64,000 nt of DNA from Aureococcus anophagefferens (taxonomy: Eukaryota; Sar; Pelagophyceae; Pelagomonadales; Pelagomonadaceae): the NCBI RefSeq assembly GCF_000186865.1, contig NW_008705573.1, forward strand, positions 2,373 through 66,372. The letters are read 5' to 3'. The notes beneath the pieces are model-generated. The model saw only the letters and a list, made by a program, of their open reading frames with translations, did not search any database and was not told the origin of the DNA. A program made the position numbers and the translations under genes. This document shows positions 1-64,000 of the stretch, one piece after another. How positions within the stretch are numbered: position 1 is the first letter of the stretch; every line of letters begins with the position of its first letter.

Positions 1-2292
1 GTGGGGCTTGAGCGTCGCGTCGCAGTCGACCGCGGGCACACCCGCGTCGTCGCAGACGGCGGCGACGTCCCGCGACGCGTCGCGCGCGGACCAGAGCGTG
101 CCCCCGCCGGGCACGGCGACGGTGAACGACCGCTGGGCCCCGCGCCATGTGAACTGGAACGTCGCGCGGATCTCGCCGTCGGGCCGGACCTCGGCGTCAT
201 CGCGCGGCGGCGCGGCCAGGAGCGAGTCGCAGACTCGGCGCTGGACGCGCGTGTCCGTGCGCAGGTGGCCTTGCAGCAGGCCGTGCAGATGGGCGCTCCC
301 CATCGCGCTCCAGCCCCAGATGCCGCCCCAGACCGAGTGGGGCCTGGCGCCAAAGTCGCGGTTCGCGAATTCGAGAAGCGACTCGCCGGCCGCGGACATC
401 GCAACGTCGCCGCCCGCGAGCCAGTCGTAGGCGCTCGCATGGTCGCCCGACGCCAGCGTCGTGTGGACCCGGAACGTGCAGGGCTGCCAGACCTGGGCGA
501 AGAGGGGCCAGTTCTGGTCGATGGCCAGCAACCCGAGGAAGCGCCGCGCGGACGCCGGAAGCTCCAGGGCGCCCGCATACCTCGACTTCAGCGTCGCGTT
601 GCACGACGCGCAGAGGACGCGCGCGTTCGCGTAGACCAGGAGCGCGGCCAGCGAGGCTTGGACGCGGCCGCCGCGGCGTCCATTTTCTCCTCGCGGCGGC
701 GGCGGCGGTGCGAGCAGGAGCGGCGCGCTCGCGCCCAGGGCGACGAGGGGGAACTCGAAGATCGCGAGCGTCCACAGGTTGACGCCGTGGAAGAGAACCA
801 GCGCCGCCCCGACCGCGCGGCGCCGCACCAGGAGCAGCGGTCCCAAACCGAGCTCGAACAGGACGGCGCCGCGCGTCAAAAACCCCCCAAGCCTCGGGGG
901 CATCGCGCGCGCGGCGCGGGCGCCGAGCGGCGCCGCATAGACGGGCATCGACAGCGCTGCGCGCAGCGCGCCGCCCGTCCGCACCCACGCCTCGCGCCCG
1001 AGACCGGCCTTCTCGGCGCCCGAGAAGGCGTGCGTGGCCCAGATCTGAAAGAGGACGCCGACGGCGCCCGCGCTCGGCCCCGGGTCGTCGGGCGTGAGGG
1101 CGACCCAGAGCTGGACGAGCGCCGCGTACGCCCACTGCTTGCCCAGGCCGTGCGACTCGGAGCACGCGCGCTCCGACGAATGCAGCAACACCCAGAGCAG
1201 GGTCTCCCGGAGCGGGCTCGCCGGCGCATCCATCGACGCCGCGAAGAGCTGCGCCGCGCCGAGCGCCGCCTCGAGCGCGTAGAGGGCGTAGGACGCGCCC
1301 TCGACCTTGAGGTCGTGGAGCGACGCGTGGCCCACGGCGCCGACGCGGCAGAGCCCCCCGGGGCCGTGGAGCGCGTCGTGCAGGTTCGGCAGCAGGTTCC
1401 CGCGCGCGTCCAGCAACGCCGCAAAACCGCCCGTCGCGAGGAGCCAGCGCCGCGCGCCGCGCGGCAGCGAGAAGGCCCGCCGGAAGCGCGGGCACCGGTC
1501 TTCGACGCGGAGGTCGAGCGCGCGATCGAGCGCCGCGACCACCGCGGCGACGGCGAAGCACGCGGACCACGCGACCATCCACAGGGTCACGTAGTCCTCG
1601 AGCGTCGACGGGAGGAGCGCCGCCGCTCCGGCCGGCGCGGCCTCGGCCGAGGCCTCGCGCTCACCGGCGTCCGCCGCGGCGTCGGGCTCGGACCGCGCGG
1701 CATCGTCGTCGTCCAGAGCCGCGGCGTCGGGCTCGGACCGCGCGGCATCGTCGTCGTCCAGAGCCGCGGCGCCGGGCTCGGACCGCGCGGCGTTGTCGTC
1801 GTCCAGACGCGCAGCGTCGGGCTCGGACCGCGCGGCATCGTCGTCGTCCAGAGCCGCGGCGCCGGGCTCGGACCGCGCGGCGTTGTCGTCGTCCAGAGGC
1901 GCAGCGTCGTCAGGAGACGCGGCGTCCACGTCGGACGCCGCGGCGTCGCCGTAGGGCGCGGCGTCGCAGGCGGCGTTCAGGCGCGCGTGCGCCTTGATGT
2001 ACTCGACGGCGCAACCGTCGTCGGCGCAGCCCATTTGGTCGAGGGGCAGCGCGAAGCGGGCCACGAACCCGCGCACGGCGGCGTCGAGCTCCGCATCGTC
2101 CGCGAAGGCGAGGCCTACGCCCGCGCCGTCGACCTGGATCGTCACCTCGCAGAATTGCGCCCGAGCGCCGACCGCGGCGCAGGCCAGCGCAGCGCGCGCG
2201 ACGCGGCGCGTCATCCAGATGCAGCCTTCTCCGAGCTGCGGTACCCGCCCATCGAGGACATAGCCTCCATCAAGTGTTCCTGCGTCCTCCAT
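1..2292 (-). CDS. HTTM-like multi-pass membrane protein, 3' end outside window
   Basis: An open frame runs from an ATG at 2292 to the window edge without a stop (764 codons seen), so the C-terminus is missing. Residues about 1-120 are soluble, followed by an acidic repeat (LDDDxAARSEPxAA, five copies) and then several hydrophobic segments. The stretch around HGVNLWTLAIFEFPLVALG, preceded by LFELGLGPLLLVRRRAVGAALV, resembles the HTTM (horizontally transferred transmembrane) domain found in vitamin-K gamma-carboxylase and many bacterial and algal membrane proteins. The soluble C-terminal part ends in an Arg/Asp-rich region. The substrate is unknown, and GGCX-type carboxylase activity should not be assumed from the HTTM fold. 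Family assignment is by pattern memory only. Confidence 0.6.
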   Translation of the reverse strand, partial: MEDAGTLDGGYVLDGRVPQLGEGCIWMTRRVARAALACAAVGARAQFCEVTIQVDGAGVGLAFADDAELDAAVRGFVARFALPLDQMGCADDGCAVEYIKAHARLNAACDAAPYGDAAASDVDAASPDDAAPLDDDNAARSEPGAAALDDDDAARSEPDAARLDDDNAARSEPGAAALDDDDAARSEPDAAALDDDDAARSEPDAAADAGEREASAEAAPAGAAALLPSTLEDYVTLWMVAWSACFAVAAVVAALDRALDLRVEDRCPRFRRAFSLPRGARRWLLATGGFAALLDARGNLLPNLHDALHGPGGLCRVGAVGHASLHDLKVEGASYALYALEAALGAAQLFAASMDAPASPLRETLLWVLLHSSERACSESHGLGKQWAYAALVQLWVALTPDDPGPSAGAVGVLFQIWATHAFSGAEKAGLGREAWVRTGGALRAALSMPVYAAPLGARAARAMPPRLGGFLTRGAVLFELGLGPLLLVRRRAVGAALVLFHGVNLWTLAIFEFPLVALGASAPLLLAPPPPPRGENGRRGGRVQASLAALLVYANARVLCASCNATLKSRYAGALELPASARRFLGLLAIDQNWPLFAQVWQPCTFRVHTTLASGDHASAYDWLAGGDVAMSAAGESLLEFANRDFGARPHSVWGGIWGWSAMGSAHLHGLLQGHLRTDTRVQRRVCDSLLAAPPRDDAEVRPDGEIRATFQFTWRGAQRSFTVAVPGGGTLWSARDASRDVAAVCDDAGVPAVDCDATLKPH
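1681..1905 (-). repeat. Five in-frame 45-bp tandem repeats
   Basis: Five consecutive 45-bp units begin at 1681, 1726, 1771, 1816 and 1861. They encode the 15-residue unit LDDD(D/N)AARSEP(D/G)AA(A/R) within the HTTM-like gene. Units alternate D and G/N variants (types 1/3 and 2/4), which suggests that a two-unit block was duplicated. Because the period is a multiple of three, copy-number change keeps the frame. Confidence 0.95.
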
Positions 2293-2422
2293 CGAAAGTT
2301 TTCAATAATCTTCAAGGTGCACCATTTATCTAAAAAAACGCCTTCAGAGGTGTGATAAAAAGGCGATCCAACCATACTCGTCCATCCGCGAACCACCTCG
2401 CGCGTGTTTTAGTAAACCTCAC

Positions 2423-3610
2423 TCAGCTTCTTAAAGACCACCACATCGTCATCGCAAACCGCGTCCCGCGCGTCACGGCCAAAACACGATGCAGGTTCTC
2501 GCAGCCCGACGAAAACACGAGCAAGCGCCCCGCTCGCGGCTCCACGACCGTGTCTCCATCTCCATCCACGAAAGCAAAGCCGCCGCCGTCGAAGCCGCTC
2601 CCGATCGTGTTGAAGTAGAGCACCGCGGAGACGTCGTAGGCGGGCACCTGGGCCTTGTCGACGTGCGCGTCCGAGTAGCTGTACGACGCCTTGGAGCCTC
2701 GTTCCTTCGAACCAAAGCTCGCGACGTCGGAGGCCAGTGGATGCTTCGTGTCGTGCGGCGAATAGCTCAGTAAAAAGCACGCCGCGGGCCGAAGGTCGGA
2801 CACGGTCAATTTGCACGCCTTCGCGGCCAAAAAAGCGCAACGCTGGTGTACCAAAACAAAAAACCTCGCCGAGTCCAAAGAACCAGCACTGGTCCAGCCC
2901 AAGAAGGGCACAAAGCCCATGACCTTGTCCGACGGCGCGGCTCCGAGGCCCAAAGAGCACTTGCCGCCCTGGCGCCTCGACCGTCGGCCCGCAATAATGA
3001 TCGTTTTCGCCGCCCGCGCACAGTCAGAAGCACAAAAAACGTCATCGAAGAGCTTGCGCACGTTGACGACGTCGTGCGTGGCGCCGTACAACCGCGGCGC
3101 GTCCAAACAGCAAGCGGGCACGTCGATCGTCTTCTCGTCGAAGACGTCGCTCGCGGGAACCAGCCGCACCTCCCGTCCTGGCTGGCGCCGGGACTCGACC
3201 AGTGAAGCCTGCAACCCGATGGCCGCGGAGCGCTCCACTTCACAAGGTCGCTCCGAGTTTTCACGAAACTGCTCCCTCGGTCCGTCCGCTCGGCTGCGCT
3301 CCTCGCGGACGCGGACCAGCGCGTCGACGTCGGCCGGCTTCGGCGCGCGCCGCAGGGACCGCCCGCTCGCCGCGTGCGCCTCCAGCGCCTCGAGGCCCTC
3401 GCGGACCCAGGTGTCGGCGTAGGCCTCTGCTGCATCGGCTCGAACCTCGTCGCCGAACTCGAGCAGCGCGTCGCCGCCGTCGAGCGCGAAGCGGTCGAGC
3501 GCCGCGAGCTTGAGCTTCTCGATGAACAACTCGTCGACGTGCAGCGCGTCGCCGTGCGTCGCCACCCAGGCGCGCGCAGAAAAGGGGGCTGCCGCAGCAA
3601 TCGCAGCCAT
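2423..3610 (-). CDS. 2-oxoglutarate/Fe(II) dioxygenase, prolyl 4-hydroxylase-like
   Basis: The predicted protein is 395 residues. The C-terminal double-stranded beta-helix shows the iron-binding facial triad: His316-x-Asp318 (SDAHVDKAQ) and distal His374 (CENLHRV). Arg384 in RGTRFAMTMWW sits where the 2-oxoglutarate carboxylate is bound (P4H enzymes often use Lys). The segment VLYFNTIGSGFDGGGFAF is the typical strand-turn after HxD. The N-terminal ~200 residues are not recognised and no clear signal peptide is visible, so a nuclear or cytosolic hydroxylase is as likely as an ER one. The start at 3610 is the first in-frame ATG; its upstream region carries a duplicated 12-bp motif. Substrate unknown. 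Confidence 0.8.
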   Translation of the reverse strand: MAAIAAAAPFSARAWVATHGDALHVDELFIEKLKLAALDRFALDGGDALLEFGDEVRADAAEAYADTWVREGLEALEAHAASGRSLRRAPKPADVDALVRVREERSRADGPREQFRENSERPCEVERSAAIGLQASLVESRRQPGREVRLVPASDVFDEKTIDVPACCLDAPRLYGATHDVVNVRKLFDDVFCASDCARAAKTIIIAGRRSRRQGGKCSLGLGAAPSDKVMGFVPFLGWTSAGSLDSARFFVLVHQRCAFLAAKACKLTVSDLRPAACFLLSYSPHDTKHPLASDVASFGSKERGSKASYSYSDAHVDKAQVPAYDVSAVLYFNTIGSGFDGGGFAFVDGDGDTVVEPRAGRLLVFSSGCENLHRVLAVTRGTRFAMTMWWSLRS

Positions 3611-3620
3611 GCTGTGCCCA

Positions 3621-3664
3621 CAACTTTAGCTCAACGTCATGTCGTCGCTCTCCAACTTTAGCTC
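3621..3664. repeat. Duplicated CAACTTTAGCTC motif upstream of the oxygenase gene
   Basis: The 12-mer CAACTTTAGCTC occurs at 3621-3632 and again at 3653-3664, a 32-bp spacing, directly upstream of the minus-strand gene starting at 3610. This is either a promoter element or a short local duplication; nothing in the sequence decides. Confidence 0.6.
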
Positions 3665-3714
3665 GTTGCAGCCGGCACGAAGTATGGAAGAACTGTGGAA
3701 GCCAGTAGCCCGTT

Positions 3715-3774
3715 GATTCAGAGCAGCACTCACCCGGTGCCGGCGAGCAGCCCCGTGGATTCAGAGCAGCACTC
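3715..3774. repeat. 17-bp direct repeat GATTCAGAGCAGCACTC
   Basis: GATTCAGAGCAGCACTC is present at 3715-3731 and 3758-3774 with related flanks (AGCCCGTTG / CCCCGTGG), in the leader of the gene starting at 3833. Confidence 0.85.
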
Positions 3775-3832
3775 GCGAAAGCTTGTCTGCAGCCCCTCGG
3801 CCAGCCGTCTCGCAAAAGCTTGTCATCCTTTG

Positions 3833-4600
3833 ATGGCTTCATCACTCACCCTCCTGGGGCTCACGCTCGCGACGCTCGCAAACAGTGTGTCACTCGAGCT
3901 GCTCATCTCGAGCGAGGTGCGCGGCGCCGTCTATCTCGTCGACGCCTTCAGCACGGAGTGCGACGCCGAGACGTACTGGCTCTCCTCCTGCTCCTGCTAC
4001 GGCGGCGCCGCGCGGCGCGTCGAGGCCTTCGAGGGCCGCGGCGACGCCGTCGCCGTCGACACCGGCGCGCACTTCTTCGGCAGCGGGCTCTTCTTCAACT
4101 CGTTCCAGGGCGCCGCCGGCGCCGAGTTCTTCGCCGCGTCCAAGTACGACGCGTGGACGCTCCACTTTTACGACTTCTCCGCGGCCGACGCGGCGGATCT
4201 GCCCGACGACCCGACGGGCGGCAAGTGGCTCGCGGCGCTGATCGATTCCGTGCGCGCCGCGGACCCGGACCTCGGGAATCCCGTGGCGACGAACCTGAAC
4301 GTGACCGGAGATCCGCGCCGCTCCAGCGCGCCGCGAAAGGGCGGCGGTCCGGCGCACTTTCTCTTTCCTAGATCCGCGAGCGCACGCGTGACTCAAGGAG
4401 CGCCCAGCGAGGACGAGGAGCAGCCAAAGCCGGCGGCCGCAGAAGCCAAAAGCGACGAGGAGCAGCCCATGGTTGAAGAGCCTCCGCGAGCAGCCGGCCC
4501 GACCTCGGACCTCGCCCCCACTTCGGCTCTCAACTCCGCTCCAGCCGCGACGAATGAGCCTCTCCGCGCGCCGAGGACGCTGCCCCCGCTTCGACTTTAA
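3833..4600 (+). CDS. Truncated, probably inactive 5'-nucleotidase-like secreted protein
   Basis: From ATG 3833 the frame encodes 255 residues with a signal peptide (MASSLTLLGLTLATLANS). Residues ~20-120 follow the N-terminus of calcineurin-like 5'-nucleotidases/apyrases: CYGGAARRVEAF, then AVDTGAHFFGSGLFFNSFQG, then AAGAEFFAASKYDAWTLHFYDFS, matching the family order CYGGFAR / DAGDQFQGTLF / YDAMTLGNHEFD. The metal ligands are lost: no D-x-H near the start, DTG for DAGD, and LHFYDF for GNHEFD. The rest of the metallophosphatase domain and the nucleotide-binding domain are absent; after about residue 150 the protein is a Glu/Pro/Ala-rich tail. An earlier in-frame ATG at 3695 exists but would bury the signal peptide. 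A pseudogene or a repurposed binding protein are both possible. Confidence 0.5.
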   Translation: MASSLTLLGLTLATLANSVSLELLISSEVRGAVYLVDAFSTECDAETYWLSSCSCYGGAARRVEAFEGRGDAVAVDTGAHFFGSGLFFNSFQGAAGAEFFAASKYDAWTLHFYDFSAADAADLPDDPTGGKWLAALIDSVRAADPDLGNPVATNLNVTGDPRRSSAPRKGGGPAHFLFPRSASARVTQGAPSEDEEQPKPAAAEAKSDEEQPMVEEPPRAAGPTSDLAPTSALNSAPAATNEPLRAPRTLPPLRL

Positions 4601-4615
4601 TAATCTGTTGTTCTA

Positions 4616-6480
4616 TCACGCGCCGAGGAATCGCACGGGGAGCACGTTCGCGCCGTAGGTCGCGTGCTTCACGTTGGGCGCGCAGCCCTCGATGTTGCAC
4701 GCGAAGTTGGCCGAGAAGGTCAGGACCGCGTCAAAGTCGCCGTCGTTTAGCGTGTCCGCCATCCAGGCCGACGGCGCGGAGACAAAGTAGGCCTGCATGC
4801 CGAACTTGGGCATGTACGTCACGAGCGAGAAGGGGCCCGTGAGGCGCGGCGCCTCGAGCACGAACGTGTCGTAGGGGCCCTCGTTGGCCCAGGCGTGCGT
4901 CGTCGGCGCGGTCACGCAGAAGAGGTAGCGCTGCAGCGCCGGAGCCCAGGTCGCCGTGACGGCGCCGACGCGTCCCTCCCACTCGAAGACGGGCTTCGCG
5001 TCGTCGACGTCGCCGACCCAGCCGTCGACGCCCATGAACTCCCAGTTGCTCGCGTCGTTGAGCGAGTCCGGGTCCGCGGCGTCGAAGGAGGCCCGCGCGA
5101 GGAAGATGCCGTCGCCCGAGATCCACGTGCAGTTCTCGTTCGCGCGCGGCGCGAGGCAGCCGCCGGCGACGACGTACACCTTGCCGTCGGGGCTCCGCAC
5201 GTTCTCGGGCCCGTGGTCGACGACGTGCGGCGAGCCCATCTTGACGCCCGCGGGCGAGCCGAGCGGTTCGCCGTCGATCGGCGGGCCGCGGGGCGGCGCG
5301 TCGGCCGCGCGCTCGCCCCAGAGGTTCCGCGACACGTTCAACTCCGCGCCGCCGCTCATCGGCTTCTTCCACGTCGCGCCGCCGTCGACGCTGTGGCGGA
5401 AGCCGACGAACGGGCCGATCTCGATGGACAGCGAGTTCGTCTTCGAGCTCAGGCCGAGGCCGTAGCTGCCCGTCCACCAGGTCCCGTTGACGAACAAGTT
5501 CGCCGACGTGTAGCGGCCGAGCCTACCGGGGATGAGAGGATGAGGGGCTTTTCCCCGCTGAAAATTTGGGACGCTGGACCTTGCATGGGAAAGCCGTCCT
5601 CGACGATGGGCCCGCCGACGGCCGCGACGGAGAGGTTGCGCCAGTCGCGGCCGCCGGACACGACCGCGGATCCCGTCGTGGACCCGAAGCCCGTGGGCGA
5701 CGACGAGCTGACGGACACGGACGAGGTCCCGCCGCCGCCGAGCCCGCCGTCGTCGAAGCCCGAGTAGAAGTTGCCGTCGCGGTCCTCCGCGGGGTAGAAC
5801 GTGTCCGCGCCGTAGAGCGGGATCGGCGTCGCGTCCTCGAGGAGCGCGACGCCGCGGAGCGCGTCGGAGCGCGGCGGCGCGGTGCTCGGCGGCTTGTTCG
5901 GCCAGGCGCAGGGCGTCGCCACGTAGGGGTTCATCGCCGTGCGATTGAGCGTGACGCACTTGCCCGGGTTCTTCGGGCTGCGGATGGTGCCGTCCGCCTC
6001 GTAGGTCCACTGCTGGTTCGGCGCGTCCGCGTCGCCGGCCGGGTGGCAGGTCCAGAGCTCGACCGTGGGGCCGCCGCCGCCGCGCAGGTCGAGGCAGGCG
6101 CCGACGCCTTTGCCGACGAGCGTGCCGGCGGCGGCCGCGGTGACGGCGAGCGTCTGGTTGGCGCGCAGAGACCAGCGCGTCGCGTCGCAGGGGCTCACGA
6201 CGCGCGCGGGCTCGTCGCTGATCGTCGAGAGACACGCGGCGCCGTTTGTGATCTCGCTCGCCGCGGCACCATCGCTGAGCGTCGCGCCCGCCCACTGGCT
6301 GTGCGGATCCGTCGCATCGCACGGCAGCAGCGCGAGAAACGCCTTCGGGCCGTCCCACGAGACGCGACCGTCGTAGGAGCAGGCGTCAAAGGCAGTGGAG
6401 AGCGTGAGGAGGAGGAGTAGGGGGTGAATGCGAGGAGTGCGAGTGAGGAGCAGCAGCACGTGATGAGGAGCGCTCGCCAT
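4616..6480 (-). CDS. Secreted ricin-type lectin plus beta-propeller-like protein
   Basis: Two exons (6480-5585, 5522-4616) give 600 residues when a 62-nt GC-AG intron is removed. The start at 6480 is chosen because it gives a signal peptide (MASAPHHVLLLLTRTPRIHPLLLLLTLS). An earlier ATG at 6528 is in frame. The first ~200 residues carry ricin-B trefoil features, including ACLDLRGGGGPTVELWTCH and NQQWTYEADGTI (a Q-x-W motif), implying carbohydrate binding. The remainder has ADTFYPAEDRDGNFYSGFDDG and FRHSVDGGATWKKPM, the latter an Asp-box-like turn typical of sialidase-type propellers. A glycoside hydrolase fold (GH32/43/sialidase class or DUF4185) is possible, but catalytic residues cannot be assigned. 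It is divergent from the DUF5107 gene, 106 bp away. Confidence 0.65.
5523..5584 (-). other. Intron, 62 nt, GC-AG
   Basis: The two halves of the lectin/propeller gene lie in different frames. Removing 5584-5523 (5' GCAAGG..., 3' ...CCCGGTAG) joins AT|G CTC to give GFPM-LGRYTSANLF in frame. The donor GCAAGG fits the GC-type 5' splice consensus. A GT donor (GTCCCA) would also keep frame but adds residues. Confidence 0.6.
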
Positions 6481-6586
6481 CGTCTCTGAATTCTGAGGAT
6501 GGCAGCCCAACCTTGAACCTTCAACCATCGAGTTTTACGCGCGCTCGCTCAGTCGATGGTCGGAGTAGCAGCAGCCCAATTCTGAC
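6481..6586. promoter_or_regulatory. Bidirectional promoter region with TTGAACCTTCAAC motif
   Basis: Only 106 bp separate two divergent secreted-protein genes, so both promoters must lie here or overlap the coding regions. The near-palindrome TTGAACCTTCAAC sits at 6513-6525, followed by CATCGAGTTTTA. The same 13-mer occurs at 10324-10336 upstream of the K+ channel gene, followed by AACGAGTAAAA. Regulatory function is inferred. Confidence 0.4.
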
Positions 6587-8914
6587 ATGAGTCTGTTCGC
6601 CATCATGCTGTTGAGCACCGCCGCAGCGGCCACGGTCATCGAGCTCGGCGCGCAACAAATGAACATGAGCGTCGTCTTTCCGCCGTCGCTGCTGCCGCAC
6701 TTCGTGGACACGACGCCGAAGCCCATCGCGGACGACCGGCTCGGCGATTCGTGCCCCGACGACATCTGGGAGAATTTGATCAACCAGTCGTACCCGTCGC
6801 TGCCGTACCGCGTCGTCGACGACTACACGCGCGACGGCGCGGAGACGACGCGGACGGGCTCGATGCCGATCGTCACGGCTTCCTCGGCCTCGCTCGTCGC
6901 GACGTTCTTCCCCGCGACCGGCGGCAAGCTCGCGTCTATAACGGCAAACAACGAAGAACTCCTCTTCCGGAACCCGGTGTACCAGCCGGCGAATCTCGGG
7001 CGGCTCAACGCGTGGACCTCGGGCGGCGTGGAGTGGAACTGGCCGCGGCTCGGCCACAGCGTCTTCACGTCGCAGCCCGTCTTCGTCGCCGAAGTCGCCA
7101 CGGCGCGGGGACCGCTCGTGCGCGTCTACGAGTTCGACCGCGAGATGAACACGACCTGGCAGGTCGACGCGTTCCTCCCGCCGAACGGGACGACGCTCTG
7201 GACGCGCGTCACCGTGAACAACCCGAACCCGACGCCCGTCGCGGGCTACTGGTGGACGAACGTCGGCGCGAAGATCGGCGAGCGCTCCCGCGTCGTGCTG
7301 CCCGCGGACCTCGCGATCGTCTCGACGGGCGACGACCCCGCGCGGCCCCTCGAGGCCGCGCCGTTCCCCTTCTTCGCCGACGCGGGCGCGAACGCGAGCT
7401 TCGCTCCCACCGACCACTCGTACCCGGCCAACTACGGCAAGGCCCGCGAAAACTTCATCCGCGGGGGCGGCGGCGACCACGCCTTCATGTCCATCCACGA
7501 CGGCCGGGGAAGAGGTCTCCTGCACGCGCAATCCGCGACGCAGGCCGAGGGCCGCAAGTACTGGGTCTGGGGCACCGACGACGACGACGCCGCGCGCATG
7601 CGCTTCCTGTCGTCGCCCGGCGACGGCGACTACGTCGAGCTCCAGGCGGGGCCCGCGCCGACGCAGAGCCAGACGTTCCCGCTCGGCGCCGGCGCGCGGC
7701 GCGCGTGGACCGAGAGCTTCTCGCCGCTGGCCATGGAGGCGGACGCAACGAAGCTGAACGGCCCCTACGCGGCGGCGGTCGCGGCGGTCGCCGAACGGCT
7801 CGAAACGGTCGGCCCCGCGCGGGCCGAGTTCGACGACGTCGACGCGTTCCTGGCGTCGGTCGCCGACGCGCCGCCGTCGCGCGTGCTCCACCGCGGAGGC
7901 GCCTGGGGCGCGCTCCACGCGGCGCTCGTCGACGACGCGGGAGATGTCGCAGCCCCCTTCTCCACGAGCGAGGCGCGCCCCTTCCCCGGCGCGCCGGGCC
8001 TCGCGTTCGGATCCGTCGACGAGGCCGTCGCCGCGGACCCGGCGGCGCGGCCCTGGGCGTCGCTGCTCGTCAACGGCACGTTCGGCGCCGAGGCGAACAC
8101 TGCGGACGTCGTCACGTCGTTCATGGTCGACGACGCGTGGGTTTCGCTCATGGAGCGCGCGCTCGCGTCCGCGGCGCACCCGGACGACGCGTGGCTCCTC
8201 CACCTCCACCTCGGCGTCGCCGCGCACCACCGGGCGGACTACGCCGGCGCGATGGCGCACTACGAGGCGTCGGCCGCGCGGAAACGGACGGCGCTCGCGG
8301 CGCGCAACGTCGCGGCGCTGCGCGCGGGGCCCGGGGCGCCGCCCGTCGCCGACGGCGTGCTCGAGGCGTGGGCCCTGGCCGCGGCCGCGGCGAGCGCCCA
8401 TGGCGACGCCGTCGCGTCGGGCCGCGAGCCCGCGCGCTGCCCCGCGGCCGTCGCCGGGCCGCCGCCGCGCGACGACGCGTGCCCGACGGCGACGTTCGCG
8501 CGGAACCTCGCGCGGGAGGTCGCCGCCGCCCTCGTGTCCGCGTCGCGATGGACCGAGTTGCGGGACTGGTTCGCTTCCCTGCGGGACGAGGACGAGCGCG
8601 TGCGAGCCGCGCTGAGCGGCGCCATGGACGTCGACCTCGCGCGCGCCTACGCCGCGTTTCACGGCCGAGAAAGAAGCTCCACGACTTCCCTCGAAGCGTC
8701 CGCGACCGCCGCGCGGGGCGTCCTGCGCTTCCTCTCCAACGCCAAGATCGCGACGACGTCCGGTCTCACCGGAGGGCTCCCCGAGCTCTGGACCCAGTGC
8801 CAGTACGCCGTCCGAGCCGCGACGCTCGGCCGCGAGCTCGCGGTGCTCGAGAAGCACCACGTCCGCCTGGACTTCCCCGTGCCTCGCAACATCAACTTCG
8901 CCGGCGCCACTTAA
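6587..8914 (+). CDS. DUF5107-domain protein, secreted
   Basis: 775 residues. The first ~16 residues (MSLFAIMLLSTAAAAT) form a signal peptide. The first half matches DUF5107 proteins, which have a galactose-mutarotase-like fold: ATGGKLASITANNEELLFRNPVYQPANLG, EWNWPRLGHSVFTSQPVFVAEV and VTVNNPNPTPVAGYWWTN are in the family order. The second half is Ala-rich and likely helical, resembling the TPR-like repeats that follow DUF5107 in bacterial homologues. A role in extracellular polysaccharide metabolism is inferred from the fold and from the divergent lectin/propeller gene. The stop TAA (8912-8914) abuts the stop of the convergent channel gene. Confidence 0.8.
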   Translation: MSLFAIMLLSTAAAATVIELGAQQMNMSVVFPPSLLPHFVDTTPKPIADDRLGDSCPDDIWENLINQSYPSLPYRVVDDYTRDGAETTRTGSMPIVTASSASLVATFFPATGGKLASITANNEELLFRNPVYQPANLGRLNAWTSGGVEWNWPRLGHSVFTSQPVFVAEVATARGPLVRVYEFDREMNTTWQVDAFLPPNGTTLWTRVTVNNPNPTPVAGYWWTNVGAKIGERSRVVLPADLAIVSTGDDPARPLEAAPFPFFADAGANASFAPTDHSYPANYGKARENFIRGGGGDHAFMSIHDGRGRGLLHAQSATQAEGRKYWVWGTDDDDAARMRFLSSPGDGDYVELQAGPAPTQSQTFPLGAGARRAWTESFSPLAMEADATKLNGPYAAAVAAVAERLETVGPARAEFDDVDAFLASVADAPPSRVLHRGGAWGALHAALVDDAGDVAAPFSTSEARPFPGAPGLAFGSVDEAVAADPAARPWASLLVNGTFGAEANTADVVTSFMVDDAWVSLMERALASAAHPDDAWLLHLHLGVAAHHRADYAGAMAHYEASAARKRTALAARNVAALRAGPGAPPVADGVLEAWALAAAAASAHGDAVASGREPARCPAAVAGPPPRDDACPTATFARNLAREVAAALVSASRWTELRDWFASLRDEDERVRAALSGAMDVDLARAYAAFHGRERSSTTSLEASATAARGVLRFLSNAKIATTSGLTGGLPELWTQCQYAVRAATLGRELAVLEKHHVRLDFPVPRNINFAGAT

Positions 8915-10267
8915 CTAACCCGCGAGGGGCGCGAGGTGGTTCGCGGGCGGCATCGCGCGCGGGGAGTCGCCGGCGGCGGGCCTCTCGGCGTCGTCGACGC
9001 GCCTCACCTTCTCCTCCGGGGCGACCTTCCCCGGTGCTGTCGCCGCGGAAGCGTAGACGTGGTAGTGGGCCGCGCAGTGCGCCTCCGCCGCCTTGCGCAG
9101 CTGCGCCTCCTCCTGGGCCGCTTGGGCCTTGGGCGTCCAGACCGTCGCGTACCACTCGCCAAAGTCCTCGGAGACGGGCGCGTCGCGCGGGCTCGCGAAC
9201 ACATGCTCGGCGGCGATGCCCGCGTCCGCGGCGACCGCCGCCACGCCCGCCGCGGCGCCCTGGGCGATGTCGTGCAGGCTCCCCAGCCGCGCGACGCGGC
9301 GGCTCTTCGCGTCGGCCTCGCGCCGCGCGTCGTTGACGAGCTTGTGGTGCAGGTCGCCGAGGTCGATGTCGTGGTGGTCGCCGTCGGCGCCGAGGGCCGT
9401 CCAGTGGTAGAAGCGGCGGATGGCGCGGCACGTGTCGGCGTCGACGATGCCCGACTCGACGAGCGCGGCGACGACGTAGTCGCTCTCGTAGACGGCGACG
9501 GTCCGCGGGTCCGCGCCCTGGTCCCGGATCTTCGCGAGCAGCAGCCCCTCGAGGTCCGGCTGGCAGGACTTGCCCTCGCGGATCCGCTTCTTCAGGCGGA
9601 TGTCGAAGAGCTGCGAGATCGTGTCCGAGAGCACGACGACGGCGAGCACGAGGAAGAACGAGCACACGAGCTTGTCCCGCGGCGTCCGCGGCGCGAAGTC
9701 GCCGTAGCCGACGGTCGTGCAGGTGACGACGGCGAAGTAAAAGGCCTCGAAGTGGCTGAGGTCGAGGAGGTGCCGCCACTTCTCCGTGAAGACGAAGAAG
9801 ACGACGACGAGCGGCGCCACGGCGACGGCGTAGACCCGCGGGTAGAAGATGAGCGAGTTCACGGTCGCCGGCGAGAAGCCCTCGATGGGCAGGTCGCCGA
9901 CGTTGACCATCTCGTGGCCGGCCAGGCGCATGATCGACTTCGTGAGCGTCCTGACGAGCGTCGCGAGCGCGCTCGCGTACTTCGACAGCGTCGTGAGCAC
10001 GAACACGATGCCCGCGAGGATGAGCGCGCAGGACGCGAGCTGCCCGGCGTTCGTCGTCGGCGAGATGTCGCCGTAGCCGATGGTCGTGACCGTCACGGAG
10101 AGGAAATAGATGGAGTCGACCGTCGACCAGCCCTCGAACCGATGCAACACCAGGATGCCGACGACGTAATAGCTCGCGATGATGAACAGGTCCTTCAGCA
10201 CCGCGCCGAGCGACCGGTGGTCCGAGCCCCAGCGGCGCAACCGCACGAACAACAACGAGCACAGCAT
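8915..10267 (-). CDS. Two-pore-domain potassium channel
   Basis: 450 residues with two selectivity filters, TVTTIGYGD near residue 60 and VTCTTVGYGD near residue 190. Each is preceded by a pore helix and flanked by hydrophobic segments (IIASYYVVGILVL; CALILAGIVFVL; VAVAPLVVVFFVF; FFLVLAVVVLSDTI). This is the architecture of tandem-pore K+ channels (plant TPK / animal K2P). The C-terminal ~200 residues are cytosolic. They contain DLEGLLLAKIRDQGADPRTV and a helical region but no convincing EF-hand, unlike plant TPKs. Location is probably plasma membrane or vacuole; the sequence does not decide. Its stop codon touches that of the DUF5107 gene. Confidence 0.9.
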   Translation of the reverse strand: MLCSLLFVRLRRWGSDHRSLGAVLKDLFIIASYYVVGILVLHRFEGWSTVDSIYFLSVTVTTIGYGDISPTTNAGQLASCALILAGIVFVLTTLSKYASALATLVRTLTKSIMRLAGHEMVNVGDLPIEGFSPATVNSLIFYPRVYAVAVAPLVVVFFVFTEKWRHLLDLSHFEAFYFAVVTCTTVGYGDFAPRTPRDKLVCSFFLVLAVVVLSDTISQLFDIRLKKRIREGKSCQPDLEGLLLAKIRDQGADPRTVAVYESDYVVAALVESGIVDADTCRAIRRFYHWTALGADGDHHDIDLGDLHHKLVNDARREADAKSRRVARLGSLHDIAQGAAAGVAAVAADAGIAAEHVFASPRDAPVSEDFGEWYATVWTPKAQAAQEEAQLRKAAEAHCAAHYHVYASAATAPGKVAPEEKVRRVDDAERPAAGDSPRAMPPANHLAPLAG

Positions 10268-10355
10268 CCTCAGTGGTCCTCAAACGAAGGCAGCGTCCAT
10301 GCTCGCAGCGCCGTTACGCTTGGTTGAACCTTCAACAACGAGTAAAATTTTAAAT

Positions 10356-11111
10356 TCAGAGCATGGTCTCCCGGTCGTCGCCGCGGTGCGCCATGGCGCC
10401 GCCGGCGGCCGGCCGCGGCCGCGGCGGCGGCTGGTTCGGGTGGTCGAACTTGGCGAGGTACGCCATGAACGACGTCTTGGCGCGGCCGTAGTACGAGTGG
10501 GGGTCGGTCCAGGTGTTGTAGGCCTCCGTCTTCTGCTTGCGGCAGCAGTGGACGATGCACTTCGTGCGAAACAGCGTGACGCCGCCCATGATGAACGTCG
10601 CGATGAGCATCGCGATCGTCAGCGTCGCGAGCAGCGTCACGATGCGGCGGTATTTGTGCCGGAGGTTTTTGTTGTCGCACTTTGTGTCGTAGCGCAGGTA
10701 GACGTCGACCGTCGGCGCGACGGAGACGCTGGGCTGGGACGTCGTCGGCGATCGGGACGGCGCGAAGCTCGCCGTCGGGCTCTTCGTCGGCGGTCTCGAA
10801 AGCGTCGGAGCGCTCGTCGGCAGCGCGCTCGGCGCGGGCGACGGCAGCGGAGAAGGAGCGGACACGCTCGGACGCGGCGTCGGCGCAAAGGTCGACGTCG
10901 GAGATGACGATGGCAGGAGCGACGGCGCGCCCGTGGCGGGCATGGCCGTCGGCGTCGGCGTCGGCAGCTCGGACGGCGCCGGCGTCGGCGGGAGCTCGAC
11001 GTCTTCTTCGAGGACTCTGCGGGCGTACGTGCTTCCGTACGTGCTTCCGATGAGCAACGCCGCGACGACGACGGCGCCGCGGCGGAACATGGGGCTGCCT
11101 CTCGCAGCCAC
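10356..11111 (-). CDS. Signal-anchored protein with PTP/S-rich stalk and one TM
   Basis: 251 residues: a hydrophobic N-terminus (FRRGAVVVAALLIGSTYGS), then ~110 residues of low-complexity Pro/Thr/Ser (repeats such as LPTPTPTAMP and APTPRPSVSAPSPLPSP), then VDVYLRYDTKCDNKNLRHKYR. A transmembrane helix follows (IVTLLATLTIAMLIATFIMGGVTLF), then a Cys-containing cytosolic tail (CIVHCCRKQKTEAYNTW). The stalk is probably heavily O-glycosylated and extracellular. Such PTPxP-rich proteins are common in stramenopile genomes and usually have no assigned function. Confidence 0.65.
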   Translation of the reverse strand: MAARGSPMFRRGAVVVAALLIGSTYGSTYARRVLEEDVELPPTPAPSELPTPTPTAMPATGAPSLLPSSSPTSTFAPTPRPSVSAPSPLPSPAPSALPTSAPTLSRPPTKSPTASFAPSRSPTTSQPSVSVAPTVDVYLRYDTKCDNKNLRHKYRRIVTLLATLTIAMLIATFIMGGVTLFRTKCIVHCCRKQKTEAYNTWTDPHSYYGRAKTSFMAYLAKFDHPNQPPPRPRPAAGGAMAHRGDDRETML

Positions 11112-11248
11112 CAGCCTGTTGTGCCAAAAGTTCGAGGTTCACCGCTTTACATTGTACTTTGTGTATCTCTCGTTTGCCCTCTTCGTGCTCTCCGGCGCCA
11201 AGGGCTGCGTGCTCGCCGCGGTCCTCGCCTTCTTGAGATTCGTCAACG

Positions 11249-11881
11249 ATGTCCGCGTCGCAACAGACGTTTCTCCCGCAAAAGAGCCTGTGCCCGCTGT
11301 GGAAGGACGGCTTCGAGACCTGGCACATCTGGGTCTTCCTCTCCGGCCTCGTCTTCGGGAACCTCTGGCTCATCACGTCGGGGACCATCGAGCGACCGAC
11401 GCCCGGCAAGCTGCCGCTCGATGCGATTGTCACGCCGTCGAACGAGGTCTTCCGCCTCATGCTGCTCACGACGTGCGTGCTCTTCGCGAAGACGCACGCG
11501 ATGGCGTGGGCGCAGGTGCTGACCGCGTGCAAGAACAACTCCTTCTCCAAGAACCCCTGGGACTACGCGACGGGCTCGGCCAAGGTCGCGCCCCGCAAAA
11601 CGGAGCAGGACCTGGTCAAGACGACGCTGCACAACATCCACGGCAACGACGTCGAGAACGTCCCGCTGACGCTGACGCTCCACGCGCTGCTCGTGCTCGT
11701 GCAGCCGACGCTCGCGACGGCCAGGCTCATCTTCGTCACCTACGCCGCCTCGCGCGTCGCCCACACCTTCTGGTACGCCTGGTACGGGAGCCACGAGATC
11801 CGCGCCATCTTCTGGTCCCTCAACTGCTGGGCGAACTACGCGACGGTCTGCCAGCTCCTCGCCGCCTGCGACGTTCTCTAA
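11249..11881 (+). CDS. MAPEG-family microsomal glutathione S-transferase
   Basis: 210 residues with four hydrophobic segments in MAPEG spacing. Family signatures of MGST1-type members are visible: a loop followed by HNIHGNDVENVPLTLTLHALLVLVQP (hxNDxEN...), then VTYAASRVAHTFWYAWYG, which supplies the Arg/His/Tyr cluster near the glutathione site. Likely an ER or plastid-envelope enzyme conjugating or reducing lipid electrophiles with glutathione. Length is slightly above the usual ~150-160 residues owing to an N-terminal extension (MSASQQTFLPQKSLCPLWKDG). Confidence 0.85.
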   Translation: MSASQQTFLPQKSLCPLWKDGFETWHIWVFLSGLVFGNLWLITSGTIERPTPGKLPLDAIVTPSNEVFRLMLLTTCVLFAKTHAMAWAQVLTACKNNSFSKNPWDYATGSAKVAPRKTEQDLVKTTLHNIHGNDVENVPLTLTLHALLVLVQPTLATARLIFVTYAASRVAHTFWYAWYGSHEIRAIFWSLNCWANYATVCQLLAACDVL

Positions 11882-11985
11882 GGGACGTGTTGCTGCGAAG
11901 CCGGGTGTGCCCCGCCGCGAGGCCGCGGCGAAGATCGATACTTACGGGTGGGGAGCGGGGGGCGCGCGCGTCTTCCGCGCGTCTT

Positions 11986-13002
11986 CTACGCGAGGCCCTG
12001 GAGCACGTTGAAGTAGTAGTTGCACTCCAAAAACCCGTCTTCGTCGAGGTCCGTGCAGTGGACGGCGTTCTTGACGACGGACTTGCCGAAGGTGGCCCGG
12101 AGGCTCTTCGGTCGGAGCGCCTGCGCGAGCTTGATGTCCGCGGGCCCGCAGAACTCGCGGAAGGACGCGACGTCGGAGCGGATCTGGACGGCGAGGGCCG
12201 CGCCCTCGAGGCAGTGGGCGACGATGTCCTCGTGGCGCGGCATGACGCCCTTGTAGGGCGCGAAGAACTCGTGGGCCATCTTCGCGTCGAGCGTCACGAG
12301 CTGGAAGCCCGCGACCTCGAAGCCGCTCTCGACGATGGCGGTCAGGACGTCGCCGAGCTTCCGCTCCTCGACGACGTGGGGCTTGACGAGGCAGAGCGTG
12401 CAGGGCGCGCCCGCCTCGAGCTCGACCGTCGCGCCGTTGCGGCCGAGGAGCGACGCGTCGACGCCGACCAGGGCCGCCTCGACCCCGGCGCAGGCGCTCA
12501 GCACGCGCTCGAGGTCCGCGGCGGCGGAGGTGGACCCGTGCGTGTAGACGTCGACGTAGACCGCGACGCCGCCGCGCGAGCCGCGCGTGAGCGCGTCTCG
12601 CAGCCCCGGCTCGAGCTCGTCGAGGGCGAGCGTCTTGAGGGCCCGGAGGCTCGTGAAGTTCGCCTGGAGCGCGCCGACGACGCCCGGCAGGTCCGCGGGG
12701 CTCCCGACGCGCACGCAGCCCGTCGCGGAGCTCGTCATCGCCTCCGCGTAGAGGCCCGTGCCGAGATCCGCGGGCGCCAGGACCTGGAGCGCGCGGCCGA
12801 AGACGTTGACGACGGAGCCCACGTAGAGCCGGTCCCGCGTCACCTCGGGGCAGTAGATGCGCTTCAGGTACATCTTGTTGCACTTCGTGTCCAGCAGCTC
12901 GAGCGTGCAGTCCTTGTAGCTGTTGAGGCGGTACTCGCGCACGAGCTGGGCGCGCTCGTCAAAGTACTGCACATTGTACGCGAGGATGTCGTCCGTCGGC
13001 AT
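11986..13002 (-). CDS. NME7: NME7-like DM10 plus nucleoside-diphosphate-kinase protein
   Basis: 338 residues. Residues ~1-90 form a DM10 domain (VQYFDERAQLVREYRLNSYKD... TKCNKMYLKRIYCPEVTRDRLYVGSVVNVFGR). A divergent first NDK-like region follows, then a C-terminal NDK domain starting CTLCLVKPHVVEERKLGDVL and ending with FGKSVVKNAVHCTD, whose His matches the phosphohistidine of NDKs (NAVHGSD). DM10 plus tandem NDK is the diagnostic architecture of NME7, a gamma-tubulin ring complex and axonemal protein in other eukaryotes. The first NDK copy lacks a clear catalytic motif. Confidence 0.88.
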   Translation of the reverse strand: MPTDDILAYNVQYFDERAQLVREYRLNSYKDCTLELLDTKCNKMYLKRIYCPEVTRDRLYVGSVVNVFGRALQVLAPADLGTGLYAEAMTSSATGCVRVGSPADLPGVVGALQANFTSLRALKTLALDELEPGLRDALTRGSRGGVAVYVDVYTHGSTSAAADLERVLSACAGVEAALVGVDASLLGRNGATVELEAGAPCTLCLVKPHVVEERKLGDVLTAIVESGFEVAGFQLVTLDAKMAHEFFAPYKGVMPRHEDIVAHCLEGAALAVQIRSDVASFREFCGPADIKLAQALRPKSLRATFGKSVVKNAVHCTDLDEDGFLECNYYFNVLQGLA

Positions 13003-13433
13003 CTTGAGAAAGCTGCTGGCGCGGACCGTCGCGCGGCGCGAACCGTCGTCGCGGCGCCCACCAGTGTCCGCGTCGTTGCGCGGCGCCCAATGCTGCCCCG
13101 TTCAGATACTTGCGTGTTGAAGCGAAGCGCGCCGGTAGACGCCGGGCCGGTGCTCCTTTCGAGGCGTCTTTCGGCTGCGAGAGCTCGGCGTCGCGAGAGG
13201 TTCCAAGTCGTCGTCCATACGCGAGCGAAAGCTGCGACTGGTGCCGCGTTTCTCCGGCCGGCATCTCTCCGGCGACGTCGGCGACCCGGTGTGCCGCGGA
13301 GAAACAGCGTCGCATCTTACGCCGGAGCGCCCAACGCGCGCGCGCGCGTCCCGAGAACACGAGACGACGACCGCCGATGATGTCGAACCGTCTCTCTTCC
13401 ACCGCGCATCACCACCACGCAGCAAAACATCGT
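13003..13433. other. Intergenic, no supported gene
   Basis: About 430 bp between NME7 and a small ORF. Open frames exist on both strands but are Arg-rich antisense-like translations with no recognisable domain. It presumably holds the NME7 promoter. Confidence 0.5.
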
Positions 13434-13712
13434 TCAGTCGGGCTGGTCGATGGGCGCGTCCGCGGCCGCCGCGCCGCGGCCGCGCTCGCGGTCGCGTTTT
13501 CGTCGCGCCTCGACCTCCGTCGCGACGCGCTTGGCCTCGAGCCGCTGCGCGCGCTTGTAGCTCGTCCGCTGCTCCAGCGGGAGGTCCTCCTCGCCAAAGT
13601 CCGAGTCGTCGGAGCTCAGGCACTCGACGACGTCCTGGACGTAAAAGTCGTTGCCGTGCCGCTGCAGCACGGCCTGCCGCTTCGCGACCTCGAGCTCCTG
13701 CGGCGTCGGCAT
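13434..13712 (-). CDS. Small charged protein, hypothetical
   Basis: 92 residues from the ATG at 13712 (MPTPQELEVAKRQAVLQRHGNDFYVQDVVECLSS...). An acidic patch (SSDDSDFGEEDLPLEQ) is followed by a basic helical tail rich in Arg/Lys/Glu, suggesting a predicted coiled or disordered nuclear protein. An in-frame ATG at 13745 is also possible. It is divergent from the lipase gene 183 bp away. No family recognised; called because composition is balanced and non-shadow-like compared with the opposite strand. Confidence 0.4.
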   Translation of the reverse strand: MPTPQELEVAKRQAVLQRHGNDFYVQDVVECLSSDDSDFGEEDLPLEQRTSYKRAQRLEAKRVATEVEARRKRDRERGRGAAAADAPIDQPD

Positions 13713-13791
13713 GACGGAGAGCACGACACCGGAAGCGCCGAGCACCTCGTCGATCGATACGAATCGGAGAGCAGCCCGCCGGGGGGAGCGA

Positions 13792-13810
13792 CTCTCTCTC
13801 TCTCTCTCTC
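13792..13810. repeat. (CT)n microsatellite
   Basis: A 19-nt perfect CT run lies in the divergent intergenic region upstream of the lipase gene. Pyrimidine tracts like this can act in core promoters, but that is speculative here. Confidence 0.95.
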
Positions 13811-13895
13811 ACCACGATGAAAATGCGGCATCTTGAACCGGGTTGCAGACGCGATTTCTCTCCGACGCTCTCACACCACAGTCTGGCTGCCCATC

Positions 13896-14954
13896 ATGGC
13901 GGACTTCGAGTACTTCGAGTCGGTGGCGAGCTGCTGCGCGCCCGCCGAGGACGGCGTCGAGGAGGAGCCGCCCCAGTGGCACGTGTCGAACTCGCCGAGC
14001 TGCGCGCAGAGCGCGCTGGTCAACAGCCAGGGGCTCCACCTCGCCTGCTTCGAGTGGCCGCCGCTCGTCGCGCCCGTGCGCGGCGTCGTGCTGCTCTACC
14101 ACGGCATCGACAGCAACACGCGCTACGAGTTCCTGAGGCATCGGTCCATCCTGAGCGGCGGCGAGGCCCTGGGCCTCCAGTACGAGCGGTCGATGGTCCA
14201 GGCGCTGAACGAGGCGGGCTTCGTCTGCGTCGGCGCGGACATGCAGAGCTACGGCACGTCGGAGCGCGTCGAGGCCGACGCCATGGGCTACTTCGAGCGC
14301 TTCAGCGACATCGAGCGCGACGCGCGCCTCGTCTTCGAGGACGCGCGCGCGCGATACCCGAACGTGCCGGCGTTCGCGCTCGGCGTGAGCTACGGCGGGC
14401 TCGTGACGGCGTCGCTCGCCGCGGCCCTCGGCGGCACGGGGGACCTCGCGGGCGCCGTGCTCCTGGCGCCGGCGCTGAGCCTCGAGAAGCTCAAGGCCCA
14501 GCCGCTGAACGCGATCCTCTACCCGATCTCGACGCAGCTGAGCGCGTACTTCCCCCAGACGCCCCTCGCGGACAAGAGCCTCAACGTCAAGTTCCCGCTC
14601 CTCAAGGCCGACGACGCCATAGACGACTGCACGGGCGTCTACACGGGCAAGCTGCGCGCGCGCGTGGGCCACGAGACGCTCCTGGCGACGGACCGCGTCC
14701 GCGGCGCCGCGCCGACCGTGACGGCGCCGCTCCTCGTGGTCCACGCGCGCGGCGACACCATGTGCGACCCGGCGGGCTCCCTCGAATTCCACGCGCGCGC
14801 CGGCTCGAGCGACAAGACCTTCGTCTACGCGGACGCGATCGACGGCGTCGACGAGATGTGGCACGGCCTCACGCAGGAGCCGGGCTCCGACGCCGTCGCC
14901 GAGTACGTCTGCTCCTGGCTCCTCGCGCGCGCCTCCCGCGAGGCGCCGGGGTGA
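13896..14954 (+). CDS. Alpha/beta-hydrolase, monoacylglycerol-lipase-like
   Basis: 352 residues from the ATG at 13896, chosen over 13833 because the upstream part looks like 5'UTR. The oxyanion HG motif is in GVVLLYHGIDSN (residue ~69), the nucleophile elbow is G-V-S165-Y-G, and the acid and base are Asp287 (HARGDTMCD) and His323 (EMWHGLT), completing the Ser-Asp-His triad of the Hydrolase_4/monoglyceride lipase family. The cap region lies between (LLAPALSLEKLKAQPLN). No signal peptide; likely cytosolic or lipid-droplet-associated hydrolysis of monoacylglycerol or lysophospholipid. Confidence 0.88.
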   Translation: MADFEYFESVASCCAPAEDGVEEEPPQWHVSNSPSCAQSALVNSQGLHLACFEWPPLVAPVRGVVLLYHGIDSNTRYEFLRHRSILSGGEALGLQYERSMVQALNEAGFVCVGADMQSYGTSERVEADAMGYFERFSDIERDARLVFEDARARYPNVPAFALGVSYGGLVTASLAAALGGTGDLAGAVLLAPALSLEKLKAQPLNAILYPISTQLSAYFPQTPLADKSLNVKFPLLKADDAIDDCTGVYTGKLRARVGHETLLATDRVRGAAPTVTAPLLVVHARGDTMCDPAGSLEFHARAGSSDKTFVYADAIDGVDEMWHGLTQEPGSDAVAEYVCSWLLARASREAPG

Positions 14955-15320
14955 CGGACGTCGACTTTCTAACGTGCGCTTGTGGCGAGTACGGGTCGAG
15001 CCCGAGCCGCGCTGGCTTACGACCCCGGAGCTCCGGCGCTTCGACGACGACGTAGGACGACGAACTCGGCTCGTCGCGAGGCGCGAGGCGTCGCATCCGC
15101 ATCTTGGGGCGCGTCTCCGGGGCGGTCGAGACGCGCGCGGATTAACGCGCGGAGAGACTCGCTCTTGGCGCGTCCCGGGGCGCGCCGCGCCCGACTCGTC
15201 CTTCACCCAAGCTTCACAGTAAACATGGAGTCATGGTGCAGCACCTGATTCTCGTCGGGGATCGCCGCCTCGAAGGACTTGAGGCACTCGACCTTGTCGA
15301 CGCCGCACGTGCAAAAAACC
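14955..15320. other. Intergenic, no supported gene
   Basis: 366 bp between the lipase stop and the plastid-protein start. No coherent ORF or RNA gene is recognised. It should contain the promoter of the downstream gene. Confidence 0.5.
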
Positions 15321-16058
15321 ATGGCGCGCACGCTGCTCCTCCTCGCGGTCGTCCCCGCCCTCGCGCTCCAGCCCCTGCGCGTCGCGCCGCGCCGCGCCGC
15401 GGCGCTGCGCGTGGGCAACATCGATCCCACGTCGCCGGAGATGATGGCCGAGTTCGAGAAGCTCAAGGACGTGAGCATGGCCGACATCAACGCCGAGCTG
15501 GAGATGATGGGCATCCCGACGACGCCCGACATGGACGACATGTCCGTGAAGCTCCGCCTCATGGAGGCGCGCATCATCATGGGCGCGCCCGACGCCGCGG
15601 GCCCGCCGGCCGGCGCGTCGGCGTACGAGTTCCTCATCTACGAGAAGCCGGAGATCAAGACCTACGTCGACGGCCTCTACAACAAGGGCGACATCAACGG
15701 CGCCAACGCCTTCATGGAGTACGTCAACGACCGCCCGGGCGCGGAGATGCGCTACGGCAAGGAGGACGTCTACAAGGCGGTCTTCGCCGTCGCCGAGGAG
15801 ATGATGGCCGCGCCGTCCTTCACGTCCGCCAAGCTGTCCTTCGCGGGCTTCCCCATGATGGGCGAGGACGCGCTGCGGGGCCAGATGGAGTCCGTCGGCG
15901 CCGTCGTCACGTTCTCCATCGACGAGGAGGACCCGGTCCTCGGGTGCAAGGGCAAGGTCGAGTTCGAGGAGGAGGCGTCCGCCGTCACGGCCGTCGACAA
16001 GTGGGACGGCGCCGACATGGGCAACGAGGTCACGCTCACGCTGAAATACCTCGCGTAG
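15321..16058 (+). CDS. Plastid-targeted protein of unknown function
   Basis: 245 residues from the ATG at 15321 (context AAAACCATGG). The N-terminus MARTLLLLAVVPALALQPLRVAPRRAA is a signal peptide followed by an Arg/Ala transit-like region, the bipartite presequence of secondary plastids. The mature part is acidic and Met-rich (MMAEFEKLKDVSMADINAELEMMGIP) and contains YEFLIYEKPEIKTYVDGLYNKGDINGANAFMEYVND. It ends in a beta-rich segment (VTFSIDEEDPVLGCKGKVEF, EVTLTLKYLA). No family recognised. An in-frame upstream ATG at 15279 would disrupt the signal peptide. Confidence 0.7.
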   Translation: MARTLLLLAVVPALALQPLRVAPRRAAALRVGNIDPTSPEMMAEFEKLKDVSMADINAELEMMGIPTTPDMDDMSVKLRLMEARIIMGAPDAAGPPAGASAYEFLIYEKPEIKTYVDGLYNKGDINGANAFMEYVNDRPGAEMRYGKEDVYKAVFAVAEEMMAAPSFTSAKLSFAGFPMMGEDALRGQMESVGAVVTFSIDEEDPVLGCKGKVEFEEEASAVTAVDKWDGADMGNEVTLTLKYLA

Positions 16059-16104
16059 GCGCGCCGCCCTAAAGAAAGCGACGGGCAAACTTAGGTCCGC
16101 CGCG

Positions 16105-19100
16105 TCAGGCCGCGAAGAGCTGGCCGTAGAACTCCCACGCGCAGACGGGCATCTCCATCGTGCCCTTGGAGTTGGCCCCGGCGAGGTGCAGGCGCAGGTA
16201 GCGCCAGGCCTTGTTCTTCGAGTCCACGGGGTAGGTCTTGACGCCCCAGGGCGACGGGAGCGGCTCCACGGGCCCCGCGTGGAGGTTCAGCCACGCGTCC
16301 TTCGTCGCGTCGTAGCCCTCGAGGGCCCAGGCCGTCAGGTCCATGCCCGGGTCCGGCGAGCCGTTGCAGAGCGTGTAGTGCGTCGGCTTGAGCGCCCGGT
16401 TGCGGCCCAGGTCGAGGCAGATCCACGCGTCGGGCGTTGCCGCCGTCCAGCACGGCTGCCGCTTCCGCGCGACGAGCAGCGCCTCGGAGCCCTGGGCCAT
16501 GCCCGAGGACGTCACGCGCACGCGGCCCTTCTCCATGGGGTTCGTGAAGCGGTCGCGGCGGCCCGACGTGCCGAGCCAGTAGATGAAGCCGCCGTTGTCG
16601 CCGTTGCTCGAGAACGTGAACGTCTCCAGGGGCGGCTTCTCGTCCCCCGACAGCACCACGACCTCCGCCTTCGGCACCTGCTCGTCCGACCGCGTGAGGC
16701 TCACGGTCTCCAGCGTCGGCGCCGTGACGACCTCCTTCTTCGACGCGGTCCCCTCGCGCGGCTTGGCGACGCAATTCGGCGCGAACTTGGACAGCGAGTT
16801 CAAAGCCCCGGCGACGCGCGTCTTCTTCTTGCGCGTCTCCTCGCGGCGCCGCTCGATCTCCGCGTCCTGGGCCAGCAGCTCGTCGGCGACGCCGCCGTCG
16901 TCCTTCTGGGCGTGGTGCAGCAGCTTCTTCTCGACGTCCTCGCCGAGCTTGGCCAGCAGATGCGTCTCGAAGAGCATGCAGATGTTCTCCGTGATGCGCT
17001 TCGCGGCGACGCCCCAGTAGGCGATGAGCACGGTGCGCATGTCCTCGACCATGGACAGGGACGTGACGCCGTGGTTCGCCATGTACCACCGGCCGAGGCT
17101 CGTCATGACCATCTCCTTGAGCGGGTGCTCCTTGAGCGCGTCCTTCGTCGAGCGGCGCTTGTCGTCGGCGGCGCTCACGAGAGCCTCCTCCTTCGCCTCC
17201 GCGGGCGCCCCCGCCGCGTCCGCGTGGCTCTCGGCGAGCTTCGCGTCGCCCGCGGCGCCCTTGGCGTTCGCGACGTTGCGCTCCTTCTCCGCGGACTTGG
17301 CCGCGTCGGCCTCGCCGGAGCCGCAGGCGTCCATGACGGCGGCGAGCGCCTTCTCGAACCGTTCGAAGCGCACCTTGAGGATGGCCTCGGACAGCTCGTT
17401 CTTCGAGATGAACGGGTCGCTCTCGTGCTTGAAGACGTCCTCGACCTTGGCCGTCATCGTCTCCGAGTTCTCCGCGAGGAAGTCGCCGAGCACGCAGCGC
17501 ACGGCGTGGGAGCAGCCGGGGTAGGCCGGGAAGATCTCCTCGGCGATGTCGCCGCCGGCGTCGAGCGCCGCGTCGTAGAGCCGCGCCTTCGCGCCGTCGA
17601 TGAGCGGCCGCCACATCTCGACCTGGGGGGGGGGCGAGAGACGTCGGGACGTGCCGCGCGCGCGCGTTCCAGACGAACGCATCCGCCTCCAAACATCACG
17701 CGTGGAACACAGGTGAAGTTGAAACAGCCACGCCGATGTCGACGTGGCGCGCCATGAAGCCGTAGAAGAAGTAGGAGTTCAACAAACCGGGCAGCTCGCG
17801 GCCCCGCAGCGCCTTCAGTTCCTGGTGCAGCTTCATCGTGAAGTCGTGGGCCTCGAAGTCGGGCTTCTGCTCGGAGATCTCCTGCTCGAGCTGGCGGAAG
17901 ACGCGGTCCGCGACGGCGCGCAGCCGCAGCCGGGGGTTCTGGCTCAGGATCTGCTCGCGATAGTCGCCGCGGGCGCTGTGGCGCAGCACGGACGAGTAGT
18001 CCGCGAAGAGCCGCAGCACGAGCTTCGCGCGCTCCATGCCGCCCGCCGGCGGCGGGTCGCCGAGCTTCTCCGTCTCCTTCTCCGTCTCCTCGAAGTGCTC
18101 CTGGAGCTCCCACTTGAGCTCCGGCAGCACGGACGCGATGCGCTTCGTGAGCAGCTTCGTGAGCTTGGCCGTGAGGTTCGCGACGCCCAGGAGGTTCCGG
18201 TCGACGGTCTTCCAGACCGGGTGCTGCACGAAGAACTCGCGCTCCGCGCGCTCGTTCGCGGCGGGGCTGTTGATGGCGCCCTGCTTGAGCTGCATGGCGC
18301 TCCGGTTCTTGACCATGATGTAGCCGAGCTTGAGCGGCTTGCGCTCGTTCTTCAGCACCGCGACGACCTCGTCCTCGGCGCCCTCGCCGATGAGGTCCGG
18401 CTTCGTGAGCACGCCGATGGTGCGCTCGCCCGTCGGGTCCACCGTGAGCGCGCGCTCGAGGATGTCGACGGTGGCCACGTCCTGGTTCGACGGCACGATG
18501 GCGAGCACGATGGTCCGCTCCTGCTTGAGGTAGAACTCGACCATCGAGTTCACGTCCGCGATGACGCGCGGGTCCTGGCCCTGCGTCGCCGTGCGCACGA
18601 TGCCCGGCAGGTCGATGATCGTCAGGTCGGGCACGGACGGCGCGTTGACCGTCACGACGATGCTGTCCGTCGAGAAGCCGCTCGCCGAGCCCTTGGTCAG
18701 CGCCGACGTCACGCGCTCGATCGCCGCCGTGAGCTCCGAGGGGCTCCCGACGTCGGCGCGCAGCTCGTCGGACTCGTTCGTCACGCCGCGCCGCTGCACG
18801 CTGATCGTGCCCTTCCACCTACGCGCGCGACGGTCGTTCGTTTCCGGGTCGTCGCGGGACGCGGCCGCCGCGCGGCGCGCCGTCGGCCGTCCGCTTCATC
18901 GTGAGCTGGCAGGGGCAGCGCGTCACGAGGCCCGTGCCGCGCGGGAAGGGCACGCCGCTCAGGGCCTCGAGCACGCTCGACTTGCCCGACGACTGGTCGC
19001 CCATGACGGCGATCTGCGGCAGCGGCAGGTCCTGCTCGATGCCGAGGCTCCGCAGCTCGTCGACGAGGTCCAGGAGGGGCCGCACCTCCTTGTCGTTCTG

Positions 19101-19139
19101 CTTCGAGAGCGCGCTCTCGGCCATGACGCTCGACGCCAT
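16105..19139 (-). CDS. Mx/dynamin-like large GTPase with C-terminal discoidin-like domain
   Basis: Three exons (19139-18861, 18811-17732, 17622-16105) give ~958 residues. The GTPase domain has GDQSSGKSS (P-loop), a switch-I Thr in [15 protein letters not shown] and TKPD, with Mx-like wording ([50 protein letters not shown]). The stalk and a GTPase effector domain follow ([33 protein letters not shown]... [14 protein letters not shown]). Unlike Mx or dynamin, ~190 more residues follow with an F5/8-type-C (discoidin) pattern: [29 protein letters not shown] and [10 protein letters not shown]...[10 protein letters not shown]. Membrane remodelling by the core is family knowledge; the discoidin-like part may bind a ligand or partner. 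The exact first-intron borders are uncertain. Confidence 0.85.
17623..17731 (-). other. Intron 2 of the dynamin-like gene, 109 nt, GT-AG
   Basis: Donor GGC|GTGGCT at 17731 and acceptor after a C-run, CCCCCCCAG|GTC at 17623. Removal joins HVDIG to [12 protein letters not shown] in phase 0. It contains sequence resembling part of the kinase-gene introner (a GCGCGCGCGTTCC run followed by GCATCC), so a distant relation is possible. Confidence 0.8.
18812..18860 (-). other. Intron 1 of the dynamin-like gene, borders approximate
   Basis: The GTPase domain changes frame here. A GT donor at 18860 and an AAG acceptor ending at 18812 keep frame. A GC donor a few codons upstream with the TAG acceptor would instead preserve the sequence WKGTISVQ, which resembles Mx proteins at this position. 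Transcript data would decide. Confidence 0.5.
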
Positions 19140-19461
19140 GGTCGGCGGCAGCGGCGGCGCGCGCTCGAACGTCTGCGGCGGCGTCCGCGAGACCGCGTCT
19201 GTGGCTCGAGGAGACGCGGCAAGGAAACATGCAAGCGCGCGGATCGTTGAGGAAAACCAAATTCACCTACGCTCACGGCGCGGTGTGGGCAGCCCTCGCG
19301 GCGTCCCGGCCTCGCTGTGGAAGTGGTTCTCGGCCTTCGGGGCGGCCTGCTTGGGCGCCTTTAGGTCGTTGTCGGGCTTCGTCGTCGACCCGCAGCGCAG
19401 GACTCCCGATCTTGTGCGTCGCGCGCGAGAGGAGCGACCGGCGCTTCCCCCCGGGCGGGTC

Positions 19462-20355
19462 ATGGCCGGCGACGAGGAGGAGGGCTCCTACGACGACGAG
19501 GAGGGCAGCGGCTCCGGCAGCGGCAGCGGCTCCGGCGAGGAGGGCTCCTACGAGGAGGGCAGCGACGAGGAGGCCGCCGACGGCGACGACGCGCCGAGCG
19601 CCGACGATGCGGCGCCGGAGCCCGAGCCCGAGCCCGAGCCCGAGCCGGAGCCCGAGCCGGAGCCCGAGGAGGAGGAGGAGGCGAGCGATGCCGGCGACTA
19701 CGAGGAGGAGACCAAGGAGGAGCCGGCGGACTACGACGAGGAGGCGCCGCCCGCGAGCGACACGCCGCTCCTCGCGCGGTCGTCCGGCGCGGTCGACGAC
19801 GAGAACGTCGCGCGGGCCTTCAAGTTCCTGACGCACCCGCGCGTCGCGTCGGCGTCCCTGGAGAAGCGCATCGCCTTCCTCAAGGCCAAGGACTGCAACG
19901 ACGCGGAGATCAAGGCGGCGCTGAAGAAGGCCGACATGGCCGCGCGGCGGCCCGCCGCGCCGCCGGCGAGACGAAAGAAGAAGAAGAAGGGCAAGAAGGC
20001 GGCGCCCGCGAAGAAATCGAAGAAGGGCAAGCAGGCGCCGCCGGCGCCCAAGGCCGCCGCGCGGAAGAAGCCGGCCGGCGCGCCGACGAGCAACGCGGGG
20101 CTGTACTGCGCCATGCTCGCCGTCTGCCTGGCGCTCGTCGTCGCCGTCTATTTCCTGCTCTACGAGCTCGACGTCATCCCGTCGATCACGACCTGGTTCT
20201 CGTCGTCGTCGGACGACGACGACGGCTCGTCGACCGCGGCCGCCGCGGGCGCCGCGGACGACGGCGGGGACGACGCGGCGGCCGCCGACGACGGCGCCGA
20301 CGACGGCGCCGCCATCGCCTACAGCTATAGCTACGGCTACGACCTCATCCGGTAG
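19462..20355 (+). CDS. PEX14 N-domain membrane protein
   Basis: ~297 residues. An acidic low-complexity start (GSGSGSGSGEEGS; a (PE)n run) precedes a PEX14 N-terminal domain at about residues 113-155: NVARAFKFLTHPRVASASLEKRIAFLKAKDCNDAEIKAAL, the three-helix fold that binds WxxxF motifs of PEX5 and PEX19. A Lys/Ala/Pro-rich linker (ARRKKKKKGKKAAP) leads to one transmembrane helix (LYCAMLAVCLALVVAVYFLLYEL) and a short acidic tail. Canonical PEX14 has a coiled coil after the membrane segment; this one lacks it. It is either a divergent peroxisomal docking factor or a PEX14_N protein of another membrane. The start at 19462 is chosen because upstream codons are antisense to the GTPase gene. Confidence 0.75.
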   Translation: MAGDEEEGSYDDEEGSGSGSGSGSGEEGSYEEGSDEEAADGDDAPSADDAAPEPEPEPEPEPEPEPEPEEEEEASDAGDYEEETKEEPADYDEEAPPASDTPLLARSSGAVDDENVARAFKFLTHPRVASASLEKRIAFLKAKDCNDAEIKAALKKADMAARRPAAPPARRKKKKKGKKAAPAKKSKKGKQAPPAPKAAARKKPAGAPTSNAGLYCAMLAVCLALVVAVYFLLYELDVIPSITTWFSSSSDDDDGSSTAAAAGAADDGGDDAAAADDGADDGAAIAYSYSYGYDLIR

Positions 20356-20427
20356 TCCCGCCGACGCCGCGCGCGCCCCGCGGGGCGCGGCGGCTTCGCA
20401 CGTAACCAGCCCGTGGATCTTAGCCGG

Positions 20428-20486
20428 GCACACTGTTACTCCAGGCTCCGCGCGCCAGGCGCACACTGTTACTCCAGGCTCCGCGC
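20428..20486. repeat. 33-bp tandem duplication spanning a stop codon
   Basis: GCACACTGTTACTCCAGGCT plus CCGCGC begins at 20428 and again at 20461. The second copy contains the stop and last codons of the minus-strand gene ending at 20469, so the gene's end (…SLE-stop) exists twice in tandem. Confidence 0.9.
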
Positions 20487-22304
20487 CTGGCGCGCGTCGA
20501 AGTAGAGCTTCAGCGCGGCGCGCGACCGCGCGGCCGTCATGCGCCCGGCCTCGCGCTCGCGCTCCGCGTCGCCCGCCTCGCGGCGCCGCCGCGTCGACGT
20601 GTCCTCGAGCAAATTCTCCAGCGAGTCGCGGCGGACGAGGGGCGCCAGGCCGCTCGCCCCCCGGTGGTCCTTGAGGATCTTCTGGACCGCGGCGCGCGTC
20701 ACCGTCGCGGCCTCGGGCGACTTGGGGCTCTCGGACGACGGCGCGCCCGCGTCCTCCTCGGCGGCGGCGCGGTCCTCCTCGCCCGCGGACCGCGCGAGCG
20801 CGGCGGCCTCGTCGGACGTCGCGAGCTTGGCGACGACGTCCGGCGGCAGGAACTGCTCCGACGCGGCGACGACGGCCCAGCGGACGGCGCGGATCCGCGC
20901 GCGCCGCGCCTCGTTCGACTCCTCGTCGCGGATGCCCCGCCGGCTCTCCACGGTGCCCGCCGTCGTCGCGAAGTCCTGCTCGCCCTCGTCCTGCTCCAGG
21001 CCCTCGATGAACCAGGCCGCGTCGCGGATCGACTTGTACTCGGCCCGGGAGAACCACGTACTCGCCTTCTCCGAGGCGCGCGCGGGCTCGAAGAACTCGA
21101 CGCGCGCGACGAGGGGCGTCGCGAAGCGCACGCACCGGGGCCGGCGCGTCGCCCCCAGGCCCTCCTCGTGGGCGATGGACGGCAGCGACGCGCTCACCGG
21201 GAAGCGGCGGTGAAACGACGACGACCGCCGCTCCGCGGACACCGCGCGCGACCCGTAGAAGGAGTCGTCCAGCGACGCCTCGGCCATCGCCGCCTCGGCG
21301 TCCAGACCCGCGCTCCGCGGCCGCCCGAGCGCGGCGCCGATGCCCGCCGCGTCGTCCAAGACCGCGAGGCACGTGAAGGACGCCGCGCGCGGCCGCCCGA
21401 ACGTCGGAACCCGGCCGCCGCGCCGCGTGCCGTCCAAGCCCCCGTCGTCGCCGGGCCAGGACGGCGGCGGCGGCGTGCGCCCGTCGCGGAGGTCGTCGTC
21501 GTCGTCGTCGCCGCCGACGCCGCGGAGGTCGCACGCGCTCCGCGACGCGGCCACGAGCGCCCGCCCCCCGTAGCGCGAGCAGTCGAGGCTCTCGTCGCTC
21601 GACACCCGCGGCCGCGCCTCGCGGACGGGCGCGCGGTCCTCGCGGACCTCGTCGTCGCCCGCCGCGAGGTCGAGGACCTCGCGCGCCGCGTCCGCGAGGT
21701 TCTCGACGCGGGGCGGCGACCGCTGCGCGTCCGCGCGGACGATGCGGCCGCCGTAGGCCGTGCTGTCCAGGCTCGAGTCGTCCTCGCTCACGGACCGCGG
21801 CGAGTCCGGCCGGTCGTCGAGGTCGCCGTCGCCGCCGTCGCCGTCGCCCGCCGCGCGGTAGGCCTCGCCGGAGCCCCGGACCACGCGCCCGTCGTACGAC
21901 GTGTCGTCGAGCGAGCTCGACGGGTCGCTCGACGCGCGCCCGCTCGACGCGTCGTCGGCGGCCTCGCCGTCCGCTTCGTCGTCCGAGTGGCTCGTGAGGC
22001 TCGAGTCCCAGGACGCCTGGCGCTTCAGGCGCTTCGCGTCCTTCTCCTCCTCGGACTCAACGGAGATGAGCGCCCACTCGTCGCTCTCATCGCTCTGCGG
22101 CGACTGCAGCGCGAGCGCGCCGTGGTCGCTAAAGTCGAGCGCCTCCTCCCGGCGCGACCGCCGCCGCGCGGAGCCGAAGACCTCCGACGCCGGCGCGTCG
22201 AGGCCGTCCGCCTCGACCCGGCGCGGCGTCTTGCAGAGCCCCGCCGCCGCGGCCTCGCGCGGCGCCGCCAGCCGGGGATGGAACCACCACGCGCAGTTGA
22301 CCAT
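20469..22304 (-). CDS. Disordered protein with five SLDxxxYGGR motifs
   Basis: 611 residues from the ATG at 22304 (an earlier ATG at 22412 is possible). The N-terminal two-thirds are acidic and Ser/Arg-rich and contain five spaced motifs: SSLDDTSYDGRVV, SSLDSTAYGGRIV, ESLDCSRYGGRAL, GGLDGTRRGGRVP and ASLDDSFYGSRAV. The C-terminal third is structured and resembles a stramenopile module: RCVRFATPLVARVEFFEP then TWFSRAEYKSIRDAAWFIEGLEQDE, followed by a helical tail. The repeated motif suggests multivalent docking or phosphorylation sites. No enzymatic domain is seen. It is divergent from NOP16. Confidence 0.7.
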   Translation of the reverse strand: MVNCAWWFHPRLAAPREAAAAGLCKTPRRVEADGLDAPASEVFGSARRRSRREEALDFSDHGALALQSPQSDESDEWALISVESEEEKDAKRLKRQASWDSSLTSHSDDEADGEAADDASSGRASSDPSSSLDDTSYDGRVVRGSGEAYRAAGDGDGGDGDLDDRPDSPRSVSEDDSSLDSTAYGGRIVRADAQRSPPRVENLADAAREVLDLAAGDDEVREDRAPVREARPRVSSDESLDCSRYGGRALVAASRSACDLRGVGGDDDDDDLRDGRTPPPPSWPGDDGGLDGTRRGGRVPTFGRPRAASFTCLAVLDDAAGIGAALGRPRSAGLDAEAAMAEASLDDSFYGSRAVSAERRSSSFHRRFPVSASLPSIAHEEGLGATRRPRCVRFATPLVARVEFFEPARASEKASTWFSRAEYKSIRDAAWFIEGLEQDEGEQDFATTAGTVESRRGIRDEESNEARRARIRAVRWAVVAASEQFLPPDVVAKLATSDEAAALARSAGEEDRAAAEEDAGAPSSESPKSPEAATVTRAAVQKILKDHRGASGLAPLVRRDSLENLLEDTSTRRRREAGDAEREREAGRMTAARSRAALKLYFDARQARSLE

Positions 22305-22780
22305 GGGTCGGCGTCTGCCGCCCGCTAGGGGGCAGCAGCGGGTGCCGTCGACAAGACGCGAAGCTTTGTCTTCGTCTCCTCTACGTAAGCTCAATTTGCG
22401 ACAATTTTTCAAGTTGAAGTCGTTGAAGCTGTGTCTAAGTGGGCGATTTTAGAGGCATCCGGGACGACGCTCGCTGCCGGACGCTCCGTGGACGACGATG
22501 ACCAGCCGGAAGTCCGCAGCTCGCGAATAGCAGAACGCGCGGCGGCGCGATCGCCGCCGCGGCGCGCGCGGTCGGCATCGCTCGAACGAGCCGCGCCACA
22601 TAATCTCGCAGCGCGCTCGACGACGCGCGCCGCACTTCCGGTCGCGCATCGCGCGCGCGGCCGTAGCAGAACCGCGCGCCGAACCACCTTCAACCTACGG
22701 ATTCCAAGCCGGCATTGATCGACCGGCGACAACGAGGGGGAGGCGCCCGAAGCCGCGCCTCGCGCCGTCGCATTCTCCCC
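22305..22780. other. Divergent intergenic region, no supported gene
   Basis: 476 bp between the SLD-motif gene and NOP16, containing an AT-richer island (22385-22440) with CTTGAAAAATT-like complementarity. No ORF with recognisable content. Confidence 0.5.
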
Positions 22781-23263
22781 ATGGTCAAGCACCAGCGGCG
22801 GCGCGCGACGACGACGAAGGTCAAGCGCAAGGCGGACAAGAAGTTTTTCAAGAAGGTGCAGCACGACGACGCCGAGGTCGCGAAGCACTGGGACTTCCGC
22901 AAGACGCGGGAGCACAACATGAAGCGCCTGGGCCTCGCCCACGACGTGAACCGCGCCGTCGGCAAGCTGCCCGGCGCGGCGCCGGCCGGCGAGCGCGTGG
23001 ACCAGGCCGTCGAGCTCGAGTTCGTCGACATCCCGCAGCAGGCCGACCTCACGAAGATCGGCACGAACGACCGCCGGCCGCCCATGTCCGAGGACAAGCA
23101 GGCCTACATCGTCAAGCTCATGGCCAAGTACGGCGACGACTGCGCGAAGATGGCCCGCGACGTGAAGCGCAACCCCCAGCAGCTCACGGAGGCCAAGCTC
23201 CGGAAGATGGTCGCGAAGTACGACGGCCTCAGCGACAAGCACCGCCTCGTCGCGCGGCGATAG
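22781..23263 (+). CDS. NOP16: Ribosome biogenesis protein NOP16
   Basis: 160 residues from the ATG at 22781 (context CCCCATGG). The basic N-terminus MVKHQRRRATTTKVKRKADKKFFK and the C-terminal block SEDKQAYIVKLMAKYGDDCAKMARDVKRNPQQLTEAKLRKMV match NOP16, a nucleolar 60S pre-ribosome factor. The middle contains HWDFRKTREHNMKRLGLAHDVN, the conserved W-D-x-x-x-T-x-x-x-N segment. Length is close to the yeast and human proteins. Confidence 0.88.
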   Translation: MVKHQRRRATTTKVKRKADKKFFKKVQHDDAEVAKHWDFRKTREHNMKRLGLAHDVNRAVGKLPGAAPAGERVDQAVELEFVDIPQQADLTKIGTNDRRPPMSEDKQAYIVKLMAKYGDDCAKMARDVKRNPQQLTEAKLRKMVAKYDGLSDKHRLVARR

Positions 23264-23693
23264 GCCCAGGGTAGCGATGCGACCTGAAATCGCCCCCCCG
23301 ACCTCGGTGAAATCTTCTGTCCGCGGCTTTGATTAATTCGATGTGCCGGGATTACTTACTCTTTACGTAACGAACGCGCGCGCGCGCGCGCGTGCAAAAT
23401 GGACGGGACATGGTCCAATTTCCTTAAAATTCAACAAAATTGCGAGCCGAAAGACGAGGATCACCCGGCTTTGATGCTTCTTGAATACCGGGACTGCGAA
23501 ACCCAAATATAGACGTGTTTGGGGCCCCTGCCAGGTAAGAAATTTTTTCGTTTCTTCAACTTGAAATTCAACAAAAATTTGATTTTCCCCACATTCTTTG
23601 ATTTATCGCCCTATGGAGCCCGTTCCTCGGTGAATTTCAGAACCGGAACGCGACCCTGGATAGGCCTAAGATTGCTTGTGGTCAGAGGGCTTA
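23264..23693. other. Convergent intergenic region with (CG)n run
   Basis: 430 bp between the ends of NOP16 and the tocopherol cyclase gene. It is AT-richer than its surroundings. An 18-nt CG alternating run at 23375-23392 has Z-DNA potential. No gene seen; it probably holds 3'UTRs and polyadenylation signals. Confidence 0.6.
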
Positions 23694-24972
23694 CTACAAC
23701 CCGGGGACCTCGAGCCACCCGCGCCGCTGCGCCGCGTCGAGCCCCGCGGACACGGCGCGCTCGAGGTCGAGGTTGAACGCGACGGTGCGGAGCGGCTCGG
23801 CCATCTCGCTCGCCGCGGGCCCCCAGACCCCGGACGCGTAGTCGCCGCCCGTCTCGCAGCAGGCGAGGTGCGTCGACGCGGCCACGAGCACGTCCCCGCC
23901 GCGGCGCAGCTCCACCGAGAGGCGGCCGTCGTACGTCTCCGTCGCGCCGTCGGCCATGCCGGCGTCCGTCGGCACGCGCACGGGCACGCCCGCGTCGCTC
24001 GCCGTCGCCGCGATGTCCACGGTCAGGCCCTCGTAGGCGCCCGACACCCGCCAGTCGCCCCAGGGCGCGACGGTCCACCGGACGTCCGGAAACGGGAGGA
24101 ACTCGCCGTCGACGTGGAGGCCGATGAGCGCGACGTCCTCGCTCCGGTCGAGGCGCGTGCCCGCGAGCAGCTGCCGCGTCGCGCCCGTCGCCGTCAGCGT
24201 CAGCTCGGAGCAGCCCTCGAGCGAGGCCTCGAACGCGTTGCACTGGAGCCACCACCACCGGCTCGGAAACGCCGCGCCCCAGTTCTTCTCCGCGTAGAAC
24301 GGCGCCCGGGCGAAGCTCAGCCGTTCGCCGTCGACCTCGACAAAGCCCGTCGCCCGCCCGAGGCTCATGAGCACCTGGTAGTGCGGGCTGAAGAGCGGGC
24401 CCAGCGACGCGAGCCAGCCCGCCGTCGAGTACTGCCGCGCGCTCGCGTTGGCGAAGGCGCCGCCCCAGCCTACGACGGGCGACGAGGTCGGATTTTAAAA
24501 CTCTCGCTTCCCGGCCCGAAAAACACGCGCCCGTCGCTCGACGCCGGCGCCGGCCGAGCACGGGCTCGACGGAAAAGTCCCAGGCGACGCCGTCGACGCG
24601 GCCCCGCTGCCGCGTCGACGTCAGCGCGAAGGCGTCGCCGCCGGCCAGGGTCGCGCGCACGTCGAGCGCGTGCGGCGCCGCCGCGAAGCGCGACACGTCG
24701 CGCGACGCCGCGACGCGCCGCGCGCCGCCCGCGGGCCGCGCGACGAGCACCTGCGCCTCGACGCCGGACCGCGGCGTGCGCGCGCCCGGGTCGAAGACCG
24801 CGAAGATGAGCGCGACGGACGTCTCCGCCTCCGGCAGCGTGAGCCGGTTGTACCAGCCCTCGAAGAAGGGCGTCGACGACCCCTGGCCGTGGTAGCCGCT
24901 GTGCGGCGTCCGCGACGGCGCGAGCGGCGCCGCCATGCGGAGCAGCGCGAGTGCCGCGAGTGCGTGTCGCAT
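23694..24972 (-). CDS. VTE1: Tocopherol cyclase
   Basis: Two exons (24972-24555, 24469-23694) give 397 residues. It matches plant tocopherol cyclase (VTE1/SXD1) in order: TPHSGYHGQGSSTPFFEGWYNRLTLPE, then VAWDFSVEPVLG|WGG, STAGWLASLGPLFSPHYQVLMSLGRATGF, YAEKNWGAAFPSRWWWLQCNAFE, and near the end STHLACCETGGDYASGVWGP. It closes the chromanol ring of phytyl benzoquinols in plastid tocopherol synthesis. The N-terminus (MRHALAALALLRMAAPLAPS) is a short hydrophobic leader consistent with plastid import, though a longer presequence could lie upstream. Confidence 0.92.
24470..24554 (-). other. Intron of tocopherol cyclase, 85 nt, GC-AG
   Basis: Donor CTCG|GCCGGC at 24554 and acceptor CGTCGTAG|GC at 24470 give VEPVLG-WGG, exactly the family sequence. 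A GT donor 11 nt downstream would insert several Arg residues. The interior contains in-frame stops and a TTTTAAAA stretch. Confidence 0.75.
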
Positions 24973-25543
24973 CGCAGACGTTGTGCAAAGCGCGCCGCGT
25001 CCGCGGAGCACGCGCTGGCCGAGAGCTTGTGCACACACACGAGAGCTCGAGCTCGGCCAGAGCTTGTGTGCACACACGAGAGCTCGAGCTCGTGTCGAGC
25101 CACGGCCACAGCCCAATTCAACATGCCACATTGAGCTTTGGCGAAAGTCGGTGATGACAGCTGGGTCGCTGATGAGTCCAAAAAAGCCGCATCTGGTCGC
25201 ACGTGCCCCAGACTGCATCGTGTCCGTTTTGTCTGGTTGGCTGACATCGAGGGGCCAGTAGTGACCGTATCTCAGACCTCACAGAAATGGAATTGATTCC
25301 ATTTAAAATATTAGATCCTTCACAGAGCACGCTCATCAGATTCTGTCTTAGATCCTCAGCTCGTGAAGCGATACCAGCGTCGCAGAACCCCGCATGGTGT
25401 CGGCCGCCGCGCGACGCGACGCGCCGGCGCATCGGCGGCCGGTCGGCAGCCCGCGCCGCCCGCCGCCGCACTAGGAGGCAGCCCTTTCAGCCCGCGCCTC
25501 TCCGCGCCGCCCGCGGGGCCGCCCATTTTCACGAGATTCCTCC
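24973..25543. other. Divergent intergenic region, no supported gene
   Basis: 571 bp between tocopherol cyclase and the kinase. It contains a 37-bp duplication (25022-25092) and an AT-rich stretch (~25290-25350). ORFs present are short and unconvincing. Confidence 0.5.
25022..25092. repeat. 37-bp-period duplication with GAGCTCGAGCTC palindrome
   Basis: AGAGCTTGTG(TG)CACACACGAGAGC followed by TCGAGCTCG occurs at 25022-25055 and 25059-25092. Each copy carries the palindrome GAGCTCGAGCTC and a TGCACACAC block. It lies ~50-120 bp upstream of the tocopherol cyclase ATG and could be regulatory. Confidence 0.9.
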
Positions 25544-26656
25544 ATGGCCGAGGCGGCTGCGCGGCGGTCGACGCCCGACGGCGTCGAGTCGACGGGGCGC
25601 GCCGCCGACGACGCCGTCGGCGAGCGCGACATCAACCTCTCCGTGCGGTCCGAGGCCAAGCCGGAGCCCTTCCGGACGCTCTCCGAGGCGCTGACGCCGA
25701 AGCAGGACTTCAACGAGGGCAGCGACGACGGCGGCCGCGAGGACCTGCGGGACCCGGACCACTGCCGGCGCCTGCTGGCGCCCAACGCCTTCGACGGCAT
25801 CGCCTGGGCCGCGGCGCCGCCGCGCGCCGAGGCCAAGGACGCCGCGGCGGCGGCCGCCGCGGACGCGCGCGCCGCGGGCTTCGAGTACATGAGCGAGGTC
25901 GTGCGCATCGTGCCCTGGACCAGCATGCGCTGGGTCCAGGAGGCGAAGCGGCGCACGCGGACGCTCTGCAGCCTCGCGGACTACGGCCAGCCGCGCGCGC
26001 CGCGCGACGAGCAGGTCGTGCCGTCCGAGGTGCCGACGGCCATCGGCAGCGGCGCCATGGCCGTCGTCGCCATGGCCGCGACGTCGGCGACGCCGGACCC
26101 GGGGCACGGCCGCCCGTCCGTCGTCGCCGTGAAGATCCTGAAGAAGGACGTCGCGGTGATCCAGCGCGAGGTGCGGGGCAGGACGAGGGTGATTCAACGT
26201 CGCTTCAACGTGAGTGTTCCGCGCGCGCGCGTTCCGGAAACAGCATCCACGCGTCGAGAGCGCTCCGAGGGATGATCGCTCGTCCCAAAGTCAGCCGAAA
26301 CGAGCGGAAATCGACCGAGAAAGGAGCCTTTGAAGTTGGGCATGTCGCACCCTTTTCCCGCCCAGGCGAGGTGCGGTGCTTCGCGCGCGAGGTCGCGCTC
26401 CTGGGCCAGCTCGCGCACCCGAACCTGCTCAAGTGCCACGGCTGCGGCGCGGGCCCCCAGGGGCGGCCCTTCTGCGTCCTCGACCTCATCGAGGAGACGG
26501 TCTTCGAGGCCCTGCGCCTCGGCGAGTGCGCGACGTCGCCGCCCGCGCGGCGCGCGGTGTCCAAGGTCTGGCCCTCGGACTCGCGCTACCGCCTCGCGGC
26601 GGAGCTCGCCGACGCCCTCGCCTACCTGCACCACCGGGCCCTGCCGGGCTACCGCG

Positions 26657-26687
<31 letters not shown>

Positions 26688-27273
26688 GGGCGTGACGTCG
26701 CGGCGCCAGCTCAAGCTCTTCGACCTCGGCCTCGCGACGCTCGTCGGCGCGGGGCGGGGCGCCGACGAGAAGCGCGGCCAGACCGAGGAGCTCCACCGCC
26801 TCACGCCGGAGACGGGCACGCAGCGCTACCTGTCGCCCGAGTCGATGCTCGGCCTGCCCTACAACGCCAAGGTCGACGTCTACGCGTTCGGCCTCGCGGC
26901 GCTCGAGCTCCTCTCCCTCGACCGGCCCTTCTCCAACCTCAACGCCAAGGAGCACCGTCTCTGCGTCTGCCCGCCCATCAACCAGCGGCCGAGCGTGCCG
27001 AGGAAGTGGGACCCGGCGCTCCGCGCGCTCCTCGCCAAGTGCTGGGCGCCCGACATCGCCGACCGGCCGGCCATGGACGACGTCCACGCGACGCTCCTGC
27101 GCCTCCGCGACTCCGAGCACCTCTTCAAGCAGCCGACCATGTTCGCGCGGCGCTTCTCCTTCGGCTCGAACCGGTCGTCGCGGGACCGGACGCCGTCGCC
27201 GTCGCCCCGGACGCCGTCCGTCCACCTCGGCGCCGGCGCCCGGCGGCGCGCCGACGCGCCCGACCACAAATGA
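25544..27273 (+). CDS. Protein kinase with DLG in place of DFG
   Basis: Exons 25544-26165 and 26366-27273 give 509 residues. The N-terminal ~170 residues are acidic and unrecognised. The kinase domain starts near VPTAIGSGAMAVVAMA (Gly-loop) with VAVKILKKD (catalytic Lys), then REVALLGQLAHPNLLKCHGCG, VVHRDLKPDNMG (catalytic loop), LFDLGLATLV (Mg motif, DLG), TGTQRYLSPESM and AKVDVYAFGLAALELLS. The wording is TKL/dual-specificity-like; lack of HRDLKxxN Tyr-kinase features suggests Ser/Thr activity. The C-terminal tail is Ser/Pro/Arg-rich (RDRTPSPSPRTPS). The first in-frame ATG with good context is used. Confidence 0.85.
26166..26365 (+). mobile_element. Introner-like element: 200-nt intron with TIRs and 11-bp target duplication
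   Basis: GCGAGGTGCGG occurs at 26166-26176 and at 26366-26376, flanking the insertion. Terminal inverted repeats are GGGCAGGACGAGGGTG (just inside the left copy) and CACCCTTTTCCCGCCC (just before the right AG), 14 of 16 matching. Splicing GC...CCCAG (26166-26365) or GT...GAG (26171-26370) gives the same mRNA, joining QRE to VRCFAREVALL. The internal core around 26284-26301 resembles the elements in the beta-helix gene. Confidence 0.85.
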
Positions 27274-27393
27274 CCGCTCTCCCAGGTCCGCCGCTTCCAT
27301 CTGGCGCAAACTTTATCCGGCACGTCGTAGCCGTCCCCGCCCGGCGCAGCCCGGCGGGACCCTCTATGTGTGTCATTAACTCAGCTGATTCTC

Positions 27394-28236
27394 TTACTTC
27401 TTCTTCCGGCGGCCCTTGCGCGCCTCGGCCTCGAGCTCGGCGAGGATCTTGGCCGCGGCCATGCTCGCGGCGCGCTTGCTCGGGTGCATGCCCTTGGCCG
27501 TCGCGTTCGCGGTCCGGTCGCCGTAGTGGGCCTGGACGGTGATGGTCGGGTCGTGGTCCGGGCCGGTCTTGCGGATGGTCTCGTAGGTCGGGAGGGGCCG
27601 CTTGTGCTTCTGGGCGTGCTCCTGGAGCCGCGTCTTCGGGTCGCGGAGCGGCGGCGTCGCGTCGGCCTTCGCGAGGAGCGGCGCCCAGGCCTTGAGGACG
27701 ACGCGCTTGGACGCCGCGTAGCCGCCGTCCACGAAGACGGCGCCGACGATGGCCTCGAGGGCGTCGGCGACCATGGTGTCGTTGGAGTTCGAGCGCGAGA
27801 CCCAGAGGCCGTGCGACTTGGCCCGGACGTGGCCGTCGAGCCTCAGGCCGCCCGCGACGGCGACGAGCGCCTCGGTGCGCACGAGGCCCGAGTGGCGGAT
27901 CTGCGACTCGCCCTCGTCCTCGTCCGGGTAGTGGTCGTGGAGCCACTCGGCGACGACGAGGCCGAGCACGCGGTCGCCCAGGAACTCGAGGCGCTCGAAG
28001 CGCCCCGTCGACGCGTGCGCGCCGGTCGACGGGTGCGTCAGCGCCGCCTCGAGGTGGTCGAGGTCGTCGAAGTCGTGGTCCAGGCGCTTCGACAGCGACT
28101 CGAGGTCCTCCGCGGGCGGCGGGCCGCCGGCGCGCCGCGGCGCGCCGCGCACGACCGCGAGCTGCGCCTTGCTCGCCGCCTTGCTCGCGAAGCGCCGCGC
28201 GGCGATGAGCAGCATGATGCTGGACGCGAGCAGCAT
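27394..28236 (-). CDS. Ribonuclease III with dsRNA-binding domain
   Basis: 280 residues. The RNase III signature FERLEFLGDRVLGLVVAEWL and the second acidic cluster VADALEAIVGAVFVDGGY supply the conserved catalytic Glu/Asp residues. The C-terminal dsRBD (DPKTRLQEHAQKHKRPLPTYETIRKTGP...KRAASMAAAKILAELE) follows, with a Lys/Arg tail. The order and single catalytic domain are bacterial/organelle-type, not Dicer. The N-terminus (MLLASSIMLLIAARRFASKAASKAQLA) could be an organelle presequence, so plastid or mitochondrial rRNA processing is plausible. Confidence 0.92.
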   Translation of the reverse strand: MLLASSIMLLIAARRFASKAASKAQLAVVRGAPRRAGGPPPAEDLESLSKRLDHDFDDLDHLEAALTHPSTGAHASTGRFERLEFLGDRVLGLVVAEWLHDHYPDEDEGESQIRHSGLVRTEALVAVAGGLRLDGHVRAKSHGLWVSRSNSNDTMVADALEAIVGAVFVDGGYAASKRVVLKAWAPLLAKADATPPLRDPKTRLQEHAQKHKRPLPTYETIRKTGPDHDPTITVQAHYGDRTANATAKGMHPSKRAASMAAAKILAELEAEARKGRRKKK

Positions 28237-28417
28237 GCGCCGCGCGTCGGCGGCGGGAGGAGAAAGAGGTGCAAGAGGTTAGCGGGCAGAGCTCAGCGGG
28301 CCTCGCGCGCACCCACTGCGTCGATGCCCATGCTTTTGCCGCCTCAATGTGCATTATTGAATGTTCAATAAAAAGAGGCTGCCCCGGCTCTTCCGACGAT
28401 CGGGGGCTGCCCTTGCC

Positions 28418-29704
28418 ATGGGTCCCACGCGGCGGTCGAACCCGGCCTTCGTCCTTGAGGACGTCGACGACGGCGACGTGGCGCCGCCGGCGACGGCGTC
28501 GGCGTGCGCCCCGGCGGAGATGCCGAACTCGCTCGACGAGGCCCCGCGGACGCCGGCGACGCCGCCGGCGACGCCGCCGGCGTCCCCCGCCTGCTCGCCG
28601 CGGCGGCTCCTGAGCGAGGCCATGTACTGCATCCGCATGGACCGCGGCCGGGCGCTGCGCGCGCTCCGCGACCGCCACGGGCCCGAGGCGCTCTGGCGCC
28701 TGGTCGACGCGCGGGGCAGCAACCTGCTCCACCTCTGCGTCTTCTTCAACTCCTACGAGTGCGCCGCCGTCGTCCTCGCGCCGCGGCGCGGCGCGGCGCC
28801 GGCGCCGGCGGGCGGCGGCGCGCCGGGCCCGCGGCGCCTCGCGCGCCAGCCGGGCGACGACGGGCGGACGCCGCTGCACCTCTGCTACGAGCGCGGCGAC
28901 CAGGCGCGCCTGGGCGTCGTGACGCCGCCGGACCCGCGGCTCTTCGCCCTCGTCGAGGCCCAGGTCTACGACGCCGACGAGCGCGCGGCCGCGCGCGGCG
29001 CCGTCGACGAGTCCGCGGCCGCCGCGCGCGACCCTAACCGCCGCGACGCGCTGGGCCGCAAGCCGGGCGACCGGCCCGCCCGGCGGTCGCCGCGGCGGAG
29101 CGCGAAGCGCGCCGTCGCCGGCGGCCGCGACGCGCCGCGCGCGGACGAGGGCGCCGACCGCGCGGAGGCCTCCGGCGCGCGCCGCGGCCGCCGCTTCGCG
29201 CCGGGCCGGAAGCCGCGGCGCGAGCTCGCCGCGCCGGCCATGAGCGTCGCGCCGGGCGACGACGCGCCGGCGCGCGACGCGCCCGGCGACGCGCCCGGCG
29301 GCGACGTCGCGTCGTCCGACGACAGCGGCTCCGACGGCGGCGGCGGCTCCGAGGCCTTCGCCGACGCGGGCGCGGCGCCGTCCTTCGTGTGCGCGCCCGA
29401 CGACGACGCGTTCGGCGCGGCCGCGCCGCTGCTCTTCGGCGCGGGCGCGCCCGCGCGGGCCCGCGGCGAGCCCGACTCGGTCCTCGGCCGCCTCGGCCTC
29501 GGCTTCTTCTTCTGCGCCTGCAACGGCCTCGACGCGGACCCGCCGGGCCCGCCGCCGCCGCCCGGCGAGTCGGCGACGCCGCCGCTGGACCTCGTCTCCG
29601 CGCCGCGCGCGCCCGTGGAGACGTGCGACCTCGACGGCGACGGCGCGCCCCGGCCCGCCGACGACGACGAGCAGGCGCCCCAGGTCGCGAACCTCGTGTT
29701 CTAA
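28418..29704 (+). CDS. Ankyrin-repeat-like, mostly disordered protein
   Basis: 428 residues from the ATG at 28418 (CCATGG). Residues ~70-170 contain ankyrin-like helices: GPEALWRLVDARGSNLLHLCVFFNSYECAAVVL and DDGRTPLHLCYERGDQARLG (TPLHLC core). The rest is Ala/Asp/Arg/Pro-rich and probably disordered, with a hydrophobic patch LGRLGLGFFFCACNGL near the end. Function unknown. The frame was preferred over the antisense frame because of the TPLHLC motif. Confidence 0.55.
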   Translation: MGPTRRSNPAFVLEDVDDGDVAPPATASACAPAEMPNSLDEAPRTPATPPATPPASPACSPRRLLSEAMYCIRMDRGRALRALRDRHGPEALWRLVDARGSNLLHLCVFFNSYECAAVVLAPRRGAAPAPAGGGAPGPRRLARQPGDDGRTPLHLCYERGDQARLGVVTPPDPRLFALVEAQVYDADERAAARGAVDESAAAARDPNRRDALGRKPGDRPARRSPRRSAKRAVAGGRDAPRADEGADRAEASGARRGRRFAPGRKPRRELAAPAMSVAPGDDAPARDAPGDAPGGDVASSDDSGSDGGGGSEAFADAGAAPSFVCAPDDDAFGAAAPLLFGAGAPARARGEPDSVLGRLGLGFFFCACNGLDADPPGPPPPPGESATPPLDLVSAPRAPVETCDLDGDGAPRPADDDEQAPQVANLVF

Positions 29705-29905
29705 AGTTGGGTAGGACGGGGGCTGGGTGGGCGCCGGCAGTGCGCCACTTAGTGCGCCGGCTCGGACGGCAACGTCGACTGCACCGTCGACTCATCTCAA
29801 CGCCAACCAAACGCTGTGCCCAGCTCTTGGCGGCCATCGCGACGCGCCGCGCCGACCGGTCGACGCGCCGACGCGCCGACGCGCCGCGGCCTTGATCCGT
29901 CGGCC

Positions 29906-32161
29906 ATGTCGGACGACGCGTCGGAGCGCGCGGCCATGGACGCGGCGGCGGCGGCGGTCAAGGCCTGGGCGACGCGGCCGGCCTTCGAGCCCGACGCCAC
30001 GGTGAACGCGCACCGCGCGGGCCTCGGCGCCTGCTACGGCGCGGCGGCGCGCCTCGAGTTCGCCGGGTCGCTCAACGTCGACGCGACGACGGCGGCGGAG
30101 CTCGCCGCGGAGGCGGCGCTCGAGGCGCGCGTCGCCGCGTGCGCGGCGCGCGAGCGGCGGTGCCACGATTTCCGCGAGGACGTCGAGGCGTGCCTCGGCA
30201 CGCTCGCGCGCGTCGGGTCCTGCCGCGACGAGGCCGGCGCCAAGGCCGCCGAGGTGACGTCGGCGTGCGACGCGATCCTCGACGCGCAGCGGGCCTTGGT
30301 CGTCGAGGCGGAGAAGTACGACGACGCGTTGGGCGACCTGGAACCCGTCGCGCCCGCGCGGCTCGCGCGCGTGTCGGCGGAAGCCGCCGACGACGTCGAG
30401 GACTTCGAGGCCGCCGTGCGCGAGCTCGAGGGCAAGCTCGCGCGCGTCGACGCGCGGCGCGCGCGCGGCGAGCGGCTCTTCCGCGACGAGGAGCCGTACG
30501 TCGCCGCGCTCGCGCGCGCGCGCGTCGCGGCCTGCGACGCCTGCCGCGACGGCCTCCTCGCGGCGCTGCGGCGCGCGACGCTCGACGGCGCCGACGCCGC
30601 GCGCAGCGCGCCGGACGGCGGCGGCGACGGCGACGGCGCGGCGGTCGGCGAGGCCGAGGCCGCGGCGCTCCTCGCGCGCGCGCCGCTCGTCGCGCGGCTC
30701 CACGGCCAGCTCCGGCGGCCGCCGGGCGACCGGCCCGACGTCGCGGCCGCGGCGGCGCGCTGCGGCGACGCCGTGCAGCGCGCGTACTGGGCGCGGCGCG
30801 GCGCCGTCGCGCGCGCGGCCGTCGAGCGCGCGGTCGACGCGGCGCAGGGCGGCGGCGCGGCGGCCATCGCCCGCGACGCGTCGGCGGCCGCGCGGCGCGC
30901 GCTCCGCCGCGAGCGCGAGCTCCACGGCGCCGTCTTCGGGACGTCGCGCGGCGTCGACGCGCGCGACGAGCGGCTCGCGGCCGCGGCGCTCGGCGACGTC
31001 GCGGGCGAGCTCCACGCGGCGGCGCGCGCGTCCGTGCTCCGGAGCGACGATCTGGACGGGCTGCGGGACGTCGTCGCGGCCGCGCGCGAGGCGCGCGCCG
31101 CGCCGGGCGCCGAGGTCGACCCGGAGGTCCAGCAGTCGCTCGAGCGGCTCCGCGCGGACGCCCAGGAGCGCGCGACCTTCGTCGCGCTCGCCGCCGTCCG
31201 CGCCGCCGTCGAGGCCCACGAGGCGGACCCGGCGCAGCTCGCGGCCGCGCTCGAGCCGGGCGCGTGGTACGGGCCGCTCCGGGCGACCCTGAAAACGCTG
31301 AGCAAGCTCCACGGCGCCGTCGACGCGCCCGTCTTCGACGACCTGGCGCGCCACGCCGTCGCCGCCTGCGTCGCGGCGCTGCGGCGCGGCGCGGACGCGC
31401 TCCAGGAGAAGGCGGCCACGGCGGACGCGCGCTTCGACGCCTTGCTCTTCGCGATCTCGCACCTCCTCGTGCTCCGCGAGCGCATCGCGCCCCTGGGCAT
31501 CAAGTTCGGCGCCGTGACGCGCGAGCTCGACTGGCGCGGCGCGCGCGCGGCGGCGGCGAAGCTGAGGCCGCCGGCCGCGCCGGCGACCGCGCCGCGCCGC
31601 GGCGTCTTCGCGTCCATCGCGGCGGGCCTCTTCGGGTCGTCGACGACGCAGAAGGCCGAGGCCATCGGCGAGCTCGCCCAGCGGGGCATGCCCACGGTCG
31701 ACGAGCGCGCCGTCGACGCGAAGCGCGACCTCGAGCTCGAGCTCAAGCGCGCGTGCGCGGCGTTCGTCGCCCTCGCGCACCGCGAGATGGCCAAGGCCCT
31801 CAACGAGCCTTTGAAGGCCGCGCGCCTCCTGCTCCCGAACCACGCCGACGTCTCCGAGGCGAGCCCCGCGGAGCTCACCAAGTGCAAGCAGCGGCCCTTC
31901 GCGCAGCCGGCGGCCGTCGGCAAGGCGCTCCGCGACGCGCGCGGCGACGCCAAGGCGACGCTCGACAAGCTCCAGCGCAAGTGCGCCGACTTCCTCGAGA
32001 ACGCGAACACGCGCAAGGTGCTCCTCAAGCCCGCCAAGGCCAAGACCATGCAGTCCCTCCGCGAGTTCGCGAAGCTCGCGGAGGCGCTCCTCCCGCGGGA
32101 CCTCCTCTCGGAGCTCGACGACGACGTCGCCGCCATCACGGCCCTCTGCGCCGCCGAGTGA
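29906..32161 (+). CDS. COG3: Conserved oligomeric Golgi complex subunit 3 (Sec34 family)
   Basis: 751 residues from the ATG at 29906, slightly shorter than human COG3. The C-terminal half follows COG3: FDALLFAISHLLVLRERIAPLGIKFGAVTRELDW, the loop RRGVFASIAAGLFG, AVDAKRDLELELKRACAAFVALAHREM, then KQRPFAQPAAVGKALRDAR and TRKVLLKPAKAKTMQSLREFAKL. The N-terminal half is an Ala-rich coiled-coil as in other COG subunits. It would act as a peripheral Golgi tether for retrograde vesicles. Confidence 0.85.
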   Translation: MSDDASERAAMDAAAAAVKAWATRPAFEPDATVNAHRAGLGACYGAAARLEFAGSLNVDATTAAELAAEAALEARVAACAARERRCHDFREDVEACLGTLARVGSCRDEAGAKAAEVTSACDAILDAQRALVVEAEKYDDALGDLEPVAPARLARVSAEAADDVEDFEAAVRELEGKLARVDARRARGERLFRDEEPYVAALARARVAACDACRDGLLAALRRATLDGADAARSAPDGGGDGDGAAVGEAEAAALLARAPLVARLHGQLRRPPGDRPDVAAAAARCGDAVQRAYWARRGAVARAAVERAVDAAQGGGAAAIARDASAAARRALRRERELHGAVFGTSRGVDARDERLAAAALGDVAGELHAAARASVLRSDDLDGLRDVVAAAREARAAPGAEVDPEVQQSLERLRADAQERATFVALAAVRAAVEAHEADPAQLAAALEPGAWYGPLRATLKTLSKLHGAVDAPVFDDLARHAVAACVAALRRGADALQEKAATADARFDALLFAISHLLVLRERIAPLGIKFGAVTRELDWRGARAAAAKLRPPAAPATAPRRGVFASIAAGLFGSSTTQKAEAIGELAQRGMPTVDERAVDAKRDLELELKRACAAFVALAHREMAKALNEPLKAARLLLPNHADVSEASPAELTKCKQRPFAQPAAVGKALRDARGDAKATLDKLQRKCADFLENANTRKVLLKPAKAKTMQSLREFAKLAEALLPRDLLSELDDDVAAITALCAAE

Positions 32162-32194
32162 TAACTCCCCATCTAGGAACCGTCGTTTAGCTCC

Positions 32195-34408
32195 CTACAT
32201 CCACACGGCGGACGCGGCGTCGCCGTAGATCTTCTTGAGCTGGAAGCCGTACTTCTCGACGACGGCCGCGCGCTTGAGCTTGAGCGTCGGCGTGAGCTCG
32301 CCCGTGTTCTGGGAGAAGTCTAAAGGCAGGATGGCGAACTTCTGGACCTTCTGCGCGCTCGACACGGCCGTGTCGTTGTAGGCGTCGATGGCCGTTTGAC
32401 ACGCCTTGCGCCAGACCGCGTCGTTCTCCGCGTCCTTGGCGGACGTGACCGCCGGGTTCACGTCTTTCGCCGCGCCGACGAGGACGTCGTCGAAGGAGCC
32501 CGTGGCGTCGTTCTGCTGCTGCTTGAGCGTGAAGAGCACCGAGAGGAACTTGAGCTTGTCGCCGACGACGACGGCCGTCGACACGCCCGGCAGCAGCGAC
32601 TTGAGCGCGTCCTCGATGGGCACGGGCGGCACGTTCTCGCCGCCGGCGGTGATGAGCAGCTCCTTGATGCGGCCCGTGATCTTGAGCATGGGCGCGGCGC
32701 CGGCGCCGAAGGGCACCAAGGCGCCCGTGTCGCCGGAGTGGTTCCAGCCGTCCGCGTCGACGGCCTCCCGCGTCTTGCCGTCGTCGCGGAGGTAGCCCAG
32801 CATGACGGACCGGCCGCGGAAGCAGACCTCGCCCTCGCCCGGCTTGTCGCGGCCGGCGACGTGGTCCAGCTTGATCTCGACGCCCGGCACCGCCGGCCCG
32901 CAGTAGCCCGGCGCGTAGTACTCGTTGAGCGTCACGGCCGCGGGCCCCGCGACCTCGGACATGCCGAACGCCTCGTTGACGACCAAACCCAGGCTCCCGA
33001 AATACTCGAGCGTCGACGACGCGATGGGCGCCGCGCCCGTGAAGAGGAAGTGCGCGCGGTCGAGGCCGATGGCCGCGTGGACCTTTTTCAGGATGACCAT
33101 GGCGAATGTGCGCTCCGCGGCCGTCAGCGCGCCGCCGAGGAGGCCCGCGTACGCGCCCGCGGCCGCGTCCGCGCGGCCCTCGCGGTATTTCGCGAGCGCG
33201 ACCTTCTTCGCCCACGTACTCAGCTTCTTCTTGACGCCCGTCGTCGACGCGCCGACGGCCTGGAGCGCCTCGGCGAACTTCTCCCAGACGCGGGGCACGC
33301 CGAAGAAGACCGTCGGCCGCACGTGCTGCAGCGTCGCCTTCAGCGTGCCCTTCAACGCGTCGGGCCGCGCGAAGAAGAGCGTCGCGGCGTTGACCACGGG
33401 CCCGCAGCCGACGGACCGGCCCACGGTGACCAGGCCCGCGTAGATGTCGATGGCCTGGGCCGCGATGTGCGACAGCGGCAGGTACGACACGAGGCGCTCG
33501 CGGCCGCCCGGCGCTTTCCCGAAGCGCACGAACTCCGCGAAGGACGCGACGACCCAGGTCACGTTGTCGTGGCTGATCATGACGGCCTTGGGCCGGCCCG
33601 TCGTGCCAGAAGTGTATATCAGCGTGCAGCAGTGGCCGCTCTCCTGCGCGGCGACGCGGGCCGCGAGCGGGCCGCCGTCGGCCGGCGCGGACGCGAGGAA
33701 GGCGTCCCAGGCGAGCACGGGCGCCGACGGGCCCAAGGCACTCAAATCCGACCCCGCGTCGCCCCAGACGACCGCGGCCTTGAGCCCCGGCAGCGCGCCG
33801 GCGACGCTCCGGACCTTGTCGAGCTGGCCCTTGCCCTCGACGACGACGAGCGCCGCGCGCGAGTGCTCGAGGACGTACTGGACGGCGTCGGGCCCGTTCG
33901 TCGAGTAGATGCCGCTCGCGAAGCCGCCGGCGAGCACGGCGCCGAGGTCCGCGATGAGCCACTCCTTGGAGTTGAAGCCGACGATGCCGACGCCCTGCGT
34001 CGGCGCGAGGCCGAGCGCGATCATGGCCCGCGCCGCGGCGCGCACCTGGGCCACGTACTCGGCCCAGGTGAAGGACCGCCAGTTGCCGCCGTCCTCCCAG
34101 GCGAGCGCCTCGCTCGCGTTGTCCTCGAGCCGGTCGACGAGCGCGCCGACGGTCTCGGGCGCGCGCGACGCGACGCCCGCGGCGCTGAGGCCCCGCTGCA
34201 GGGCGACGCCGCCGTCGCTCGTGAAGGCCACCTTCGGCGTCTCCGTGTTGTAGTTGGACGCGTCGAGCGCCTGGGGCTTCGGGCGCGCCGCGGCGGCGCG
34301 CGTCTTCTTCTTGTAGAGGATGAAGGCGGCGACGGAGCCGACGACGACCGCCGCCTTGGTTTTTGGTGGGGCGCGGCGCCAGGCATCGAGGACTTTGTCG
34401 AGGATCAT
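32195..34408 (-). CDS. Long-chain acyl-CoA synthetase, ACSBG-like
   Basis: 737 residues from the ATG at 34408. A single hydrophobic anchor (KTKAAVVVGSVAAFILYKKK) is followed by an AMP-forming ligase. The P-loop is LIYTSGTTGRPKAVMISHDNV. Other motifs include VSYLPLSHIAAQ, FLFTGAAPIASSTLEYF, VNEAFGMSEVAGP, DADGWNHSGDTG and ITGRIKELLITAGGENVPP (acyl-binding and hinge motifs). The wording around GGENVPPVPIEDAL is characteristic of the bubblegum/ACSBG branch. It activates long-chain fatty acids to acyl-CoA, probably on ER or plastid membrane. An earlier in-frame ATG at 34483 exists. Confidence 0.93.
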   Translation of the reverse strand: MILDKVLDAWRRAPPKTKAAVVVGSVAAFILYKKKTRAAAARPKPQALDASNYNTETPKVAFTSDGGVALQRGLSAAGVASRAPETVGALVDRLEDNASEALAWEDGGNWRSFTWAEYVAQVRAAARAMIALGLAPTQGVGIVGFNSKEWLIADLGAVLAGGFASGIYSTNGPDAVQYVLEHSRAALVVVEGKGQLDKVRSVAGALPGLKAAVVWGDAGSDLSALGPSAPVLAWDAFLASAPADGGPLAARVAAQESGHCCTLIYTSGTTGRPKAVMISHDNVTWVVASFAEFVRFGKAPGGRERLVSYLPLSHIAAQAIDIYAGLVTVGRSVGCGPVVNAATLFFARPDALKGTLKATLQHVRPTVFFGVPRVWEKFAEALQAVGASTTGVKKKLSTWAKKVALAKYREGRADAAAGAYAGLLGGALTAAERTFAMVILKKVHAAIGLDRAHFLFTGAAPIASSTLEYFGSLGLVVNEAFGMSEVAGPAAVTLNEYYAPGYCGPAVPGVEIKLDHVAGRDKPGEGEVCFRGRSVMLGYLRDDGKTREAVDADGWNHSGDTGALVPFGAGAAPMLKITGRIKELLITAGGENVPPVPIEDALKSLLPGVSTAVVVGDKLKFLSVLFTLKQQQNDATGSFDDVLVGAAKDVNPAVTSAKDAENDAVWRKACQTAIDAYNDTAVSSAQKVQKFAILPLDFSQNTGELTPTLKLKRAAVVEKYGFQLKKIYGDAASAVWM

Positions 34409-34537
34409 CTCAGTACCCGCAGGGCCTTGCGCGGGTGACGTCAAGGCTCGGCGAACGAGCGGCTCGAGGTCCTCGGGCAGCACCAGAGCTGTGGCAGTGG
34501 ATGTTGGCGAGCACCTTCGGCCTGTGGCAGCTCGACG

Positions 34538-35062
34538 ATGACGACGCCTCGACGCCTGCCAGCGCTGCTCCTAGCGCTGCTCATAACCGCAACGCATGCA
34601 TTCGTCGCGCCTTCGACCACGCGCCGCCCAACAATCGCGCCGCTGCGGTCCAGCCGGGACGAGGAGCTCTTCCTCTGCGAGGAGCACGTGGCCATCGCCC
34701 TGGAGGAGCTCAAGGCCGAGTACGACGCCGTCTTCCACCAGGACGCGTCGCTGAAGATGTCCGGCGACGTGCGGCTCGAGGCCATCGAGGGCTGCGACGT
34801 GACGCTGCGCCTCTTCGGCCTCTTCTGGCACTCGCGGCCCGTCGTCTTCGGCCTGGCCGCCAACTACCTCGCGGCGCGCATCCCCGAGATCGCCGACGTC
34901 GTGCCCTTCTCCGAGGCCAACGTCGGCGACGACGACCGCCTGCGGTCGCCGGACTTCAACGGCGACCGGCGCGAGATCGAGCGCCTCGGCCACGAGCCCG
35001 ACGAGGTCGTCGTCATCCGCCACCGGCCGGGCCTCACGTTCACGGGCTATAACATCTACTAG
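34538..35062 (+). CDS. Small plastid-targeted protein, unknown function
   Basis: 174 residues. The signal peptide MTTPRRLPALLLALLITATHA is cleaved before FVAPSTTRRPTIAPLRSS, a textbook heterokont plastid presequence (Phe at +1, then Ser/Thr/Arg transit peptide). The mature part contains EEHVAIALEELKAEYDAVF and VTLRLFGLFWHSRPVVFGLAANYLAARIPEIADVV and is mixed alpha/beta. No family recognised. It is divergent from the acyl-CoA synthetase (129 bp). Its stop codon overlaps the stop of the convergent gene. Confidence 0.75.
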   Translation: MTTPRRLPALLLALLITATHAFVAPSTTRRPTIAPLRSSRDEELFLCEEHVAIALEELKAEYDAVFHQDASLKMSGDVRLEAIEGCDVTLRLFGLFWHSRPVVFGLAANYLAARIPEIADVVPFSEANVGDDDRLRSPDFNGDRREIERLGHEPDEVVVIRHRPGLTFTGYNIY

Positions 35063-36069
35063 ACGAGGTCCTGGACGCGCGCGAAGAAGCAGAGGGGCGC
35101 CCGCGCCGCGCGGACGTCCGCGCGGTCCCACTCGAAGCCCAGGAGGAGCCGCGCGCGGTCGAGCACGAGCGTGACCTTCGCGGGGCCGTCGAGCGGCCGG
35201 AGGTGGTGCACGTGCGCGGCGCCGCCGACGGCGTCGTGGAGCCCGGCGAAGACGCGGAGGAAGCCGCGCGCGGCGCCGATGGGCCCCGCGAGCTTGGACA
35301 CCGCGAGCGCGCGGTCCGAGAACGAGAAGCCCGCGAGGACGTCGTCGTGGAACGCGTCGCAGGCCCTTCGCGTCGCCGCGGCGTCGGCGCAGGCCGTGCC
35401 CTGGCTGGACCGCGCGCCGCCGGTCCCCTCGAGGCGCAGATGGAAGGCGCTCCGCGCGCGCCGCTTCGCGAGGACGTCGCGGACGAAGATCGCGACCTCC
35501 TGGGCCTCCTCGATGTCGGCCAGCACGTCCGCGTACGTCGCCGCGCCGTCGCCGCGCGCCGCCGCCAGCGCGAAGGCCTCGCGGGACACGTCCTGGTCGT
35601 CGGCGTCGCGCGAGAACCAGCGCGCGCAGCGCTCGGCGACGGCGGCGGTCGGCAACCCGTAGAGCGCCGACGCGGCCCGCCTCGCGTCGTCGACGTGGCG
35701 CTGGCGCGACGCGCTCGGCCGCCGCGCGAGGGCGTCGACGATCTCGCGGTGCCGCCGCGCCGACACGCGTTTCGCCGCCGCGCGCCAGGACCGGTCCGCG
35801 CAGCGCGCCGCGCCGAGGAGCAGGGCCTCCCAGTGCAGGTGCATGAAGACGAGCTCCAGGGCGTCGTCGTCGAGCGTTTTCGTGGTTTCGGTGGCGGTGG
35901 CGTCGTCGAGCGACGCGCGCGCGATGGATGCGCACGTCGAGGCCAGAGAGGCGCAAGCCATCGGAAGGCGGGCGCACGGCAACAACTCGTCAACGAGCGT
36001 TGTTGCATTCCAACGGCTCGCTCGAAGTTCCCCCACGAGCTCGCCAACCACCGCCGACACAGACCACAC
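35059..36069 (-). CDS. F-box-like protein, hypothetical
   Basis: Up to 336 residues. The segment TLDDDALELVFMHLHWEALLLGAARCADRSWRAAAKRV fits an F-box (L-x-x-D-x-L-x-x-I/V-F...C-R-x-W). The rest is unrecognised, with GFLRVFAGLHDAVGG and a C-terminal beta-like ALVLDRARLLLGFEWD. The true start is uncertain: 36069 is only 3 bp from the upstream gene's stop, and 35961 is an alternative. If it is an F-box protein it would recruit substrates to an SCF ubiquitin ligase. Confidence 0.5.
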   Translation of the reverse strand: MWSVSAVVGELVGELRASRWNATTLVDELLPCARLPMACASLASTCASIARASLDDATATETTKTLDDDALELVFMHLHWEALLLGAARCADRSWRAAAKRVSARRHREIVDALARRPSASRQRHVDDARRAASALYGLPTAAVAERCARWFSRDADDQDVSREAFALAAARGDGAATYADVLADIEEAQEVAIFVRDVLAKRRARSAFHLRLEGTGGARSSQGTACADAAATRRACDAFHDDVLAGFSFSDRALAVSKLAGPIGAARGFLRVFAGLHDAVGGAAHVHHLRPLDGPAKVTLVLDRARLLLGFEWDRADVRAARAPLCFFARVQDLV

Positions 36070-36072
36070 ACG

Positions 36073-37566
36073 TTACGCCGCGAGTTCGAAGTGGTTGTTG
36101 AGGCAGCGGGGGCACCACTGCTGGGGCTCCGCGAGGCGGCGCGTCATGCGGCGCAAGAGCAGCTCGAGGCTCTTGATCTCCGCGGTGCACTGGAGGATGG
36201 CGTCGAAGTTGTTCTGGTCCGTCTTCTTCAGGTGCTCCTTGCGCGCGCGCGTCTCCTCGAGGAGCGCGACGTTGCGCTTCTTCTCCGCGGCGAGCTGCGG
36301 GATCGCCGACTTGCGGACGTCGTCCGTGAGGTCGCCGTTGCAGATATAAAAGACGTGGCCGCAGTTCGGGCAGAGCGCGAAGGACTTGAACTTGTCCGCG
36401 CGGTCGTCGTCGTCGTCGAGGATGTCGTAGTCGTCGAGGTCCTCGACCTTGACCGTCGCGGGCTCCGGGTTCTGGCTCGTCGGCGGCAGGAGCCAGCTCG
36501 CCTCGTCGCGGAACGCGACGACGTGCACGACCTTCTTCACGCGCTCGATGGACGTCACGATGGCCACGTGGAGCGCGCCGTGCATGATCTCCTTGGCGAG
36601 GAAGTCGAGCGTCGCCGTCGCCTTCGCCGCGGGCACGAGGACGCAGCCCGGGTGGAGGAGCTTGCCCTTGTGGCGCTGCCAGGGCGCGACGCGCGGCTTC
36701 TTGCAGGTCACGCAGGACGGGAGCCGCGCGTCGTTGCGGTGCGCGCAGACGCCGCACTTGAAGACCTTGGGCAGCCGGCGGCCGTCGAAGCGGAGCGGGC
36801 CCACCAAACGCAGCCCGACGAAGCGCTCGCCCGCGGCGTCGCTCCGCGCCTTGATGGCCGCCATCATGTGGACGCGGCCCCGCGCCGTCAGGGGCGGCGC
36901 CTCGCCCTCGTCGACGCCGCGCTTGGCCTCCGCGACGCCCGCCGCCGCGGCCGGCGCCTCGCCGGGCTCGCGCTTCATCTCGGGCACGCCCATGGGCTTC
37001 GCGCCGCGCATGAAGACCATCTGCTTCGGCGCGGCCGGCGGCGGCTGCGCCCCGGCGTCCGCCGTCTGGGGCCGGCTCGACTGGCGGCTCGTGCCCTCGG
37101 ACGTCACGGGCCGCGAGTCGTCGGACGTGTCGCCCTGGTAGCGCTCCACGTAGGACCCCGCGCCGTCCTCGACGTTCCTCGGGCCCTGGCCCGGCCCCAG
37201 CTTCGCCGCCTGCTCCCGCGCGCGCTTCGTCTCGAGCTCGAGGCGGTTCGACGTCAGCGTCCACCGGTCGTCGTCCAAGCTCCGGTCGTCCTCGAAGCTC
37301 GCGAGGTCGTAGCCCTGGCTCCGCTCGCGGAACTGCTCCTCGAGGGACCGCTCGTCGGCGTCGCCGCCGAGCCGCTCGGGCATGTCCTCGAGCTCGAGCT
37401 CGCTCCGCGCCGTCGACGGCGTCGCCGGCTTCGACGCCAGGAACTCCTTCACCGGCGGCGGCGCCGTCGACGGCCGCGAATCCCCGCGCGAGCTCCGCGG
37501 CGACGCGACGCCCGACGACGCGGGCCGCGACGGCTCGCTCGACCGCGGCGTGTTGTACGCCGACAT
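36073..37566 (-). CDS. RanBP2-type zinc-finger protein, hypothetical
   Basis: 497 residues from the ATG at 37566. The N-terminal ~250 residues are disordered (Ser/Pro/Arg/Glu). A RanBP2-type finger follows: FKCGVCAHRNDARLPSCVTCKKPR (C-x2-C-x10-C-x2-C with Asn and Pro-Arg). Further Cys pairs occur in FALCPNCGHVFYICNGDL and a C-terminal QWCPRCLNNHFEL. Between them lie a helical segment and an acidic stretch (DLDDYDILDDDDDR). RanBP2 fingers bind RNA or ubiquitin; which applies here is unknown. Confidence 0.7.
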   Translation of the reverse strand: MSAYNTPRSSEPSRPASSGVASPRSSRGDSRPSTAPPPVKEFLASKPATPSTARSELELEDMPERLGGDADERSLEEQFRERSQGYDLASFEDDRSLDDDRWTLTSNRLELETKRAREQAAKLGPGQGPRNVEDGAGSYVERYQGDTSDDSRPVTSEGTSRQSSRPQTADAGAQPPPAAPKQMVFMRGAKPMGVPEMKREPGEAPAAAAGVAEAKRGVDEGEAPPLTARGRVHMMAAIKARSDAAGERFVGLRLVGPLRFDGRRLPKVFKCGVCAHRNDARLPSCVTCKKPRVAPWQRHKGKLLHPGCVLVPAAKATATLDFLAKEIMHGALHVAIVTSIERVKKVVHVVAFRDEASWLLPPTSQNPEPATVKVEDLDDYDILDDDDDRADKFKSFALCPNCGHVFYICNGDLTDDVRKSAIPQLAAEKKRNVALLEETRARKEHLKKTDQNNFDAILQCTAEIKSLELLLRRMTRRLAEPQQWCPRCLNNHFELAA

Positions 37567-37690
37567 GATGGTCGCGTTCGAACTGCGTCGTCCAGCGCTA
37601 CGGGGCTGCCCCTGCAACGTCGCTGCAATCCTCCTGCACCATCGACTTCCGCGGCGCGCAATGGCTTGCTCGTGAGAGAGCTTTTGGGAA

Positions 37691-38836
37691 ATGGCTAGCT
37701 GGCTCGCCGACGAAGCGCAGAAGTTCGTCGATCAGACGCAAGCGTACGTGACCTGCCTCATCAATGGACCCGCGACGACAGAGTCGGAGTCGCAGACGGA
37801 GACCGACGCCGCGCCGGCCTACGCGACGGACAAGAGCTGGTGGCTGGCGAACCCGGCCCTCGGCGTCGTCGGGTCGGAGCTCTGGGTGCCCATGCAGACG
37901 GTCCCGCCCACGACCGTGGAGTGCGCGCCCGTCGCCGGCAGCCCGGCCGCCGACGTCTTCTTCGTGCACGGCACGCTCGCGTCGCCGCAGGACGGCCCGA
38001 GGGGCGACGGCAACTACGACTGCCGCGCGAGCCTGCCGGACGCGACGAAGGGCTACGTGCTGAGCCAGGCGGCGTGCTTCAACGCCGTCGCGCGCATCTT
38101 CGCGCCCCACTACCGCTACGCGGCCTTCGTGGCCGAGGACGCGAGGCGGGGCCTCGACCTCGACGGCCGCCGCGACTTCGCGTTCGCGGACGTGGACCGG
38201 GCCTTCGACGCCTTCCTCGCGGCGAGCGGGTCGCGGCCCTTCTTCCTCGCGGGCCACTCCCAGGGCGCCGTCATGGTCAAGAAGCTCCTCGAGGCGCGCT
38301 TCGGCGACGAGTCGCTCCGGCGGCGGCTCGTCGGCTGCTACGCGCCGGGCCTCGCGCTCTTCGCCAACGTCGCGCCGCCCCTGCCCCTGGCGACGGAGCC
38401 GGGCGCCGTCGGGACCCTCGCCTGTGTGGAGCGGCGCGGAAATTTTGTCGTTTCGAACGGTCATTCGATGCCCCGCGCAGGTTGGAACTGCGCCGCGGAG
38501 CACGCGGCCTTCGAGCACACGGTCGTCGGGTCGCTCTGCGGCGGATACCGGCCCCTGACGGCGCTGCCGGGCCTCGACGCCGCCGGCGAGGGGTCCCACC
38601 TCGGCTGCTTCGGCTGGGGCGCGTTCTTCGTCCAGGTCTTCTACACCGAGGCGTGCGCCAAGGTCGCGGTCAAGGACGGGCTCCTGCGCATCGTCGGCGA
38701 CAAGAACGCCCTCGCCTACTACGCGACGGGCACGGGCTGCATGCACAAGTGGGACTTCCACCTCCTCTGGCTCGACGTCCGCAAGAACGCCGTCGCCCAG
38801 CTCGCGAACTACGAGAAGGAGACCGCCGCGGCCTAA
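37691..38836 (+). CDS. DUF3089 alpha/beta-hydrolase-like protein
   Basis: 362 residues if a 57-nt intron (38424-38480) is removed, 381 if retained. DUF3089 landmarks are present: ADVFFVHGTLASPQDG, QAACFNAVARIFAPHYRYAAF, DVDRAFDAFLAASGSRPFFLAGHSQGAVM (nucleophile elbow GHSQG), LVGCYAPGLAL, then (after splicing) GTLACWNCAAEH, and GCMHKWDFHLLW near the C-terminus with the likely catalytic His. There is no clear signal peptide. Substrate unknown. It is divergent from the zinc-finger gene, 124 bp apart. Confidence 0.82.
   Translation: MASWLADEAQKFVDQTQAYVTCLINGPATTESESQTETDAAPAYATDKSWWLANPALGVVGSELWVPMQTVPPTTVECAPVAGSPAADVFFVHGTLASPQDGPRGDGNYDCRASLPDATKGYVLSQAACFNAVARIFAPHYRYAAFVAEDARRGLDLDGRRDFAFADVDRAFDAFLAASGSRPFFLAGHSQGAVMVKKLLEARFGDESLRRRLVGCYAPGLALFANVAPPLPLATEPGAVGTLACVERRGNFVVSNGHSMPRAGWNCAAEHAAFEHTVVGSLCGGYRPLTALPGLDAAGEGSHLGCFGWGAFFVQVFYTEACAKVAVKDGLLRIVGDKNALAYYATGTGCMHKWDFHLLWLDVRKNAVAQLANYEKETAAA
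38424..38480 (+). other. Probable 57-nt intron without stops (GT-AG)
   Basis: GTGTGGAGCG...CCGCGCAG interrupts the DUF3089 frame. It is AT-richer than the flanks, a multiple of three and stop-free. Removal restores GTLAC-WNC, matching the family's C-x-x-W-N pattern. Without transcripts, an in-frame insertion cannot be excluded. Confidence 0.65.
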
Positions 38837-39196
38837 GCTTTTTTCCGTTTTTATTTTCAAGCCCTGTCGGCTATGGGCTCACTGCGAGAAACGGACCTGG
38901 ATGCACATTCTAAATTGCTCGTTCGTCGACTTGCCGCCCGCTGTATGCGCTGGGCAAGCCTTGGGCAGTAAAGGCTTAGTAAGGTTTTGAGCGATTTTGC
39001 TTAGCCGCGGCGCAGGGAAGAACCGAAGGGGGAGAGAACAGCGAAGGGAGCCGAAGGGAAGCGTCACGGGAGGACACGACTAGGGCGGAGGCGTACGCGA
39101 GCACGGCGACGATTTTGCCTGTTGCGCCCTCGGTCGGGAGTGACGAAGGGTGATGTGGGTGATAGGGAGCGTCGGCGACGAGCGTGGGAAGAGATC
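38837..39196 (+). promoter_or_regulatory. Upstream region of MYND copy A, shared with the 55-60 kb array
   Basis: Contains GGTTTTGAGCGATTTTGC at 38983-39000, followed by TTAGCCGCGGCGCAGGGA, both also found upstream of copy B (minus strand, ~55377-55416). The last ~60 bp before the ATG (GGGAGCGTCGGCGACGAGCG, TGGGAAGAGATC) match copy D almost exactly. It is therefore a duplicated promoter/5'UTR. No other gene is seen. Confidence 0.7.
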
Positions 39197-40249
39197 ATGG
39201 ACCCTGAACTTATCAAGAAGAAGCGAGAGTACGAGGCGCGAAAAACTCGTACAAAGCTGGCGCTCAACATATGCACGATTTGCGGGAAGAAGGATGCCCG
39301 GCCCTGTAAAGGGTGCGGCACGACGGCCTACTGTTCGACGGACTGCCAACGCATCGACTGGCGCGACCGGGGCCACCGGAAGGTCTGCAAGAAGGTCCAG
39401 GCCGCGGAGGCGGCGCGGGCGGAAGCACCTACGCCCCCGCCGTCGCCGCCGCGGGACGTGTTCTACGGCCCCGCGCCGCGGTCGCACGCCGACGAGGTCC
39501 GCGCGCGCATCGCGGCGGAACACGAGGCGGCGCGGGCGCGGCGCGAGGCGAACCCGGAGCGGAAGCCGACGTCTGCGCGGTACGGGTCGCGGTGCCCGAT
39601 CTGTCTCGAGGACTGGGACGTGAATGCTCCGGACGTGCTTCGCATCTGTTGCTGCCGGAGGGTCTGCAAATCGTGCCAGGTCAGGATCGGCTCCGGCGCG
39701 TGTCCCCTCTGTCGTGCACCGCGCGTGAAAAAAAATGCGGAGCAGCTCGCGCGTCTTCGCCGCCACGTGGAGAACGAAGTGCCGGAAGCGATTATGTTTT
39801 TGGGAACTGCGTACAACTTCGGTTACTTCGGCCTCGTGAAATCCGATAAGAAAGCTGCGAAGATTTGGAAGCGCGCTGTGGAGCTCGGGAACCTGGACGC
39901 GATGATACTTCTTGGGAATGCGTACAACAAGGGGCTGGGCGTCAAGCTGGACAAGAAGAAGGCGGAGCGGCTGTATCGCATGGCCGCAAATCGGGGCGAC
40001 GCGCTCGCACAAAACAGACTAGCGGCTTTGCTTCATTCTGAGGAGAAATTTGAAGAGGCGATCCGGTACTTTGTGCTCGCGGCGGATCAAGGCTTTACCG
40101 ATGGAGAGCACAACCTTGCCTGCTTCTATTACGAGGGAAAAGGCACGGAAGTCGACCTCGGCAAAGCCAGATACTGGTTCGAGCGCGCCGCTGCCAAGGG
40201 CCACGAAAGAGCTAAAGCGGCCCTCGCGCACCTCGACGCGCGAGTGTAG
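39197..40249 (+). CDS. MYND-RING-Sel1 protein, copy A (inverted outlier)
   Basis: 350 residues from ATG 39197 (MDPELIKKKREYEARK). The MYND finger is residues ~22-65 (CTICGKKDARPCKGCGTTAYCS...DWRDRGHRKVC). A Pro/Ala/Arg linker follows, then a RING-like finger (CPICLEDWDVNA...CCCRRVCKSCQVRIGSGACPLC), then about five Sel1-like helical repeats (e.g. AAKIWKRAVELGNLDAMILLGNAYNKG; ARYWFERAAAKGHERA). MYND and Sel1 mediate protein contacts; RING suggests E3 ubiquitin ligase activity. It lies 14 kb from, and opposite in strand to, the five-copy array. No signal peptide. Confidence 0.9.
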   Translation: MDPELIKKKREYEARKTRTKLALNICTICGKKDARPCKGCGTTAYCSTDCQRIDWRDRGHRKVCKKVQAAEAARAEAPTPPPSPPRDVFYGPAPRSHADEVRARIAAEHEAARARREANPERKPTSARYGSRCPICLEDWDVNAPDVLRICCCRRVCKSCQVRIGSGACPLCRAPRVKKNAEQLARLRRHVENEVPEAIMFLGTAYNFGYFGLVKSDKKAAKIWKRAVELGNLDAMILLGNAYNKGLGVKLDKKKAERLYRMAANRGDALAQNRLAALLHSEEKFEEAIRYFVLAADQGFTDGEHNLACFYYEGKGTEVDLGKARYWFERAAAKGHERAKAALAHLDARV

Positions 40250-40400
40250 CCTAAGTATTTACGCCGCGTCGTCGCCCGAGCCCGAGATGCTGCGCTTGTG
40301 CGGCGTGCGATTCGTGCTTGGCCTCAGGCTTGGCGTCGTCGTCGCCGCGGCGCCGACCTTCGCGGTCTGCCACCGTCTGGATAAACGGCGACACCGCACA
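40250..40400 (+). other. Conserved tail tract downstream of copy A
   Basis: After the stop, sequence homologous to the tails of the other copies continues: CGTCGTCGCCCGAGCCCGAG, then a degenerate hydrophobic reading RFVLGLRLGVVVAAAPTFAVC in a different frame from the gene. Homology fades after about 40375. Confidence 0.7.
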
Positions 40401-40466
40401 TTCTTAAGAAAGACCCCTGGAGGAGCGCGCGCCCGAGCGCGTCGCCGCCGCGCGCGCTCCGTCGGA

Positions 40467-42353
40467 CTACCGCGGGCTCGCGGCGAGGCGCTTCGCCTCG
40501 ACGGCGACGCCCCGCTCGTCCGCGGCGGCGCAGCGGAAGGCCGCGGCCTCGATGAGCGCCTGGACGTGCTCCGCGTCGCGCGCGGCGCGGACGGCCGCGC
40601 GCGAGCACGCGCGGACGCGCCGCTCCGCGGCGAGGCAGCGGTCGAGGGCCGCGCGCGACCGGCGCGCGAGGCGCGCGGCCGCCGCGGCGTCGTCGGCGCG
40701 CGTCGCCGCGGCCGCGTCGTCCGCGGCCCGGCGCCGCTCGTCGGAGTCCGCGCGGCGCCGGATGCGGTCGTCCTGCGCGAGGCGCTCGGCCTCGAGCGCG
40801 CGGTCCCGCGCGTCGGCCTCGCGCGCGGCGTCCGCCGCGGCGCGGTCCCGGTCGCGGCGCGCCGCGCGCGCGCGGTCCGCCTCGAGCTTGCGGAAGCGGT
40901 CCGCGCGGTCGCGGTCGCGCCTCCGCGCGGCGCGCGCGGCGTCGGCGCGTGCGAGGCGCCGGTGGCACTCGGCGATCTGGGCCGCGTCGACGCCCCGGCC
41001 CGGGAAGAGCGCCGCCGCGGCGCCGGCCCAGTCGACGGCGTCGCGGCCGTCGGCGCCGACGATCGCGCGCGCCGCGGCCCACTCGCGGATCGCGGCCTCG
41101 TCCGCCGCGGAGAAGGGCAGCGGCGCCGCCGCGCGCCGCGCCGCGGCCTCGCGCCTCTTCTTCTGGTAGGCCCGGCGCACGGCGTCGGGCGCGTCGGCGC
41201 CGCCGACGAGGGCCGCGAGCTTCGCCGCGAGGCGCGCCGCGTCGCACGCCGCGCCGGGAAACAACGCCGCGGCCGCGCCCGTCCAGTCGACGCGCGCGCC
41301 GGGCGCCGCGCCGGGCCGCGCGTGGTCCGACGCCCAGGCCAGGAGCGCCAATTCCAGGTCCTCGGTCCAGGGCAGCGGCGGCGGCGGCGGCGGCCTCCGC
41401 GGCGCCGCGGCGAGCGCGGCCTTGGCGCGCGCGGCGACGCAGTGCGCGTCCGTCGCTTCGGCCTCCTCGAGGACAAAGTCCGGGTCGCGCGCGGCCGCGT
41501 AGCCGAGGCGCGCGTCGACGACGCGCGTCCGCGCCCGCTTCGCCGCGGCGCGCGTCGCCTTGGCCGCGGCCGCGGCCGCCTTCGCGGCGAACGCGACCTC
41601 GTCGGCCGCGTCCGCCGCGTCCGCGGCGCGCGCCATGTCCTCGCAGTCGCGCAGCGCGTCGTCCGCCGCGGTCCGCAGCGCCGCGCCCGCGGCGGCCGTC
41701 GCCGCGCGCGCGCGCGCCTTGTCCTCCGCCGCGAGCTCGCGCCGCTTCAGGCATTCCGCGAACGCGGCGTCGCGGCCCGCGCCCTCGACGAACCCCAAGG
41801 TCACGGGCCGCGGCGCGTCGCGGATCTGGGCCTTGATGCGCCCGAAGGCCGCGTAGCGCTGCGCGTCGTCGTAGCCGTCGTCGTCGCGGATCGCGACGGC
41901 CTGGCCCGCGAGCGTCACGACCTCGTCGCGCGGCCTCAGCCGCGACTCGAAGAGTCGCTCGTCGGACATGTCCTCGACGCTGAGCGTGCACCAGCTCCGC
42001 GCGCGCGGGCTCCGCGGCGACGCCGACGCCGCGTGGTGCCGCGCGAGCGCCACCGTGAACCCGAGGCGCGGCTCGGCGAACTCGAGCTCGTAGTACGCGC
42101 CGTCGGCCTTGGCGCGCTCGACGTGTTTCGACACGGCGGCGTAGCAGCGCGCGGACTCCTCGAGGCTGCTCAGGCGCCGCCGGTGGACCCGCGCCGCGTC
42201 GGCGTCGAGACCCCGGGCCGCGCCGAGGACGCGCGTCGAGCCCCGGCGCATGGCCGGCACGAGGTTGCCGGCGTCGTCGTGGACCTGGAGGTGCTTGGCC
42301 TCGGCCATGTCCAAGACGCGGCCCGCGCTGATCTTGTCCCAGGACGACGACAT
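40467..42353 (-). CDS. PDZ-like plus two SANT/Myb-like domains
   Basis: 628 residues. Residues ~80-200 resemble a PDZ domain: YYELEFAEPRLGFTVALA (carboxylate-binding GF loop), CTLSVEDMSDERLFESRLRPRDEVVTLAGQAV. A long Ala/Arg/Asp helical region follows, then two SANT/Myb-like repeats: LPWTEDLELALLAWASDH...VDWTGAAAALFPG and LPFSAADEAAIREWAAAR...VDWAGAAAALFPG. The C-terminus is a charged coiled-coil. The combination suggests a nuclear adaptor or chromatin protein, but no function can be assigned. It converges on the tail of MYND copy A. Confidence 0.65.
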   Translation of the reverse strand: MSSSWDKISAGRVLDMAEAKHLQVHDDAGNLVPAMRRGSTRVLGAARGLDADAARVHRRRLSSLEESARCYAAVSKHVERAKADGAYYELEFAEPRLGFTVALARHHAASASPRSPRARSWCTLSVEDMSDERLFESRLRPRDEVVTLAGQAVAIRDDDGYDDAQRYAAFGRIKAQIRDAPRPVTLGFVEGAGRDAAFAECLKRRELAAEDKARARAATAAAGAALRTAADDALRDCEDMARAADAADAADEVAFAAKAAAAAAKATRAAAKRARTRVVDARLGYAAARDPDFVLEEAEATDAHCVAARAKAALAAAPRRPPPPPPLPWTEDLELALLAWASDHARPGAAPGARVDWTGAAAALFPGAACDAARLAAKLAALVGGADAPDAVRRAYQKKRREAAARRAAAPLPFSAADEAAIREWAAARAIVGADGRDAVDWAGAAAALFPGRGVDAAQIAECHRRLARADAARAARRRDRDRADRFRKLEADRARAARRDRDRAAADAAREADARDRALEAERLAQDDRIRRRADSDERRRAADDAAAATRADDAAAAARLARRSRAALDRCLAAERRVRACSRAAVRAARDAEHVQALIEAAAFRCAAADERGVAVEAKRLAASPR

Positions 42354-42631
42354 GGCTGCGTGTTGTGTTGTGCGCGCACTCGCGCCGCAATGGGTCCTCC
42401 TCCGTCGGCTGCGGCAGCGCGCTCTCAGAGGGCCATACCCGCCACAAAGAAGTGGACCATAGTGGACCTGGCGCTCGAGCCGTTCAAGTGCACTGCATCA
42501 TGGGTCCGGACGCGGTCGCGTAGTCACGCAGCGCATACGGAGCTCGGAGCGAGAAAATCCCGTGTTTTAAATGGGCAGATTCACCTGGTCCTATCGATAT
42601 CGGCGTGAGCCCACTTTGCCTACAAAATTCC

Positions 42632-45600
42632 TTAAATGGCCGCATCGGCATCGACGCCGAAGCAGAGCGGCAGCTCGGCCGCGTTGGTCGGGGCGTCGAG
42701 GCAGCGGCTTTGGACGTCCGCGGGCGCGCGCGTCTCCGATCTCTCCAGCTTCAGAGACGCTTCGGCATTTTCCACGAGCGAGATCACCGACGGCCCCACC
42801 GGGTCGTCGTCCGCGGGCACCTCGGGAGGTTCCTCGGCGGCGCCCTCGCCTTTGGACATGCGCAGCCGGATGGCCTGCGTGACGCAGCACAGGGCGGCGA
42901 AGGCCAGGCCGATGAGCGAGATGAGGTCGATCTCGAGCTCGAGGCAGAACTCGATGAGCGCCTGCGCGGGCACCGAGGCGACCGCGAGGCCCACCATCAT
43001 CTCGCCGAATTTTTTCGTGCTCCAGCCCGCGCGGATGTGGTCGTCCTCAATGTAGGTCTCCGCGTAGAGCATGATCGTCAAGAAGAGCTGCAGGAACACC
43101 ATGCCTGACATGACGGTCGAGAAGCGGTCCGTGCTGTCGTCTACATATGGCTGATAGTACACGTAGATGCAGGTGAAAAAGAGACTCATGAGCGCGGCCG
43201 TGTACAATTTGCCGATGGAGTCGTCGTCGTAGAGAACCATGAATCCCGTCAGGCAGATGCGGCGGAAGCACTCGGCGCACTCGAACCACCAGCACCGGGG
43301 TTCGTATTCGTCGAAGAGGAAAGTGAGGTGCGAACACGCGGGATCGATGGACCGATGCTCGATGACCATGTTCTGCCCGACGGTCGTCAGGACGCCGAGC
43401 GCGGCGTCCTTCGATTCCTCGGGGAAATTTGCGAGCGCCTCCTGGACATGGAGGAACTCGACGGCCTTGTGGTGCACGGCGAGAACCTTGGCGAAGCGCT
43501 CCGACGACACGAGGTGGTCCGCGCCGTCGCCGGCCTCGGCGGCGGCCCGCTTCGCGTTGAGGACGCGCTCTGCCGAGGCTTTCACGCTCTTCTTCGCGGG
43601 CGACGCCGGGACGAGCGAGTACTTGCGCTTCACGGCCTTCTCCTCGGCCGTGTCCGTCTCCGCGACCTCGACGGGCTCTTCCAGAGCGAGCGTCCGGTCC
43701 TCGCCGGACAGGATCTTCGACACGAACGCGTCGTAGTCCGTCGGCGCGATGCTGTCCCGCACCGAGTACAGCAGCGCGAAGAAGCCCAGCGGGATGCCGA
43801 CGGGGTAGATGACGATGCAGATGTAGGCGTAGATCGCGTGCGATTTGTACCGGTCCGACCGACAGGAAACGGTGTAGTCCGCCGCGAGCCAGGAGCCGTT
43901 TTTGAACGGGGACCCGTCGGGCTCGTCGTCGTAGTCGTCGTCGCAAAACAGAGACGCGAAGATGACGTTAGAAACCTGTGTGGAAATCAACCGGTGAGCT
44001 GGGACGTCGGGGCCGAACTTCAACATTCTCCAGCTCGGCCAAATCGAAGTCGATTCGGGTGATTTTTGGACGAATCGATCGCTCTCTGATTTCCACACAG
44101 TTGGAGACCGTCGTGTAGAGCATATGCGTGCCGAGAAGCCCGAATAGCATGAATATCTCGCGCGACTTGGGGTGCCGGCGCCTGAGGAGCTCGTACGCGC
44201 CGAAGAGCAGCGCCAGGCCGACGATCGGCAGCACCGTGTACCTGTGTGGAATCATTTGAAGTTCTCTAGCTCGGCCAAATCGAAGTCGTTTTGGCTGACT
44301 TTTGGACGGATCGATTGCTCTCGTCGAGTTCTCGAAGCAGAGCCGAAGAGTCTGGTCCAAACCGTTCGATTACGCGCACATTGAAGTCGGATTGAAGATT
44401 TCCACACAGGTCTGTACATCACGAGCTTCGAGAGGAAGTCCCACTGCGGCCGGTCGCATTCCGTCGACGCGGCGAAGAACGCGCTCGGGTCGAAGCCGAA
44501 GATGGACAGCGACTCCGTGAGCTTCGCGAAGATGTCGGGGAAATCGACGGCGGAGAACGTCTCGCCGAAGGCGCCGACGATCTGGACCGTGACCAGCAGG
44601 ATCTTGAGCTTGGGCACGAGGAAGGGGAGCCACTTGTCGTTGAGGCTCGCGAAGACGTCCGTCTTCTGCATCGCGTCGACGTACGCGCCGAGCCAGTGCT
44701 TCACAGCGTAGTAGCCGACGGCGACGACGACGACGAGGCCCGCGAAGAAGGCGAAGATGAAGAGGAGGAGTTTCTGCGTGTCCTCGCCGCCGCCCTCGCA
44801 AGCGACGCAGCGGAACGTCTCCGCCTCGAGGTAGTAGTCGCGCTTGCACAAAGCGCACCGCGGGCCCGCGTGGTTGTAGGCGCACGACGCCGTCGGCGCG
44901 CGCCACGACGTCGGGTTGAGCTTGTTCCAGAGATCGACGGAGGAGTCCGGGCAGTAGTCGTCCGACGCGCATTTCAAGACGTTCAAGCTCAAGCTCGTCG
45001 ACCGCCAGTAGCCGTCGTCGGGCACGAGCGCGTGGCCGCCGCTGCACGTCGCGTCGTCGGGGCACGTGTGGCACGAGTCCGTCGGCTCGAACGACACTTT
45101 CCCGCGGGGACACAGCGTGCAGACGCCCGAGTTGTAGTACTCGCCCGCGACGCAGTCCGTGAGGTTTACGGACGCGTCCGCCACCAGCCCCGCGGCGCTG
45201 ATCGTCGCCTCGAGCGCGACGATCGACCCCGGGACTTTCGTGATGGTCACTCCACCAAACGTCGCGAGGCCCGCGAAGACCTCCGTCGAGATGTCGCCCG
45301 TGAGCGTCGCGCCGGCGTCGTCCGTCGACAGGATCACCGCGTCGCCCTCCGACGTCCGCACGCGGTGGCCGTAGAGGTCCAGGAGCTCGACCTCGATGGA
45401 GCCGTTGACCTCGACGCCGCTCTCGACCGCGGCCAGGCGCCCCGAGCTTTGGGAGTCGACGAAGGCGAGGCTCTGGACCGGCGTCGCGAGGATTTCGCCG
45501 AAGAGCGCCTCGTTCGCTCGCGCGCGGCCGACGCGCGGCTCCGGCGACGCGCCGGGCGAGTAGTACGCCGCGCCGCCGCCGCCGAGCGGGGCCCGGTTCC

Positions 45601-48562
45601 CCGCGACGAGGTCGCCGGCGGCGTCGAGGACGACGACGCCCGCGATCGCGTCGTCGTCGCCGGAGATCTTGACCGCGCCGCCGTCGCCCGTCGCCGCGAC
45701 GTTGCCGGCGAGCGTCGTGTTCCCGAGGCTCACGAATTCCGCGGGCGGCGCGACGAGGACGGCGCCCGCGTCGACCGCGGCGTCGTTGCGGAGGAAGCTC
45801 GTGCGCGACGTCGCGAGCGAGCTGGAGGTCGCGACGCTCGCCGCGCCGCCGCTCCCGAAGACGGCCGCGTTGCCGGCGAAGACGCAGTCCGTCGCGTTGA
45901 CGACCGAGAAATCCGTCGCGGCGAGCGCGGCCGCGTCCTCGGCGGTATTGTTCAAAAACGCCGTGTTCCGGAAAACGACTCTGGCGCCCTCGGACGTCTG
46001 GACGACGCCCGCGCCGTAGGTGCATTCGTTCGAGGAGAACGTCGCGTCGGTAATCGTCGCGACGCCGGACTTGAGAAGCAACGCGGGGCCGCCGACGCCG
46101 CCCGACACGGTCGTGCGGTTCGCGGCGAGCGCGGCGACCTGAAGCTCGATCGCGCCCGCGTCCCACTGCGTGTACGTGCCGAGGATGTCGACGTCCACGA
46201 GGCTCACGGCCCCGCCGCTGGAATAGAGGACCGCGGCGTAGTCGTACGCGAAGCACCGGTCGAAGGTCGCGTTCGCGAGGAACACGGAGTGCGGCTTGGA
46301 CGCGCTGATGCCCTCCGCGTCGACCATCGAGTCGGAGACGCGCAGGTCGACGGCGTCGAGCACCGCGTCCGCGCCGACGCTCACGATGCCCACGGACGCG
46401 CCGTCCTTGGCGCTCGACACGTTCCGGAGCGTCAGGAGCGCCGTTCTCTCCACGTACGCGAGCGCGCCCTCGGACGTGACCTGGTTCCCGACGGAGGCGA
46501 CGTCGCGGACGCGGCAGTCCGAGCCGACGGTGCAGTAGAGCGCTCCGCCGTACGTCGTCGCGCCGTCCGCGAGCGTCAAACCCTGGATCGTGGCCTCGCC
46601 GTAGTCCGAGACGTACACGTGAGCGCCGGCGGCCGACGTCGACCCGACGACGGCCGTCGTGCCGGACCCGTCGACGACGCCGTCCCTGATGAACGCGAAG
46701 CCTCCTTCGAACGCGCCGTCGTTGCCCGTCGCGGAGCTCTCGGCCAGCTTGACGGCGCTGGCGGCGTCGAGGTAGAGCGCGCCGCCCTGGTCCGCGACGT
46801 TCGCGTCCAAAACGACGCGAGTCAGGTTCGCGGACGCGGACGCGAGCGCCATCGCGCCGCCGGAGCTCGCCGCGCAGCCCGTCACGGAGGCGCCGCTCAC
46901 GAAGAGCGACGTACCGGTCAGCGCCGCGCCGCCGCCGAAGCCCTCGACCGCGGTCGCGTTCTCGACGACGAGGTCCGTCGCCGTCGCCGCGCAGCTCGTC
47001 AAGCTCAGGCACCCGCCGCCTTCCGTCGCCGCGGAGTTGACCGCCGTGACGGCGTGGAGCGAAACGTTCGCGTTCTGCGCGAAGAGGAACCCGCCGGTGG
47101 CGCCCGAGGACGCGTCGCTGACGGCGGAGCTCATCGACACATCCATCGTCTCGTCGATCTCGTCGCTCATGTACGCGTACACGACGCCGCCGTCGCCGAA
47201 GGCGTTGTTGTTGGCGAAGGTCGCGTCGGCGAGGTACGTCCCGACGGCGTCCCCCGTCAAGTAAGGAAAGTCCGAGGGGCAGAGCGTCGGGTTCGGGCTG
47301 TGGTACAGGAATCCCCCCGAGCCCGACGCGCCGTTCGTCGTCGCCACGAAATTCGATAGCTCCACGCGGCAGGCCGTCGCGAAGATGGCGCCGCCGTCCC
47401 CCTCCATCGCCACGTTGTTGGAAAACGTCACGGCGGCCGCGCGCGCGGCCTCGCGGACGCCGTCTCCGGCGTAGACGAGCCCGTAGTTCGAAGCGTAGAT
47501 CGCGCCGCCCGCGCCCGCGGCCTTGTTGCCGTCGAACGACGTGCCCGGCCGCAGCGTCAACGTGTCGGGCTGCTCGACGAAGAGGCCGCCGCCGTCGCCC
47601 GGCGCGACGTTCGACCGCACGGTCGTGTCCCCCAAGACGACCTCCTCCGAGTTGGGGCAGACGAAGAGGCCGCCGCCCTCGCCGCCCTCGGCGTTGTACT
47701 GGTAGTAGGCCCAGAAGGCCGAGACGCCCGCGGCGTTGCCGACGATGTCGCAGCCCCAGACGCGGAGTTTCTCGCCGCAGAAGTAGACGCCGCCGCCGTC
47801 GATCGAGTAGTCCCCGTCGTCAAAGTAGTCGTAGTAGGACCCGCCTCCCGCCGCCGCGCCCTCCGTGATGACGAGGTCGCGCAGCGTCAGCGAGCCCGCG
47901 GAGCTGAGGACCCGCGTCGTGCCGTTGTTCCCGCTGAGTTCGACGCCTGCCGCGCCGCGGAGCACCACGTCCGATTTGTTGTTCGAGAGCTCGATCTCGG
48001 AATCGAGCACGAGGCTCGCCGTGATCGTCACGTCCGCGCAGACGTCCGCGGCGACGACGGCCGCGAGTTCGTCGTAGGTCGCGGCTTCGTAGGACGTCCG
48101 GCCGCTCGGGCACGCGGAGGAGCAGCTCCCGCACGCGCGCGGGCACGCGTCCGCGATATCCGCGGCCTCGGATTCGTCGTAGAGGGCCGCGTACTTGCTC
48201 GCGTAGGCCTCGCAGTCCCAGCGCTCGTGGTCGGCGCACGTCAGCCCCTGGGCGTCGACGAACGTCGCGTCGTCCACGCAGGTGTCGTCGGTGTCTTCGA
48301 ACGGGTCCCCCTTCGTGGGCGCGGCCGCGTCCGTCGCCGTCGGAGCGCTCATCGCGCTCGTCGCCGTTGGAGCGGCCGTCGCGGTTGTCGCGGTCGGCGC
48401 CGCGGTCGCGCTCGTCACGGTCGGCGCCGCGGTCGCGGTTGTCGCGGTTGGCGCAGCCGCGATCGCCTCGGTGGTTGGCGCCATCGTCTCGTTGCTGTCG
48501 TAGTAGTACTCCTCCGAGAGGACGGCCCTGGCCAGCGCGGCCAGCAACAAGCGGCTGAACAT
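42632..48562 (-). CDS. Giant secreted/membrane beta-helix protein with multi-TM C-terminus
   Basis: Three exons (48562-44418, 44241-44109, 43975-42632) give ~1,873 residues. Order: signal peptide (MFSRLLLAALARAVLS); Thr/Ala/Pro 9-residue repeats; a Cys-rich ShK-like stretch (WDCEAYASKYAAL...CPRACGSC); ~900 residues of right-handed parallel beta-helix repeats of polymorphic outer-membrane-protein type (GGGVYFCGE, GGGLFVEQPD, GGAIYASNYG, GGALYLDAAS); Cys-rich GCC2/GCC3- and EGF-like modules (GVCTLCPRGKVSFEPTDSCHTCPD; CALCKRDYYL). About eight transmembrane segments and an acidic tail follow. It is likely a surface adhesin or receptor. The start at 48562 is set by the signal peptide. Both introns look like inserted introners. 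Confidence 0.88.
43976..44108 (-). mobile_element. Introner-like element b: 133-nt intron with 13-bp TIRs
   Basis: Read on the minus strand it starts with target-derived GTCTCCAAC. CTGTGTGGAAATC and GATTTCCACACAG are perfect 13-bp inverted repeats bounding the element. The acceptor CAG is followed by GTTTCTAAC, a duplicate of the target with two changes. Removal joins TT to VSNVIFASLF. The core GACTTCGATTTGGCCGAGCT is shared with element a. Confidence 0.92.
44242..44417 (-). mobile_element. Introner-like element a: 176-nt intron with TIRs
   Basis: Donor GTACAG at 44417; inverted repeats CTGTGTGGAAATC and GATTCCACACAG (one base shorter); acceptor CAG|GTACAC. GTACA is repeated at both ends. 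Removal joins LVM-YTVLPIVGLALLFG in frame. The internal CGTCCAAAAGTCAGCC and GACTTCGATTTGGCCGAGCT cores match element b. Confidence 0.92.
48328..48465 (-). repeat. 27-bp tandem repeats encoding APTATTATA
   Basis: About five units of nine residues (APTATTATA, APTVTSATA, APTATTATA, APTATSAMS, APTATDAA) just after the signal peptide of the giant surface protein. Probably an O-glycosylated spacer. Confidence 0.85.
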
Positions 48563-48657
48563 ACTCGCGTCGCCGACAGCGTCGGGGGAGCTAGAGCGCG
48601 GCTGCCATTGCTCCAGGGAGCTCCTCCCTGCAGAACACTCGGCCTCACTCTTCACCA

Positions 48658-49752
48658 TTAGCCCGGCTCGCCCATCCCCAGCTCCGCGGCGGCCGCGCGC
48701 AGCTCGTCGGTCGTCGGGTGGCCCACGGTGCCCGCGAGCTGCGCCGTCGCGCGCGCGAGGTCGTCCTCCGACGCGTCGTCGGCGCCGGCGAGGAGCGCGG
48801 ACGCGAGCTCGATGCGCGCGCGGCGCTCCTTGGCCGAGTTCGGCCGGTCGCCGGTCGTGTCGTTCGTGAGGCTCGACCAGTCCTCGCCCGTCTGCCAGTC
48901 GTCGCCGGGCGTCGGCTCCATGGACGCTAGCGGCCGCCGCCGCCGCGAGCCCGCGAGCTCGAGCGCCTCGCGCACTCGCGCGAGCGTCTTCTCGTCCAGG
49001 TGCACGTCGACGTCGCGCGCGGGCCGCGCCGCGAGCTCGCGCGCCGAGTCGCCGTAGCGCCAGCGGCCGCCGACGTGCGCGAGCTGCGGCAGGTCCGGGT
49101 CCGCGCCGGCCTCGACGAGGGCCGTCGCGCAGCGCGGCCGGCCCTCGTAGACGCACGTGTGCAGCGGCCGCTGGCCCGCGTGGTCGACGAGGTTCGGGTC
49201 CGCCCCGAGGCGCAGCAGGAGGCGCACGATCTCGTCGCTCTGGGCCTACCGAGAGCGACAGGGTTTCGAGGCCTCGGGCGCGAAACACGCGTGGACGCTG
49301 CTCCGCGCCGAGATGATCGCGCAGCCCAGCGGCGACATGCCGAAGGTGTCCGCGGGGAGGTACAGCGCGTTGACGCACGCGGTGCCCCTCCGCCGCCGGA
49401 GCTCGATGACCATGGCCTGCTCGCATTTGCTGACGTCGTCCTGGTAGTTCGTCGCGCGCTTGATCGCCGTGAAAAACGCGCGGCCGTAGTCGTCGGCCTC
49501 GCTGTAGACGGCGCCCGGCCGGCAGCTCGCATCCGCGACGCGGGGCCCGCGCGGCTCCGCGAGCGCGGGCAGCAGCTGGCAGTGCGGCACGAGCAGCCAG
49601 CGCGGCGCCTCGGCGGCGGTGAAGGGCAGCCGCGGCGCGGGCGCCTCGGGAGCTCCGGCCGGCGCCGGCGCCTCGGCCGGCGCCTCAGCGGCGGCAGCCT
49701 CGTCCGGCGGCATCTCGACCGGCAGCTGCCGGCGGATGTAGTTTTTCATCAT
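48658..49752 (-). CDS. Ankyrin-repeat protein
   Basis: Exons 49752-49309 and 49245-48658 give 343 residues. The N-terminal part is Ala/Pro/Glu-rich. Ankyrin repeats follow: FGMSPLGCAIISA|QSDEIVRLLLRLGADPNLVD and HAGQRPLHTCVYEGRPRCATALVEAGADPDLP. The C-terminus is acidic and helical (ARIELASALLAGADDASEDDLARA). The upstream part contains FTAIKRATNYQDDVSKCEQAMVIELRRRRGTACVNALYLP, possibly a degenerate repeat. It likely acts as a protein-interaction scaffold. The stop lies 96 bp upstream of the next gene's start on the same strand. Confidence 0.75.
49246..49308 (-). other. Intron, 63 nt, GC-AG, imperfect flanking duplication
   Basis: Donor TCG|GCGCGGAGC at 49308, acceptor CGGTAG|GCCCAGAGC at 49246. 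The nine bases after each junction match 7/9, as expected of an eroded target duplication. It restores an ankyrin helix (CAIISA-QSDEIVRLLL). A GT donor 12 nt downstream also keeps the frame but adds four residues. Confidence 0.65.
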
Positions 49753-49916
49753 TGGGCATGGCCAAGGCGCATTGATGCCCATTCTATCGCAATGAGGCAG
49801 CCCAGATCAAGCCCATAAGCGCCGGTTGAGGCACACGTTGAACCGATGGAGCCGAGGTGTTGAGTTTTCAGAGAAGTGTGATGCGGGCCGCATCGCGGTG
49901 CTGCAGCAGTGAGGTC

Positions 49917-50011
49917 TGAGCCGCAGATAGCCTCCGCGGCTTCTAGCAGCAGCGCGGCAAGAGCTGCAGATAGCCGCCGCGGCGCGACACGAGCTGCAGA
50001 TAGCCACCGCA
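49917..50011. repeat. Three imperfect GAGCTGCAGATAGCC repeats
   Basis: GAGC(T/C)GCAGATAGCCxCCGC occurs at about 49917, 49960 and 49990, immediately upstream of the ABC transporter ATG (50040). It may be a promoter repeat; function not shown. Confidence 0.8.
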
Positions 50012-50039
50012 GTTTTGTAACACGAAACGCGGCAGCGCG

Positions 50040-53000
50040 ATGAAGGCGCCGCGCTACGAGGCCGCGGCGCAGCGCAACATCGAGGAGCAGGCGTCGTGGC
50101 TGTCCTACGCGCTCATGTGGTACGCGAACCCGGTGCTGCGCCTCGGCGCGTCGCGGCGGCTCGAGGAGCGCGACCGCGTCGCGCTCGCGGCGGTCGACGA
50201 CCCCGCGCGCGTCCGCGCGGCGTTCGAGGCGCACTGGCGGCGCCTCGGCGCGTCCGCGAGCCTGCGGGCGACGCTCTGGGCCCAGTTCCGGCGGCGCCTC
50301 ATCGCGGGCTTCGTCGGGTCCATCTTCTTCGTCCTTTTGACCATCGCGGCGCCGCTGACGATCCGCGCGCTCGTCGCGCACGTCGCGCGCGGCCGCGCGG
50401 CGACGTCGCGGCGCGCGTACGTCGGCCGGGGCCTCGGCCTCGTCGCGGCGCTCACGGCGATCCAGCTCGTCGACGCCGTCGTGCGCGCGCACACCATGTA
50501 CCACGTGAAGCGCGTCGGCATCGCCTGGCAGTCGGCGATGATGGGCGCGATCTTCCGCCGGTGCCTCGCGCTCCGGGGCGGCGCGGCGACGGGCCGGCTC
50601 GTCGCGCTCGCGTCGACGGACAGCAGCCGCTGGCCCGACTCCATGCCCGCGCTGCTCAACGCCGTGCTCCTGCCCTTCTGGCTCGCGTTCATCCTGTGCG
50701 CGGTCGCGGTCTGGGTCGGCGTCGCCGAGGCGCTCGCGGGCGTCGTCGCCGCGTGCGCGCTCGTGCTCCCCGTGAAGCGCTGCGGCGACGCCATGCGCCG
50801 CGCCCAGAAGGCCAAGTCCGAGGCGGCGGACGCGCGCCTCAAGCGGTCGCGCGAGCTCGTGAGCGGCATTCGGGCCGCGAAGCTCATGGGCTGGGAGGCG
50901 AGCTTCGTCGACGAGATCCGCGGCACGCGGGCCGTGGAGGAGCGGCGGCTCCGCGACTTTTGGATGAACTTCTCGGCGGCGACGGCCATCTCGAGCCTCG
51001 CGGCCGTCGCGAGCCTGCTCGCGTCGACGGCCGCGAGCGTCCTCGTCCGCGGGCGGCCGCTCGGCCTCGCGGACACGTTCCTCGCCGTGTCGCTCTACAA
51101 GATCCTCGCCGGCCACGTCATGGAGGCGGCGAACTCGGCCGCGACCATCGCGCAGCTCCGCGTCGCCTTCAAGCGCTTCGACGACTTCGCGGCGCTCGCG
51201 GCGGAGGACGTCGTCGCGCCGCCGACGCCGCCGCCGCCGGGCGCGGACGCGGACGTGCTCGCGGCCGTCTCCGGCGACTTCGGCTGGGACGACCACGCCG
51301 TGCTCCGCGGCTGCGACGTCGCGCTCCGGCGCGGGTCGCTGACCGTCGTCTGCGGCGCCGTCGGCGCCGGCAAGTCGACGCTCCTCGCGGCGTGTTTGGG
51401 CGAGTGCCGCGGCGGGTCGGCCTGGCGGCGGCCGGCGTGCACGACGGCGCTCGTCGCCCAGGCGCCCCTCGTCTGGGGCGCGACGGTGCGGGCGAACATC
51501 GCGTTCTTCGCCGCGGGCGCCGTCGACGACGCGCGGCTCGCCGCGGCCGTCGCCGCGGCGGCGCTCGGCCCGGACCTCGACATCTGGCCCGCGGGCCTCG
51601 AGACCGAGGTCGGCGCGCGGGGCATCACGATCTCCGGCGGCCAGAAGGCGCGCATCGCCGTCGCCCGGGCGCACTACGCGGCCGCGGACCTCTCCGTCTA
51701 CGACGACCCGCTGAGCGCCGTCGACGTCCACGTCGCGCGCAAGCTCTGGGAGGCCATCGTCGGCGCGCCCGGCGCGCGGCTCGTCGCGACGCAGCAGGTC
51801 CACCTCCTCGACGACCGCGTCGACGAGATTTTGTTCCTCGTCGGCGGCCGCGTCGCGGAGCGCGGACCGCTCGCCGATCTCCTCGCCAAAAACGGCGGCT
51901 TCGCGAAGCTCTACCGGTCGTCGCGCGACGCGCCTCGATCGCCGCACGCGGAGGAGCGCAAGGAGGCCGACGCGCCACCGCCGCCGCCGGAGAAGAAGAA
52001 GGACCCGGGCGCGCCCGCGCCGTCGGGCGTGCTCGTCCGGGAGGAGCGGAGGCACCGGGGCGCCGTCCGCGCGTCGACGCTCGCCGCCTACGTCACCAAC
52101 GGCCGCCCGCCGGCCGTGGGCCCCGCCGCCGTCGCGCTCTTCTTCCTCCTCGTCGCGCTGGACCGGTTCCAGGAGTGGTACCTCGGCCGCTGGGCGAGCC
52201 GGCGGTCCGCGACGCGCGGCGCCGCGCTCTTCGGCAGCGCGTTCGCGACCTACGGCGTCGTCGCGGCGTCGCTCGCCCTGGCCATCGCCGCGCGCGGCGT
52301 CGCCTGGACGCTCTTCGCCTGCACGGCGTCGTCGAGCCTCCACGAGCGGGCCGTGCGCCGCGTGTCGCGCGCGCCGCTCTCGTGGTTCGACGCGACGCCC
52401 GTCGGCCGCGTGCTCTCGCGGCTCGCGCAGGACGTCGACGACTGCGACTTCCAGCGTCCTGTGGCCGTGACGATTTTCGAGAGATTTCGGCTGGGAAAAC
52501 GATGAAAAATTGTTACCGTCATGCTTGGTAGGCGACTTCCAGCTGCCGAAGGCCCTCGACAAGGCCCTACTGCTGACGCTCCAGTGCGCGAGCGGCGTGC
52601 TGCTCGCCATCTTCGCGAGCCCCTGGTTCGCGCTCGCCGTGCCGCCGATCTTCTACTGCTTCTACGCGACGAACCAGGCGTTCCGGCAAGTGTCCCGCGA
52701 GACCCAGCGGCTCAAGACGACGGCCCTCGCGCCCTGCCTCTCGGCCCTCGAGCAGTCCCTCGGCGGCCTCGGCACGATCCGCGCGTTCGCCGCGGCGGAC
52801 CGCCTCGACGACGCGTTCCTCGACTCGCTCGGCGCGCTGACGTCGTGGTGCTGGCTCAAGCTCCTGCTGGACCAGTGGCTCCTCATCCGCTTGACATCTC
52901 TCTCCTCTCTCATCGTCTCTGCCTTCGCGCTCGCGGTCGTTTTGGGAGACGTCGACCCCGTGCTCGCGGGCTTGGCGCTGTCGCAAACCGTGCTCCTCAC

Positions 53001-53880
53001 GCAGGACTCGCGCTTCGCCGTGCGCTTCGCGACGCTCGCCGAGGCGAAGCTCAACGCCGTGGACCGCCTCCTCGACTACGGCGACGACCTGCCCCAGGAG
53101 CGCGGCGCCGTCGGCGCGCGCGACGGCGACCTGCCCGCACGCGGCGACGGCGGCTGGCCCGCGGCCGCGCTCGAGTGCGTCGCGCTCCGCGTGCGCTACC
53201 GCGTCGACCTCAACCCGGCGCTCGACGGCGTGAGCTTCGCCGTGCCCGCGGGCGCGTTCCTCGGCGTCTGCGGGCGCACGGGGTCGGGCAAGTCGACGCT
53301 CGGCCTCGCGCTCTTCCGACTCGCGGAGGCCGAGGGCGGCCGCGTGCTCCTCGGGGGCGTCGACGTCGCCACGGTGGGCCTCGACGCGCTCCGGGCGCGC
53401 CTGGCCGCCGTGCCCCAGGACCCGCAGCTCTTCGAGGGCACGCTCCGGTCCAACGTCGACCCCTTTGGGCGCTTCGACGACGACGCGGTCGCCGCGGCGC
53501 TGCGGAAGGCCAGGTGCGCGTTCTTCGACGGCGACTTAGACGCGCGCGTCAGCGAGGGCGGCGCGAACCTCTCCTGCGGCGAGCGCCAGCTCCTCTGCTT
53601 CGCGCGCGTCCTGTTGCGGTCCGCGTGCGTCGTACTCCTGGACGAGGCGACGAGCTCCATCGACGCGGACGCGGACGCGCAGGTCCAGGCGGTCATCCGC
53701 GCCGAGATCCGCGGCCGGTCGACCATGGTCGTCATCGCCCACCGCATCAAGACCATCCGCCACGCGGACCTCGTCCTCGTCCTCGGCGACGGCCGCGTCG
53801 CCGAGTTCGGCGCGCCCGCGGACCTCGAGGCCGCGGGCGGCCACTTCGCCTCGCTCTGCGCGTCGTCGGCGCTGGGGTAG
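50040..53880 (+). CDS. ABCC-type full ABC transporter
   Basis: Exons 50040-52443 and 52532-53880 give 1,250 residues arranged TMD1-NBD1-TMD2-NBD2. NBD1: Walker A GAVGAGKST, signature ISGGQKARIAVARA, Walker B LSVYDDPLSAVD. TMD2 begins after a charged linker and contains LSWFDATPVGRVLSRLAQDVDDCDFQ|LPKALDK. NBD2: GRTGSGKST, signature degenerated to LSCGERQLLCFARVLL, Walker B CVVLLDEATSSIDAD, then AHRIKTI. The DPLSAVD / DEATSSID pair and linker layout are MRP (ABCC)-like, exporting organic anions or glutathione conjugates. There is no TMD0, so it is a short MRP. NBD1 lacks the usual catalytic Glu (Asp instead), as is common in ABCC. Confidence 0.93.
52444..52531 (+). mobile_element. Introner-like insertion: 88-nt GC-AG intron with 11-bp duplication
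   Basis: GCGACTTCCAG is repeated exactly at 52444-52454 and 52532-52542. Splicing GC...GGTAG gives DVDDCDFQ-LPKALDK, the expected ABCC sequence. The interior is AT-richer (GATGAAAAATTGTTACC). A GT donor at 52456 with the same acceptor would keep frame but insert RDFQ. Confidence 0.82.
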
Positions 53881-53959
53881 CCTGTTTTTATATAGTCGCT
53901 TTTTAACTTCGTCGTACCATTACTATCCCGTTGTCTAAGGATACAGACCGCGAACTTGA

Positions 53960-54060
53960 AGGTCGGCGCGGAGAGGAACCCGGCGAGGCCAAGCACGACT
54001 CGACCGCCGCGCAAGCGCTGCATCTCGGGCTCGGGCGACGACGCGGCGTGAAGACTTAGG
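53960..54060 (-). other. Conserved tail tract downstream of copy B
   Basis: Homologous to the other MYND-copy tails. Here it reads MQRLRGGRVVLGLAGFLSAPTFKFAVC in a frame different from the gene. It diverges beyond ~53960. Confidence 0.7.
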
Positions 54061-55113
54061 CTATACTTGCGCGTCGAGGTGCGCGAGAAACTCGATGGCT
54101 TTCTCGTCGCCCTTGGCAGCGGCGCGCTCGAACCAGTATCTGGCTTTGCCGAGGTCGACTTCCGTGCCGTCTCCGTCCCTGTAACAAACGCCAAGGCAAA
54201 TCTCTCCGGGGGTATATCCTTGATTCGCCGCGAGCGCGTAGTACCGGGACATCTCTTCAAATCTCTTCTCGGAGTAAAGTAAAATGCCTAAATTGCATTG
54301 CGCGACCGCGTCGCCCCGATCTGCGGCCATGCGACACAGCTGCATCGCCTTCTTCTTGTCCAACTTGACGCCACTTCCACGCTCGTACGATAGCGCAAGG
54401 TGTCTCATTGCTTGCACATCTCCGAGCTCCACGGCGCGCCGGTAGATCTTCGCGGCTTTCTTATCGGATTTCACGAAGCTGTAGTGACCGCAGCGGTACG
54501 CGTCTCCCAAAAACGTAATCGCTTCCGGCACCTCGTTCTCCACATGGCGGCGAAGCTGCGCGAGTTCTTCCGCATTGGTCGTTGGGCACGGTATACGACA
54601 GAGGGGACACGCGTCGGTGCCGATCTTGTCCTGGCACGAGCAGCAGACCCTCCGGCAGCAACAGACGAGAAACACGTTGTCCGCATTCACGTCCCACTCC
54701 TCGAGACAGATCGGGCACCGCCCTCCAAACCGCGCCGACGCCGGCACCGGCTCCGGGTTCGCCTCGCGTCGCACGCGGGCCGCCTCGTGTTCCGCCGCGA
54801 TGCGCGCGCGGACCTCGTCGGCGTGCGACCGCGGCGCGGGGCCGTAGAACACGTCCCGCGGCGGCGACGGCGGGGGCGTAGGTGCTTCCGCCCGCGCCGC
54901 CTCCGCGGCCTGGGCCTTCTTGCAGACCTTTCGGTGGCCCCGGTCGCGCCAGTCGATGCGTTGACAATCCGTCGAACAGTAGGCCGTCGTGCCGCACCCT
55001 TGGCACGCCTTGGCTTTGTCGGCGCCGCAGATCGTGCATATGTTGAGCGCCAGCTTTGTACGAGTTTTTCGCGCCTCGTACTCTCGCTTCTTCTTGATCA
55101 GTTCCGGGTCCAT
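54061..55113 (-). CDS. MYND-RING-Sel1 protein, array copy B
   Basis: 350 residues from ATG 55113. The MYND variant is CTICGADKAKACQGCG. RING-like finger: CPICLEEWDVNADNVFLVCCCRRVCCSCQDKIGTDACPLC. Sel1 repeats begin AAKIYRRAVELGDVQAMRHLALSYERGSG. It has the same MDPELIKKKREYEARK start as A, C, D and E. First (leftmost) of five head-to-tail copies. Its promoter region extends further (GGTTTTGAGCGATTTTGC motif ~290 bp upstream at 55399-55416) than in C-F. Confidence 0.9.
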   Translation of the reverse strand: MDPELIKKKREYEARKTRTKLALNICTICGADKAKACQGCGTTAYCSTDCQRIDWRDRGHRKVCKKAQAAEAARAEAPTPPPSPPRDVFYGPAPRSHADEVRARIAAEHEAARVRREANPEPVPASARFGGRCPICLEEWDVNADNVFLVCCCRRVCCSCQDKIGTDACPLCRIPCPTTNAEELAQLRRHVENEVPEAITFLGDAYRCGHYSFVKSDKKAAKIYRRAVELGDVQAMRHLALSYERGSGVKLDKKKAMQLCRMAADRGDAVAQCNLGILLYSEKRFEEMSRYYALAANQGYTPGEICLGVCYRDGDGTEVDLGKARYWFERAAAKGDEKAIEFLAHLDAQV

Positions 55114-55440
55114 GATCTCGACGCTCCTATTCAACCACCTCGTCTATCGTCACTGGGCTCGCAAAGGCAAAATCGGAGACGACGGCGACGAGATGCGCTT
55201 TCTCGGTGACGTGGGTGGCGATGTGGCGTCGGCGACGGCCTCTTCGGAGGAGCTGCGCTGGGTCACATGGCCGCTGGCTTAGGCGTGGTATGGGGCACTA
55301 GGCCGATCCTCCCGATCGTGCTCCCGCTCCCCGCTCCACTACCCTAGCCCTTCCCTTTGATCCTCCCTCCCTTCGATTCCTCCCTGCGCCGCGGCTAAGC
55401 AAAATCGCTCAAAACCTGACGCCAGGGCTAAGCCCACCCC
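55114..55440 (-). promoter_or_regulatory. Upstream region of copy B
   Basis: Read on the minus strand it contains GGTTTTGAGCGATTTTGC TTAGCCGCGG (55416-55391 region) and, nearer the ATG, a second GATTTTGCCTTTGCG. Both blocks recur upstream of other copies. No separate gene seen. Confidence 0.6.
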
Positions 55441-55449
55441 GAGAGCATC

Positions 55450-55654
55450 GCGCTCATGTCGGTCTCCATGCCCCCCTCGGCGGCGGCGGTGTCCTTGCGC
55501 CAGGCGGGCTTGGCGTACAGGAACGCCAGGCACCAGACCGCGAAGGTCGGCGCGGAGAGAACGCGGCGACGACGAGGCCGAGGCCAAGCGCGACTCGCCC
55601 GCGCGCAAGCGCAGCATCTCGGGCTCGGGCGACGACGCGGCGTGAATACTTAGG
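55450..55654 (-). other. Conserved tail tract downstream of copy C
   Basis: Encodes LSAPTFAVWCLAFLYAKPAWRKD, then EGGMETDMSAM, after a one-base deletion relative to D-F that breaks continuity with the upstream VVAAF segment. It is out of frame with copy C. Confidence 0.75.
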
Positions 55655-56701
55655 CTATACTTGCGCGTCGAGGCGCGCGAGATTCTCTATAGCTCTCTCG
55701 AGGCCCTTGGCAGCGGCGCGCTCGAACCAGCATCTGGCTTTGCCGAGGTCGACTTCCGTGCCGTCTCCGTCCCTGTAACAGATGCCAAGGTTGGTCTCTC
55801 CATCGGTATATCCTTGATCCGCCGAGAGCGCGAAGTACCGGAACGCTTCTTCAATTTTCTCTTCAGACGCAAGTAAAATCCCTGAATTGCATTGCGCGAC
55901 CGCGTGGCCCCGGTCTGCGGCCGCGCGATACAGCTTCATCGCCTTCATCTTGTCCAGCTTGACGCCACTTCCATTCTCGTACAATAACCCAAGATTAATC
56001 ATCGCCTCCACGTCGCCGAGCTCCACGGCGCGCTTCCAAATTTTTGCTGCTTTCTTATCGGATTTCACGAGGCCCAACCGACCTTCGCTGTACGCGTCTC
56101 CCAAACACGTAATTGCTTCAGGCACTTCGTTCTCCACATGGCGGCGAAGACGCGCGAGCTGCTCCGCATGGCTTCCTAGCGGTAAACGACAGAGAGCACA
56201 CGCGTCTCCGATCTTGTCCTCACACGATCGGCAGAGCAGCCGGCAGCAACAGACGCGAAACACGCCCGGAGCATTCACGTCCCACTCCTCGAGGCAGATC
56301 GGGCACCGCGACCCGTGCCGCGCAGACAGCGGCTCGGGCTCCGGGTTCGCCTCGCGCCGCGCGCGGGCCGCCTCGTGTTCCGCCGCGATGCGCGCGCGGA
56401 CCTCGTCGGCGTGCGACCGCGGCGCGGGGCCGTAGAACACGTCCCGCGGCGGCGACGGCGGGGGCGTAGGCGCCTCGGCCCGCGCCGCCTCCGCGGCCTG
56501 GATCTTCTTGCAGACCTTCCGGTGGCCCCGGTCGCGCCAGTCGATGCGTTGGCAGTCCGTCGAACAGTAGGCCGTCGTGCCGCACCCTTTGCACGCCTTC
56601 GCTTTGTCGGCGCCGCAGATCGTGCATATGTTGAGCGCCAGCTTTGTACGAGTTTTTCGCGCCTCGTACTCTCGCTTCTTCTTGATCAGTTCCGGGTCCA
56701 T
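55655..56701 (-). CDS. MYND-RING-Sel1 protein, array copy C
   Basis: 348 residues. The MYND variant is CTICGADKAKACKGCG, intermediate between B/F and A/D/E. RING-like: CPICLEEWDVNAPGVFRVCCCRLLCRSCEDKIGDACALC, one residue shorter in the last loop. Sel1 repeats include LGLLYENGSGVKLDKMKAMKLYRAAADRG. The 5' flank (GAGGAGCCTGAGG...CGCGCGGTCAGAGATC) matches that of copy E, and the promoter motif GGTTTTGAGCGATTTTGC lies ~55 bp upstream (56756-56773). Confidence 0.9.
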   Translation of the reverse strand: MDPELIKKKREYEARKTRTKLALNICTICGADKAKACKGCGTTAYCSTDCQRIDWRDRGHRKVCKKIQAAEAARAEAPTPPPSPPRDVFYGPAPRSHADEVRARIAAEHEAARARREANPEPEPLSARHGSRCPICLEEWDVNAPGVFRVCCCRLLCRSCEDKIGDACALCRLPLGSHAEQLARLRRHVENEVPEAITCLGDAYSEGRLGLVKSDKKAAKIWKRAVELGDVEAMINLGLLYENGSGVKLDKMKAMKLYRAAADRGHAVAQCNSGILLASEEKIEEAFRYFALSADQGYTDGETNLGICYRDGDGTEVDLGKARCWFERAAAKGLERAIENLARLDAQV

Positions 56702-56796
56702 GATCTCTGACCGCGCGCTCCTTGCGTCGCCTCAGGCTCCTCGGCCGATCGCAAGGCAAAATCGCTCAAAACCCGACCCCAGGGTTAGCCCCACCC

Positions 56797-56997
56797 CTAG
56801 AGCACCACGTTCATGTCGTTCTCCATGCCCCCCTCGGCGTCGTCGTCCTCGCGCCAGGCAGGCGTCGCGTTGAAGAACGCCAGGCACCAGACCGCGAAGG
56901 TCGGCGCGGAGAGGAACGCGGCGACGCCAAGCACGACTCGCCCGCGCGCAAGCGCAGCATCTCGGGCTCGGGCGACGACGCGGCGTAAAGACTTAGG
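56797..56997 (-). other. Conserved tail tract downstream of copy D, in frame with it
   Basis: After copy D's TAG the same frame stays open for 67 codons to a TAG at 56799-56797. It encodes VVARARDAALARGRVVLGVA, then AFLSAPTFAVWCLAFFNATP and AWREDDDAEGGMENDMNVVL. A hydrophobic segment followed by an acidic end looks like a membrane-anchored C-terminus. Whether it is ever translated (readthrough or splicing) is unknown. Confidence 0.6.
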
Positions 56998-58050
56998 CTA
57001 TACTTGCGCGTCGAGGGCCGCGAGGTTCCTTGTAGCGAGCTCACTGCCCTTGGCAGCGGCGCGCTCGAACCAGTATCTGGCTTTGCCGAGGTCGACGTCC
57101 GTGCCTTCTCCGTGCTTGTAACAACAGCCAAGGTTATTCTCTGCAACGGTATGGCCTTGATCCGCCGCGAGCACAAGGTACCGGATCGCCTCTTCAAATT
57201 TCGCCTCAGCATGAAGGAGAGCCCCGAAATTGGATTGCGCGCCCGCGTCGCCCCGGTCTGCGGCCATGCGATACAGCCGCTCCGCCTTCTTCTTGTCCAG
57301 TTTGACGCCACTTCCAGTCTGGTACGCGTACGCAAGAAATATCATCGCCCGCGCATCTCCGAGCTCCACGGCGCGCTTCCAAATTTTCGCGGCTTTCTTG
57401 TCGGATTTCACGAGGCCCAATGCACCGAAATGGTACGCACTTCCCAAACTCGTAATCGCTTCCGGCACCTCGTTCTCCACATGGCGGCGCAGACGCGCGA
57501 GCTGTTCCGCATTGGTCTTTGGGAACGGTAAACGACAGAGGGGACACGCGTCGGTGCCGAGCTTGTCCTCGCACGATTGGCAGACTAGTCGGCAGCAACA
57601 GTCGCGAAACACGCTCTTCGCATTCACGTCCCAGTCCCCGAAACAGATCGGGCACCGCGACCCGTACCGCGCAGACAGCGGCTCCCGCTCCGGGTTCGCC
57701 TCGCGCCGCACGCGGGCCGCCTCGTGCTCCGCCGCGATGCGCGCGCGGACCTCGTCGGCGTGCGACCGAGGCGCGGGTCCGTAGAACACGTCCCGCGGCG
57801 GCGACGGCGGGGGCGTCGGCGCTTCCGCCCGCGCCGACTCCGCGGCCTGTATCTTCTTGCAGACCTTGCGGTGGCCCCGGTCGCGCCAGTCGATGCGTTG
57901 ACAGTCCGTCGAACAGTAGGCCGTCGTGCCGCACCCTTTGCAGGGCCGGGCATCCTTCTTCCCGCAAATCGTGCATATGTTGAGCGCCAGCTTCGTACGG
58001 GTTTTTCGCGCCTCGTACTCTCGCTTCTTCTTGATCAGTTCCGGGTCCAT
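56998..58050 (-). CDS. MYND-RING-Sel1 protein, array copy D
   Basis: 350 residues from ATG 58050. The MYND variant is CTICGKKDARPCKGCG, as in A and E. RING-like: CPICFGDWDVNAKSVFRDCCCRLVCQSCEDKLGTDACPLC. Sel1: AAKIWKRAVELGDARAMIFLAYAYQTGSG. The 5' flank is nearly identical to that of copy A, 18 kb away. An in-frame ATG upstream at 58104 is possible. Promoter motif at 58127-58144. Confidence 0.9.
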   Translation of the reverse strand: MDPELIKKKREYEARKTRTKLALNICTICGKKDARPCKGCGTTAYCSTDCQRIDWRDRGHRKVCKKIQAAESARAEAPTPPPSPPRDVFYGPAPRSHADEVRARIAAEHEAARVRREANPEREPLSARYGSRCPICFGDWDVNAKSVFRDCCCRLVCQSCEDKLGTDACPLCRLPFPKTNAEQLARLRRHVENEVPEAITSLGSAYHFGALGLVKSDKKAAKIWKRAVELGDARAMIFLAYAYQTGSGVKLDKKKAERLYRMAADRGDAGAQSNFGALLHAEAKFEEAIRYLVLAADQGHTVAENNLGCCYKHGEGTDVDLGKARYWFERAAAKGSELATRNLAALDAQV

Positions 58051-58155
58051 GATCTCTTCCCACGCTCGTCGCCGACGCTCCCTATTCACTACCTCACTCG
58101 TCAATCGTCACTCGGGCCCGCAAAGGCAAAATCGCTCAAAACCTGACGCCAGGGC

Positions 58156-58378
58156 TAAGCCCACCCCGAGGGCACCGCGTTCATGTCGTTCTCCATGCCC
58201 CCCTCGGCGGCGACGTCGTCCTTGCGCCAGGCGGGCTTCGCGTTGAAGAACGCCAGGCACCAGACCGCGAAGGTCGGCGCGGAGAGGAACGCGGCGACGC
58301 CAAGCACGGCTCGCCCGCGCACAAGCGCAGCATCTCGGGCTCGGGCGACGACGCGGCGTAAAGATTGTTAGGCTATAC
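58156..58378 (-). other. Conserved tail tract downstream of copy E
   Basis: Encodes AVLGVAAFLSAPTFAVWCLA, then FFNAKPAWRKDDVAAEGGME and NDMNAVPSGWA-stop, in a frame shifted from copy E by small indels just after the gene's stop. Confidence 0.75.
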
Positions 58379-59425
58379 TCAGGCGTCGAGGTCCGCGAGA
58401 CACTCTATAGCTGGCTCGTGGCCCTTGGCAGCGGCGCGCTCGAACCAGTATCTGGCTTTGCCGAGGTCGACTTCCGTGCCTTCTCCGTCCATGTAACAAA
58501 TGCCAAGGTTGTTCTCTGCAGAGGTATAGCCTTGATCCGCCGCGAGCGCGAGGTACCGGAACGCTTCTACAAATTTGTTCTCAGAATGAAGGAAAGCCCC
58601 TATATTGTTTTGCGCGACCGCGTCGCCGCGATCTGCGGCCGTGCGATACAGCTGCTCCGCCTTCTTCTTGTCCAGCTTGACGCCACTTCCATGCTCGTAC
58701 AATGTCCCAAGGTTAACCGTCGCTTCCAGGTCCCCGAGCTCCACGGCGCGCCGGTAAATCTTCGCGGCTTTCTTATCAGATTTCACGAGACCGTAGTAAC
58801 CTTCGCGGTACGCGATTCCCAAATACGAAATCGCTTCCGGCACCTCGTTCTCCACATGGCGGCGAAGCTGCGCGAGCTGCTCCGCATTGTCCTTTGGGCA
58901 TGGCAATCGACAGAGGGGACACGCGCCGAGGCCGATCTTATTCTCGCACGACTTGCAGACCTTTCGGCAGCAGCAGGTGCGAAACACGCCAAAAGAATTC
59001 ACGTCCCAGTCCTCGAGACAGATCGGGCACCGCGACCCCCACCGCGCCGACGCCGGCGCCGGTTCCGGGTTCGCCTCGCGCCGCACGCGGGCCGCCTCGT
59101 GCTCCGCCGCGATGCGCGCGCGGACCTCGTCGGCGTGCGACCGCGGCGCGGGGCCGTAGAACACGTCCCGCGGCGGCGACGCCGGGGGCGTCGGCGCTTC
59201 GGCCCGCGCCGCCTCCGCGGCCTGGATCTTCTTGCACACCGCACGGTGGCCCCGGTCGCGCCAGTCGATGCGTTGGCAGGCCGTCGAACAGTAGGCCGTC
59301 GTGCCGCAACCTTTGCAGGGCCGGGCATCCTTCTTCCCGCAAATCGTGCATATGTTGAGCGCAAGCTTCGTACGGTTTTTTCGCGCCTCGTACTCTCGCT
59401 TCTTCTTGATCAATTCCGGGTCCAT
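58379..59425 (-). CDS. MYND-RING-Sel1 protein, array copy E
   Basis: 348 residues. MYND: CTICGKKDARPCKGCG...CSTACQRIDWRDRGHRAVC. RING-like: CPICLEDWDVNSFGVFRTCCCRKVCKSCENKIGLGACPLC. Sel1: AAKIYRRAVELGDLEATVNLGTLYEHGSG. A point change near the end (GCCTGA for GCGCAAGTATAG) moves the stop two codons earlier than in A-D. The 5' flank is C-like. The promoter motif is weaker (GCAAAATCGCTCAATC at 59482). Confidence 0.9.
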   Translation of the reverse strand: MDPELIKKKREYEARKNRTKLALNICTICGKKDARPCKGCGTTAYCSTACQRIDWRDRGHRAVCKKIQAAEAARAEAPTPPASPPRDVFYGPAPRSHADEVRARIAAEHEAARVRREANPEPAPASARWGSRCPICLEDWDVNSFGVFRTCCCRKVCKSCENKIGLGACPLCRLPCPKDNAEQLAQLRRHVENEVPEAISYLGIAYREGYYGLVKSDKKAAKIYRRAVELGDLEATVNLGTLYEHGSGVKLDKKKAEQLYRTAADRGDAVAQNNIGAFLHSENKFVEAFRYLALAADQGYTSAENNLGICYMDGEGTEVDLGKARYWFERAAAKGHEPAIECLADLDA

Positions 59426-59520
59426 GATCTCTGACCGCGCGCCCTTGCGTCGCTCCTCAGGCTCCTCGGCCTATCGCAAAGGCAAAATCGCTCAATCTTA
59501 CCCCAGGCCTAAGCCCACGC

Positions 59521-59725
59521 CTAGAGCGTCGTGTCGTTCTCCATGCCCCCCTCGGCGGCGGCGTCGTCCTTGCGCCAGGCGGGCTTGGCGTTCAAGAACG
59601 CCAGGCACGAGACCGCGAAGGTCGGCGCGGAGAGGAACGCGGCGACGACGACGCCAAGGCCAAGCACGACTCGCCCGCGCGCAAGCGCAACGTCTCGGGC
59701 TCGGGCGACGACGCGGCGTGAAGAC
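59521..59725 (-). other. Conserved tail tract downstream of copy F
   Basis: Encodes RVVLGLGVVVAAFLSAPTFA, then VSCLAFLNAKPAWRKDDAAA and EGGMENDTTL-stop (59523-59521). Not in frame with copy F, whose C-terminus has itself shifted frame (ALDGASIA). Confidence 0.75.
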
Positions 59726-60796
59726 TTAGGCTATACTTGCACCATCGAGGGCCGCGAGGTCCAGGTTCTCTATAGCTTTCTCGTGGCCCTTGGCAGCGGC
59801 GCGCTCGAACCAGTATCTGGCTTTGCCGAGGTCGACTTCCGTGCCTCTTCCATCGCGGTAACAGCAGCCAAGGTTATACTCTCCAGAGGTAAAACCTTGA
59901 TCCGCCGCGAGCGCGAAGTACCGGACCGCTTCTTCACATTTCTCGTGAGAATGAAGGAAAGCCCCTAAACAGGTTTGCGCGAGCGCGTCGCCCCGATCTG
60001 CGGCCATGCGAAACAGCCGCTCCGCCTTCTTCTTGTCCAGCTTGACGCCCAACCCCTTCTCGTACATCTCCGCAAGATATACCATCGCGTCCACATCTCC
60101 GAGCTCCATGGCGCGCTTCCAAATTTTTGCGGCTTTCTTATCGGACTTCACGAGGCCGAAGTGACCGCGGCGGTACGCGATTCCCAAAAACGTAATCGCT
60201 TCCGGCACGTCGTTCTCCACATGGCGGCGCAGACGCGCGAGCAGCTCCGCATCGTCTTTTGGGCACGGTATGCGACAGAGGGGACACGCGCTGAAGCCGA
60301 TTTTGTCCGAGCACGATCGGCAGACCGTCCGGCAGCAACAGGCGCGAAGCACGCCCGAATCATTCACGTCCCACTGCTCGAAACAGATCGGGCACCGCGA
60401 CCCGAACCGCGCCGACTTCGGCTCCGGCTCCGGGTTCGCCTCGCGCAGGGCGCGTGCGGCCTCGTGCTCCGCCGCGATGCGCGCGCGGACCTCATCGGCG
60501 TGCGACCGCGGCGCGGGGCCGTAGAACACGTCCCGCGGCGGCGACGGCGGGGGCGTAGGCGCCTCGGCCCGCGCCGCCTCCGCGGCCTGGAAATTCTTGC
60601 AGACCTTCCGGTGGCCCCGGTCGCGCCAGTCGATGCGTTGACAGTCCGTCGAACAGTAGGCCGTCGTGCCGCACCCTTGGCACGCCTTGGCTTTGTCGGC
60701 GCCGCAGATCGTGCAGGTCTTGAGAGTGTCGAGTTTTTTGCCCCTCGCTCGGGCCATGCGATTCTCATACTCCAACTTCTTCTCCTGCCACGACAT
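59726..60796 (-). CDS. MYND-RING-Sel1 protein, array copy F, divergent N-terminus
   Basis: 356 residues from ATG 60796. The shared MDPELIKKKREYEARK start is replaced by MSWQEKKLEYENRMARARGK then KLDTLKTCTICGADKAKACQGCG. RING-like: CPICFEQWDVNDSGVLRACCCRTVCRSCSDKIGFSACPLC. Sel1: AAKIWKRAMELGDVDAMVYLAEMYEKGLG. The last codons read ALDGASIA because of a small indel. An in-frame ATG at 60907 would extend the protein by 37 residues, but that region overlaps the shared promoter motif and the end of the TIR element. Confidence 0.88.
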   Translation of the reverse strand: MSWQEKKLEYENRMARARGKKLDTLKTCTICGADKAKACQGCGTTAYCSTDCQRIDWRDRGHRKVCKNFQAAEAARAEAPTPPPSPPRDVFYGPAPRSHADEVRARIAAEHEAARALREANPEPEPKSARFGSRCPICFEQWDVNDSGVLRACCCRTVCRSCSDKIGFSACPLCRIPCPKDDAELLARLRRHVENDVPEAITFLGIAYRRGHFGLVKSDKKAAKIWKRAMELGDVDAMVYLAEMYEKGLGVKLDKKKAERLFRMAADRGDALAQTCLGAFLHSHEKCEEAVRYFALAADQGFTSGEYNLGCCYRDGRGTEVDLGKARYWFERAAAKGHEKAIENLDLAALDGASIA

Positions 60797-60891
60797 GACC
60801 TCGGCGGCGTGTTTGACCGGGGGGGTGTCGCCGCACGACTTTTGCGACTCGATGATCGCAAAGGCAAAACTTGAGCCGCCTCGACTCGACG
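60797..60891 (-). promoter_or_regulatory. Upstream region of copy F
   Basis: Contains a diverged GCAAAGGCAAAACTTGAG block (~60858-60875), the counterpart of GCAAAATCGCTCAAAACC in the other copies, and then meets the TIR element at 60892. Confidence 0.5.
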
Positions 60892-61317
60892 AGGGGCCCC
60901 TAGGCAACGCGCGGTCTGGGCGTCTTTCGCTAAGTCCCCGGGCAGTCTCCGCCAGGTCCTCCGGCGTCTCCGGCGCGTCTCGGAAGTCGCGTCTTGGCCG
61001 CGTCTGGGGCGTCTCGGCCGCGTCTGGCGGCGTCTGGCCGGCGTCTGGGCCGGCGTCCCGCGTCTGGGCTGCGTCTCTCGCGCGTCTCTCGCGTCCCGCG
61101 GGTCTGGCTTCGGTCCCGGGGTCGTCTTTCGTGGTCGTGGGTTCGGTCCTGGGGTGGTCTCTGGCGTCTTTTTTTTCGCGTCCCGGCCGCGTCCCGCGTC
61201 TCCGGCGCGTCTCGGCCGCGTCCCGGGGCGTCTTGGCCGCGTCCTGCCGCGTCCCGGAACTCGCGTCTCCTGCGTCTCGGCCGCGTCTGCAAGACGCAAC
61301 GTTGCCTAGGGGCCCCT
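60892..61317. mobile_element. 426-bp MITE-like element with 18-bp perfect TIRs
   Basis: AGGGGCCCCTAGGCAACG (60892-60909) and its exact inverse complement CGTTGCCTAGGGGCCCCT (61300-61317) bound the element. TCGACG flanks both sides (60886-60891, 61318-61323), a likely 6-bp target duplication. The interior is a degenerate minisatellite of GGCCGCGTCTCGG-type units and encodes no transposase, so it would be non-autonomous. It inserted into the array, separating copy F from a remnant of another copy. Confidence 0.85.
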
Positions 61318-61337
61318 TCGACGAGCCTCGAGCGCCC

Positions 61338-61372
61338 CGAAACAGCTCCTCCGCCTTCTTCTTGGCAAGTTA
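61338..61372 (-). pseudogene. Remnant of a seventh MYND-Sel1 copy
   Basis: CGAAACAGCTCCTCCGCCTT then CTTCTTGGCAAG closely matches the Sel1 region of copy F at 60008-60043 in the same orientation. Only ~35 bp remain, between the TIR element and the end of the LRR gene. Confidence 0.6.
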
Positions 61373-61376
61373 AAAT

Positions 61377-63901
61377 TTAGGCTAGATAGGCGCTCCGTTT
61401 CAGCCGCGGGTCGTCCGGCGACGCGATGGACTCGTGGGCGCGCCTCCACCGCTCGAGGTCCTCGGACGTGAAGCGGAAGTCGTCGACGAAGACCTGCGTG
61501 CGCGTGGCTCTCGCGCGCGCGGCCATCGGCAAGCTCCGCGCGGCGCGGCGGAAACAGAAGCAGAAATTCACGGGCGCGGCCGAACACGACTGGCAACCCC
61601 GCTGCCGCGAACTCGCGCTCGAGCGGGCACCGCTGGGCGACGACGATCGCGCCGAAGAAGAGGCCCTCCCAGGTGCGGTAGCAGTCGAACCCCGCGCCGA
61701 CGGGGGACAGGACCTGCGAAATTCGATTGTGTCCTCACGAGCCGTCCAAAAACTCTCGATGCTCGCGCGTTCGGACGCTGGCGTCGCACGAACTCGTGGC
61801 TCGCCATCGCGCGCCAGACGTCCCCGCGGTCGCCGAGGACGACGGACGCGCCGGAGGCGACGGCCTGGTCGAAGAGGTCCTCGCGCGACGCGTAGCCGTG
61901 CCGAACGAAGCGTTCGCTCGTCGTGCTCTCGCGCCGCCACGTGACGAGGCACCGCGGGATTCGGTCCGGCGCGCGGGGCACGTCTCGCGCCGCGTCGAGC
62001 TCCGCGGCGGCGAGGAGGACGTGGCGCTGCCGCCGGTGGTAGATGTCGAACGTCGCCCGGAAGTCGAGGCCGATGGGGATCCAGCGCGTCCTCGCTCTCC
62101 GTTCTTCCGAGAGCGCGGCCCGGTCGAGGTTCTGCGCGAGGACCTCCCGACCGTTCGCGTAGGCCTCGTCGACGGTGGCCGCGTCGTAGTCCGTAGGAAA
62201 CGTGGCATCGCTACCGTTGACGACGACGCGCCGCGTCGTCGGCAAAGGCGCCGGCGCGGATTCCGCCGCTCTCACCGCGGCCGTGCCGCGATAGCTCGTC
62301 ACGGTGTCGCTCAGGCGGCTCCCGTCGACGCGGAAGCCGTGCGAACAGCAGACGTCGAGGGCCGCGGGCGCGGCGCGCTCGAGGTTGTCGCGGAGGAGGA
62401 CGTCCGCGTCATCGACGTCGACGTGGAGGCCGCGCGCGGCCGGCGGCGGAGAAGCGAGCGGATTGCGGTACAGGCCGAGGATGCGTAGACTCGGGCCGAA
62501 GGCCGGCGCTGCGGCGAGCATGTTGTCCCCGAGGAGGCACGTGTGGACGCGCGCGCCGAGGGGCGGGCAGGTCTGCAGGTAGTTGCCGCCCAGGCCGAGC
62601 ATGCGGAGGTCGCGCGGCAAGGGGCCGTCGACGCGCGCCAATCTATTCCGCGTCGCGTCGAGGACGCGCAGCGTGTCCGGCAGCGGCGGCAGCGCCCCGA
62701 GGCGGTTGCCGTCGACGAGCAGCATGGCCAGCGCAGATAGCCCGTCCAACGGCGGCAACGCGACGAGGCAATTGTCGTGGAGCAGGAGCTCTGTTACGCT
62801 CGCGAGCGGGCCCAGGTCCGGGAGCTTTGCGAGCTTCGCGCCGCTCAGCTCGAGCGTCACCGCGTTCGCCCAGGAGGAGACCGGCGGCAGAACCGCGATG
62901 CGCGTGTGTCGCGCGTAGAGCGTGCGCAGCCTGGGCCAATCGCACGCGGCCGGGAGCGCCACAAGACGTGCGTTGTCGAATATGAGCATCTCCTCGACGC
63001 GGGACCAGCGGCCCGCGCTCTCCGGGAGCGCCGCGAGCGCGTTTCCGTCGAGGTGGACGACGCGCAGGTTCGTCAGGCGCCCGACGTCGTCCGGCAGCGT
63101 TTCGAGGCGGTTGCCCGACGCGACGAGGCGCTCGAGGGCCGCGAGGCCGCCGAGCGCGGCCGGGAGCGCCGCGAGCCGGTTCCGTTCGCAGTGCAGCGTC
63201 TCGAGATTCGGCGGCAGCTCGTCGGGGAGCGCCGCGAGGTCGTTGTCGCCCGCGCAGAGCACGCGGAGCGCCGCGAGCCGCGCGAGGCTCGGCAACTCCG
63301 CGAGGCCGACGCCGTTGACGTAGAGGATCCCCAGGTGCACCAGCTTGTCGAGCTCCGGCAGCCGCGGCACGGCGTTGGACCCGCGGCGGCGCCCGGGCTT
63401 CTCGGGGCCGTTCTCCAGGTCGAGCGCCCGCAGCGACGGCGGGAGTCCATCGAGGCCGCGGAGGTCGTTGTCGGCAAGGAAGAGCTTCTCGAGGGGCAGG
63501 GCGCCGAGCGACGCGGGAAGGGTCGAAAGGAGGTTGCCGCCGATTTTGAGCTCCGTCGTCGCGGCCAGGTCGGGCAGGCAGGTTAACCGGTTGTTCTCCG
63601 CGTCCAGAACCCGCAGCCGCGTGAGCGCGCCCATGCCCGCGGGAAGCCGCTCGAGGAGGTTGTCGCGGACAGACAAGACCTCGAGGCGCGTCGCCGCGCA
63701 CAGCGCGTCGGGCAGCGAGACGAGGGCGTTTTTGTCCAAGAATAGTTCTTCCAACTGCGTGAGCGAACAGAGCTCCGCGGGGACGGCCGCGAGGCCGAAC
63801 CCGATGAGGCGCAGCGTCGTCTGCATCGAGTCGCGCTTCCACACTTGCTTCCACGGCTCGGCGTCGCCAGACAGCGTCGAAACGTCGCCCATGGCCGCCA
63901 T
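61377..63901 (-). CDS. Leucine-rich-repeat protein fused to exostosin-like glycosyltransferase
   Basis: Exons 63901-61790, 61713-61572 and 61507-61377 give ~794 residues. Residues ~25-500 are about 20 LRRs of the x-L-P-x-x-L type (LEELFLDKNALVSLPDALCAAT; LRVVHLDGNALAALPESAG). After a linker containing CCSHGFRVDGSRLSDTV, the C-terminal ~250 residues resemble a GT47/exostosin catalytic region: NVT-like segments, RHVLLAAAELDAA, DRGDVWRAMASHEF|VLSPVGAGFDCYRTWEGLFFGAIVVAQRCPLE and GLPVVFGRA. The SPxGxGxDCxRTWE block is the glycosyltransferase nucleotide-sugar signature. No signal peptide or TM is seen, so a cytosolic or unusual location is implied. Confidence 0.75.
61508..61571 (-). other. Intron 2 of the LRR-glycosyltransferase gene, 64 nt
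   Basis: Donor GCC C|GTGAATTTC at 61571 with acceptor GCGAGAG|CC at 61508 keeps frame and yields TRTQVFVDDFRFTSEDLERW at the C-terminus. A later CAG acceptor would break frame. Borders approximate. Confidence 0.5.
61714..61789 (-). other. Intron 1 of the LRR-glycosyltransferase gene, 76 nt, GT-AG
   Basis: Donor TTC|GTGCGACGC at 61789, acceptor TTTCGCAG|GTC at 61714. Phase 0; joins ASHEF to VLSPVGAGFDCYRTWE, the expected glycosyltransferase sequence. Confidence 0.8.
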
Positions 63902-64000
63902 CGACGGCGTCGAGCGGCTATGGCATCAGCTCTCGATTGCCATGCGCTCTCAATCACTACCATGACATTGTTGGGGCAGCGTCCTTTGCTTGCTGTTCAA

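Follow-up and report, generated by a model that had tools for sequence, protein, structure and literature searches.

The window, that is, the whole stretch of 64,000 nucleotides of Aureococcus anophagefferens DNA analysed here, has a GC content of 63–80% per 2 kb and contains one minus-strand beta-helix/membrane-protein gene with a match to the Beta_helix profile (PF13229). This gene hosts two elements with terminal inverted repeats (TIRs), named a and b, and each of its two predicted introns corresponds to one element plus one copy of a target site duplication (TSD) of 8 bp. The features of the gene, by window position, are as follows.

42632..43975, minus strand: exon downstream of intron a, running to the stop codon
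43968..43975, minus strand: exonic TSD copy of element a, gene strand GTTTCTAA, identity between the copies 6/8
43976..44108, minus strand: predicted intron a, 133 nt, phase 0, GT-AG
43976..44100, minus strand: introner element a, 125 bp, with perfect TIRs of 14 bp and 78 bp lost internally relative to a 203-bp form
44101..44108, minus strand: intronic TSD copy of element a, gene strand GTCTCCAA, source of the 5' splice site GT
44109..44241, minus strand: exon between the introners, 133 bp, a separate matched piece in the own-genome protein search
44234..44241, minus strand: exonic TSD copy of element b, gene strand GTACACGG, identity between the copies 5/8
44242..44417, minus strand: predicted intron b, 176 nt, phase 2, GT-AG
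44242..44409, minus strand: introner element b, 168 bp, with a 1-base deletion in one TIR arm
44410..44417, minus strand: intronic TSD copy of element b, gene strand GTACAGAC, source of the 5' splice site GT
44418..49426, minus strand: exon upstream of intron b, open from the first ATG and containing beta-helix repeats; the true start is probably further in

Both introns are predicted from the joining of the frame on their removal and from uninterrupted paralogues. Excision of 43976–44108 and 44242–44417 yields a single open frame ending at 42632, in agreement with the intron limits given by an earlier sequence-only reading of this DNA, and without excision the first stop is encountered inside element b (44254). 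The exon of 133 bp left between a and b is a single case that can be placed beside the idea that introners insert between nucleosomes and that nearby insertions produce nucleosome-sized exons.

A repeat finder detected a 61-nt block common to a and b with 89% identity, as well as GATTTCCACACAG as the plus-strand right end of both elements, which bears out the proposal that they are related elements with TIRs and common internal blocks. An internal 20-mer of the elements occurs twice in the window (0.00 expected), and TIR-like matches with up to three mismatches number five, three of them exact, against 5.25 expected by chance. The perfect TIRs attributed to element b had been taken as a sign of recent insertion, and this point is not supported. 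It is the arms of a that are perfect; the plus-strand left arm of b, CTGTGTGGAATC, is one base short, and the b arms pair perfectly only over the inner 10 bp. Moreover, b has lost about 29 bp near its sense 3' end and 5 bases near its 5' end compared with the 203-bp form, and the TSDs of a (6/8) and b (5/8) belong to the 11 most decayed among 100 sampled elements. Decayed TSDs together with internal deletions speak against recent insertion, and a and b appear from their letters to be older, internally deleted members of a family. These shortened copies still end at intact splice ends, a detail added to a known element.

The 49.05-Mb assembly (86 contigs) was searched for the family. The exact 13-bp TIR is found widely, with 408 + 393 = 801 occurrences against 0 for the reversed control, and its one-base variant CTGTGTGCAAATC adds 153 + 153 = 306 occurrences (control 0). 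Since every copy has two ends, these 1107 ends correspond to at least about 554 copies, a count outside which copies with mutated ends fall. A DNA search with the element gave 1514 first-look candidates, 40 of which were scored, and 41 matches among those listed. For closer analysis, 100 distinct elements were drawn from three samples: the best matches to element a (35), ends with unusual neighbouring bases (48), and the first 20 exact-TIR sites, which contributed 17 new elements besides two already present in the second sample and one site without a pair. Nine fetched loci without a TIR/TSD pair under the set limits were dropped (L017, L021, L119, L121, L135, L143, L153, L155, and L156), several of which do pair if indels or looser limits are allowed.

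Exactly 203 bp is the length of 55/100 sampled elements, and identity to the majority form ranges from 0.35 to 0.98, with a median of 0.91. The two TSD copies are identical at 8/8 bases in 73 elements, at 7 in 16, at 6 in 7, and at 5 in 4. The presence of a target duplication claimed for a and b is thus upheld, whereas the proposed lengths of 5 or 9 are replaced by 8 bp. A full-length intron of this family accordingly measures 203 + 8 = 211 nucleotides, and the introns of the window are shorter (133 and 176). Genome searches, the 100 elements, and the flank tests described below concur that highly similar introns are present in many genes. Several family copies are clustered locally at L112 and L139, with three of them within about 2.1 kb in L112.

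With this family in hand, the question arises of whether a and b stem from one insertion followed by local duplication inside the gene, as a tandem intron copy, instead of two insertions. Their common orientation within one gene and the 61-nt block shared at 89% are what such a duplication would leave. Nevertheless, the 8-bp target copies differ between the two sites, as do the internal deletions relative to the 203-bp form; only short exon matches were found around the elements in the repeat search, and a and b each match the dispersed family. Local duplication is therefore an explanation with hardly any probability left to it.

For the coding context of the copies, 150 bp on each flank were scored by codon usage, with the window gene as the sole training set of the model. 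For 97 of the 100 elements the frame could be evaluated, the other three having flanks that were too short. Both flanks were coding-like in 87/97, on the same strand in 81/87, and the frame was continuous after removal of the element plus 8 bases in 80/87; the remaining seven comprised six with flanks on different strands and one out of frame. When the test was repeated on 95 copies, leaving out the window gene's own two, removal of 8 bases gave 79/80 continuous frames, compared with 0/79 for 7 bases and 1/79 for 9 bases. Removal of 2, 5, or 11 bases performs equally well, so that frame continuity determines the excised length modulo 3 only, and the exact value of 8 comes from the target copies. 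In a mononucleotide-shuffled window, 0/1000 positions had two coding-like flanks.

The splice-site dinucleotides follow the same arrangement. On the coding strand the TSD starts with GC in 41, GT in 37, GA in one, and CG in one of 80 copies, which makes GY (GT or GC) the start in 78/80, compared with 206/1049 random continuous coding positions. Considering either strand, GT or GC stands at a TSD end in 99/100 elements against a background of 0.341. At their sense 3' end, 81/81 resolved copies carry AG, in both orientations (49 F, 32 R), and 66/81 retain the mirror CT at the sense 5' end, the pattern expected if selection for splicing holds the 3' AG and not the 5' TIR end, with the proviso that samples chosen by well-kept ends may inflate both figures. 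At the sequence level these counts agree with the assignment, made earlier for a and b, of the 5' splice site to the target copy and of the 3' AG to the TIR end. A 203-bp copy at L007:2093-2296 has a perfect TSD, GATCGACG, and flanks in frame on the plus strand, and it can be read as a GA-AG intron or as an insertion that is left unspliced.

The sampled copies are strongly concentrated in coding sequence. Among the 95 copies outside the window gene, two flanks were coding-like in 84, one in 11, and none in 0, while 3000 random window positions gave 1824, 760, and 416 (14%), figures for which the samples come from well-kept ends, the background from one window, and the coding model from one gene. 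Selection on splicing alone offers no obvious explanation for this shortage of copies outside coding sequence. Uniform insertion combined with a GY filter acting on coding copies would predict that non-coding copies are common, and 0/95 were seen. In addition, GY occurs at both TSD ends in 31/100 elements compared with one end in 99/100, a disparity not expected from a symmetric target motif. It is conceivable, though we consider it rather unlikely, that insertion itself, and not survival alone, is coupled to exons and splice-competent sites; if this were true, transcription- or splicing-coupled target choice would explain the bias toward both coding sequence and GY. According to Gozashti et al. 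2022, introners are enriched in genes in 161/175 genomes and a GC-rich target preference is suggested.

The same location is also compatible with an RNA route, by which spliced introns would enter mRNA by reverse splicing and, after reverse transcription, reach genes by recombination, the TIRs having a structural role in the RNA, where they form a stem with the splice sites at its base. Every sampled copy is located within or next to coding-like sequence (neither flank coding-like in 0/95 versus 416/3000 random window positions), and the RNA of intron a is predicted to fold with a terminal stem (z -5.14), the fold of whole intron b being weaker (z -1.49) and that of its interior, with the ends removed, reaching z +0.74. 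However, an 8-bp exon duplication, perfect in 73/100 elements, is the mark of DNA transposition, and reverse splicing would leave no exon duplicate. Furthermore, copies occur in both orientations (49 and 32), which is not expected of copying from a sense transcript. We accordingly regard the RNA route as very improbable.

Homologues of the host gene were sought with the spliced protein, for which 7981 best-sharing candidates were scored and two A. anophagefferens proteins were returned. The best match was JL720_15708, with 89% identity over 62% of the searched part, and the other was JL721_2871, with 42% identity over 84%. Inspection by eye showed JL720_15708 to be nearly letter-identical to the host protein outside several stretches that its published gene model skips, including the 133-bp exon 44109-44241, in conflict with the three-exon model. 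We take these skipped stretches to be probable modelling slips, and the paralogues favour inclusion of the exon. Short exons between introners may drop out of current gene models in this way.

A query of 138 residues spanning both junctions matched 60 places in the species' own genome, three of which are the expected separate pieces of the host gene itself. Among the 57 others, 36 span both junctions (start at or before query residue 11 and end at or after residue 66, counted by hand from the match table) in one piece too short for an intron, the best being C8:1647264-1647674, with 58% identity and within a 1462-aa frame; the other 21 match part of the query only and are uninformative on both sites jointly. 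The presence of the same introns in distant relatives would have spoken against insertion, and the paralogous places searched for it were in 36/57 cases uninterrupted at both sites. Both intron sites thus appear, on this comparison, to be new relative to the gene family.

These empty sites also bear on the possibility that a and b are MITEs nested in ordinary old introns that later became their hosts. MITEs are frequent in introns. In this case, however, the intron consists of the element and one 8-bp target copy with no further sequence, and the 36/57 paralogous places are intron-free at both sites. Nesting in older introns is a highly improbable account of these elements.

The 57 places themselves form a large paralogous family of beta-helix/membrane type, with open frames of up to 11467 aa (C3:512948-513364). 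For one paralogue, C14:374901-375378, the match is split into two pieces by 67 bp, seven codons past the position of intron a in the downstream direction; this gap is short and intron-like, and it may be unrelated to introners.

Taken together, both introns are very probably copies of a non-autonomous DNA transposon (MITE-like introners) that belong to a family of hundreds in the nuclear genome of A. anophagefferens. The TIRs, the copy number, the 8-bp TSDs, the restoration of the frame, the coding-strand GY and AG, and the insertion-free paralogue sites were directly computed. The mechanism suggested by them starts from a full element of 203 bp with TIRs CTGTGTGGAAATCAA, whose insertion, probably by a transposase acting in trans, would lead host repair to duplicate 8 bp of the exon. 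Each TIR ends in TTTCCACACAG at the element boundary on its outward strand, so that a 3' splice site is offered in either orientation. An upstream exon duplicate whose first two coding-strand bases are GT or GC would serve as the 5' splice site, and splicing, if it takes place as predicted, would take out 8 bases plus the element length, restoring the original exon and leaving the mRNA length unchanged. Insertions that could not be spliced would presumably be lost by selection. Raw sequence, with the frame, the paralogues, and the target copies as internal controls, thereby indicates a route by which a transposon, whichever way round it is inserted, can create a clean intron.

The elements are too short for a transposase gene, and their mobiliser would act in trans. 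The searches made for it yielded no transposase that shares the TIRs of the family. Profile searches of the own genome for MULE (PF10551) and IS1595/Merlin (PF12762) transposases gave no match while the controls matched; the hAT (PF05699, PF04937) and KDZ (PF18758) profiles matched neither the genome nor the controls and are hence uninformative. For the P-type profile PF21787, one match was listed in the own genome, C25:178372-178818 (L176), with an E value of 1.4e-9 and in-frame stops. The first 400 codons of this frame have GC at 94% of third positions together with seven TAG and one TAA, and the best relative found for it is a 614-aa protein with 36% identity. The family TIR with fewer than four mismatches was absent from the readable part of the surroundings of this match. 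P and hAT elements generate 8-bp TSDs, a feature that the TSDs of the present family match, and a link to a P or hAT mobiliser is a lead and no more.

An autonomous partner was also sought among TIR ends whose adjoining sequence departs from that of the 203-bp element, comprising 14 ends and then 34, of which 30 gave a locus. Most of these loci proved to be short family elements, and two places among them had no TIR partner, namely L143 and one place on C36 (L119, L121, and L155). The TIR at the C36 place has no partner at the spacing of the family, the nearest opposite arms being about 5 kb away without a target duplication, which reads as chance. Viral carriers fared similarly: a 15-mer occurs once each in the fetched parts of 75 viral-contig stretches, and 4/75 also have an opposite arm, with two mismatches at most, no farther than 8 kb away, in no case with a target duplication (best 4/8 bases); these occurrences were likewise read as chance.

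Elements of this kind are already in print for A. anophagefferens, and the gain of the present analysis is in detail. Introners of this species that carry one splice site and obtain the other from the duplicated target were reportedly described by Huff, Zilberman and Roy in 2016 (Nature 538:533), and PMC9860276 credits the algal elements to Huff et al. 2016, describing, with their TSDs and TIRs, a class of introners that bring their own 3' splice site and take the 5' site from the TSD. PMC7789003 reports A. anophagefferens introners with TIRs and with direct repeats whose length is constant, and PMC9481584 gives about 210 bp as the characteristic length of introner introns in this species. Compared by description, the present family agrees with the published one in species, TIRs, constant-length repeats, and intron length (about 210 bp versus 211 here), and at the sequence level also in carrying one splice site and co-opting the other from the duplicated exon. 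The sequence-only reading had likened a and b to the DNA-transposon-like introners of Aureococcus, a comparison that the TIRs, the 8-bp TSDs, the 801 exact ends, and the restoration of the frame all fit. The copies in the window differ from the published introners in being shorter (125 and 168 bp) and in having decayed TSDs.

Gain of introns across the genome through short repeats, some of them with a TSD or TIRs, is also a feature of the introners of Micromonas pusilla. That species is a green alga, and its introners, which are mentioned in PMC9860276 and PMC3488318, resemble the present family by description in this respect. In PMC9860276, no homology was found between introners of different genera. 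The same paper presents family 4 from an Aureococcus sp. metagenome assembly, which comes from the same genus and has an 8-bp TSD as well, but carries both splice sites and lengthens the mRNA by 12 bases, whereas the present family carries the 3' site only and would leave the mRNA length unchanged. The introners of Symbiodinium microadriaticum, according to PMC9860276, also combine TIRs with a carried 3' splice site and a TSD-derived 5' site, with a TSD of 4 bp in contrast to the 8 bp found here.

The 5' splice site may provide a further difference from the published A. anophagefferens introners. Roughly half the copies sampled have GC instead of GT there, which sits uneasily with the description of these introns as canonical in print and constitutes an added detail of the family. 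Aureococcus is listed in PMC7789003 among the species with more non-canonical introns.
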